From Gemmatimonadota bacterium (GTDB lineage: Bacteria; JAAXHH01): DNA of 37,034 nucleotides. The notes beneath the pieces were generated by a model. That model made no database searches and had not been told where the DNA came from. It saw nothing but the letters and a program-made list of their open reading frames with translations. Below, in pieces: positions 1-37,034 of this stretch. Each line of letters begins with the position of its first letter. The first letter of the stretch is position 1. The translations under genes and the position numbers were made by a program. The stretch covers positions 1 through 37,034 of the forward strand of contig JAPPBT010000073.1 in NCBI GenBank assembly GCA_026702745.1, read 5' to 3'.

Positions 1-979
1 CTGGCCGAACGTCGATGAGCTTCGTACCGGTATAGGTCATGAGCACAGACCGCAACGCGGCTGAGGCTCGCGGCGTGTAGGCCATGACGGCCACGAGGCT
101 GCCTATAGTGATATCCCCGTCAATAGCCTGGAAAGCGCCATAACCGAGAAGGGCGCCCAGGACCAATCCGTTGATGATTTCGTTTGGAAAATTGAGCACC
201 AGATCGTGGAGAGCCGATCCCCGCATCTTGAGCCGGGTGTGTCTTTCAAATAGCCCTCCGCTTTTCCGCCTTGCATGGGCCTCCCCGTTAAACAGGCGTA
301 TCGTTCGAAACGCGCTGACCATCTCGTAGAGAAAACTCTCAGCGGCTTTGCTCTGTTCGTTCGATTGACGGTCCATCTCTTTCGAGTACCTGGACAGAAA
401 TCGCGTGGCGAGATACGTCGATGGCAGGGCGACACAGAAAATCACCGCGAGTTCGACATTCAGCAGGAATACCATGGCCAGCGTTCCCGCCAGCATGATC
501 GAACTTGAAAAGACTGGGAGCAGTTCCTGCGCGATATAGAGCTCGCCAATCCGGCCGGTATCTCTCGTCACGCGAAAAACGATGTTCCCCCTGGGAATTC
601 TGTCCAGGGCGTCCAGCCTGACATGCAACAGATGGGCAAGGACCTCCTTGCGCAGGGCGAGGGTTACCCATGCTCCGATGCGGACCCGCAGATGTCCCTG
701 GAAGTAGGTGAAACCGATCGCCACCAGGGGCGTGGCGACCATGGCCGCCAGCAGTCTCCACGCCAGCGTCGTATCTGACTCCGGAATCGCCGTGTCGAAG
801 AGCATCTTGAAGAACAAAGGCTGGATCAGCATGACGGCCGACCCCGCGAGCATCAGGGCAACCACCGCAACGATGGCGTATTTGCGATGGAACAGCGCTT
901 CCCGCACGAAATGGGATGTACGTCTCCCTGAATCGGATTCCCGGTCTGCCCGTTCGTTTTCCCGATCGTTCGAAACCAT
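1..979 (-). CDS. ABC exporter, transmembrane domain (partial, 3' end outside window)
   Basis: Reading from the ATG at 979, the frame stays open for 326 codons to the window edge. The protein has a charged N-terminus rich in Arg, Asp and Glu (residues 1-25). Hydrophobic segments follow near residues 30-55, 66-85 and 140-175. A cytoplasmic-loop-like stretch RFLSRYSKEMDRQ and a segment ending AFRTIRLFNGE are typical of type I ABC exporters of the MsbA/LmrA class, where the six-helix domain precedes the ATPase. No Walker motif is visible because the ATPase part would lie beyond base 1. A weak Shine-Dalgarno (GGAGAG) precedes the ATG. The gene lies downstream of a hairpin terminator, so it probably has its own promoter, which I could not identify. 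Substrate unknown. The exporter fold is fairly certain, a half-transporter likely. Confidence 0.85.
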   Translation of the reverse strand, partial: MVSNDRENERADRESDSGRRTSHFVREALFHRKYAIVAVVALMLAGSAVMLIQPLFFKMLFDTAIPESDTTLAWRLLAAMVATPLVAIGFTYFQGHLRVRIGAWVTLALRKEVLAHLLHVRLDALDRIPRGNIVFRVTRDTGRIGELYIAQELLPVFSSSIMLAGTLAMVFLLNVELAVIFCVALPSTYLATRFLSRYSKEMDRQSNEQSKAAESFLYEMVSAFRTIRLFNGEAHARRKSGGLFERHTRLKMRGSALHDLVLNFPNEIINGLVLGALLGYGAFQAIDGDITIGSLVAVMAYTPRASAALRSVLMTYTGTKLIDVRP

Positions 980-1071
980 GTTCTCGCTCTCCGCTGGTCG
1001 ACGTGGCGTTCGGTATGACTCGCTCTTGTACTTGATGATGTTCCATTTCCGGCGGCACACAAACAGGCAAA

Positions 1072-1099
1072 GCCCCCGGCAGTTAGTACCACCGGGGGC
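1072..1099 (-). terminator. Rho-independent terminator after the aminotransferase operon
   Basis: An inverted repeat has 8-bp perfect arms (GCCCCCGG and CCGGGGGC at 1072-1079 and 1092-1099) with a 12-nt loop. Read on the minus strand, the 3' arm runs into a T-containing tail (CTTTGCCTGTTTG). It lies 33 bp past the stop of the aminotransferase gene and before the ABC exporter gene. The tail is not a pure T-run, so termination may be incomplete. Confidence 0.7.
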
Positions 1100-1132
1100 C
1101 TGGTCCTGCTTGCTTCGATACCGATCGCCTAT

Positions 1133-2404
1133 CTAACCCTGGCTCGAGCCTCCCAGGATATCCTCGAGTTCATTCACGAAGACCTCGAGTTCATCGGGCT
1201 TGCCGATGGTTACCCGCAGGTGGTTGCCGAGGAGATCGATTTCCCGGGTACGGTATCCGGAACCGCTCCGAACCATGACGCCGCGCCTGAACAGTGCGCC
1301 GGACATCCGGCGGCTGTCGCGCCCGACGTTCACGATCATGTAGTTACCGTGACTCGGCGTGTATTCCAGTCCCAGACGGTCGAACTCGGCGGACAGGTAG
1401 TCCTTGCCGTCGTTCACGACCGACAGTGTACGGTCGACGAATTCATCGTCGTCAATGGCCGCAAGCGCCGCGTGCATGCCCAGCGTGCTCAAACCCCCGC
1501 CGAAGAATCCCATGTGCGCCATCAGCATATCCATCATGCGCTGGCCGCCGACGGCGTAACCGATGCGCATGCCGGCCAGGCCGTAGATCTTGGAAAAGGT
1601 ACGGGCGACCACCACGTTTTCCCGCTCCAGGGCGAGTTTGACGGCATCCTGGTAGTTCGGGTCGCGAACGAAGTGAATATAGGCTTCGTCGATGAGCACG
1701 ATGGCCTGCTCGGGCGCCGCATCCACCAGCGACACCAGTTCGTCGTAGGGCACGATCGTTCCGGTGGGATTGTTGGGATTGGTGACGACGATCAGGGACG
1801 TTTTCGGGGTGATGGCCGCTTTCATGGCGCCGAGATCATGTACGAAATCACCCGTAGTCGGCACGCGGACGACACTGACGTCCTTCCCCATCATCTGAAA
1901 ACTCTGAAAGCCCCGGGCGACCGATCCGTATCCCGGTACCGCCTCGATGCATTCTCCGCCGTTGCCCGCGGCGATGACGGCGAGCGCTTGAAGAATGGGA
2001 CCGGAACCCGGCGTGACCATGACTCGGTTCAACTCACGAAAACGCATGAACGACCGCATGTCTTCAAAACTCAGTTCGAAACCCTCGACGCCCGGGACAT
2101 CGTGCATCTTGTTGAGGCGGACGGGCAGGTCCACACCGAAATCGTACCGGTTGATCTTGTGCAGGTTCTCGGCGATGGCCGCGACCGCGCGCGGGGATGC
2201 GCCGAGGGGATTCTCATTGGAACCGATATTGACCCGGCCCGGCTCGACGCCGTATCCGCGGACGTCGCCGGCCTTCTTCCCGGTCGCCATCGCCTGCGCG
2301 ATGTCCCACGCAGAGCCGGTGGCCACGGCGCCGGCGCCAAGCAAGGCGCCCTTCATGAACCGCCGCCGCGTAAAGCCGTTTTTAAGTGCACTCGCGAAAC
2401 CCAT
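1133..2404 (-). CDS. Tat-exported HisC-like PLP aminotransferase
   Basis: A 423-residue class I/II (fold type I) aminotransferase closest in motifs to histidinol-phosphate aminotransferases. Visible motifs are TNPNNPTG at about 208-215, IDEAY at 238-242 with the PLP-ring Asp and Tyr, and FSKIYGLAGMRIGY at 270-283 with the Schiff-base Lys272. The N-terminus carries a textbook twin-arginine signal (TRRRFMKGALLGAGA, residues 12-26) followed by an Ala-rich stretch, unusual for an enzyme family that is normally cytoplasmic. The ATG at 2404 is chosen because GGAGG lies 7 nt upstream; the upstream in-frame ATG at 2410 sits too close to it. It is the last gene of a three-gene operon with a GMC flavoprotein and a gluconate dehydrogenase subunit 3. 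Substrate unknown; Tat would export it folded with PLP bound. Family certain, export likely. Confidence 0.9.
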   Translation of the reverse strand: MGFASALKNGFTRRRFMKGALLGAGAVATGSAWDIAQAMATGKKAGDVRGYGVEPGRVNIGSNENPLGASPRAVAAIAENLHKINRYDFGVDLPVRLNKMHDVPGVEGFELSFEDMRSFMRFRELNRVMVTPGSGPILQALAVIAAGNGGECIEAVPGYGSVARGFQSFQMMGKDVSVVRVPTTGDFVHDLGAMKAAITPKTSLIVVTNPNNPTGTIVPYDELVSLVDAAPEQAIVLIDEAYIHFVRDPNYQDAVKLALERENVVVARTFSKIYGLAGMRIGYAVGGQRMMDMLMAHMGFFGGGLSTLGMHAALAAIDDDEFVDRTLSVVNDGKDYLSAEFDRLGLEYTPSHGNYMIVNVGRDSRRMSGALFRRGVMVRSGSGYRTREIDLLGNHLRVTIGKPDELEVFVNELEDILGGSSQG

Positions 2405-2458
2405 GATCATGCCTCCACAGTTAAAAGTGACCAATACACGTTCTGAAGCTCGAACCTG

Positions 2459-4123
2459 CTACCTGATATTCAGCCTGGCCATCTGGGTGACGATGTAGTC
2501 CGCGCAGCGGAAGGCCAGCGCCTGAATCGTCAGCGTCGGGTTGCTCTTGCCGCTGGTGACGAAAGACGATCCGTCCACGATGAACAGGTTGTCCACGTCG
2601 TGGGCCTGGTTGAACTTGTTGACCACCGACGTCGCCGGATCGTTGCCCATACGGCAGGTGCCCATGAGATGGGCGTCGCCGCGGGGGACGAAGTTCGGCG
2701 AGGCCACGACCCCGTGGGCGCCGGCGGCATCGAGCAGTTCCCGGGCGCGTTCACGGAAGAAGTCCCCGAGTTTATGTTCGTTGGGATGCACGTTGTAGGT
2801 CACGCGCGGGACGGGAAGGCCCCACTTGTCCTTCACGTCGGGGTCGAGGTCGATCGTATTGGATTCCTGAGACATGGACTGCATGCTGGTGAGGGCGACC
2901 ATGTACCGGGTGTAATTGTCCATGATCCACTTCTTGCGCCGGGCGCCCCACCTGCGCAACCGCGGCATGTTCAGGTTGGCGAAGGAAATGGTCTCGCCGT
3001 CGCCCCGAGGTTCGACTACGCCCCCGCCGAAGAAACCGTACTTGTCCGGGTCCGGGTCGTAGAAATCCTGGATGATCCGGGAGTCCATGACGCCCTTGTA
3101 CTCGTTCAGGTCCTTCTCGAAGAAGCCCCGGGCGGACTGGTAGTAGTTGAACATCAGGTGCTTGCCTACCTTGCCGCTGCTGTTGGCCAGGCCGTCCGGA
3201 AAGAGATTGGACTTCGACATGAGCAGCAGGCGCGGAGTATGGACGCCGTTGCAGCACACGATCACCGCGCGGGCCTCCAGCCGGTGCTCGCGCAGGTCCT
3301 TGTCTAGGTAGATGACCCCTTCCGCCCTGCCGTCTTCATCGACCACGATCTCCCGCACGCAGGCATCGGCACGGATCTGGCAGTTGCCCGTCCGCAGCGC
3401 TTGCGGAATCATGGTGACCAGCATGCTGGACCGTGCCTGGATGGTACAGACGTAGCTTTCGCAGAACCCGCAGTTCATGACCGGCGACCGGCCGCCGTAT
3501 TCCCGCGAGTTGATGGCCAGGGGCGCCGGATAGGAATGCCAGCCGAGTTTCCGGGCGGCCAGGTCGGCCAGGGCGCCCGAACTGGTCCGCGGAACGGGTG
3601 GCATGGGATAGGGCCGGCGGCGCGGCGGATCGAATGGATTGGCGCCGGCCAGACCCGATATGCCCACCTCGTATTCGGCCTTCTCGTAGTAGTGCTCCAG
3701 GTCCCAGTAGTCAATGGGCCAGTCCTGCACGTCGGCGCCGTCCAGGTCGCCGTAGAGGCTTCGCTCCTTGAAATCGTTCTCGTGAAGCCGCCATGAAATG
3801 CCCGTGTAGTGGAGCGTGCTGCCGCCGACCGTGCTCTGCATGTGGATCCCGTGATCCTCGGCGGCCTGCTCATCCGCCGACTGCCGGTACGTATTGGGCT
3901 GGTCGTGGCGGTAGATGTTGGGATGGTCAGGATTGTTGCTGGCGGGATGCATCGCCTGAAGCTCGTCCTGGTCGAAATGGCGGGTCTTAAGAAAAGATCC
4001 CATTTCCATGGCGACCACGCGCAGTCCCTTCGTGCTCAATTCCTTCGCCAGGACCGCGCCCGCGGCACCGGTACCGATGATGATCACGTCCGGCCGTCGT
4101 ATGTTTGGATTGGGTAGGGACAT
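2459..4123 (-). CDS. GMC-family FAD oxidoreductase (gluconate 2-dehydrogenase large-subunit type)
   Basis: A 554-residue flavoprotein. The N-terminal Rossmann motif IIGTGAAGAVLAKEL (from about residue 15) binds FAD. The C-terminal block (HLMGTCRMG, then FIVDGSSFVTSGKSNPT) is the GMC signature region carrying the catalytic His/Asn area. There is no signal peptide of its own. In gluconate 2-dehydrogenase-type complexes the large subunit is known to be carried out by the Tat signal of the small subunit, and here that partner is the gene directly upstream (stop-to-start gap 13 bp). Expected role: periplasmic oxidation of an alcohol, sugar or sugar acid, with electrons passed to a cytochrome. No cytochrome c subunit gene is in the operon, so the acceptor is unknown. 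Substrate cannot be read from sequence. Confidence 0.9.
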   Translation of the reverse strand: MSLPNPNIRRPDVIIIGTGAAGAVLAKELSTKGLRVVAMEMGSFLKTRHFDQDELQAMHPASNNPDHPNIYRHDQPNTYRQSADEQAAEDHGIHMQSTVGGSTLHYTGISWRLHENDFKERSLYGDLDGADVQDWPIDYWDLEHYYEKAEYEVGISGLAGANPFDPPRRRPYPMPPVPRTSSGALADLAARKLGWHSYPAPLAINSREYGGRSPVMNCGFCESYVCTIQARSSMLVTMIPQALRTGNCQIRADACVREIVVDEDGRAEGVIYLDKDLREHRLEARAVIVCCNGVHTPRLLLMSKSNLFPDGLANSSGKVGKHLMFNYYQSARGFFEKDLNEYKGVMDSRIIQDFYDPDPDKYGFFGGGVVEPRGDGETISFANLNMPRLRRWGARRKKWIMDNYTRYMVALTSMQSMSQESNTIDLDPDVKDKWGLPVPRVTYNVHPNEHKLGDFFRERARELLDAAGAHGVVASPNFVPRGDAHLMGTCRMGNDPATSVVNKFNQAHDVDNLFIVDGSSFVTSGKSNPTLTIQALAFRCADYIVTQMARLNIR

Positions 4124-4136
4124 GGAGGCTTAGGAG

Positions 4137-4817
4137 CTACTCCTCGCCGATGATCCGGCTCTTCATGGGACCGTCGTAGGGTTTCCATTCGGGATATTCG
4201 GTTTCGGGAATGGTCATGTCGAATTCGCTGAAAGGGGGATCGTAGCCAAAGGGCGCCCGGCCCGGAAACCGGATCAGCTTCCAGCCGGTCTCGCGGTAGT
4301 TGCCGCCATACGACGGATCGCTGAACATGCCTTCCATGGTATGGGTAACCACCGTGCGCAGGAAGTCCCGGGCGCCCATGGGGGCGTCCTCCGGCCAGGT
4401 CCCGGGAGACCTCGGGCGGTCCATGCCCATCAGCGCCCGACGTTGTGTCCTTGCGTCCAGGTCCAGGAAAGGTGCTTCGTGCGCATTCAGGCAGTACTGA
4501 TCGAAAGCGGCCAGGCCCGATTCATACGTCTCCCTGTATTCGGCCCTGTGTGCGCCCAGCGCCCGGTCGATATAGACGACTACCCGGGCTTCCGCCGCAC
4601 CCGGACCGTTGTCGTCGGACGGCATGATCATACGGGTCAGCGCGTCGACGGTACGTCCCTTGTGCGCGTCCAGGTGCCGCCATTCGTGTTCGAAGGGTGG
4701 TGCTTCCTGGGCGTCCAGCGCGCCGGTACGGGACAGCACGCCGAGGGTGATCACACCCCCGGTCGCCTGTGCCGTGCTGGCGATAAACGACCGGCGGGAA
4801 TAGCGCGTCTTCGTCAT
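4137..4817 (-). CDS. Gluconate 2-dehydrogenase subunit 3 family protein with Tat signal
   Basis: A 226-residue small subunit. Residues 7-12 (SRRSFI) plus a hydrophobic stretch and a likely cleavage region (LDAQEAP) form a Tat signal. The mature part matches the family pattern: LTRMIMPSDDNGPGA early, a central RALMGMD segment, and a C-terminal PFGYDPPFSEFD region. This family forms a complex with a GMC flavoprotein, here the next gene. The ATG at 4817 has GGAG about 12 nt upstream, and a promoter candidate lies at 4872-4901. It is the first gene of the minus-strand operon, divergent from the LD-carboxypeptidase gene. Its likely roles are to give the complex its Tat export signal and to stabilise the flavoprotein. 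Confidence 0.85.
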   Translation of the reverse strand: MTKTRYSRRSFIASTAQATGGVITLGVLSRTGALDAQEAPPFEHEWRHLDAHKGRTVDALTRMIMPSDDNGPGAAEARVVVYIDRALGAHRAEYRETYESGLAAFDQYCLNAHEAPFLDLDARTQRRALMGMDRPRSPGTWPEDAPMGARDFLRTVVTHTMEGMFSDPSYGGNYRETGWKLIRFPGRAPFGYDPPFSEFDMTIPETEYPEWKPYDGPMKSRIIGEE

Positions 4818-4871
4818 GGTATCCAGACTCCGGAATCCCGGCAGTTTTCAGGTTCGAACGCACATCAGGAA

Positions 4872-4901
4872 TGTATACACAATCCAGGCCGGTATATTCA
4901 A
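4872..4901 (-). promoter_or_regulatory. Candidate sigma-70 promoter for the gluconate-dehydrogenase-like operon
   Basis: On the minus strand, TTGAAT (4901-4896) is followed by an 18-bp spacer and TATACA (4877-4872). The predicted start would give a leader of about 45 nt containing the GGAG site of the 4817 gene. A second candidate (TTGTCA, 16 bp, TATTTT) lies further upstream in the same divergent spacer. Confidence 0.45.
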
Positions 4902-4979
4902 ACTATCCGCTCCAAAAATACGGATGGACACCGGGTTGACAACAGAATTCGTCCGCGCGAAAATCGGCGGGCAAAGAAG

Positions 4980-5007
4980 TTGACGGCGATACCCGCGAAT
5001 CTATATT
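4980..5007 (+). promoter_or_regulatory. Candidate sigma-70 promoter for the S66 peptidase operon
   Basis: TTGACG (4980-4985), a 16-bp spacer and TATATT (5002-5007) lie directly before the ATG at 5016. Transcription would start about at 5014, leaving almost no leader. An alternative pair, TTGACA at 4936-4941 with a weak GAAAAT 17 bp later, would give a leader of about 45 nt. The 198-bp divergent spacer 4818-5015 holds only these promoter-like elements. Confidence 0.55.
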
Positions 5008-5015
5008 CATGTAGC

Positions 5016-5972
5016 ATGGATATTTTGAAACCGCCGGCATTGAAACCGGGCGATACTGTCGGGATCGTCGCACCGGCCAGCCGCTCCGCCCTGCCGAGCG
5101 CCCTGAAGAACGGCCGCCGGTCGATAGAAGCCCTTGGATACCGCACGGTGACCGCCCCACACCTGGCGGACCGTCACGGATTCCTGGCCGGCAGGGACGC
5201 CGACCGCATGGACGACCTCCAGGCCATGTTCGCCGACCCGGAAATCCAGGCAATCGTTTGTCTTCGCGGGGGGTACGGTTCCGTCCGCATGCTGCCCCAC
5301 CTGGATTTCGACGTTATCCGCACCCATCCGAAGGTCTTTGTCGGCTACAGCGACATCACGGCCCTCCACGGGGCGATACAACAGCATACGGGACTGGTCA
5401 CCTTCTGGGGCCCCATGGTCTCTTCCGACATGAGCCCCGTTTTTCAACCCTTTAACCGGGATGCCTTTGTGAAGGCGATTGCCGGAACCGATCCCGTCGG
5501 TGAGATTCCGCACCCCGAAGACATGCCGCCGGTGCAGACCCTGTGCGGCGGCCGGGCCAGCGGCCCGCTGATCGGGGGTACGCTTTCGCTGCTCTCGGCC
5601 GCCGTGGGAACTCCCTATGAATTCGACTACGAGGGCGCCGTCCTGTTCTTCGAGGATGTGGGCGAAGAGCCCCACCGCATCGACCGGATGCTCACGCAAC
5701 TGCTGCAGGCGGACCGGCTGAACCGGGTCTCCGGCATCGTGATCGGCGAATGCGCCGGGTGTGGCAGCGCGCCGCACAACCCCGCGTTCCCCTACGGCAG
5801 TTTCAGTATCGAGGAAGTGTTCATCGACCGGCTGCAACCCCTCGGAATCCCGGTAATCTACGGTCTGGGCATTGGCCACGGCACGTACAAGGCGACGCTG
5901 CCCCTCGGTGTGCGGGCCTCGATTGACGGGGATGCCGGCACCCTCACAATCGAAGAATCGGGCGTCATTTAA
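5016..5972 (+). CDS. LD-carboxypeptidase family protein (peptidase S66)
   Basis: At 318 residues it is the usual family length. The S66 Ser-Glu-His triad can be placed: Ser112 in GYSDITALH, Glu217 in EDVGEEPHRIDRML, and His288 in YGLGIGHG. The substrate-binding RGGYGS motif is at about 84-89. Family members cleave the L-Lys/mDAP to D-Ala bond of tetrapeptides in peptidoglycan recycling (LdcA) or detoxify microcin C-type compounds (MccF); sequence alone does not separate these. No signal peptide, so cytoplasmic. It opens a plus-strand run of seven genes. There is no clear Shine-Dalgarno, and the promoter lies very close to the ATG. The homologous N-terminus (LKPPALKPGDTVGIVAPAS) supports this start. 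Confidence 0.88.
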   Translation: MDILKPPALKPGDTVGIVAPASRSALPSALKNGRRSIEALGYRTVTAPHLADRHGFLAGRDADRMDDLQAMFADPEIQAIVCLRGGYGSVRMLPHLDFDVIRTHPKVFVGYSDITALHGAIQQHTGLVTFWGPMVSSDMSPVFQPFNRDAFVKAIAGTDPVGEIPHPEDMPPVQTLCGGRASGPLIGGTLSLLSAAVGTPYEFDYEGAVLFFEDVGEEPHRIDRMLTQLLQADRLNRVSGIVIGECAGCGSAPHNPAFPYGSFSIEEVFIDRLQPLGIPVIYGLGIGHGTYKATLPLGVRASIDGDAGTLTIEESGVI

Positions 5973-6030
5973 CCTTTCCGTCCGATCCGGACTCCCGGCG
6001 AGTGCCGGTTTCGCACAAACAGGTACCTCC

Positions 6031-6972
6031 ATGGCCATTCACATTTTGCTGGACGTACCCCTGCCGGACTCGGTAATGAAACTCGTCGATGACGGGTACC
6101 TGTTTCATATGCTCGACGACCTGGCCGATGGAGACCCAAGGTGGCGCCTCGTCGACGCCTATCTCACCTATGGCCATCCCCCCACGGACGGGGAGGTGAT
6201 GGACCGCATGCCGAACCTGAAGGTCATCAGCAATTTCGGAGTAGGCGTCGATCATATCGACACGGAAGCGGCCCGCAAGCGCGGGATTCCGGTGGGAAAT
6301 ACGCCCCACATGCTCGACGGCGCTACGGCGGACATGACCTTTACCCTCCTGATGGCGGCGGCACGGCGCGTCGTCGTGGGCGACCGGTTCGCCCGGAGCC
6401 CCGGGTTCACTCATTACGACCCCAGCATTCTTCACGGACACGAAGTGCATGGGAGCACCATCGGCATCATCGGCATGGGAAGCATCGGGAAGCAAGTCGC
6501 CCGGCGGGCGGGCGGGTTCGACATGGAGATCGTCTATCACAACCGGAAGCCTGACCCGGATGACCACCTCTATCGTGCCCGGTATGTCTCGCTGGAGGCG
6601 CTACTCGAGATCTCGGATTTCGTGACGTTGAACTGCCCGCTCACAGAGGAGACGCGGGAACTGATCAACAGAGCCGCGTTGCGGCGAATGAAAAAGACCG
6701 CCATCCTGATCAATCTGGCCCGGGGCGCCGTAGTGGATCATGACGCCCTCCACCATGCCCTGAGTAACGGCTGGATCGCCGCGGCCGCTTTGGACGTCAC
6801 CGAACCGGAGCCCCTGCCGCGGGATCACCCCCTGCTTGAACTGGACAACCTGGTGATCGCGCCGCATCTGGGCAGCGCGACCACGCGCACACGCGACGCG
6901 ATGGCTCGGAGGACGGTCGAGAACCTTAAGGCGGGACTCGCCGGTCAGCCCCTTACGAGCTTCGTCGCCTGA
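6031..6972 (+). CDS. D-isomer-specific 2-hydroxyacid dehydrogenase
   Basis: 313 residues. The NAD(P)-binding motif GIIGMGSIGKQVA (145-157) follows the N-terminal catalytic segment ISNFGVGVDHID (66-77). Catalytic residues: Arg231 in INLARGAVVD, the Glu of DVTEPEPLP (about 258-260), and His279 in APHLGSAT. The pattern resembles glyoxylate/hydroxypyruvate or 2-ketogluconate reductases. In this run it could reduce a 2-keto acid made by the neighbouring dehydratase pathway, which is inference. It lies 58 bp after the S66 gene, and its stop is 7 nt before the next start. The start ATG 6031 fits the family N-terminus; no strong Shine-Dalgarno is present. Confidence 0.9.
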   Translation: MAIHILLDVPLPDSVMKLVDDGYLFHMLDDLADGDPRWRLVDAYLTYGHPPTDGEVMDRMPNLKVISNFGVGVDHIDTEAARKRGIPVGNTPHMLDGATADMTFTLLMAAARRVVVGDRFARSPGFTHYDPSILHGHEVHGSTIGIIGMGSIGKQVARRAGGFDMEIVYHNRKPDPDDHLYRARYVSLEALLEISDFVTLNCPLTEETRELINRAALRRMKKTAILINLARGAVVDHDALHHALSNGWIAAAALDVTEPEPLPRDHPLLELDNLVIAPHLGSATTRTRDAMARRTVENLKAGLAGQPLTSFVA

Positions 6973-6979
6973 GGCCTTC

Positions 6980-8536
6980 TTGTATTCCTTCGCGCCGCTC
7001 GATCGACGGGTCGCCATTATCGACCTGGGTTCCAACACGGCCCGGCTCATGATCGCCCAGTTCACGCGGGACCGGGTCTTCAAGATCACCGACGAAGTCA
7101 GCAGGCGGGTCCGCCTGGGTGAAGGCATCGCCGGAGGCAGGCGGCTTCGCGCCGCGGCGCGGTCCCGAGCGCTGGACGCCGTCCGCATGTTCAAGTCGTT
7201 CTGTGACGCGCAGGGGATAGACCACATACTGCCCGTGGCCACCGCGGCGGTGCGGGACGCTGGGAACGGCGCCATTTTCCTCGAGGAGATCGCCCGCGGC
7301 ACCGGTCTGAACTTCCGGCTGATCAGCGGCGAAGAAGAGGCGTTTTACAGCACCGTGGGCGTGATCAACAGCCTGGGCCTGTTCGACGGAATCATCCTGG
7401 ACGTCGGCGGCGGCAGCGCGGAAATCGGGTTGATCCGGGACGGCGGGTTCGCGAAAGGGGCGACCACGCCCTTCGGTACGGTCAGGACCACGGAGACCTA
7501 CTTTCCCGGGCTGGAGGTTACCACGGGACAGACTAAGCGACTCGACGCGGACATCGACCAGGCGCTGGATGACATCGGATGGCTGAAGACCCGGGGAACG
7601 GCACGGATCGCCGGCGTAGGGGGCGTCGTCCGCGCCCTGGTCCGCATCGACCGGATGGAACGCAAGTACCCCCTCGGGCTCGTTCACGGTTACGAACTGA
7701 AACGGCGACGGCTGGAAAAACTGATAGATCGCATCGCGTCCATCCCCGTCACCGAACGGTCTCGGCGGATCCCCGGGTTGCAGAAGGAAAGAGAGGATAT
7801 CATCCTGGCGGGCGCCATGATCGTGGCCGGTGTGATGCGGAAGACCGGCGCGCGGAAACTGACCGTGAGCGGCCAGGGCCTGCGTGAGGGGCTGTTCTTC
7901 GAAGAGGCGTTCAAGTTCTCGTCAAAACCGGACAGTATCGGCCGATTGCGCCGGTTCACGATCCTGAACCTGGCGCGGCTGTACGGTTACGAGGGTGCCC
8001 ACACCGGTCACGTCGCCCGTTTGTCGCTCTCCATGTTCGATCAGCTCCGGGGAATACACGGTTACGGCGAATACGAACGGGAGTACCTGTGGGCCGCGGC
8101 CATGCTGCACGACATCGGCACGGTGATCGATTATTACGACCATCACAAGCACTCGGCCTATATCATCCTGAACGCCGGCCTGCCCGGATTCGACCACCGG
8201 GAAATCGTGATCATCGCATGGCTCTGCCTCAATCACCGGCGCGGCAAGCCGAGCTTCTCCCGGTACCAGACCCTTTTGAAGAAGGAAGAACGGACCATGG
8301 TGTACCGGCTGTCATCGCTGCTCAGGCTGTCCGAATACCTGGACCGCAGCCGGTCGCAGATCGTCGAGGACATCAAGCTGGAGACCGGGGGCAGGAAGGT
8401 GCGCATGGAGGTCGTTCCGAAGGACGGCCGGGACGTCACCGTCGAGTTGTCTGAAGCAAGAAACCGCGTGCAGCTCTTTGAAGAGTGCTTCGGCAGGCGG
8501 CTCGAAATCGAACTGGACGGGAGATCCGCTAAATGA
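6980..8536 (+). CDS. Ppx/GppA phosphatase with C-terminal HD domain
   Basis: 518 residues. The N-terminal ASKHA ATPase-fold domain shows the phosphate-1 motif AIIDLGSNTARLMI (12-25) and ILDVGGGSAEIGLI further on, typical of exopolyphosphatase / pppGpp phosphatase. The C-terminal part has an HD-type metal site (MLHDIGT) and helical segments ending SEYLDRSRSQ. The family hydrolyses polyphosphate or pppGpp, linking it to stringent-response and phosphate metabolism. The start is TTG at 6980: GAGG at 6971-6974 is well spaced and there is no ATG near the conserved N-terminus. The 3' end overlaps the next gene by 4 nt (ATGA), suggesting translational coupling. Confidence 0.9.
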   Translation: MYSFAPLDRRVAIIDLGSNTARLMIAQFTRDRVFKITDEVSRRVRLGEGIAGGRRLRAAARSRALDAVRMFKSFCDAQGIDHILPVATAAVRDAGNGAIFLEEIARGTGLNFRLISGEEEAFYSTVGVINSLGLFDGIILDVGGGSAEIGLIRDGGFAKGATTPFGTVRTTETYFPGLEVTTGQTKRLDADIDQALDDIGWLKTRGTARIAGVGGVVRALVRIDRMERKYPLGLVHGYELKRRRLEKLIDRIASIPVTERSRRIPGLQKEREDIILAGAMIVAGVMRKTGARKLTVSGQGLREGLFFEEAFKFSSKPDSIGRLRRFTILNLARLYGYEGAHTGHVARLSLSMFDQLRGIHGYGEYEREYLWAAAMLHDIGTVIDYYDHHKHSAYIILNAGLPGFDHREIVIIAWLCLNHRRGKPSFSRYQTLLKKEERTMVYRLSSLLRLSEYLDRSRSQIVEDIKLETGGRKVRMEVVPKDGRDVTVELSEARNRVQLFEECFGRRLEIELDGRSAK

Positions 8537-9261
8537 CGCTGAGCGTCGGACAAATACGGTTTTTCGACGATTTCGGGTACCTCGTCCTTCCGGGACTCCT
8601 GCGCGAGGAGATTCCCTGGATCTCCGAGGAATTCGAGCAGGTGTTCCGTGAGGCCGGCATCGTGCACGACGGAACCGTCCGGTCGAGCGTGGGGCGCTTC
8701 ATCGAACACAGCGCACGACTCTGTACGTTGCTCGACCACCCTGGTGTCGACGCGTTACTGTCGGGCCTGTTGGGGGAGGACTATAACTACCTGGGCAGCG
8801 GCGGCGAGTTGTACGTAGGGGACGGCATGTGGCATCCGGACTGCCACGGTGACCCGGTGCGCCAGGTCAAATGGGCGATGTATCTCGATCCCCTGACCCC
8901 TGAGACCGGCGCGCTCAGATTCGTGCCGGGTTCCCACCGGCAGGGATGGCAGGGCAATCTCGATACCCATGCGCTTTGGGGGATCGGCATGGAGGAGGTC
9001 CCCTGCGTCGCTCCGCATAACCGGCCCGGCGACGTCATCGTGTTCAACCAGATGACCCTGCACAATGCCCTGGGCGGAGGAAACCGCCGCCGCATGCTGA
9101 ACATCCTGGCCTGTTCGTCCTGCCGCTCGGAGGCCGAACTCGCCTTTCTCCGGCGCAGGCTTCCGGCCGATCGCAGCGAACTCAAGTGGGAACTGATGCG
9201 CAAGACGGCGACGCCGGAGCGGATGCGTCACCTGGATCAACCATGGCAGATACTGGCCTGA
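8533..9261 (+). CDS. Phytanoyl-CoA dioxygenase (PhyH) family protein 1
   Basis: 242 residues. Fe(II) facial triad: His101 and Asp103 in MWHPDCHG, distal His177 in MTLHNALGG; the following Arg cluster (NRRR, about 184-187) would bind 2-oxoglutarate. ETGALRFVPGSHR at about 124-136 is the classic PhyH segment. Such enzymes hydroxylate small molecules with O2 and 2-oxoglutarate; substrate unknown. It is translationally coupled to the Ppx/HD gene (4-nt overlap), and the next gene begins inside its 3' end (19-nt overlap). A second, not closely similar PhyH protein lies at 18794-19768. Confidence 0.87.
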   Translation: MTLSVGQIRFFDDFGYLVLPGLLREEIPWISEEFEQVFREAGIVHDGTVRSSVGRFIEHSARLCTLLDHPGVDALLSGLLGEDYNYLGSGGELYVGDGMWHPDCHGDPVRQVKWAMYLDPLTPETGALRFVPGSHRQGWQGNLDTHALWGIGMEEVPCVAPHNRPGDVIVFNQMTLHNALGGGNRRRMLNILACSSCRSEAELAFLRRRLPADRSELKWELMRKTATPERMRHLDQPWQILA

Positions 9262-10931
9262 AGGGCATCGACCGGAACCTGACCCGATACGGCGACACGG
9301 AGTTCAGCCGCTATCTGCGGCGGGCGTTCCTGTCTTCCGCGGGCTATGACGGCGAAGACCTCAACCGCCCAATCATCGGCGTCGCGGACACGTCATCGGA
9401 CTACAACACCTGTCACCGGGATATGCCGGCCCTTGTGGAAGGCGTCCGGCGCGGGATCACCCAGGCCGGAGGTCTCGCCCTGGTCTTCCCCACCATCTCG
9501 CTGGCCGAAACGCTGCTTTCGCCCACGTCCATGCTCTTTCGCAATCTGATGGCCATGGGCACGGAGGAAATGATCCAGTCGCAGCCGATGGACGGCGTCG
9601 TGCTGCTCGGGGGTTGCGACAAGACCGTGCCGGCCCAGTTGATGGCCGCTGTTTCGGCCGGCCTGCCGGCGATCTCGCTGGTGACCGGCGCCATGCGCAC
9701 GGGAAGCTGGCAGGGCGAACGGCTCGGCGCCTGCACGGATTGCCGGCGGTACTGGCTCCGGCACCGGGCGGGCGAAATCGACGGGGAGGAAATCGGCGAA
9801 ATCGAACAGTCCCTGTGCCCCACGGGCGGTACGTGCATGGTCATGGGAACCGCCTCCACCATGGCCTGCCTCACGGCGACGCTGGGTTTGATGCTGCCCG
9901 GCGGCGCCACGCCGCTCTCCGGATCGGGCGACCGTCTCCGGCAGGCGGTGAAGACGGGCCGGCGCGTCGTGGAACTGGCCCGGTGCGGCACGGGTCCGAG
10001 CAAATACCTCACCCAGGCGTCATTCCGCAACGCGTCGGTCGTGCTCGCGGCGCTGGGCGGGTCCACCAACGCCGTGATCCACCTCATCGCCATTGCCCGA
10101 CGCGCCGGCGTCCCCCTTACACTGGAAGACCTCCACGAGGCGGCGAGGAATACGCCCGTGCTGGTGAACTGCAAGCCCGTGGGCACGGGATACATGGAGG
10201 ACTTCCACAAGGCCGGCGGCCTTCCCGTATTGTGGAAAGCCCTGGTATCCAAACTGGATCTCGATGCCATGAACGTGAACGGCGCTTCGCTCGGAAAGAT
10301 CCTGGAGGACACGCCCCCACCGGCCGACTGGCAGGATACCATAGGCACCCTGGAAGCACCCGTCGGTCCGGCCGGCGCCCTGGTCGTTCTGCGCGGCAGC
10401 CTGGCGCCCGACGGGGCCTTGATCAAACGGGCCGCTGCCGCGCTAGACCGCCAGCGCCACCGGGGCCCGGCTGCCGTGTTCGAATCCCCCGACGACGTGG
10501 CCGCGCGCATCGACGACCCGAAACTGGGGCTGACTCCCGATCACGTACTCGTACTGCGGAACGCCGGTCCCGTGGCCATGGGCATGCCCGAAGCCGGGTC
10601 GCTGCCCATTCCGGCCTACCTGGCTCGAAAAGGGGTCACGGACATGGTGCGTGTTTCCGATGCGCGAATGAGCGGCACGGCCTACGGTACAGTCGTGCTG
10701 CACTGTTGCCCCGAGGCTGCGGTCGGCGGTCCTTTAGCCCTCGTCCGGGACGGCGACCTGATCGAACTCGACGTGGAAGACCGGCGACTCGATCTCTGCG
10801 TGCCGGCGGAAGAGCTGGCCCGTCGGAAGGCCGGTCATGTCCCTCCCCCAACGCCCGAACGGGGCTGGCGCCGGTTGTACGCCGAACACGTCCTGCCCGC
10901 CCACCTGGGCGCCGACCTGGATTTTCTTTGA
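9243..10931 (+). CDS. IlvD/Edd family dehydratase (sugar-acid dehydratase type)
   Basis: 562 residues from the ATG at 9243. Three Fe-S cysteines are visible: Cys57 in NTCHRDMP, Cys125 in GGCDKTVPAQL and Cys198 in TGGTCMVMGTAST. The C-terminal SDARMSGTAYG segment holds the probable catalytic Ser. The family includes dihydroxy-acid dehydratase, 6-phosphogluconate dehydratase and pentonate/hexonate dehydratases such as L-arabinonate dehydratase. The neighbours (2-hydroxyacid dehydrogenase, PfkB kinase) and the lack of other branched-chain amino-acid genes favour a sugar-acid substrate; this is inference. The start lies 19 nt inside the PhyH gene. An in-frame upstream start (9186) would add 19 residues that look like an out-of-frame reading of the PhyH gene. 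Confidence 0.9.
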   Translation: MADTGLKGIDRNLTRYGDTEFSRYLRRAFLSSAGYDGEDLNRPIIGVADTSSDYNTCHRDMPALVEGVRRGITQAGGLALVFPTISLAETLLSPTSMLFRNLMAMGTEEMIQSQPMDGVVLLGGCDKTVPAQLMAAVSAGLPAISLVTGAMRTGSWQGERLGACTDCRRYWLRHRAGEIDGEEIGEIEQSLCPTGGTCMVMGTASTMACLTATLGLMLPGGATPLSGSGDRLRQAVKTGRRVVELARCGTGPSKYLTQASFRNASVVLAALGGSTNAVIHLIAIARRAGVPLTLEDLHEAARNTPVLVNCKPVGTGYMEDFHKAGGLPVLWKALVSKLDLDAMNVNGASLGKILEDTPPPADWQDTIGTLEAPVGPAGALVVLRGSLAPDGALIKRAAAALDRQRHRGPAAVFESPDDVAARIDDPKLGLTPDHVLVLRNAGPVAMGMPEAGSLPIPAYLARKGVTDMVRVSDARMSGTAYGTVVLHCCPEAAVGGPLALVRDGDLIELDVEDRRLDLCVPAEELARRKAGHVPPPTPERGWRRLYAEHVLPAHLGADLDFL

Positions 10932-10946
10932 GAAAGGAATGCTGAC

Positions 10947-11693
10947 ATGACAGATATCCGGCTTGATCTGAAGCTGCGTCGCCAGCAGCTGGTGCGTGAC
11001 AACGGCTTTGCCGCGTGGAATACGATCACGACGGAAGCTCGCTGGGAGCCGGAACGCACAGCGCTCGTACTCTGCGACGTGTGGGATTCCCACTGGTGCC
11101 GCGGCGCGGTCGAGCGACTGAATGCGCTGACACCGCAGATGAACGAGGTCACGGCCGCCTGCCGGTCCCGCGGCGTCCTGATCGTGCACGCCCCATCCGA
11201 TACCCTTGATTACTACCGGGATACGCCCGCACGGAAAAGAGCCGAGTCCGTGCCGACCGTGGATACACCACCCGACCTCGATCTCCCGGACCCGCCGCTT
11301 CCCGTGGATGCCTCCGACGAAGGCGCGGATACGGGTGAAACGGAGACCTTCCGCGCCTGGTCCCGGCAGCATCCGGACATCACCATAGACCAGGAAAGCG
11401 ACCTGATGTCCGACAGCGGCGCACGGATCTACGCCTGTTTCCGGCATTACGGAATCCGCAACATGCTGATGATGGGGGTGCATACCAACATGTGCATCCT
11501 GCACCGGACCTTCGGCATTAAGCAGATGGTCCGCTGGGGCGTTCCCGTGGCGCTGGTCCGCGATCTCACAGACGCCATGTACAATCCCGCCATGCCTCCC
11601 TATGTAAGTCATGATGAAGGCACCCGCCTGGTGGTTTCTTTCATCGAGAAGCACTGGTGTCCCACCGTGCACAGTTCGGATCTCCAGCCGTGA
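10947..11693 (+). CDS. Isochorismatase-like cysteine hydrolase
   Basis: 248 residues with the isochorismatase-like fold. Strand 1 ends in LVLCDVWDSHW (Asp44), and the nucleophile is Cys183 in GVHTNMCI. The third catalytic residue of the family, a Lys before the Cys strand, is not obvious: the corresponding stretch (SDLMSDSGARIYACF) has no Lys. A Pro/Asp-rich insertion lies at about 103-130. The protein may therefore have an altered mechanism or use another base. The ATG at 10947 has AAGGA about 9 nt upstream and follows the dehydratase stop by 15 bp, so it is co-transcribed. Substrate unknown (amide or C-N hydrolysis is usual). Confidence 0.8.
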   Translation: MTDIRLDLKLRRQQLVRDNGFAAWNTITTEARWEPERTALVLCDVWDSHWCRGAVERLNALTPQMNEVTAACRSRGVLIVHAPSDTLDYYRDTPARKRAESVPTVDTPPDLDLPDPPLPVDASDEGADTGETETFRAWSRQHPDITIDQESDLMSDSGARIYACFRHYGIRNMLMMGVHTNMCILHRTFGIKQMVRWGVPVALVRDLTDAMYNPAMPPYVSHDEGTRLVVSFIEKHWCPTVHSSDLQP

Positions 11694-11798
11694 ACCCGAG
11701 GATCGGAACAGGCGGCAGGTCGGCATGGATATGGGCCCATACATGCGGACACATCCGGTTTCGGATCCGGTTGAACGGCCCGGTCTCCAGGTGATGCC

Positions 11799-12758
11799 AT
11801 GAAACGTGCACTCGACGTACTGTCCGTTGGGGACGCCAACCTCGACGTCTGGATGCGGGTGCCACGCCATCCCGATCGGCGCACGGGCGACGTTCGGGGA
11901 ACCGGCGTCGTCGGCGATGCGAGTCATGTCGGACCGGGTGGCGCGGCAGCCAACGTGGCGCTGGGTGTTGCCCGGTTGGGCGGTCGCGCGGGCTTCGTCG
12001 GCGCAGTCGGCGACGACGCGCCGGGCGTTCAGTTCGCGGATCGCATGCGGTCCGGCGGCGTGGATGTATCGCATCTCCACGTCATGGCAGGACAGCCGAC
12101 TTCCCTGGCCTGCATGTTCGAGACGCCCGACGGCGAATATGAATTCTATGTGTGTCCGGGCCCAAGGACCATACCGGCCCACTGCCTGGCCCGCGATTTT
12201 GTCCGGACGGCACGCATCCTCTACCTTACCGGTCATGTTCTGACCGAAGACGAATCGACCTGTCGGAACATGCTCGACGCGATGGCCGTCGCGCGCGAGA
12301 GCAACTGTACGGTCGCCTTTGGCCCGGGCAAGTACTGGCTGAATCCCGCGTTGGAATCCCACGTGCACGAGGCCTTGAAGCACACGGACCTCATCATTTC
12401 AAACGATTTGGAAGCAGAACAGATCACCGGCCGAAAATCACTCCGGGACGCCGCAGGCAAGCTGCTTGATGCGGGCATTGGGATTGTGGCCGTTACGCTG
12501 GGTGGCCGCGGCAGCCTGTTGGCCGCCGGAGACCGCATGATTGAGCAGCCTGCCTACCCCTCCGGAACCGGGTCCATGGTCGGCGCCGGAGACGCTTTCG
12601 CCAGCGGACTGCTTTACAGTTTTCTATTGAAGGAGAGTCTGGAAGAAATGGCGGCTTTCGCCAATGCTGCTGCAGCCATCAAGATCGGAACGCCCGGCGC
12701 GTCGGAGGGCATGCCCGGGGCGGATGAGGTAAGGGCGTTTATTCGGGAGAACGCATAG
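11799..12758 (+). CDS. PfkB-family carbohydrate kinase
   Basis: 319 residues. PfkB signature 1 is seen in GPGGAAANVALGVARLGG (about 47-64) and signature 2 in GTGSMVGAGDAFASGLLY, with the catalytic Asp in GAGDAF. The family phosphorylates sugars, 2-keto-3-deoxygluconate, fructose 1-phosphate or nucleosides. Behind an IlvD/Edd dehydratase, a 2-keto-3-deoxy sugar-acid kinase role would close a semi-phosphorylative Entner-Doudoroff-like route; this is inference. The ATG is preceded by AGGTGA. It is separated from the previous gene by 105 bp and converges on gcvT with a 19-bp gap and no terminator visible. Confidence 0.88.
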   Translation: MKRALDVLSVGDANLDVWMRVPRHPDRRTGDVRGTGVVGDASHVGPGGAAANVALGVARLGGRAGFVGAVGDDAPGVQFADRMRSGGVDVSHLHVMAGQPTSLACMFETPDGEYEFYVCPGPRTIPAHCLARDFVRTARILYLTGHVLTEDESTCRNMLDAMAVARESNCTVAFGPGKYWLNPALESHVHEALKHTDLIISNDLEAEQITGRKSLRDAAGKLLDAGIGIVAVTLGGRGSLLAAGDRMIEQPAYPSGTGSMVGAGDAFASGLLYSFLLKESLEEMAAFANAAAAIKIGTPGASEGMPGADEVRAFIRENA

Positions 12759-12777
12759 CCTGATCAGGACAACCGGC

Positions 12778-13875
12778 CTATTTTCTGCTACCGGCATAAA
12801 ATGGCAGTTTCACCACTTCGGCGGCGATGTGCCTGCCACGGATGCCAATGGCCAGACCCGTCCCGCGTTCCGCCAACTCAACGGGCACGAAACCCGTGCC
12901 GATACCATGGCCCAGCGTGGGCGAAATAGCACCGCTGACGACCCGGCCGACCGGGACCTGGTCGTGAAGGATCTCATAGCCCTGCCGGGGTATCCCCCGT
13001 TCGAGCAACTTCAGTCCGACCAGCTTCCGTTCCACGCCATCACGCCGAACCGCCTGCAGGGCGTTCCGGCCGATGAAATCCGGTTTCTTCAGCTTGACCG
13101 TCCACCCCAGGCCGGCTTCGATCGGATTGATCGATTCGTCGATCTCGTGCCCGTAGAGCGCGAGTCCGGCTTCCAGGCGCAGGGTATCTCTAGCCCCGAG
13201 TCCGCACGGTTTCAAGCCCCTAGAAGCACCGGATTCCAGCAGCAGGTCCCATAAGGTGCCCGCATGCTCCGTCGGATACCAGATCTCGAAGCCGTCCTCG
13301 CCCGTGTATCCGGTTCGAAATACCCGTGCATCGATGCCACCGACACGGGTTTCGACAAAATCCTGAAACCTGAGAGAATCCAGCCCGACTTCCGCCAGCG
13401 GATCGAGTATCTGCTCGCTCAAGGGCCCCTGTAGCGCGATGAGCACGCTCTCGCTGCTCAGGTCCCGGATTTCGACGTCGTACGCGACGGCATGGCGGCG
13501 GAACCAGTCCAGGTCCTTTTCCCGGTTACCCGCGTTGGGAACGACCAGCAACCGGTCCGGCAGGCGGTATACCAGGAAGTCATCGATAACGCCGCCGTCG
13601 GCCCGGCAGGCCAGGGTATACTGGGACCGATAGGGCTTTAGCTTCTCGACGTCATTGACCGTGATGTGATTGGCAAAGGCAACGGCGTCCGGTCCGGATA
13701 TCTCGACACGGCCCATGTGGGAAACGTCGAAGAGACCGGCCGCCATGCGGACCGCGTGGTGTTCGGCCAGAATCCCCTCGTACTGGACCGGCATCTCCCA
13801 TCCGCTGAAAGGCACCAACCTCGCACCCAGCGCCTGGTGGCGGTCATAAAGCGCGGTTTTTAGATGTTCCGCCAT
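12778..13875 (-). CDS. gcvT: Aminomethyltransferase, glycine cleavage T protein
   Basis: 365 residues, the full family length. Near the N-terminus are FSGWEMPVQYEGI and GLFDVSHMGR, and later RTGYTGEDGFEIW and GLGARDTLRLEAGLALYGHE, all T-protein hallmarks for tetrahydrofolate and aminomethyl-lipoyl binding. T protein transfers the methylene group from aminomethylated H protein to tetrahydrofolate, releasing ammonia. gcvH and gcvP are not in the window, so the gene stands alone here. A purine-rich site (GGGGGAG) lies 6 nt before the ATG, and a promoter candidate is at 13917-13946. It converges with the PfkB gene. Confidence 0.95.
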   Translation of the reverse strand: MAEHLKTALYDRHQALGARLVPFSGWEMPVQYEGILAEHHAVRMAAGLFDVSHMGRVEISGPDAVAFANHITVNDVEKLKPYRSQYTLACRADGGVIDDFLVYRLPDRLLVVPNAGNREKDLDWFRRHAVAYDVEIRDLSSESVLIALQGPLSEQILDPLAEVGLDSLRFQDFVETRVGGIDARVFRTGYTGEDGFEIWYPTEHAGTLWDLLLESGASRGLKPCGLGARDTLRLEAGLALYGHEIDESINPIEAGLGWTVKLKKPDFIGRNALQAVRRDGVERKLVGLKLLERGIPRQGYEILHDQVPVGRVVSGAISPTLGHGIGTGFVPVELAERGTGLAIGIRGRHIAAEVVKLPFYAGSRK

Positions 13876-13916
13876 GCGGCGCTCCCCCTTGCAAGGTCCT
13901 AGTTTTCACCCCTCGC

Positions 13917-13946
13917 ATTAAACGCCGTGGCTTCCTTTGGTGTCAA
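13917..13946 (-). promoter_or_regulatory. Candidate sigma-70 promoter for gcvT
   Basis: On the minus strand, a consensus TTGACA (13946-13941), an 18-bp spacer and TTTAAT (13922-13917). The predicted leader is about 35 nt and contains the GGGGGAG ribosome site of gcvT. No glycine-riboswitch-sized leader fits before the ATG. Confidence 0.6.
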
Positions 13947-13981
13947 CACAAAAACGAGATACGTGATACGGCTCCGACTGA

Positions 13982-14011
13982 TTGAACAGGCGGCATCGAA
14001 GGTCCTATCAC
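13982..14011 (+). promoter_or_regulatory. Candidate promoter for the lamin-tail-domain gene
   Basis: TTGAAC (13982-13987), an 18-bp spacer and TATCAC (14006-14011). The leader of about 27 nt would include the AAGGAG site of the ATG at 14045. The -10 box matches at only four of six positions. Confidence 0.4.
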
Positions 14012-14044
14012 CCGAATCACCATCATCAGAAGGAGTTCCCTATC

Positions 14045-15742
14045 ATGATTCGAAAGCACCATCTAGCCACTGCCTTTCTATGCCTCGGTTTCGCGGGGAA
14101 TGCCGCGGGTGCGGGCATCGTCATTTCCGAGGTATTGGCCGATCCCCATTCGGAATCCACAGGAGAGTTCGTCGAACTATACAACGCGGGAAACGAACCG
14201 GTGGATCTCGAAGGTTGGTTACTCGGCGATTCGAGGGATGTGAACGACACGATTACAGACTTCACCGGTCCTCATGACGCCGGCCTCGCGGGAACGGTGC
14301 TGGAGCCGGGTGCTTTCGCGCTGGTCGTCGATCCGGACTACGAAGGCGAATATAACGATCGGATCATGGCTGAGGGTGATCCCACGCGTCTTTTGATCCT
14401 GACGATCAAGGGAGACCGGACACTGGGCAATGGACTCGGGAACAGTGGAGACCTGGTCTTCCTGAAAAGAGACGATGTTACGATCGACCAGTTCGCATGG
14501 ACCGAATCGGCGGGCGGCAACGGTATCTCGTGGGAGCGGCCGCGATACGACCTTCCCGTGGAGGAGTCCAATCTATTGCCGTCTACCCACCCCGACGGAT
14601 CCACTCCGGGGTTCCGAAGCAGCACGGCGAGCGACCCTCCTCCCACACCCGTGCCGGAGGAGCCCCAGCAGCCCGGGGAGCCCGAGGAACCGGAGGAACC
14701 CCAGGAGCCCCAGGAACCGGAGGAGCCCCAGGAGCCCACGCGGCCCGAGGAACCTACACTACCGGAGGAACCCGCGCAGCCCAAGGAACCTACACAACCG
14801 GAGGAACTCGAAGAACCGGCGGAACCCACTGAGCCGGAAGAGCCCGAAGCGCCAGTGACGCCGGCGATGCCAGAGGAACCCGCACAGCCGGAGGAACCAG
14901 AGGAACCCATGTCGCCTCACGACTCCGGAAGCTCGCTGGAAAACGTTGTGATCAATGAAATCATGTTCAACCCCGGCCCCAACGGGACCGAATGGATTGA
15001 GTTGCACAACAGGGGGAGCGACACAGTCAACCTTGCTGGCGGTGCGCTGCGGCTGGATCACGTGGAGCGTGCGCGCCTCATCTCCCCGGGCGATCTCACC
15101 ATCGAAGGCCAGGGATACCTCGTCATCGCCCATGATGCCGTCCTGTTCCGGGAAACGCATCCCGGTTTCGGCGGAACCGTGGTGGAAGCGACGGGCGGCT
15201 GGGAAAGGCTTCGGAACAGCGGTGCAAGGATCTGGCTGCTGGACGCAATGGGCACACCCGTCCACGATGCAGAATACGACGAGGCTTCGAACCCCGTTCC
15301 GGGTCGATCCGTGGAACTGGTCAATCCGGACTTCGATCCACCGGTCTGGGGACCCTCCGCCGATGCGAACGGCAGTACGCCGGGCCGGCGGAACGCACTC
15401 TATGTATCCCGCATACCGGACGGCATCTCGGTACATATAAGCAACAACCCATTCTCCCCCGATGGCGATAACTACGAAGACGTCTGCCTGGTGACGGTCG
15501 ACCTGCCCGCGTCCCACGGTATACTTCACGCCATGGTTTTCGATATCCAGGGTCGGTTTCTCAAAACGCTCATCGATCAGGCGACGGTAGCAAGCCGGCA
15601 TGTCTTTACCTGGAACGGAACGGATCAGTACGGACGAGGGTTGCCCGCCGGTCCATATATTCTATACTTGGAACAGATGCTCCCCACACTCGACAGGTTG
15701 ACTGCTTCCAGGCACCTGGTCGTAATCGCCGCTTCGCCATGA
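14045..15742 (+). CDS. Secreted protein with two lamin-tail domains, Pro-Glu linker and FlgD-Ig-like end
   Basis: 565 residues. A Sec signal peptide (MIRKHHLATAFLCLGFAG, probable cut near residue 22) is followed by a lamin-tail domain at about 24-190 (GIVISEVLADP, EFVELYNAGNEPVDLEGW). A linker rich in EEP/QEP units covers 204-288. A second lamin-tail domain spans about 297-470 (NVVINEIMFNP, EWIELHNRGSDTVNL). The C-terminus (NPFSPDGDNYEDVC, then TWNGTDQYGRGLPAGPYIL) resembles FlgD-Ig/T9SS-type beta-sandwich ends. Such proteins are extracellular or surface-attached, and catalytic function is not evident. AAGGAG precedes the ATG by about 10 nt; an upstream in-frame TTG at 13982 falls in the promoter and is rejected. 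The stop codon lies inside a 17-bp tandem duplication. Confidence 0.85.
   Translation: MIRKHHLATAFLCLGFAGNAAGAGIVISEVLADPHSESTGEFVELYNAGNEPVDLEGWLLGDSRDVNDTITDFTGPHDAGLAGTVLEPGAFALVVDPDYEGEYNDRIMAEGDPTRLLILTIKGDRTLGNGLGNSGDLVFLKRDDVTIDQFAWTESAGGNGISWERPRYDLPVEESNLLPSTHPDGSTPGFRSSTASDPPPTPVPEEPQQPGEPEEPEEPQEPQEPEEPQEPTRPEEPTLPEEPAQPKEPTQPEELEEPAEPTEPEEPEAPVTPAMPEEPAQPEEPEEPMSPHDSGSSLENVVINEIMFNPGPNGTEWIELHNRGSDTVNLAGGALRLDHVERARLISPGDLTIEGQGYLVIAHDAVLFRETHPGFGGTVVEATGGWERLRNSGARIWLLDAMGTPVHDAEYDEASNPVPGRSVELVNPDFDPPVWGPSADANGSTPGRRNALYVSRIPDGISVHISNNPFSPDGDNYEDVCLVTVDLPASHGILHAMVFDIQGRFLKTLIDQATVASRHVFTWNGTDQYGRGLPAGPYILYLEQMLPTLDRLTASRHLVVIAASP
14654..14908 (+). repeat. Pro-Glu low-complexity coding repeat
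   Basis: About 85 codons built from degenerate 9-bp and 6-bp units of the type GAGGAACCG / GAGCCCCAG, coding EEP, QEP and EPT triplets. It links the two lamin-tail domains. Imperfect units suggest growth and contraction by slippage followed by drift. Confidence 0.85.
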
Positions 15743-15757
15743 ACGCCGCTTCGCCAT
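15727..15757. repeat. 17-bp tandem duplication over the lamin-tail gene stop codon
   Basis: The 14-mer CGCCGCTTCGCCAT occurs at 15727-15740 and again at 15744-15757, a period of 17 bp. The first copy encodes the last residues and enters the TGA stop at 15740-15742; the second copy is non-coding. Confidence 0.8.
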
Positions 15758-15898
15758 AGGTGGCGGGATTTCGCCGTGAAAGGTCGGATATTGTACTTGA
15801 CACGGAGCCCTGGTCTTCCTTGATTTACGGTGGCTTCACGCAGCATCGCTCCAGGCCGCCCTGAGCATGAATCGGGTCGCGCGTACAGAGACGGATAC

Positions 15899-16846
15899 AT
15901 GAACAGTATCGTGGTTTTCAGCGGCTCTTCCCATCCCGCGCTGTCGGAAGAGGTATGCCACTATCTGAACGTACCGCTGAGAGCCAGTACCCTGACGCGA
16001 TTCAGCAACGACTGCCTCCAGGTCCAGTTGAATGCGAACTGCCGGGAAGGCGACGTCTACATCATCCAACCGCTGGGTCCTCCGGTGCAGGAGAACCTGG
16101 TTGAACTGCTGTTGATGCTGGATGCCGCCCGCGGGGCGTCGGCGGCACGCACCACCGCCGTGCTGCCCTATTACTCCTACTCGAGATCCGATAAGAAGGA
16201 TGCTCCCCGCATATCGATCGCCGGTCGCCTGGTCGCCGATCTGCTGGGAACGGCCGGCGCCAATCGCATACTCACCCTGCAAATGCACCAACCGCAGGTT
16301 CACGGTTTTTTCAGTATACCGGTGGATCATCTGAATGCGATCAAGGTACTGGCGCAGCACTTCCAGCAGCGGGATCTGAGCAATACGGTGGTGGTTTCTC
16401 CGGACCTGGGCAACGCAAAGTACGCGGCCCATTTCGCACGGCAGTTGATGCTGCCGGTGGCGGCGGGCAACAAGCGCCGCATCTCGGACGATAAAGTCGT
16501 AATCGACATGATCGTGGGGGACGTTTCCGGCAAGAACGCGATTATCATGGACGATGAGATCGCAACCGGCGGCAGCATTTTCGAATTGATCCAACGGCTG
16601 GAAGAACGCAAGGTACAGCGGGTCTCTGTCGTATGTACGCACGGCGTATTCAGCGGCGGGGCCATAGAACGGTTCAGAGAATGTTCCCGGATCGAAGAAA
16701 TCGTCACGACGAACACCGTACCCATCGGTGAAGACAAGCGGCTTCCCCACATGGTCATCCTTTCCGTCGCTTCGCTCCTGGCGGAGACGATTCGAAGGAT
16801 CCACAACGGAGAATCGGTGAGCAGCCTGTTTGCCGATACGATGTAA
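15899..16846 (+). CDS. prs: Ribose-phosphate pyrophosphokinase (PRPP synthase)
   Basis: 315 residues, matching class I enzymes from end to end (FSGSSHPALSEEV; YYSYSRSDKKDAPRIS; MHQPQVHGFF; catalytic-loop NKRR at 191-194; DDEIATGGS at 218-226; C-terminal ETIRRIHNGESVSSLF). It makes PRPP from ribose 5-phosphate and ATP. Two substrate loops differ from the common forms: SPDLGNAKYA replaces the usual SPDxGG-type loop, and DDEIATGG replaces DDMxDTGG. The gene may be a diverged housekeeping enzyme or a paralogue. The ATG at 15899 fits the conserved N-terminus; GTG at 15830 would add 23 unconserved residues. The spacer 15743-15898 holds a consensus TTGACA (15797-15802) without a good -10. Confidence 0.85.
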   Translation: MNSIVVFSGSSHPALSEEVCHYLNVPLRASTLTRFSNDCLQVQLNANCREGDVYIIQPLGPPVQENLVELLLMLDAARGASAARTTAVLPYYSYSRSDKKDAPRISIAGRLVADLLGTAGANRILTLQMHQPQVHGFFSIPVDHLNAIKVLAQHFQQRDLSNTVVVSPDLGNAKYAAHFARQLMLPVAAGNKRRISDDKVVIDMIVGDVSGKNAIIMDDEIATGGSIFELIQRLEERKVQRVSVVCTHGVFSGGAIERFRECSRIEEIVTTNTVPIGEDKRLPHMVILSVASLLAETIRRIHNGESVSSLFADTM

Positions 16847-16942
16847 CATACCGCCGGGAGGGCTGCTCCTGACCGGGCCGTATGACGCAGGACGACTTTT
16901 GTAAACCAAACGCGGGACCAACCCGATTCATGGAGGAAGAGG

Positions 16943-18061
16943 ATGGACAAGTTAAAGCGACGCGAGTTTCTAAAGACGGCATCCACGGCCGGACTGGCCG
17001 GTGGGGCCGCACTGATGGCGGGTTGCGGGTCCGGGCAGGAGAGCAGCGGCCCCGCCATCCGTACGGACAGGACCTATGAGTGGAAAATGGTCACCACCTG
17101 GACACCGAATCTGCCCATACTTCAGGAGAGTGCGCGACTCCTTTCCCAATGGGTGGAGGAAATGTCCGAGGGGAGGATGAAGATCACGGTGTATGCGGGC
17201 GGCGAGTTGATCCCTGCCCTCGAGGGATTCGAAGCAGTCAGCCAGGGTGTGGCGGAAATGGGACACGGCGCTGCGTACTACTGGGCGGGGAAGGCGCCCG
17301 CCACGCAGTTCTTCTCTTCGGTGCCCTTCGGGATGAACGCGCAACAGGTCACCGCCTGGCTCTACAGCGGCGGCGGGCTGGAACTATGGGAGGAAATCTA
17401 CGCGCCTTTCAATCTGATCCCCATGCCCGCGGGCAATACCGGCTTCCAGATGGGAGGCTGGTTCAGGAAGGAAATCAACACCGCCGACGACCTCCAGGGA
17501 CTGAAGATGCGGATACCGGGCCTGGGGGGCGACGTGATCAAGCGGGCGGGCGGTTCGGCCATACTGTCGCCCGTCGGAGAGATCTACACCAACCTCGAAC
17601 GCGGCGTCATCGACGCGACCGAGTGGATCGGTCCGTACCACGATTATCTCATGGGCTTCTACCGGGCGGCCCAGTACTACTACTATCCGGGTTGGCATGA
17701 GCCGGGCACCGTGACCGAACTGATGGTCAACAAGAGCGCTTTCGAGGAACTGCCGGCCTATCTGCAGACGGTGATCCGGACCGCGGCAGCCCGTTCGACC
17801 CACTGGGTGCTGTCCGAATTCGACGCCCGGAACAACGAGTACCTTCAGAAGCTGGTCAATGAAGAAGGGGTGCAGCTCAGGCGCTTTCCGGATTCAGTGC
17901 TCACTACCCTCAAGGGATACTCGGAAGAAGTCATCGCCCAGTTGATCGAAACGGACGAAGACAGCAGACGGGTGTATGAGTCCTTCACATCATTCCGGAA
18001 CACGGTTTCCGGATGGACGGACCTGGGAGAGAAGATCTACTACTCGGGCGCCATGGGGTAG
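16943..18061 (+). CDS. TRAP transporter solute-binding protein (DctP/TakP type), Tat lipoprotein
   Basis: 372 residues. Residues 5-11 (KRREFLK) plus the hydrophobic run form a Tat signal that ends in a lipobox (LMAGC, Cys28), so this is a Tat-exported lipoprotein. The mature part is a DctP fold. DLQGLKMRIPGLGGDVI carries the conserved Arg that binds substrate carboxylates, and WIGPYHDYLMGF and YYYPGWHEPG are typical of the TakP (2-oxo acid) branch. GGAGGAAGAGG directly precedes the ATG. No DctQ or DctM membrane genes are in the window, so partners are encoded elsewhere. The substrate is probably a monocarboxylate or 2-oxo acid (inference). The gene converges on the beta-propeller gene with a 19-bp gap. 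Confidence 0.9.
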   Translation: MDKLKRREFLKTASTAGLAGGAALMAGCGSGQESSGPAIRTDRTYEWKMVTTWTPNLPILQESARLLSQWVEEMSEGRMKITVYAGGELIPALEGFEAVSQGVAEMGHGAAYYWAGKAPATQFFSSVPFGMNAQQVTAWLYSGGGLELWEEIYAPFNLIPMPAGNTGFQMGGWFRKEINTADDLQGLKMRIPGLGGDVIKRAGGSAILSPVGEIYTNLERGVIDATEWIGPYHDYLMGFYRAAQYYYYPGWHEPGTVTELMVNKSAFEELPAYLQTVIRTAAARSTHWVLSEFDARNNEYLQKLVNEEGVQLRRFPDSVLTTLKGYSEEVIAQLIETDEDSRRVYESFTSFRNTVSGWTDLGEKIYYSGAMG

Positions 18062-18080
18062 GGCGGCAGGGCGTAAAGCG

Positions 18081-18797
18081 TTATCCGTCGAAAACGCCTT
18101 CGATCCGGGCGATCCAGCTCGTCATTGCGTCGCAGTACAGCAGGTCGGCTCCGCAACGCGCCAGGCCGTGCGGTTCAGGATGTTCCGGGCCGATATGGAT
18201 TTCGTCGCGCACGTCGCCGGTCTCGACGTCCATCTTCGCGATGATACGGTCCACCTTGAATACCATCCACAGGGCGTCGTCAGCGGTCCTTACGACACCG
18301 TGGCCGGCGTCGTAAGGCAGCGGAATGACGCGCTTAACCGACCAGTCCGGGATACGGACCTGCGTGAGCGTCTTCTCCTGGAGCGTGCTCAGCCAGATCG
18401 TGCCGGTTTCCACGAAGTCGTAGTCCAGGCCGTGGGTGCCGCCGGGTGCGGGAAGCGGCCGGCGCAGCAGGGTAGCACCGGTAAGCGGATCGACCTTGAG
18501 GATCTCGCCCTTCCCGGGCGGCGCGTCGGTCTCCCTCGAATATCGCCACCGTTCGCCCGGGCCGTTCGCGGCCAGCCACAGCCCGCCTTCACCATAAGAC
18601 ATCCCGCTCGTGTTGGAGGATTCCGTCGGCAGTTCGCGCAGTATCCTGCTGGCTCCGTACTCGTGGGGAGCTTCCAGGGCGAGGAGCGCGATGCGATCGG
18701 TGAACTGATCGACAACCCACAGGCCTTCATCGGTGACCTGCAGGCCATTGGGCGCACTGTAGGGCGTCCGCATGTACCGGGTGATCCTGGGGTTCAT
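18081..18797 (-). CDS. Beta-propeller protein (SMP-30 / streptogramin-lyase-like)
   Basis: 238 residues made of repeated blades with the pattern G-L-W-V/L (GLQVTDEGLWVVDQ, GEGGLWLAANG, TGTIWLSTL, DDALWMVFKVD). This is the NHL/SMP-30/Vgb-like type of propeller. No signal peptide is present. Known relatives act as lactonases, lyases or binding scaffolds, and the sequence alone does not decide. The start overlaps the stop of the PhyH gene upstream by 4 nt (ATGA), so the pair is translationally coupled and probably acts on one pathway. The N-terminus YMRTPYSAPNGLQ begins directly in the first blade, supporting the start. Confidence 0.7.
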   Translation of the reverse strand: MNPRITRYMRTPYSAPNGLQVTDEGLWVVDQFTDRIALLALEAPHEYGASRILRELPTESSNTSGMSYGEGGLWLAANGPGERWRYSRETDAPPGKGEILKVDPLTGATLLRRPLPAPGGTHGLDYDFVETGTIWLSTLQEKTLTQVRIPDWSVKRVIPLPYDAGHGVVRTADDALWMVFKVDRIIAKMDVETGDVRDEIHIGPEHPEPHGLARCGADLLYCDAMTSWIARIEGVFDG

Positions 18798-19768
18798 GCC
18801 TCTTTCCGATCCTTGAGACGGGTCCAGCCCCTGCCGGGATTGTAGGGCTTCGCCTCGTGGTATCGATCACGAAGTTCCCTGAAGGCTTCCGGCGTCGTGA
18901 CCTCCCGCTCAGGATGATTCGAATCCCGGATCACGAAGTCGGCTTCGCTCGGATAGCAGGCCATGGTGACCGGGTCCCGTTCCGGCGTGTAGGTCTCCGG
19001 GTCCTCCGCCGAGTTGTTCGGCGCGTCCATGGACTGGTACCTCAGGTCGATACTCCAGCGCACGATCCCGGAACGGTTCACGAAGGAGGCGTGGGGGGTC
19101 AGATTGGTCATGAAAAGGACGTCGCCCCGTTTCATCTCCAGGGGAATGGGTTGATTCTCCGGCAATTCGTCCCCGGGGATCTCCAGATAGCCGCCGTGCC
19201 CGCCGGTGTAATGCCGGAACACGCCATCCTTGTGGACCCCGGGAATCACGTACAGGCAGCCGTTTTCCACCGTCGTGTCGACCAGTGGGATCCAGCAGGT
19301 CACGATCAGGTGGCGGTCGCAGTGGGGAAGAAAATACCCGGAGTCCTGGTGCCAGGGCACTTCCGTCCGCGCATGTCCCGGAAGCTTCGGGCGGATACGA
19401 TAGGCGGAGGCGCCCACAATGTCCGGTCCGATCAGGTCTGAAACACAGTCTACCAGGTCCGGATTCCGCAACAACTCCAGCATGGCCTCGCCGTTGAACT
19501 GACCACCGCCCCGGCCCATGATCATCCCCAGGACGGCCTCGCCGGCTTCTTCGGACTCCTTGTAGATACGCGCCAGACGGGTCTCGAAACCTTCTCCCGC
19601 GTAGGGACTGGCCAGTCTCCCTTCGCCGTGCAAACGGCGCGCGCCTGTGTCCACGATGTCGCTCAGGGCGAGTATCAACGGCCGCAGCGCGGCTTCGGAG
19701 AGCACCCCGGTTTTGACCAGGTATCCCCGATGATCGAATTGCGCGGTTTCCGCCTTAGTAAAACCCAT
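18794..19768 (-). CDS. Phytanoyl-CoA dioxygenase (PhyH) family protein 2
   Basis: 324 residues. Iron ligands are His140 and Asp142 in PWHQDSGYF and His226 in LTPHASFVN; the 2-oxoglutarate-binding Arg is probably Arg237 in VRWSIDLRYQ. ENGCLYVIPGVHK at 168-180 is the family core. It is longer than the copy at 8533-9261 and shares little beyond the motifs, so the two are not recent duplicates. Substrate unknown. It precedes and overlaps the beta-propeller gene. It lies on the same strand as ptsI but is separated from it by 159 bp that contain the 9-bp repeat array, so read-through is possible but unproven. Confidence 0.88.
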   Translation of the reverse strand: MGFTKAETAQFDHRGYLVKTGVLSEAALRPLILALSDIVDTGARRLHGEGRLASPYAGEGFETRLARIYKESEEAGEAVLGMIMGRGGGQFNGEAMLELLRNPDLVDCVSDLIGPDIVGASAYRIRPKLPGHARTEVPWHQDSGYFLPHCDRHLIVTCWIPLVDTTVENGCLYVIPGVHKDGVFRHYTGGHGGYLEIPGDELPENQPIPLEMKRGDVLFMTNLTPHASFVNRSGIVRWSIDLRYQSMDAPNNSAEDPETYTPERDPVTMACYPSEADFVIRDSNHPEREVTTPEAFRELRDRYHEAKPYNPGRGWTRLKDRKEA

Positions 19769-19851
19769 AGTTCGTCTCTCTTCTTCCCTTGTCGGCGCCC
19801 GACGTGCTTAGATTTCCCCGTGGCGGCATTCCGGCCGGGCCGGCCGCGCCA

Positions 19852-19926
19852 ACCAGGCTGGCCAGGCTGACCAGGCGGACCAGGCGGACCAGGCTGGCCG
19901 CCCTGACCAGGCGGGCCATGCTGACC
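19852..19926. repeat. 9-bp minisatellite directly after ptsI
   Basis: Eight degenerate 9-bp units plus a partial one, plus-strand consensus ACCAGGC[T/G]G (ACCAGGCTG, GCCAGGCTG, ACCAGGCGG, ACCAGGCGG, ACCAGGCTG and others). It begins 1 bp past the ptsI stop (19928-19930) in the non-coding spacer. The complementary unit GCCTGGTCN recurs inside the OstA-like gene at 25771-25824. Confidence 0.85.
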
Positions 19927-19927
19927 G

Positions 19928-21688
19928 TCAGATGCGCAGCATGTCCGATACGTCCAGCTCGGTCTTCGGCTGGTGGGGTTTCATGAAACGCATGATCTCT
20001 TCCGACGTGGACAGGTCCAGCGCCTCCCGGGTAATGGTCTTTAGCTCCTGGTAGTCCGCCGATCGGATCAGGCTCTTGATCTCGGGGATGTCGATAGGGC
20101 TCATGCTGAGCTCGTCTACGCCGAGACCGAGCAGTATGCAGGCCGCCAGGGGATGGGCGGCCATGGCGCCGCACACGCCCACCCAGATATCGTTGTCGTG
20201 CGCGGCGTCGATCACCGACGCGACCAGGCGGAGCACGGCCGGGTGGCACGGATTGTACAGGGAGGCGATGCTCGGATTGCCCCGGTCGGCCGCAACGGTA
20301 TACTGGATCAGGTCGTTCGTGCCGATGCTGAAGAAGTCCACTTCCTTTGCCAGGTCGTGAGCCGTCAGTGCGGCCGAAGGGATTTCGACCATGATGCCGA
20401 TCGACATCGACGGGTCGACAGGCACTCCGTCCTCCAGCAGTTCATTCCGCGCCTCTTCAAAAAGCGCCTTCGCTCTCCGGAGTTCCTGCACTCCCGATAT
20501 CATGGGGAACATGATACTCACATTGCCCTCAACACCGGCCCTCAGAATGGCGCGCAACTGTACCTTGAACATTTCCGGCCGGTCAAGACAGAGCCGGATG
20601 CCCCGCTGGCCCAGGGCGGGATTGGCTTCGTCCGGCATCTGCTTCGGCATTTTGTCCGCCCCGAGGTCCACCGTACGTATGATCACGTGATTCGGCGCCA
20701 TGCGCCTCGCGATGCGCTGATACGTCCGGGCCTGTTCCTCTTCGGAAGGCAATTCGTTGCCTACCAGGTAGAGGAATTCGGTACGGTAAAGGCCGATGCC
20801 GTCGGCACCGTGGTTCAGGACGTCTTCCAGTTCAGCCGGCAGTTCGATATTGGCCGACAGCTCGATGCGCCTTCCGTCCCGCGTCTCCGCGGGCAGGTCG
20901 TGGAGTTCCTGCAACTCATGTTCCAGCACCGACAACTGGGACTTCGTTTCCCTGTACCGCCCGATCGTGTCGGCATCCGGATCGAGATGGACCATCCCGC
21001 TGTTGCCGTCGATGATGATCATCATGCCGTCCGATATGGCCTGGGTGGCGATGTGGGTCCCCACCACCGCCGGCACGGCCAGACCGCGGGCGACGATCGC
21101 CGTGTGCGACGTCTGGCCACCGGCATCGGTGATGAAGCCGCAGACCGATTCCCGGTCTATTTCCGCGGTATCCGAAGGGGACAGACTGTGCGCCACGAGC
21201 ACGATTTCCCCGTCTACGGCCTCGATCCCGGTTTGCGCGCTGCCGGTGAGCTTCGCCAGCACCCGGTAATGCACGTCTTCGAAATCGGCGGTCCGTTCCC
21301 GGAAGAATGGATTCTCTATCGAGGAGTAATTGGCGATCCATCCTCGCATTACATCGTCGAAGATATACTCCGCGTTGGTCAGCTCACGCCGGATGCGCAC
21401 GATGGTAACATCCACCACTTCCGGATCTTCGAGTACGGCCTGGTGCGCGCGGAAGATCTTCCCGACGTCCTGGTCGAAATCCACCGCGATGCGGCGCTGC
21501 AACCGGGTCAGGTCGTCCAACGCCTCGTCGACGGCGGACCGGAACCGTTGGATTTCCGCCTCTACACCGTCGGCGGGGATCGGACGCTGGTGAACGGCGG
21601 CGAAGCGTCGGTTATAGACAAAGGCGCGTCCAATGGCGATGCCCGGCGATGCCGGTATGCCTTTCAGAACGCGGCGCTCCTCGCTCAT
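19928..21688 (-). CDS. ptsI: PTS enzyme I (phosphoenolpyruvate-protein phosphotransferase)
   Basis: 586 residues, standard length. The phosphorylated His195 lies in GGQTSHTAIVARGLA, and the C-terminal PEP-binding barrel shows GIGLYRTEFLYL, GQRGIRLCLDRPE, FFSIGTNDLIQYTVAADRGN and VCGAMAAHP. It transfers phosphate from PEP to HPr. The start ATG lies 1 nt after the ptsH stop with AGGAG at 7-nt spacing, indicating tight coupling. No EIIA, EIIB or EIIC gene is present. Together with hprK this suggests a regulatory rather than sugar-uptake PTS, or permeases located elsewhere. Confidence 0.96.
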   Translation of the reverse strand: MSEERRVLKGIPASPGIAIGRAFVYNRRFAAVHQRPIPADGVEAEIQRFRSAVDEALDDLTRLQRRIAVDFDQDVGKIFRAHQAVLEDPEVVDVTIVRIRRELTNAEYIFDDVMRGWIANYSSIENPFFRERTADFEDVHYRVLAKLTGSAQTGIEAVDGEIVLVAHSLSPSDTAEIDRESVCGFITDAGGQTSHTAIVARGLAVPAVVGTHIATQAISDGMMIIIDGNSGMVHLDPDADTIGRYRETKSQLSVLEHELQELHDLPAETRDGRRIELSANIELPAELEDVLNHGADGIGLYRTEFLYLVGNELPSEEEQARTYQRIARRMAPNHVIIRTVDLGADKMPKQMPDEANPALGQRGIRLCLDRPEMFKVQLRAILRAGVEGNVSIMFPMISGVQELRRAKALFEEARNELLEDGVPVDPSMSIGIMVEIPSAALTAHDLAKEVDFFSIGTNDLIQYTVAADRGNPSIASLYNPCHPAVLRLVASVIDAAHDNDIWVGVCGAMAAHPLAACILLGLGVDELSMSPIDIPEIKSLIRSADYQELKTITREALDLSTSEEIMRFMKPHQPKTELDVSDMLRI

Positions 21689-21689
21689 A

Positions 21690-21953
21690 CTATGGCTCCT
21701 GATCCTTGTCGAACATGTCGGTGATGGCCTTTAGGGCATCCGTTTCGTCCGGTCCTTCGATCTCCACCGTTATTGCACTTCCGTGCTCGGCAGCCAGCAT
21801 CATGACTCCCAGGATGCTTTTGCCATTCACCGGCATGTCGTCCTTGACCAGCGTCACTTCCGACTTGAACCTGGACGCCGTGCGAACCAGTTGCTCGGCG
21901 GGTCGCATGTGCAACCCCTTCCTGTTCTTTACGGAAACGGTTTTCCTTACCAA
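21690..21953 (-). CDS. ptsH: HPr phosphocarrier protein
   Basis: 87 residues. His15 lies in KGLHMRPAE (PEP-dependent phosphorylation by EI), and Ser46 in NGKSILGVMMLA is the target of HPr kinase; both are at the classical positions. The start is TTG at 21953, the only start that gives the normal HPr N-terminus (VRKTVSVKNRKGLH). A better start codon in frame is absent and the Shine-Dalgarno is weak, so expression may depend on coupling with hprK 38 nt upstream. It acts in the cytoplasm with the adjacent EI and HprK. Confidence 0.94.
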   Translation of the reverse strand: MVRKTVSVKNRKGLHMRPAEQLVRTASRFKSEVTLVKDDMPVNGKSILGVMMLAAEHGSAITVEIEGPDETDALKAITDMFDKDQEP

Positions 21954-21991
21954 GTCGCTGCCCGATCCATTCAGACCTGCGTGACATGCTT

Positions 21992-22975
21992 CTACTCGTA
22001 GTCTTCCCTGCGATACCGGACCTTCTCGCCTTCCTTCATGACCTCCAGCACCCGCTGATTCAATATCGACGCCGGGTTGATCCCGACGACTTTCAGGAGA
22101 TGCCTTAGCGCGACGACCTCGGAAATGACCGTCAGGTTCTTGCCCGGGTTGATGGGAATCCGAACATAGGGCAGTTCCGCGTCGAGCAACGTCGTGGTCT
22201 TCTCATCGAGCGCCGTCCGTTCGTATTCTCCGTCGCTGTTCCAGTCCTCCAGGTTTACGACGACTTCGATCCGCTTGCGCACGCGGATGCTGCGTATGCC
22301 GAACATGCTGGTGACGTCGATAATGCCCACGCCGCGAATTTCCATGTAATGCTGCGTGATCGTGTTGCTCGTCCCCATGATGACACCGCGCCGCATCCGG
22401 TAAGCCGTAACCACGTCGTCCGCCACCAGCCGGTGGCCCCGTTCCACCAGGTCCAGGGCCGTTTCGCTTTTGCCGATTCCACTGCGTCCCGTGAACAGGA
22501 GACCCACGCCGTACACGTCGACCAGGGCGCCGTGCACGGTCGTCATCGGCGCGAAGTAAGGTTCCAGGTATTCGATCAGGGACTGCGCGAAGGCATCCGT
22601 CGTAAGTGAAGTGCCCAGGACAGCGGTATCGAATCGTTCGGCGGTTTCGGTCAGTTCCCGCGGTGGATCCATGCCCTTCGTAATCACCATGCAGGGAAAG
22701 CCCAGGTTGAACAGCCGGTCCAGTGACGCACGCCGCTGGTCCGCGGGCAGACTCTTCAGGTAGGTTAATTCGGTCTCTCCCAGGATCTGAATCCGGTTGC
22801 TGGAAAATCGCTCGACAAAACCCGCCAGTGCGAGTCCGGGCCGGTTCGTCTCCGCGTTCGCTATCTTCCTGGACAGTCCCGTTTCACCCGTCAGCGGGGA
22901 CAGTTTCAGGTCGACCTGCTCTACCAGGTTCTTGATCAGCAGGACGCGCGGTTTCAGGGGCGTTATCGTGGCCAT
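21992..22975 (-). CDS. hprK: HPr kinase/phosphorylase
   Basis: 327 residues. The Walker A loop GRSGIGKSE (about 163-171) and the HprK signature EIRGVGIIDV are intact, with the catalytic-region His148 in TVHGALVDV. The N-terminal domain (residues 1-140) has the usual HprK layout. The enzyme phosphorylates and dephosphorylates Ser46 of HPr, and that Ser is present in the adjacent ptsH. The gene starts 8 nt after hpf stops. In proteobacteria and other LPS-bearing bacteria HprK commonly sits beside rpoN-type clusters, and the link here to rpoN and lptB fits that. Confidence 0.95.
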   Translation of the reverse strand: MATITPLKPRVLLIKNLVEQVDLKLSPLTGETGLSRKIANAETNRPGLALAGFVERFSSNRIQILGETELTYLKSLPADQRRASLDRLFNLGFPCMVITKGMDPPRELTETAERFDTAVLGTSLTTDAFAQSLIEYLEPYFAPMTTVHGALVDVYGVGLLFTGRSGIGKSETALDLVERGHRLVADDVVTAYRMRRGVIMGTSNTITQHYMEIRGVGIIDVTSMFGIRSIRVRKRIEVVVNLEDWNSDGEYERTALDEKTTTLLDAELPYVRIPINPGKNLTVISEVVALRHLLKVVGINPASILNQRVLEVMKEGEKVRYRREDYE

Positions 22976-22983
22976 CGTTCGTT

Positions 22984-23286
22984 TCAGTGACGCCGGGTTC
23001 TGTGATCGTGCAACTTGCCATTGTGCTTTTTCAACTGGCTTTCCATCTTGTTAACCGCCTGATCCAGAGCCGTGTAGGCTTCGGCGTTTTCCTCTTTGCT
23101 GGTAAGGACGTGCCCTTCGACGTGCACGTTCAGTTCAACCATGAACCGGTATTTTTCCTGTGAGACGATAAGGTCCGCACTCAGGATGTTGTCGCTGTAT
23201 CTGTTCAAACGGTCGATCTCTCTGTCCGCATGCTCCTTGTATGCTTCCGCCAGTTCGCAGTGTCGGGCCGTCATGGATTTCTGCAC
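22984..23286 (-). CDS. hpf: Ribosome hibernation promoting factor (short HPF / sigma-54 modulation protein)
   Basis: 100 residues with the beta-alpha-beta-beta-beta-alpha pattern of short HPF/YfiA. The core reads TARHCELAEAYKEHADREI, then FMVELNVHVEGHVLTSKEE, AYTALDQAVNKMESQLKKH. It binds the 30S subunit and dimerises or inactivates ribosomes in stationary phase. The start is GTG at 23286 with GGGAGG 5 nt upstream, a strong site. It lies directly after rpoN, the classical location (also called sigma-54 modulation protein). The long-form C-terminal dimerisation domain is absent. Confidence 0.93.
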   Translation of the reverse strand: MQKSMTARHCELAEAYKEHADREIDRLNRYSDNILSADLIVSQEKYRFMVELNVHVEGHVLTSKEENAEAYTALDQAVNKMESQLKKHNGKLHDHRTRRH

Positions 23287-23318
23287 GTTCGCCTCCCTTC
23301 GCCGTATGGCCGATCGGG

Positions 23319-24743
23319 TCAGATCTTTCTGCGCATTCGCGCAATGGGTATTCCCAGGTTCTCGCGGTACTTCGCCACCGTCCGCCGCTTGATCTGCACA
23401 CCTTCCTCCGTGCGGAGAATCTCCTCTATCGCCTGGTCGCTCAGCGGCGCGCGCGCGTCTTCTTCCTCGATGATCCGCGCGATGCGGTCTTTGACCGTCT
23501 TGGTCGCCAATTGGCCCGCCGCGGCTTCACCGGCCTCCTCGTCCGTCTTTTTCTTCAACCGCCCGTCGAAGAAGAACCTCAACGCGAAAATGCCCCGGGG
23601 CGTCTGTACGTATTTGCCCTGTGTGGCCCGGCTGACGGTCGTTACATGCAGGCCCACCTCGTCGGCCACTTCCTGCAGAATCATCGGCTTGAGACCGGAC
23701 AGGCCCGTGTCCAGGAACTCGCGTTGGGTCCTGACGATGCAGTTCGTCACCTTCAACAGAGTGGACCGCCGCTGTTCGATGGAGTTGACGAAGTGGTTCG
23801 CTTCAGTCAGCTTGCGCCTCACGTAACGCCGGTCTTCTTCCGAGGACTGCGCATTCCGGTTCAGGATGGCCTGGTAGGCATGGCTGACGCGCACCATGGG
23901 CAGGTTGCGATCGTTGAGGTAGACGAGGTATTCGCCGTCCACTTTCTCGACGATCAGATCAGGATGTATGGCGATAACGGATGAATCGCTGACGGCCAGC
24001 CCCGGATGGGGATTGAGGCCGGCGATCATATTCAAAGCATCTCCGATCTCCTGCTCGGACGCCCTGATCTTCTTTCGAATCGAAGCGATGCGCCGCAACT
24101 TGACGTCGCGCCAGTGTTCCGATATCAACCGGTATGCAAGCGAATCGCTCAAGTTCAACGCTTCCAGTTGAAGCATGAGACTCTCTCGCAGGTCCCGTGC
24201 GCCGACGCCGGTAGGCTCGAGGGTCTGTACGACCTTCAGCACCCGTTCCGCCTCGTCGAACGGCACGCTCGATTCCAGTGCCAGGTCCAGCAGCGGCACG
24301 TCGAGGAGACCGCTGTCGTTCAGGTTTCCGATCAGGTATTCGCCGATTTCACGGTCCCGGATGGACAGATCGAGAAGCCGCAGCTGCTCGACCAGGTACT
24401 CGGTGAGCGTCGTATCCGACTTTCCCTCGCGTTCCAGGATGTGCTGATCTTCCCTCTTTTCGGTCTCCTCACGGGCATCCATCTGGTTGTGCATGCCGTA
24501 CTGTATATAAGCATCCCAATCGATGCTGTCCCGAACGGACGCGGGGTTCTCCGACGGTGGGTCTTCCGTGGGGTCCGACGCCGCCTCACCCGTCTCTTCC
24601 TCGAGTTCCAGCAGCGGATTCTCCTCGATTTTCTCCTTGATCTCCTGCTCGAGTTCCAGTGTAGTGAACTGCAGCAGCTTGAGCGAATACATCAACTGGG
24701 GAGAAAACTGCTGCCTGGTCTGGGGCTGAAGTTGAAATTCCAT
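23319..24743 (-). CDS. rpoN: RNA polymerase sigma-54 factor
   Basis: 474 residues. Region I begins QLQPQTRQQFSPQLMYSLKLLQ, which contacts activators and core enzyme. An acidic region II follows at about 45-110 (LLELEEETGEA through ERKREDQ-like residues). The C-terminus carries the RpoN box RRTVAKYREN (about 453-462) that reads the -24 promoter element, and a helix-turn-helix (DEVGLHVTTVSRATQGKY). It requires AAA+ activators, none of which lies in this window. GGAAGG precedes the ATG; the gap to lptB is 15 bp. I found no convincing -24/-12 promoter in the window. Confidence 0.96.
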   Translation of the reverse strand: MEFQLQPQTRQQFSPQLMYSLKLLQFTTLELEQEIKEKIEENPLLELEEETGEAASDPTEDPPSENPASVRDSIDWDAYIQYGMHNQMDAREETEKREDQHILEREGKSDTTLTEYLVEQLRLLDLSIRDREIGEYLIGNLNDSGLLDVPLLDLALESSVPFDEAERVLKVVQTLEPTGVGARDLRESLMLQLEALNLSDSLAYRLISEHWRDVKLRRIASIRKKIRASEQEIGDALNMIAGLNPHPGLAVSDSSVIAIHPDLIVEKVDGEYLVYLNDRNLPMVRVSHAYQAILNRNAQSSEEDRRYVRRKLTEANHFVNSIEQRRSTLLKVTNCIVRTQREFLDTGLSGLKPMILQEVADEVGLHVTTVSRATQGKYVQTPRGIFALRFFFDGRLKKKTDEEAGEAAAGQLATKTVKDRIARIIEEEDARAPLSDQAIEEILRTEEGVQIKRRTVAKYRENLGIPIARMRRKI

Positions 24744-24758
24744 GGGCGTGCCTTCCGG

Positions 24759-25502
24759 TTACTCCAGGCGGAACCGTTCGCCGAGGTAGATTCGGCGCGC
24801 TTCGGGGTCTTCGGCCAGGTCTTTGGCCGTACCCGATATATAGATCCGGCCGTCGGCCATGATATAGGACCGGTCCGTGATCTGCAACGTTTCCCGTACC
24901 ATGTGATCCGTGACCAGGATGCCCAGTTTTCGTTCCTTGAGGCGTCCGATGAGTCTCTGAATGTCCTCCACGGCAATAGGATCGATACCGGCGAAGGGCT
25001 CATCGAGCAGGATGAACTTCGGTTCGGACACCAGGGCGCGGCTGATCTCCGTTCTTCGCCGCTCGCCGCCCGAGAGGGTATAGGCTTTGTGCTTGGCCAG
25101 ATGGGCGATACCGAAATCCTCCAGCAGATCCTCCATCCGCCGACGCCTGTCTTTGCGGGACATGGGCAAGGTCTGGAGAATGGACATCAGGTTCTGTTCC
25201 ACCGTCATCCTGCGGAAGATCGACGGCTCCTGGGCTAGATATCCAATCCCCACCCGGGCCCTGCGGTACATCGGCCACCGCGTAATGTTTCGGCTCACCC
25301 CGGTTTCCCGGTCATCGATGAGCACCCGTCCGGCCCCGGGTTTGATCATGCCGACGATCATATAGAACGAGGTGGTCTTCCCAGCCCCATTGGGCCCGAG
25401 CAGTCCGACCACCTCGCCCTGGTCTACACGCAGGCTTACATCGTCGACGACCCGGTGATTCTGGTAGGATTTCACCAGGTTCTCAGCTCGCAGGCACTGC
25501 AC
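24759..25502 (-). CDS. lptB: LPS export ABC ATPase LptB
   Basis: 247 residues. Walker [10 protein letters not shown] is at 36-44, the signature LSGGERRR at about 143-150, and Walker [14 protein letters not shown] at about 161-173. The LptB-specific [16 protein letters not shown] stretch is present. The protein powers LPS extraction from the inner membrane with LptF/LptG, whose genes are not in this window. The start is GTG at 25502 with GGAGG 4 nt upstream. The order OstA-like, lptB, rpoN, hpf matches the classical yrbK-lptA-lptB-rpoN-hpf operon. Confidence 0.96.
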
Positions 25503-25514
25503 GGATCCTCCGCT

Positions 25515-26939
25515 TCATCGAATTTCGTCTTCGTCTTCCGGGTTGAGATAGGAGCCGTCCACGCCGCCGTCCGCGTTCACCTTGACCGGTTCGCCTTCAT
25601 TCAGTTCGATCACGATTTCCTTTGCCCGGACCACGTTGTGGCCGGTCGGGCCACTTTCAAGCGCAGACGGATTGTAGGTACTCACCGCGTTCCCTTGCGC
25701 GGTGATCATCCTCACCGATTCGCCCTTGAAGTCCACGACCATGCTGCGGCCTTCAATGGTGCTGCGGCCCGCCTGATCAGCCTGGTCGGCCTGGTCCACC
25801 TGGGCGGCCTGATCCGCCCGGTCGTTCGCTTGATCCTCCACGACGTCGTCCGACCGGTTCGACAGATCTTCCGCCAGGTCCGATCCTTCCATCTCTTCCG
25901 CGGTATAGGTGCCCTTGGCGTTGCCCGTAACCAGGGCGCGAGCAACCTCGCCGTCCTCCATTTCGAGGATGATCTCATCCCCGGTGATCTCGCTGTGGAC
26001 GCTCCGAATCACCGGATTGCCCAGGAGATCGATCTGCTGGCCTTCGCTGTCGTAGCGCAGCGTATCGCAAATCCCCTCCAGCGTTCCCTTCACGACGCTG
26101 ACCGAATCGAACACGTCGGCGGTCCGGTCTTCGAAGGCGTAGGTCATGCCTTTCCCGGTCGCCACGATCTCGCCCTCATCGCCTTCCAGCCGCTTGACCA
26201 GCTGTGGCTCCCCGCTGAACCGAGCGCTGTCCGTCGCCTTGAAATACTCCGCGTGTTCACAGTAGATGGTCACACCTTCGCCCTCGTCAACCACGATAAC
26301 GGATTCCTCGGCCAGCGCTTTCAGCAGGGAGTTGGTTTCGGTGAAGTAGTACTCCAGACGAAAGCCCTCGATGTTGATCCTGCTTTCGTTCTGCCGCCAG
26401 GTCATGTTCGGCTTGCCCGTCGCCACTGCGCGATGGGGATCCTGGGTGAATACCATGCGACTGCCCGTCAGCACTACGCCGTCCAACGCGTCGTCGAGCC
26501 TCACCTGCCCCGCTCCGATAGCCCGCTGGTCCTGTTCATAGTACACCGCGGCGTCGGCGGTGAGCGTGGTGGTCCCGCGGATCATGCGTACGTTTCCATA
26601 AAGATGTACGATACCTTTCAATCGATCATAGTTCACCCGGTCACTCGTCAGCACAGTATCTCCGTGCTTGAGCCGCACAGACTCCGCCAGGTCGAAAACC
26701 TCGTCGACACCGGTAGCCCGGAAGCTGCCCGCTTCCTCGATTTGCACCGGCTCACGGCGCTCCTGGCCACTTGCCCGAGTTGCGGAAAGCACGATGAAAC
26801 AGCAGACCGTAATCAACCATCTAACGGACCCTGTACCACGATACAATATACCGAAATTTCCGTTGAACGTCAAGGATGCGTGCCCCCCGTGACGGCGGTC
26901 GAAGTGCTGCTCTGCGAAGGGGTCATTGCGGTTGTGCAT
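25515..26939 (-). CDS. OstA/LptA-like LPS transport protein
   Basis: 474 residues if the ATG at 26939 is used, overlapping the lptC-like stop by 17 nt. A hydrophobic stretch (WLITVCCFIVLSATRASG) is the likely signal peptide. The mature part repeats LptA/OstA beta-strands (TSDRVNYDRLKGIVHLYGNV, LTADAAVYYEQDQRA, IYCEHAEYFKA and others), giving a multi-repeat periplasmic bridge protein longer than the ~185-residue E. coli LptA. Near residues 383-400 lies a QADQ-type insertion encoded by the 9-bp repeat. The true start may be a TTG nearer the hydrophobic stretch, because a strong promoter lies inside the annotated N-terminus. The N-terminal 40 residues look random, supporting a shorter protein. 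Confidence 0.82.
   Translation of the reverse strand: MHNRNDPFAEQHFDRRHGGHASLTFNGNFGILYRGTGSVRWLITVCCFIVLSATRASGQERREPVQIEEAGSFRATGVDEVFDLAESVRLKHGDTVLTSDRVNYDRLKGIVHLYGNVRMIRGTTTLTADAAVYYEQDQRAIGAGQVRLDDALDGVVLTGSRMVFTQDPHRAVATGKPNMTWRQNESRINIEGFRLEYYFTETNSLLKALAEESVIVVDEGEGVTIYCEHAEYFKATDSARFSGEPQLVKRLEGDEGEIVATGKGMTYAFEDRTADVFDSVSVVKGTLEGICDTLRYDSEGQQIDLLGNPVIRSVHSEITGDEIILEMEDGEVARALVTGNAKGTYTAEEMEGSDLAEDLSNRSDDVVEDQANDRADQAAQVDQADQADQAGRSTIEGRSMVVDFKGESVRMITAQGNAVSTYNPSALESGPTGHNVVRAKEIVIELNEGEPVKVNADGGVDGSYLNPEDEDEIR
25771..25824. repeat. 9-bp repeat inside the OstA-like gene
   Basis: Six 9-bp units in tandem on the plus strand (GCCTGATCA, GCCTGGTCG, GCCTGGTCC, ACCTGGGCG, GCCTGATCC, GCCCGGTCG), encoding QADQADQ-like residues on the minus strand. 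The unit is the complement of the one after ptsI at 19852-19926. Confidence 0.8.
26845..26873 (-). promoter_or_regulatory. Strong sigma-70-like promoter inside the lptC/OstA junction
   Basis: On the minus strand, TTGACG (26873-26868), a 17-bp spacer and TATATT (26850-26845). It would drive the OstA-like, lptB, rpoN, hpf, hprK and pts genes separately from lptC. It lies within the annotated OstA-like N-terminus, arguing that translation starts at a downstream TTG. Confidence 0.6.
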
Positions 26940-27549
26940 CCGGCAGAAAACGGCCTTTGATGTTGCGCCGGATGATATATCCGCGCATGCCCGGATCGGC
27001 CTCAAACCCATCGCCCGCAATGACATCCGTGTCCCCGGTCAATCGTACGGCGGCATCCGTTACAATGAGATTCGCCGCGTTCAACCAGGTCAGGGAATCG
27101 GTTTCCAGGGTGCCCCGTTCCGAACTGTGGACCGTTACGCCGCCCCGGACGCGCAGGTCGTGGGTCTGTCCGTCGATCTCGCCCCACTCCGCTTCGAGCG
27201 TAGAGGCCAGGCTGCCGTCTTCTTCAAAGAACTCGACGTAGATGCCCTCATCAATGACCGTGACGTTGGTTTCCGAGAAATAAAGGCGGTGCCCGGCCCG
27301 GATCGTGGCTTCCTGCCTGCCATCCCGGCTCAGGTAAATAGTCGTGTTCCACGCTTCCTGGTCCGGCAGTGCATCCTTAGCGCCTTCTTCCGGAACCGGC
27401 GGATCGACGGGTTGGCATGCGGCCGGGAACAGGACAGCCACAAACAGGACGAAGGCCATGACCTGGTGCCACGGCCGGATGCGAGCGTGCATTATGTATG
27501 CGCTGAGATTCAGGCGGGGCGTAACACGCGGATTGCGGGTAGGCGGCAT
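26923..27549 (-). CDS. lptC: LptC-like LPS export protein
   Basis: 208 residues. A hydrophobic segment at about 31-44 (MAFVLFVAVLFPAA) would anchor or export the protein. The rest matches the LptC periplasmic beta-jellyroll (LSRDGRQEATIRAGHRLYF, VYVEFFEEDGSLASTLEAEWGEIDGQTHDLRVRG). Downstream comes VTDAAVRLTGDTDVIAGDGFEADPGM, typical of LptC/YrbK. The Cys45 in FPAAC resembles a lipobox, but Pro at -3 makes lipidation doubtful. LptC passes LPS from LptB2FG to LptA. The ATG at 27549 coincides with the predicted transcription start; ATG at 27492 (MHARIRPW) is an alternative. It is adjacent to the OstA-like and lptB genes. Confidence 0.85.
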   Translation of the reverse strand: MPPTRNPRVTPRLNLSAYIMHARIRPWHQVMAFVLFVAVLFPAACQPVDPPVPEEGAKDALPDQEAWNTTIYLSRDGRQEATIRAGHRLYFSETNVTVIDEGIYVEFFEEDGSLASTLEAEWGEIDGQTHDLRVRGGVTVHSSERGTLETDSLTWLNAANLIVTDAAVRLTGDTDVIAGDGFEADPGMRGYIIRRNIKGRFLPDAQPQ

Positions 27550-27554
27550 GACTG

Positions 27555-27583
27555 ATAATACCCGATTTCATCGGTCCCGGCAA
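27555..27583 (-). promoter_or_regulatory. Candidate promoter for lptC with no leader
   Basis: TTGCCG (27583-27578), a 17-bp spacer and TATTAT (27560-27555) on the minus strand. The predicted start would fall on the lptC ATG at 27549, so the transcript would be leaderless or would start translation at the internal ATG 27492. Confidence 0.5.
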
Positions 27584-27628
27584 GATCAAGTTGGAACGTT
27601 GGCGCAGCGCCAGGCCTATTTGGACGCC

Positions 27629-27716
27629 TTGTCAGTTCGCCATGGCAGCAGTGTCAAGCCTCCTTGGACGCCTTGTCAGTTCGCCATGGCAGCAGTGTCA
27701 AACCTCCTTTGACGCC
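27629..27716. repeat. 44-bp tandem duplication over the acyltransferase stop codon
   Basis: Two copies of 44 bp (27629-27672 and 27673-27716) differ at about 2 positions. A degenerate part of a third copy continues to about 27611. The copy at 27673-27716 contains the last six codons and the TGA stop (27698-27700) of the acyltransferase gene. The other copy is non-coding; both carry a TTGACA on the minus strand without a matching -10. Confidence 0.9.
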
Positions 27717-28573
27717 TTCCAGCGATCGTGCATCCATACCCACTGCGCCGGTGCTTTCCTGATGAACCGTTCCAGTTCTCCGGTATACGCCCTCGTCGTG
27801 GCTTCCACGTCTTCCGGCGACCGTCCGGCGGGCCGGATCGGCGGACGGACCGTCACGAGATGCGTGTCGTCCGGCAGACGGTGAATGGCCATGGGCACGA
27901 TGGGCGCGCCCGTCCGGTCCGCCAGCACCGCGGGTCCGGTGGGGGTCCGGGCGGGGTGTCCGAAGAAGGGTACGGCGATGCCGGCGCCCCTGGTATCCTG
28001 GTCCACAAGCAGTCCCACGACATGCCCCTTTCTAAGCGCGCGAAGGATGGCGGTGGTGGCCCGGTCGCGGGGAACCACTTCCAGTCCGCTCCGCACCCGG
28101 TTCTCCAGCAGGAGAGCATCCAGCCTGGCGTCGTAAAGAGGGGCCGCCACAACAGTTACCGCGAATCCCTTGAGCGCCAGGAACGCGCCCATCAGCTCGA
28201 AATTGCCCAGGTGGGCGCTTACCGCAACTACGCCCTTCCCCGCGCGATAGGCCGATTCAAGGTGGGACAGGCCATCGGCCCTGACCAGGCCGTCTACATT
28301 CTCCGCCGTGAACCGGGGCAGCCGGGCGACATCCACGACGTTCCGTCCCAGCTCCCGGAAGACGGTCCGGCCCAGACGCCTGATCTGCCTGCGCGACTGC
28401 GCTTCGCCGTATGCCAGTGTCAGATTGGAAAGGGCAAGGCGCCTGGGACCGCGGGCGGACAGGTACGCCAGTCCGCCGATCCATCCGCCGACGGACAAAG
28501 CCCGTTGCCTCGGCAATGCGTTCAACAGACCGATGAGCGCGCGCACCGCCTGATAGATCGCGGCATTTCGCAT
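27698..28573 (-). CDS. Lipid A biosynthesis acyltransferase (LpxL/HtrB-type)
   Basis: 291 residues from the ATG at 28573. The catalytic H(X4)E motif is HLGNFE at 121-126. Other family blocks follow: AAPLYDARLDALLLENR, GHVVGLLVDQDTRGAGIAVPFFG and PAQWVWMHDRWK at the end. An N-terminal hydrophobic segment anchors it to the inner membrane. The family adds a secondary acyl chain to Kdo-lipid A (LpxL or LpxM), fitting the upstream kdsA and kdsB. A GTG at 28594 would add 7 residues. The stop codon sits in a 44-bp tandem duplication, so the C-terminus (KASKEV) may be younger than the rest of the protein. Confidence 0.88.
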   Translation of the reverse strand: MRNAAIYQAVRALIGLLNALPRQRALSVGGWIGGLAYLSARGPRRLALSNLTLAYGEAQSRRQIRRLGRTVFRELGRNVVDVARLPRFTAENVDGLVRADGLSHLESAYRAGKGVVAVSAHLGNFELMGAFLALKGFAVTVVAAPLYDARLDALLLENRVRSGLEVVPRDRATTAILRALRKGHVVGLLVDQDTRGAGIAVPFFGHPARTPTGPAVLADRTGAPIVPMAIHRLPDDTHLVTVRPPIRPAGRSPEDVEATTRAYTGELERFIRKAPAQWVWMHDRWKASKEV

Positions 28574-28632
28574 GCGCTTGATCAGAGTGGCCACGAGTGT
28601 ACTCGCTTGGAGGTCAATCCGCCGCGCTAAGG

Positions 28633-29466
28633 CTAAGGCCGCACGACTTCGTCGATCGCCTTGAGGCTTTCCAGCAGAGGTTCCAGTCGGTCGAGCGGCA
28701 ACATGCTCGCGGCGTCGCACAGTGCCTCGGAAACCCGGGGATGGGTTTCGATGAATACCGCCTCGCATCCCGCGGCCACCGCGGCGCGGGCGAGGGGTTC
28801 GATGAATTCGGGCGTGCCGCCGCTCGTGTCGCTGCTCGGACGGCCGTACAGCCTCACCACGTGGGTGGCATCGAACACCACGGGGTATCCCGTCCGGCGC
28901 ATGATGGCCAGCGACCGCATGTCGGCGACCAGGTCGTGGTACCCGAAGGAGACGCCGCGTTCGGTCAGGAGGATGTTCCGGTTGCCCGCGCTTTCGATCT
29001 TGGAGACGACCGACGCCACGTCTTCCGGCGCCAGGAACTGTCCCTTCTTCACGTTGACGGGTTTTCCGGTCCGCGCCAGGGCCAGGGTGAGCTCCGTCTG
29101 CATGGACAGGTGCGCGGGAAGCTGCAGAACGTCCAGGACCTCCGCGGCCTCGTCGACCTCCTGCAACGTGTGAACGTCCGAGAGTACAGGCACGCCCAGG
29201 TCTCGAACTTTCCGGAGCACGCGCAACCCCTCGCGCAGTCCGGGTCCCGCGTAATAGGCGGCCGAAGAGCGGTTTGCCTTTGCATAGGATGACTTGAACA
29301 CGAGGGGGATGTCCAGTCGTCCGGTTGCCGCAACCAGGCGTTCCGCGGTCTCCATGACCACGGCCTCGCTCTCGATCACGCACGGCCCCGCGATCAGCGC
29401 CAGCGGCCGTCCCCCGCCTATGGCCACGTCTCCTACGGCGACTTTTTTCACGGCGACTTCATTCAC
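28633..29466 (-). CDS. kdsA: 3-deoxy-8-phosphooctulonate synthase
   Basis: 277 residues, family length. Key segments: LIAGPCVIES near the N-terminus, VFKSSYAKANRSS (PEP and arabinose-5-P binding), GVPVLSDVHT, LPAHLSMQTEL, VNVKKGQFLAPEDV and LLTERGVSFGY. It condenses arabinose 5-phosphate with PEP to give Kdo-8-phosphate, the first committed Kdo step. The start is GTG at 29466, overlapping the kdsB stop by 4 nt. The next Kdo enzyme in the cluster is kdsB; kdsC and kdsD are not seen here. Confidence 0.96.
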   Translation of the reverse strand: MNEVAVKKVAVGDVAIGGGRPLALIAGPCVIESEAVVMETAERLVAATGRLDIPLVFKSSYAKANRSSAAYYAGPGLREGLRVLRKVRDLGVPVLSDVHTLQEVDEAAEVLDVLQLPAHLSMQTELTLALARTGKPVNVKKGQFLAPEDVASVVSKIESAGNRNILLTERGVSFGYHDLVADMRSLAIMRRTGYPVVFDATHVVRLYGRPSSDTSGGTPEFIEPLARAAVAAGCEAVFIETHPRVSEALCDAASMLPLDRLEPLLESLKAIDEVVRP

Positions 29467-30233
29467 GACGCAACTTCCTCCGCGGCCAGCCTGCGTTCCG
29501 CCTTTACCAGGTCCTCGGGTACGTCGACGCCGAGGGGGGCGTAGTCGGTTTGCCGCACGGTGATGCGGTAACCGTTTTCCAGGGCTCGCAGCTGTTCCAG
29601 CCGCTCGATCCGTTCCAGGGGCGTCGGTTCAAGCCCGGCGAAGGTGAGCAGGAACGCCCTTCGGTACCCGTAGAGACCCACGGTGTTGTAGTACCGGTGT
29701 TCGCGCAGAATTGCTCCGTCCGGCCGCTCCCCCGGCCAGGGCAGCGGCGAGCGGGAGAAGTACAGCGCCAGACCCTGTTCGTCGAAGACCACCTTGCCCA
29801 TGTGGGGATTGAGCAGGTCCTCCGTCCTGGTGATCCGGTGGGCGAGGGTCGTCATGGGCAGGTCCGGATCGTCGACCAGGGGTTGCACCACCGTTTCGAT
29901 GGCTTCGGGCGTGATCAGCGGCTCGTCTCCCTGGATGTTGACGACAACGTCCGTATCCATCTCCCGAACGGCCGCGGCCAGCCGGTCCGTACCGCTCGGG
30001 TGATCCGGCGCGGTCATGATCGGCTCACCGCCGAACCCCCGGACCGCGTCCGCTATGCGCCGGTCGTCGGTTACGACGAACAGATCGGTGAGGCACCGCG
30101 CCCGGCTGGACCGCTCGTAGGTGTGCTGTATCATCGGTTTCCCCCGCAAGGGCGCCAGCGCCTTGCCGGGGAAACGCGTCGAAGCGAAGCGGGCCGGTAT
30201 GAGACCCGTGATTCTCAGGTTATCGGATCCCAT
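29463..30233 (-). CDS. kdsB: CMP-Kdo synthetase (3-deoxy-manno-octulosonate cytidylyltransferase)
   Basis: 256 residues. Motifs: IPARFASTRFPGKALAPLRGKPMI (CTP-binding N-terminus), VVTDDRRI, HPSGTDRLAAAV, VNIQGDEPLI, and LYFSRSPLPWP. The C-terminal part (VGLYGYRRAFLL, LEQLRALENG, VDVPEDL) completes the family. It activates Kdo as CMP-Kdo. The gene follows gatC by 7 bp and overlaps kdsA by 4 nt, so gatC, kdsB and kdsA form one transcription unit. Confidence 0.97.
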   Translation of the reverse strand: MGSDNLRITGLIPARFASTRFPGKALAPLRGKPMIQHTYERSSRARCLTDLFVVTDDRRIADAVRGFGGEPIMTAPDHPSGTDRLAAAVREMDTDVVVNIQGDEPLITPEAIETVVQPLVDDPDLPMTTLAHRITRTEDLLNPHMGKVVFDEQGLALYFSRSPLPWPGERPDGAILREHRYYNTVGLYGYRRAFLLTFAGLEPTPLERIERLEQLRALENGYRITVRQTDYAPLGVDVPEDLVKAERRLAAEEVAS

Positions 30234-30240
30234 ATCGTCT

Positions 30241-30525
30241 TCAGATTACCTTGGGCACCGTGAAATGGCCGCGATCGGACGCAGGCGCGTTCCGTAACGC
30301 TTCTTCCTGGCTTAGCGACGCTCCGGCTTCGTCGTCGCGGTAGACGTTCTTCAGCCGCAGCACGTGGGAAGTCGGACCAACGGCCGTCGTGTCGAGCGTA
30401 TTGAGCTTCTCCATGTATGCGAGGATGGCATTCAACTGATCCACCAGCTGTTCCCGTTCTTCTTCCGAGAACTTCAGGTGGGCCAGTGCCGCGACATGGT
30501 CGACGTCCTTGACGGTTACCGTCAT
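30241..30525 (-). CDS. gatC: Asp-tRNA(Asn)/Glu-tRNA(Gln) amidotransferase subunit C
   Basis: 94 residues with the usual pattern: VDHVAALAHLKFSEEEREQL, LNAILAYMEKLNTLDTTAV and a C-terminal hook (APASDRGHFTVPKVI). It wraps around GatA in the GatCAB complex that makes Gln-tRNA and Asn-tRNA. gatA and gatB are not in the window. GAAGGGG lies 6 nt before the ATG, and a GC-rich hairpin sits just before it. A promoter candidate overlaps the pcrA stop codon. Its presence suggests indirect Gln- or Asn-tRNA charging in this organism. Confidence 0.94.
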   Translation of the reverse strand: MTVTVKDVDHVAALAHLKFSEEEREQLVDQLNAILAYMEKLNTLDTTAVGPTSHVLRLKNVYRDDEAGASLSQEEALRNAPASDRGHFTVPKVI

Positions 30526-30542
30526 GGTTAACCCCTTCGCAT

Positions 30543-30561
30543 GCGCCGGATCAACCGGCGC
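30543..30561. other. GC-rich hairpin in the gatC leader
   Basis: 7-bp perfect arms (GCGCCGG and CCGGCGC) around ATCAA. On the minus strand it lies between the pcrA stop and the gatC ribosome site and is not followed by T residues, so termination is doubtful. It could affect gatC translation or stabilise an mRNA end. Confidence 0.55.
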
Positions 30562-30608
30562 TTATCCCATGATTTCTTCATATCGACTTACCGTTATATC
30601 GGTTTATC

Positions 30609-30617
30609 ATTATATCA
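30609..30617 (-). promoter_or_regulatory. Extended -10 promoter for gatC-kdsB-kdsA overlapping the pcrA stop
   Basis: On the minus strand TGATATAAT is a consensus extended -10 (TG-N-TATAAT), and its TAA is also the pcrA stop codon (30610-30612). No good -35 is visible, as is allowed for extended -10 promoters. The leader to the gatC ATG would be about 75 nt and contains the hairpin at 30543-30561. Confidence 0.5.
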
Positions 30618-32820
30618 TTTCCAGGGCGGCGTATTTCACGATCACCTTCTTGGTCGTATCCGAGAAGCGTATCGTCGCCCGCAGGTCGTCCCCGCTTCCC
30701 GCGACCTGGATGATGCGTCCCTTGCCCCAGATGGGGTGTTTGACGTCCTGTCCCTGGGATATCCGCACCCGGCCCATGGGCGTCTGTACCATCCGGGGGG
30801 ACGTAATGTCATCTTCGAACGGAGGCGCTGAGGTCTTTTCTTCCTGTGGCCACGACGACCGCGAATAAAACCGGCTGGTGCTTTCCCGGGAAACCAGGTC
30901 GTCGGGGATCTCGTCGATGAATCGGGACCGCAGGGAGGTCTGCGTTCCCCCGTACCTGCGCCGCAAATTGGCGTGAGTGAGGAATAGTTGTTCCCGGGCG
31001 CGCGTGATGCCCACGTAACAAAGCCGTCGCTCTTCCTCCAGGTCGGTGGGGCTTTCCATGGCGCGCGAAATGGGGAAAAGGCCGTCTTCCATGCCCGTGA
31101 TGAAGACGATGGGGAACTCCAGGCCCTTGGCGTTATGCAAGGTCATGAGCGTGACGCAGTCCACGGATTCGTCCCACCGGTCGATATCGGTTACCAGGGC
31201 CACTTCCTCCAGGAAATCTTCCAGTCCCGAGACCGGCTGTCCCTCCTCCGGTCGCTCGGTCGCCTCTTCGAGGGCAGCCATCAACTCGTTCACGTTCTGG
31301 ACCCGGGTCTCGGCCTCCACGTTTTTCGCGGCCTCCAGCTCCAGTGCCCTCAGGTAGCCGGTCTTTTCGAGCACACGCCTGGCCGCCTCCGCGCCCGATA
31401 TCTCCGCCAGGCGCGACCTGAGACGCAGCAGAAACTCTCCGAGTTCCACGGCGGCGCGGTGCGCTTTGCCCGAGATACCCGCCTCGCTGGCATGGTACAG
31501 CGCTTCCAGGTAGTCCATACTGCGCTCGACGGCCAGTTGCTCGACGCGGGACACGCTGACGGCGCCGATGCCCCTGGCGGGGGTGTTGACCATGCGGCGG
31601 AAGCTGATGGCGTCCCGGCCATTGACCAGGATTTTCAGATAGGCCAGGACGTCCTTGACTTCCTTCCGTTCGAAGAACCGGACGCCGCCGACGATCACGT
31701 AAGGCAGGCCGGCGCGGCGCAACTCGTCCTCCAGCGTGCGCGACTGCGCGTTGGTTCGGTATAGGAGGGTGAAATCCCTCAGCACACGGCCGGATCCGTT
31801 GCGCATCTCCTGGATCTTCCGGGAGATCCACCGGGCTTCGTCCCGGTCGTCCATGGTCTCGACCAGGCCGATCTTCTCCCCGCCGGGGTTGTCTGTCCAC
31901 AGCTCCTTGCCCTTGCGGCCCTTGTTGTTCCGGATGACTTCGTTGCCCGCCTTCAGGATCAGCCGGGTGGAGCGATAGTTCTGTTCAAGTCGGACGACCC
32001 GCGCCTCGGGATAGTCCTTTTCGAACTCGAGGATGTTGCGGATGTCCGCGCCGCGCCAGGCGTAGATGGACTGGTCGTCGTCCCCCACCACGCACAGGTT
32101 CCGGTATTTGCGCGCCAACCGGTTGATCCATTCGTACTGGGCGCGGTTGGTATCCTGGTATTCGTCCACCAGGATGTACTGGAATCGTTCCTGGTACCGG
32201 TTGAGCAGATCCGGATGCGTCCCGAATCCTAACGCCAGCCGCATGATGAGATCGTCGAAATCCAGGGCGTTACAGTCTTCCAGGGCATGCTGGTACGTCT
32301 CATAAACCCGTGACACCACCTGCTGTTCGAAGTAATCCGTGTGTTGCGCCTTGTATTCGGCGGGCGATAAAAGCTGATCCTTGGCTCCGCTGATAAAGCT
32401 GCGGACCGCCTCGGGGGAATACCGCTTGTCGGAGATCTCCAGGTCCTTCATCACCCGACGGATGAGGGCCAGTTGATCTTCGCCGTCGTAGATCACGAAA
32501 TCGCGGCGGAAGCCCAGGGTCTCCGCCTCACGGCGCAGTATTCGGGCCGAGAGGGAATGAAAGGTGCCCACCCACTGGGGGACGTCGCCCTGTCCGAGCA
32601 TCCGGTCGATCCGGTCCTTCATCTCGGCGGCCGCCTTGTTGGTAAACGTGACGGCCAGAATGTGATAGGGGTCGATGCCGAGATGTTCAACGAGGTAGGC
32701 GATCCGGTAGGTCAACACCCGGGTCTTGCCGCTTCCGGCGCCGGCAAGCACAAGCAACGGCCCATCGACATAGGACGCGGCCTTTACTTGAGCGGAATTC
32801 AGTTCGCCAGCGAGGTTCAT
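30610..32820 (-). CDS. pcrA: ATP-dependent DNA helicase UvrD/PcrA
   Basis: 736 residues of superfamily 1A. Walker A LAGAGSGKTRVL is at 25-36, followed by FTNKAAAEMKDRI, DEYQDTNRAQY (Walker B), VGDDDQSIYAWRGAD, VRLEQNYRST, VTLMTLHNAKGLEFPIVFITGMEDGLFP and YVGITRARE. The C-terminus ends in the PcrA-type RNA-polymerase-binding Tudor-like segment (VKHPIWGKGRIIQVAGSG). It acts in nucleotide excision repair, replication-fork rescue and removal of RecA filaments. GGGAACGG precedes the ATG, and a strong promoter is at 32914-32943. It heads the minus-strand cluster. Confidence 0.96.
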   Translation of the reverse strand: MNLAGELNSAQVKAASYVDGPLLVLAGAGSGKTRVLTYRIAYLVEHLGIDPYHILAVTFTNKAAAEMKDRIDRMLGQGDVPQWVGTFHSLSARILRREAETLGFRRDFVIYDGEDQLALIRRVMKDLEISDKRYSPEAVRSFISGAKDQLLSPAEYKAQHTDYFEQQVVSRVYETYQHALEDCNALDFDDLIMRLALGFGTHPDLLNRYQERFQYILVDEYQDTNRAQYEWINRLARKYRNLCVVGDDDQSIYAWRGADIRNILEFEKDYPEARVVRLEQNYRSTRLILKAGNEVIRNNKGRKGKELWTDNPGGEKIGLVETMDDRDEARWISRKIQEMRNGSGRVLRDFTLLYRTNAQSRTLEDELRRAGLPYVIVGGVRFFERKEVKDVLAYLKILVNGRDAISFRRMVNTPARGIGAVSVSRVEQLAVERSMDYLEALYHASEAGISGKAHRAAVELGEFLLRLRSRLAEISGAEAARRVLEKTGYLRALELEAAKNVEAETRVQNVNELMAALEEATERPEEGQPVSGLEDFLEEVALVTDIDRWDESVDCVTLMTLHNAKGLEFPIVFITGMEDGLFPISRAMESPTDLEEERRLCYVGITRAREQLFLTHANLRRRYGGTQTSLRSRFIDEIPDDLVSRESTSRFYSRSSWPQEEKTSAPPFEDDITSPRMVQTPMGRVRISQGQDVKHPIWGKGRIIQVAGSGDDLRATIRFSDTTKKVIVKYAALEMI

Positions 32821-32913
32821 TCACCGTTCCCAAACGGCCAAGAGAGAAGGACAGTCCACGCGGAATTCAGCCAGCTTCATCCATCTGGAAATTTCGGTGA
32901 GCAGGGCGATACC

Positions 32914-32943
32914 ATAATACACGGCCAAAATCGGTCCTGTCAA
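32914..32943 (-). promoter_or_regulatory. Sigma-70 promoter for pcrA
   Basis: Consensus TTGACA (32943-32938), an 18-bp spacer and TATTAT (32919-32914) on the minus strand. The leader to the ATG at 32820 would be about 87 nt. The 260-bp divergent spacer 32821-33080 holds this and the plus-strand promoter below. Confidence 0.65.
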
Positions 32944-32996
32944 TATAATCATGTCCCGGTTAACGACCGCCGAAGCGCGTCCGAGCCAAAGTTTCG

Positions 32997-33026
32997 TTGA
33001 ATATTCGGGGCAGTCGGATATATTAT
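32997..33026 (+). promoter_or_regulatory. Candidate promoter for the GHMP kinase gene
   Basis: TTGAAT (32997-33002) with TATATT at 33019-33024 (16-bp spacer) or TATTAT at 33021-33026 (18-bp spacer). It precedes the ATG at 33081 by about 50 nt and occupies the place of the upstream in-frame TTG, which argues against the longer protein. Confidence 0.55.
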
Positions 33027-33080
33027 GGCGGATCGATTCCAACCCGTTTGTCCGGAGCATGTAACGCGGGATCACTGCTG

Positions 33081-34538
33081 ATGCTGGATTGCCTGACGGA
33101 TCGTGGAAACCTGCCCGCTGACGCGGCGGCCTTCGAGCACGCCCTGGCCTGCGCGTCGGACAGTCCGTTCGGCCCGTTGGGGACGCGCTTCGCGGCAGGG
33201 AAACCGATCTACGTCGTCCGGGCGCCCGCGCGGCTGGACTGCATGGGCGGCATCGCGGACTACAGTGGTTCGCTGGTCTGCGAGATGACCCTCGACCGAG
33301 CCGTGGTGATGGGCATTCAGTCCCGGGACGACCGGAAGGTGGTCGTGCACAGCGCCGGCGTGGACGAACTGGGCCTTTCTCCGGACGTTACACTGGCGCT
33401 CGACGACCTGGCGCCGGGTCCGGGCATCGTGGATTATGATACGGTAAAACAGCTTTTCTCCAGCACACCGGAATCCGCCTGGGCGGCCTACGTTGCAGGG
33501 GCTTTCACCGTGCTACAGGGCGAAGGGCATATGGATCGATTCCCCCACGGCGCCACGATCGTGCTGGGGAGTAACATACCGCTCCGGGTAGGCGCGTCCT
33601 CGTCGGCCGCGCTGGAAATCGCAACCATGCATGGCCTGAACCTGCTCTACGGGATCAACCTGGACGGGATGACGCTGGCCGTCCTTTCCCAGAAGGTGGA
33701 GAACCACGTGGTCGGCGCGGCCTGCGGCATCATGGACCAGGTCACCTGCGCGATGGGAACCCGCGGCCGCCTGCTATCCCTGCTCTGCCAGCCCCACACC
33801 ATGAAGGAACAGATTCCGATTCCAGACGGGTTGCAGTTTATCGGCATCAACTCCGGCATCCGCCGCGAAATCAAGGGCGCACGGTATACGAACAGCAGAA
33901 TCGGCGCGTTCATGGGCCTGGCGATCCTGCGGGATCAGCTGCGGTCCGGCAACGGAGTCGCCGCCCATCTCCGCCCTGGATACCTGTGCAACCTGTCCAC
34001 GTCCGAATATGTGCGTTCCTGCCGGTCCCTGCTGCCATCGACTATCTCGGGCCGGGCATTCATGCGGCGTTACGGAACCACGCCCGATCCCGTGACGGCC
34101 GTCGACCCGGAGGTGGTGTACAAGGTGCGCAGCCGCGTGGAACATCCAGTTTACGAACACCGCAGGGTGACCGACTTCACCGAGTACATCCGGCTGTCAG
34201 GGTCTTCTGAAAAACCGGCGCTCCTCGAGCGGGCGGGCAGGCTGATGTACGCCTCGGACTGGAGCTACACGCACCGTTGCGGGCTCGGGTCCACCGAAAC
34301 GGCCTGGATCGTTCGGGAAATAAGGAAACTGGGGATGAAATCCGGATTCTACGGCGCCAAAATCACGGGAGGCGGAGCAGGCGGGACAGTCGCCGTCGCG
34401 GGAAACGACCGCATGTTCGACCACCTCGGTCCTCTGCTGGAACGTTACGGCGAAGCGACGGGGATCGAGGCCGAAGTTTTAACCGGAACTTCGCCTGGCG
34501 CCCTCGAGTTCGGGCACCGCATTTATCGCAGAACCTGA
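33081..34538 (+). CDS. GHMP kinase resembling L-arabinokinase
   Basis: 485 residues. GHMP motif 1 reads RAPARLDCMGGIADYSGS (47-64). Motif 2 is IPLRVGASSSAALEIA, and motif 3 is GAKITGGGAGGTVAV near the C-terminus. The GGIADYSGS form, VENHVVGAACGIMDQV, LLSLLCQPH, INSGIRREIKGARY and RIGAFMG closely recall the kinase half of plant L-arabinokinase (ARA1) rather than ordinary galactokinase with GEHTDYNGG. From memory of that family, the predicted reaction is sugar plus ATP to sugar-1-phosphate; L-arabinose or a related sugar is inferred. The ATG at 33081 has only a weak ribosome site (GCGGGA). The next gene encodes a GalU-like nucleotidyltransferase. Confidence 0.85.
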   Translation: MLDCLTDRGNLPADAAAFEHALACASDSPFGPLGTRFAAGKPIYVVRAPARLDCMGGIADYSGSLVCEMTLDRAVVMGIQSRDDRKVVVHSAGVDELGLSPDVTLALDDLAPGPGIVDYDTVKQLFSSTPESAWAAYVAGAFTVLQGEGHMDRFPHGATIVLGSNIPLRVGASSSAALEIATMHGLNLLYGINLDGMTLAVLSQKVENHVVGAACGIMDQVTCAMGTRGRLLSLLCQPHTMKEQIPIPDGLQFIGINSGIRREIKGARYTNSRIGAFMGLAILRDQLRSGNGVAAHLRPGYLCNLSTSEYVRSCRSLLPSTISGRAFMRRYGTTPDPVTAVDPEVVYKVRSRVEHPVYEHRRVTDFTEYIRLSGSSEKPALLERAGRLMYASDWSYTHRCGLGSTETAWIVREIRKLGMKSGFYGAKITGGGAGGTVAVAGNDRMFDHLGPLLERYGEATGIEAEVLTGTSPGALEFGHRIYRRT

Positions 34539-34572
34539 GCTTTCAAGGCGGATTCGAAGGAGTCATACCGGG

Positions 34573-35508
34573 TTGAAACGAATACGAAAGGCGGTCATCC
34601 CCCTGGCGGGACACGGGTTGCGCATGTTGCCGGCGACCCGCGCCGTGCGCAAGGCACTCTTCCCCATCGTGGACGCCCGGGGACGGGTATGCCCCGTGCT
34701 TCAACTGATCGTGGAGGAAGCGGTCAACGCGGGCATCGAAGAAATCGGCCTGGTGATCGCGCCGGAAGACGAGGCCATGATCCGCGCCTACTTCTCGCGG
34801 CTGCCCGGTCCGTTGAAGTCCGCGGTCGGGCATCGTGAGGACCTGCTCGCCGCGGCCGAATTCCCCGGTGAGTTTTCGGATAAGGTGACATTGATCTTGC
34901 AGGATCGTCCACTGGGATTCGGCGATGCGGTTCTCCGCGCGAAGACCTGGGTCGGCGGCGACCCGGTCCTGGTCATGCTCGGCGACCACCTGTACCTCAG
35001 CGGGGAGGACCGGTGCTGCGCGCGTCAGTTGCTGGACGCCTTCACGGAACTGCAGGCGCCGGTTTCGGGCGTGATCCGAAAATCCGTCGACGGCATACAC
35101 CGCTTCGGGACGGTTTCGGGCCGTCCCGTGCCCCGGTGGAACGGTCTCTACGAACTGGACACCGTGGTGGAAAAGCCCGATCCGGGCCTGGCGCGGGAAC
35201 GGCTGCGCGTGGTGGGCGTTCCGGCCGACACCTACCTCTGCTGGTTCGGCCTGCACGCCATGACGTCCGGTATCTTCGATTGCCTGGCGCGGATGGAAAG
35301 AGACAGCATCACGGAAGGCGGCGAACTGCAGCTGACCGGGGCACAGGCCATGCTGTCGGCTCAACGGGCGTACTTCGCCCTCGAAATCAACGGCGAACAC
35401 TTCGACACGGGTTCGCCGGAAGGGTATGTGGAGGCCGTGGCGGCCTTCGCCGGCCAAACCGGCATAACCAACACCGGCATAACCAACACCGGCATAACCA
35501 ACAACTGA
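34573..35508 (+). CDS. GalU-like sugar-1-phosphate nucleotidyltransferase
   Basis: 311 residues. The N-terminal nucleotide-binding segment AVIPLAGHGLRMLPATRAVRKALFP resembles GalU (UTP-glucose-1-phosphate uridylyltransferase), followed by QLIVEEAVNAGIEEIGLVI, LVMLGDHLYL, VVEKPDPG and LEINGEHFDTGSPEGYVEA. The glycine-rich loop is variant (GHGLR in place of GLGTR), so substrate choice may differ. It follows the GHMP kinase by 34 bp and probably uses its sugar-1-phosphate product (inference). The start is TTG at 34573 with AAGGAG 10 nt upstream. The last residues (ITNTGITNTGITNN) come from a 15-bp triplication at the stop. Confidence 0.85.
   Translation: MKRIRKAVIPLAGHGLRMLPATRAVRKALFPIVDARGRVCPVLQLIVEEAVNAGIEEIGLVIAPEDEAMIRAYFSRLPGPLKSAVGHREDLLAAAEFPGEFSDKVTLILQDRPLGFGDAVLRAKTWVGGDPVLVMLGDHLYLSGEDRCCARQLLDAFTELQAPVSGVIRKSVDGIHRFGTVSGRPVPRWNGLYELDTVVEKPDPGLARERLRVVGVPADTYLCWFGLHAMTSGIFDCLARMERDSITEGGELQLTGAQAMLSAQRAYFALEINGEHFDTGSPEGYVEAVAAFAGQTGITNTGITNTGITNN
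35458..35502 (+). repeat. 15-bp coding triplication at the end of the nucleotidyltransferase gene
   Basis: ACCGGCATAACCAAC occurs three times without mismatch (35458-35472, 35473-35487, 35488-35502), encoding repeats of TGITN, and ends two codons before the TGA. Perfect identity suggests a recent expansion. Confidence 0.95.
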
Positions 35509-35524
35509 AAGGGAAACCGATACC

Positions 35525-36241
35525 ATGTCAGAACAGCAAGCACCATCGCGGGAAACCCTCGAATCCCTGCTCATTCCGAGTACGGCCACGCTGACCTCCG
35601 TACTCACGGAATACGGCCTGTACAACACGTTCATGCAGGACGTCGCGCCCCTGGCCCCCGACATGCGCATAGCCGGCCCCGCCTTTACCCTACGGTACAT
35701 ACCCGGCCGGGAAGACATCACGCACGTGCCCGTGGACAACCATACGGACATACAGCGGATCGGTATCGAAAGCATCGGGCGGGGCGAGGTGCTCGTGATC
35801 GACGCGCGGGGCGACATCCGGGCCGGCGTCATGGGCGACATCCTCGCCACGCGGATTCTGCAGCGCGGCGCCGCGGGAGTGGTGAGCGACGGCGCGTTCC
35901 GGGATACCCCGGCCATCGTCGAATCCGGGCTCGCCGCGTATGCGAAGGCCATGAACGCCCACAACAGCAAGAGCGTGCACTACCCGAGCGATATACAGCG
36001 TCCCATCGCCTGCGGCGGCGTAGCCGTGTTCCCCGGGGACATTATCGTGGGCGATGCGGAGGGCGTCGTGGTGATCCCGAGACATCTTGCCGAAGAAGTG
36101 GCGGTAAAGGCCGTGGCGCAGGAGGACCGCGAAGTCTTCATCCTGCAGAAGATCCAGCAGGGCGCCAGCATCATCGGCGTATACCCGCCCGATGAAAAAA
36201 CCCTGGCCGAATATGAGGCGTGGAAGGCGAAAAAGGGCTGA
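35525..36241 (+). CDS. RraA-like / HMG-aldolase family protein
   Basis: 238 residues. The core GDILATRILQRGAAGVVSDGAFRD contains the Arg126-Asp127 pair that in HMG/CHA aldolases binds substrate and divalent metal. The N-terminal half (TLTSVLTEYG, IAGPAFTLRY) also matches. Relatives are 4-hydroxy-4-methyl-2-oxoglutarate aldolases, oxaloacetate decarboxylases and the RNase E inhibitor RraA; presence of the Arg-Asp pair favours an enzyme. An aldolase role in sugar-acid metabolism is possible. AAGGGA precedes the ATG by about 10 nt. The gap to the nucleotidyltransferase gene is 16 bp, so the two are co-transcribed. It converges on the HEAT gene with a 4-bp gap. Confidence 0.87.
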   Translation: MSEQQAPSRETLESLLIPSTATLTSVLTEYGLYNTFMQDVAPLAPDMRIAGPAFTLRYIPGREDITHVPVDNHTDIQRIGIESIGRGEVLVIDARGDIRAGVMGDILATRILQRGAAGVVSDGAFRDTPAIVESGLAAYAKAMNAHNSKSVHYPSDIQRPIACGGVAVFPGDIIVGDAEGVVVIPRHLAEEVAVKAVAQEDREVFILQKIQQGASIIGVYPPDEKTLAEYEAWKAKKG

Positions 36242-36245
36242 CCCT

Positions 36246-37034
36246 TCATTCGGTGGCCAGGTCCGCCATGCGCTGAAAGACCACCACCGCCAGCAGTCTC
36301 TCCTCGGTGTGCAGGGTTCTGTTCCGGCCTTCCGTTTCCAGGTCCGCCAGGACCCTGTACGCCAGTTCGATGTCGTTCGGCCCAGCCGCGGGTCCTTCCG
36401 CCGGTTCCTCATGATCGGCTGCAAAGCCCGGGCGGTCCGGGCCGGCAGCGCGGTCCGAGTGGCCCGGGCGGTCCGGGCGAGTCGAGCCATCCTCCTGATC
36501 GGGACGCGCTTCCGCAACGACGTCCCGGGCAACCTCCACGAGCCGCTGCAGCATCTCACCGGTCTGTTGACGCTCGAACGCGCTCATGGCGCGGTCGACG
36601 GCGGCTGTGAAACGGTCCCTCGCTTCTCTTTCGACACGCGACCAGCCGCCCAGTTGCCGGCGGACGGACCGGAAAATCCGCACCGTCGCCCGGTCCTGGT
36701 CCATTTCGCCGGACTGGAGTAACCGGTACAGCAGATCCGGTGCGCCGAGGAGATGCCCCGCCGACATGACCAGCACACCTCGCTCGAGGCTGGTTTCGCT
36801 GGTCCGTATGAGGTCCTGAAGCCGTCCCAGGATGCCGGTATTGCCCATCCTGGCCAGCGTCTCAAGGGTGGACTGGACGATCGCGGGGTCCTGCTCATGC
36901 TCGAGCAGGGCTTCCAGCGCGGTTTCCGCGCGCCGGTCCCCGATTCGATCCAGGGCGAGCACGGCACTTCTTCGGATGCCAGGTCGATCGTCGTGCAGCA
37001 GAGTCACCAGGATATTGAGACTGAGCGACGACGG
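36246..37034 (-). CDS. HEAT-repeat protein (partial, 5' end outside window)
   Basis: The frame is open from the right edge to the TGA at 36246-36248, about 262 codons. HEAT-like helical pairs appear early (LLHDDRPGIRRSAVLALDRIGD, ALLEHEQDPAIVQSTLETLARMGN). The rest is helix-rich with a low-complexity linker (PDRPGHSDRAAGPDRPG). The C-terminus ends with a short helix pair (EERLLAVVVFQRMADLATE). HEAT proteins are scaffolds; no function is assigned. GTG at 37007 could start a shorter form, but the reading continues upstream in the same frame with HEAT-like residues, so the gene very likely extends out of the window. Confidence 0.75.
   Translation of the reverse strand, partial: PSSLSLNILVTLLHDDRPGIRRSAVLALDRIGDRRAETALEALLEHEQDPAIVQSTLETLARMGNTGILGRLQDLIRTSETSLERGVLVMSAGHLLGAPDLLYRLLQSGEMDQDRATVRIFRSVRRQLGGWSRVEREARDRFTAAVDRAMSAFERQQTGEMLQRLVEVARDVVAEARPDQEDGSTRPDRPGHSDRAAGPDRPGFAADHEEPAEGPAAGPNDIELAYRVLADLETEGRNRTLHTEERLLAVVVFQRMADLATE
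36431..36484. repeat. Degenerate 9-bp repeat in the HEAT gene linker
   Basis: Units related to CGGTCCGGG recur at 9-bp spacing (CGGTCCGGG, CCGGCAGCG, CGGTCCGAG, TGGCCCGGG, CGGTCCGGG), encoding DRPG/HSDRA-like residues on the minus strand. It is more GC-rich than the units at 19852 and 25771 but has the same period. Confidence 0.6.

Follow-up and report, generated by a model that had tools for sequence, protein, structure and literature searches.

The operon and its neighbours

The window (the whole stretch of 37,034 nucleotides analysed here) comes from a group of uncultured bacteria related to Latescibacterota; the comparison set comprised 16 genomes of the phylum, 12 of them of the genus. 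It contains a tight operon of three genes, all on the minus strand, in the order G3-GMC-AT: a small subunit (G3), the catalytic subunit of an FAD dehydrogenase (GMC), and a HisC-like aminotransferase (AT). The intergenic gaps are 13 nt between G3 and GMC and 54 nt between GMC and AT. Coordinates and Pfam domains agree with the initial annotation, which had placed a GMC flavoprotein and its Tat-carrying small subunit upstream of the aminotransferase in one operon.

Table 1. Genes, signals and residues of the operon and its divergent neighbours, with positions in the window.
Feature	Position	Strand	Support
AT, HisC-like fold-type-I PLP aminotransferase with Tat signal, 423 aa	1133..2404	-	PF00155, 6.7e-45
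Codon of R397, likely alpha-carboxylate arginine	1214..1216	-	invariant in 26/26 rows of alignment A3
Codon of PLP lysine K272	1589..1591	-	K in 25/26 rows of alignment A3; R in L057
Predicted Tat signal region of AT (TRRRFMK, hydrophobic stretch, AQA)	2291..2404 (end approximate)	-	motif conservation
GGAGG ribosome site of AT, 7 nt before ATG 2404	2412..2416	-	sequence; kept in ortholog rows
GMC, FAD dehydrogenase catalytic subunit, 554 aa	2459..4123	-	PF05199 and PF00732
Cys218, Cys221 and Cys226 of GMC, candidate 3Fe-4S ligands	3446..3472	-	invariant in 6/6 rows
G3, Gluconate_2-dh3 small subunit, Tat signal YSRRSFI	4137..4817	-	PF13618, 7.5e-27
S66 LD-carboxypeptidase-like, divergent neighbour	5016..5972	+	PF02016/PF17676
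D-2-hydroxyacid dehydrogenase (glyoxylate or 2-ketogluconate reductase type), divergent neighbour	6031..6972	+	PF02826/PF00389

Start, export signal and active site of the aminotransferase

The longest reading frame for AT opens at TTG 2434, while the supported start is ATG 2404. GGAGG stands 6-8 nt ahead of the aligned ATG in 13 of the 14 ortholog rows, that of genome G006 included; the ortholog of G013 has an ATG preceded by GGGGAGGG, 15 nt upstream of the aligned point. With an N-terminal RRxF and a hydrophobic stretch, AT reads as a putative Tat substrate; Tat calls throughout are based on sequence reading and conservation. The RR and F of the motif are invariant in the 13 aligned orthologs, the fourteenth (G006, contig L051) has SRRRFM, and RRxF is kept in all 14, at identities down to 52-53%. 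Homologous clusters with a Tat-less AT, named at the outset as evidence that would speak against the proposed system, were looked for and did not appear among these. In a chance control on predicted open reading frames of at least 120 aa from nine loci, 6 of 129 passed a Tat-like filter, and all six were HisC-like aminotransferases; the filter missed three further aminotransferases and G3 because their predicted starts were too late. Residues 1-29 of the AT structure model have a pLDDT below 50.

AT scores 154.3 bits against PF00155 (gathering score 19.7) with K272 and R397 kept, and K272, D239, Y242, R280 and R397 are invariant across the 13 aligned orthologs. R397 is presumably the alpha-carboxylate arginine, as in the aspartate-aminotransferase family. 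Alignment A3 has 26 rows, with L061, L062, L064, L070 and L073 left out. The ratio dN/dS against six relatives is 0.07-0.13, with dS saturated for the most distant. The closest structural matches of the AT model are HisC structures, namely 3get (Z 41.4, rmsd 1.7, 330 residues aligned), tied with 3ly1 (Z 41.0) and 3ffh (Z 40.7). The complete TRRRFMK motif, the ribosome site that fixes the start and the intact PLP-lysine site, as initially described, are thus upheld by both sequence and orthologs.

The dehydrogenase, and cytochromes in related clusters

By reading, GMC has no signal peptide of its own, and G3 (94.7 bits against PF13618, cut-off 23.4) is its expected hitchhiker partner; the RR motif of G3 is present in all six rows compared. 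The matches of GMC in the PDB include Burkholderia cepacia glucose dehydrogenase (BcGDH; 6a2u, 7.2e-61) and the large subunit of fructose dehydrogenase (8k6k, 3.1e-58). GMC has the FAD-linking histidine and the His/Asn pair that mark FAD glucose dehydrogenases and gluconate 2-dehydrogenases: His105 and His485/Asn528 align with BcGDH and are invariant in 6/6 rows. Its candidate 3Fe-4S cysteines lie where the alignment places the cysteine loop of BcGDH, with a spacing of CX2CX4C as against CX5CX3C in BcGDH. The 3Fe-4S ligands of BcGDH and the roles of the His/Asn residues are described in the available part of PMC6719666.

Neither a cytochrome gene nor a multihaem cytochrome c subunit was found in the window operon, by gene list and Pfam scan. 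The earlier statement that no cytochrome subunit is present is therefore true of this operon, but does not extend to the clusters of G012 and G014, which hold c-type cytochromes of kinds other than the multihaem c subunit of the known complexes. Because these two related genera have c-type cytochromes in the cluster, the lack of them in the window operon is specific to its lineage. For the NapC-like protein of G012, there are matches at 1e-8 in 9 of the 16 genomes, among them 6 of the 12 of the genus (40-41% identity, on contigs other than that of the cluster), and none at 1e-8 in the window's own genome (G000).

Conservation of the linkage

An AT ortholog was found in 14 of the 16 genomes. 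In 13 of them it adjoins GMC or shares a gene run with it, and in the last a contig end hides the neighbourhood. The co-occurrence of these genes across genomes, proposed initially as a check, is thus seen as conserved co-localisation in several genera: the linkage of AT and GMC spans four genera, two families (f1 and f3), two gene orders and differing flanks. The order is G3-GMC-AT in the genus, in G013 and in G015, and AT-cytochrome c-NapC-like-G3-GMC-multihaem in G012.

The window and G012 have the S66 and 2-hydroxyacid dehydrogenase flanks in common; in stretches of 11-12 kb at the clusters of G013 and G015, neither has a match. An IlvD/Edd dehydratase, which scores over the PRK06131 cut-off, is a neighbour in the genus, with no match within 16 kb in G012. 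The flank search listed rows above 35% identity, and repeats for L043, L048 and L154 without this filter gave the same result. For the 2-hydroxyacid dehydrogenase, the best PDB matches are nearly tied (8e-71 to 2e-70) and comprise glycerate/glyoxylate reductases and a probable 2-ketogluconate reductase; it lies under every NCBIfam cut-off among those listed. Both genus neighbours fit keto- or sugar-acid chemistry.

Two genomes fall outside this pattern. G014 has GMC, G3 and cytochromes, with a best-scoring AT match of 42% and other pieces up to 46%; since the contig breaks off within GMC, AT may be missing or out of view. G001 was considered as a natural joint deletion (no GMC; best AT 44%) and set aside: S66 is missing too (best 29%), and the genome is uninformative because the whole region, S66 included, is absent or unassembled.

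A family of Tat-bearing aminotransferases

The genome of the window encodes nine Tat-bearing HisC-like aminotransferases, AT among them. In the tree, the Tat-bearing HisC-like members (48 rows) cluster in one clade, in which L016, L075 and L067 lack the motif. Matches with fewer than 200 aligned residues, L071 (partial) and L018 were left out of the tree, as were L111 and L120, whose extension ran straight into a stop codon; L127 fits a simple Tat pattern (ARREIF) and was counted as Tat-less by judgement. None of the genome's five weakest AT matches shows a Tat signal in place. Around the other eight Tat-bearing paralogs, no match to GMC or G3 was found within 14-18 kb, and their neighbours vary: class III aminotransferases, a DHDPS-like gene and an HpcH/HpaI aldolase. 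Since AT is one of nine such paralogs, its predicted export is a family trait and is not special to the GMC/G3 operon. The Tat-less L016 shares its gene run with a HisB-like IGPD gene, and is a candidate for the HisC.

Relation to known systems

Export of PLP aminotransferase-like enzymes has precedents in PvdN and PtaA, and PA2531 is a listed case. In the parts of the sources available, PvdN of Pseudomonas aeruginosa is a known Tat substrate, PA2531 of the same species is listed as 'Aminotransferase', source 'This work', in tables of Tat signals and substrates (PMC6085387), and PtaA, periplasmic transaminase A of Pseudomonas fluorescens, is exported by Tat folded and loaded with PLP; together, PvdN and PtaA set a precedent for PLP loading in the cytoplasm followed by Tat export (PMC6206403). 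PvdN is a periplasmic PLP enzyme of pyoverdine tailoring or maturation that carries out an oxygen-dependent oxidative decarboxylation (PMC7497351). Like AT, PvdN and PA2531 are aminotransferase-like proteins with Tat signals, the likeness of PA2531 being one of description alone. Unlike AT, neither is named with a dehydrogenase partner of GMC/G3 type in the accessible portions of their literature (PMC6085387, PMC6206403, PMC7497351).

PtaA is a relative in sequence, a PLP transaminase matched by AT at 3.7e-46 (NF051461), and is defined by its action on the glutamate of pyoverdine. AT differs in its linkage to a GMC/G3 dehydrogenase and in the nine Tat-bearing paralogs of its genome. Against NF051461 it reaches 157.5 bits (cut-off 500), and none of the 17 matches in the genome passes the cut-off (best 201). 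PRK09105 (NF006580), a subfamily of PLP-dependent aminotransferases, gives 211.5 bits (cut-off 444); aligned from its position 3 or 4 onwards, this model takes in the Tat region in AT and in six of the other eight Tat-bearing paralogs. Assignment to PtaA or PRK09105 was rejected, as AT and likewise the paralogs scanned miss the cut-offs. A cellular HisC is not favoured either: AT has a Tat signal and scores 219.2 bits against TIGR01141, under the cut-off of 276.55.

GMC and G3 resemble B. cepacia FAD glucose dehydrogenase and the fructose and gluconate 2-dehydrogenase complexes in the pairing of a GMC subunit with a Tat-bearing small subunit, and in His105, the His/Asn pair and a candidate cysteine loop. 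The window operon differs from these in its lack of a multihaem c subunit, its cysteine spacing and its added aminotransferase gene. Exported PLP enzymes and hitchhiker GMC dehydrogenases are therefore already known; what is new is the fixed pairing and the nine-fold set. No paper tying Latescibacterota to an aminotransferase and Tat was found in the open-licence literature, which is no proof of absence, and the main text of a paper on sponge Latescibacterota (PMC12993501) mentions no aminotransferase, transaminase, gluconate or periplasm.

A possible periplasmic module

From the gene content, export motifs, retained catalytic residues and conserved linkage visible in the sequences, we infer a localisation, an electron path, substrates and a coupling of GMC to AT. 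G3 would carry folded GMC across the membrane via Tat, and AT would follow by its own signal, folded and with PLP already bound. GMC would oxidise a small polar substrate at a secondary hydroxyl; the likeliest target is the 2-hydroxyl group of a hydroxy acid, for instance a sugar acid. Electrons would pass from its FAD through the candidate Fe-S cluster to c-type cytochromes. AT would exchange amino for keto groups, and the reverse, beyond the inner membrane, on a substrate that bears a carboxylate; an export signal on an enzyme of a usually intracellular kind, in a conserved cluster with an exported sugar- or alcohol-oxidising enzyme, suggests that some amino-group chemistry takes place there. 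In the simplest coupling, a 2-keto acid from GMC would be the amino acceptor for AT. It could thereby become a 2-amino acid, or it could regenerate PLP from the pyridoxamine form as AT takes amino groups off external amino compounds.

A shared keto-acid intermediate is plausible, and a periplasmic module built on it is the reading we tentatively prefer, at a probability just short of even. The initial proposal of a joint oxidation and transamination system is supported in part, by the export signal on AT, the hitchhiker type of GMC in its operon and the linkage conserved across genera; export is not peculiar to the operon. It is rather doubtful that the operon is a dedicated oxidise-and-transaminate module, one specialised branch of the nine-member exported family.

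There is a real, if lesser, chance that two independent periplasmic enzymes are merely co-operonic, serving the same nutrient class or regulation with no shared intermediate and with AT, like the other eight Tat-bearing paralogs, active in general transamination of amino acids in the periplasm. The eight paralogs beside varied genes, with no GMC/G3 match nearby, argue for this, as they indicate that aminotransferases of this family do not need a dehydrogenase; however, the link between AT and GMC outlasts changes of gene order and flanks. It is improbable that AT is another kind of exported PLP enzyme (a decarboxylase, oxidase or lyase) which tailors a small molecule as PvdN does, with GMC as a second tailor. 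Near folds include threonine-phosphate decarboxylase (1lc8, Z 37.2) and GntC (8fft, Z 34.7), and the oxygen-dependent decarboxylation by PvdN, reported in the accessible part of PMC7497351, is a precedent; yet the best matches in sequence and structure are named transaminases, and the scanned part of the window's reading frames holds no siderophore or peptide-synthetase gene. Least credible of all is a cytoplasmic AT with an unused Tat-like N-terminus. Export is deduced from sequence, and three rows of the clade lack the motif, but RRxF throughout the orthologs, a start fixed by the ribosome site, the single clade of Tat-bearing rows and a TatC encoded in the genome all speak against it.

Should the operon be such a dedicated oxidise-and-transaminate module, the keto product of GMC would answer how a periplasmic transaminase regains PLP from the pyridoxamine form; a review says no more than that there must be some way to renew PLP in the periplasm (PMC6206403). 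A large part of amino-group exchange in such bacteria would then run in this compartment. Few exported PLP aminotransferase-like enzymes are described in the literature found, and the operon, together with the nine-fold Tat-bearing set of its genome, offers a direct test system for periplasmic amino-group chemistry and partner substrates. The annotation of amino-acid metabolism in these uncultured bacteria would change, because HisC models rank among the best family matches of the Tat-bearing aminotransferase genes. In G014, the same run as the dehydrogenase also encodes a RidA-type protein (PF01042) whose N-terminus apparently forms a membrane or signal segment, as imine chemistry would suit.

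Organisation of the cluster

The source genome, of which the window forms contig C73, measures 3.88 Mb and is 96% complete. The genes for a Tat-bearing small subunit (G3), an FAD dehydrogenase catalytic subunit (GMC) and a Tat-bearing, HisC-like aminotransferase (AT) follow one another with gaps of 13 nt (G3–GMC) and 54 nt (GMC–AT).

Genes of the cluster in the window
Gene	Position	Strand	Pfam family	Transcription order
G3	4137-4817	minus	Gluconate_2-dh3	first
GMC	2459-4123	minus	GMC oxidoreductase	second
AT	1133-2404	minus	class I/II aminotransferase	third

AT starts at the ATG at 2404, with GGAGG seven bases upstream. GGAGG also lies 6-8 bases ahead of the aligned ATG in 13 of 14 AT orthologue rows; in the related genome G013, AT begins at a separate start, 15 bases upstream. 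This supported start and its conservation among orthologues make the Tat signal, TRRRFMK...AQA, part of the AT protein. An outer membrane and a periplasm are expected, since the window also carries LptA/LptD-like and lipid A acyltransferase genes. Elsewhere in the window, the product of 13982-15742, which has two stretches of Lamin Tail Domain (PF00932), is encoded near a DctP solute-binding protein (16943-18061).

Distribution and conservation

At 90-92% identity, the named relatives of AT are ‘Candidatus Latescibacterota’ MAGs; remoter ones bear the labels Latescibacterota, Gemmatimonadetes, Zixiibacteriota and Woeseiaceae. Identical GMC sequences match G014 and G015 to Latescibacterota records, G012 to an ‘uncultured bacterium’ and G013 to a record with the label Zixiibacteriota; contig C369 of G006 is the same as L051, from a Latescibacterota record. 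The cluster was compared across 16 genomes of the window's phylum (five genera, three families). GMC occurs in 15 of these, always adjoined by G3, which in G011 is cut by the contig end. AT orthologues (52% identity or more) occur in 14 of 16, all 14 with the RR motif. AT directly follows an intact GMC in 11 of the 14 (the window, G002, G003, G004, G005, G007, G008, G010, G011, G013 and G015). In G009 a contig end divides GMC, and AT comes after the 3' piece; in G012 AT stands ahead of G3 within one gene run; in G006, GMC lies at one contig's end and AT 141 bases into another contig, so that linkage is not visible. The entire region, not just AT and GMC, is absent or unassembled in G001; in G014 the contig stops within GMC and no AT lies within 6 kb on the other side.

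AT–GMC linkage thus spans four genera in two families. The genomes read from the window's genus share S66 and 2-hydroxyacid dehydrogenase flanks with G012; neither had a match in the 11-12 kb read around the cluster in G013 and G015. Because the AT–GMC link is kept through a change of gene order and a change of flanks, it is more than the shared descent of a block. Amidohydrolases lie next to the cluster in G015 (L048:378-2081, with an N-terminal RR motif) and in G013 (L043:1169-2797).

All three proteins are under constraint, with dN/dS values of 0.07-0.13 for AT (six relatives; dS is saturated against G012), 0.02-0.06 for GMC (five relatives) and 0.08-0.17 for G3 (four relatives), the G012 value being not computable for the latter two.

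Structure and relatives of the aminotransferase

A structure model of AT built from 26 sequences has a pLDDT of 86, with the first 29 residues below 50. Its best structural matches are HisC proteins (3get, Z 41.4, rmsd 1.7, 330 aligned residues; 3ly1 and 3ffh tied). AT retains the residues to which we assign, from the aminotransferase family, the binding of PLP and of the substrate carboxylate. Every component of the cluster has a known relative. Of the 25 top NCBIfam models listed, AT reaches the curated cut-off of none, and no match in the window's genome passes that for PtaA, an exported PLP enzyme of Pseudomonas.

The dehydrogenase and its cytochromes

Among solved structures, GMC comes closest to two catalytic subunits, one from the glucose dehydrogenase of Burkholderia cepacia and the other from fructose dehydrogenase. 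The FAD-bonding His, the His/Asn pair and three cysteines at the 3Fe-4S loop region, candidate cluster ligands, are invariant in all six GMC rows; their roles are taken from passages on the B. cepacia enzyme (PMC6719666), in which the cysteine spacing is unlike that of GMC. GMC/G3 can be assigned to the periplasm with fair confidence.

The initial annotation had stated that no cytochrome subunit is present, which holds for the cluster in the window, but not for the cluster overall. The G012 run includes a mono-haem cytochrome c and a NapC/NirT-like protein in which CXXCH occurs three times; the protein that follows GMC has four such motifs. The mono-haem cytochrome c and the NapC/NirT-like protein are both found in G014, with globin-like and RidA-type proteins beyond them. 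Homologues of the NapC-like gene occur on other contigs in six of the 12 genomes of the window's genus; a homologue search found none in the window's own genome. The RidA-type protein of G014 (PF01042; L049:4543-5067) appears to carry a membrane or signal segment at its N-terminus and lies in the same-strand run as GMC, G3 and the cytochromes, alongside the globin-like protein with its apparent signal (L049:3841-4350).

Possible coupling of oxidation and transamination

Dehydrogenases of the gluconate 2-dehydrogenase kind yield ketones or lactones. If GMC/G3 oxidises the 2-hydroxyl of an acid, the products would be 2-keto acids, the kind that such a transaminase accepts. In the window's genus, the divergent neighbours include a 2-hydroxyacid dehydrogenase and an IlvD/Edd dehydratase, consistent with the use of sugar acids or keto acids, but these two do not lie beside the cluster in every genus. 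Coupling through a keto acid is therefore an inference; it ranks somewhat above the alternative that AT and GMC/G3 are two independent exported enzymes.

There is precedent for Tat export of a folded PLP enzyme: PvdN and PtaA of Pseudomonas reach the periplasm by this route folded and with PLP already bound, as passages of a review describe (PMC6206403). The same passages note that periplasmic PLP must somehow be regenerated. A further aminotransferase, PA2531, is tabulated among the Tat signals and substrates of P. aeruginosa (PMC6085387).

The wider family of Tat-bearing aminotransferases

A search with AT at 1e-3 gives 18 matches in the window's genome. All 17 outside the window (the 12 strongest and the five weakest) were read for signals, and eight have a rightly placed RRxF signal, making nine Tat-bearing proteins with AT. 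Within the 14-18 kb read around each of the eight, GMC and G3 have no match at 1e-5. In the open-licence literature, as titles, abstract openings and selected passages, no description was found of the AT–dehydrogenase pairing or of nine exported paralogues.

A tree of 103 rows groups 48 Tat-bearing rows in a single 51-member clade (support 96/96). The placement of the long-branched L090 and L119 carries little certainty, and support for the other branches inside this clade is only moderate. The three members without a Tat signal are L016 (window's genome), L075 and L067; the 52 rows outside the clade were counted as Tat-less. Each of the 12 genomes of the genus has 9-10 matches to AT at 1e-45, a count of matches, with Tat signals read for part.

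The eight further Tat-bearing proteins of the window's genome (L009, L010, L011, L012, L013, L014, L015) have differing neighbourhoods. L011 holds a tandem pair (8034-9248 and 9295-10509). A same-strand run at L009:3590-10334, which looks like an amino-acid pathway, comprises genes for a Tat-bearing aminotransferase, an alpha/beta hydrolase, a nitroreductase, a DHDPS-like protein, a Tat-less HisC-like protein and a class III aminotransferase. A Tat-bearing paralogue in G012 (L057:5109-6308) may be inactive or altered in chemistry, because it has arginine in place of the PLP lysine (TFSRVYG). The Tat-less clade member L016, in a run (4453-11744) with DAO, amidase, SNF-type transporter, alanine-racemase/D-serine-dehydratase-like and HisB-like genes, may be the genome's HisC.
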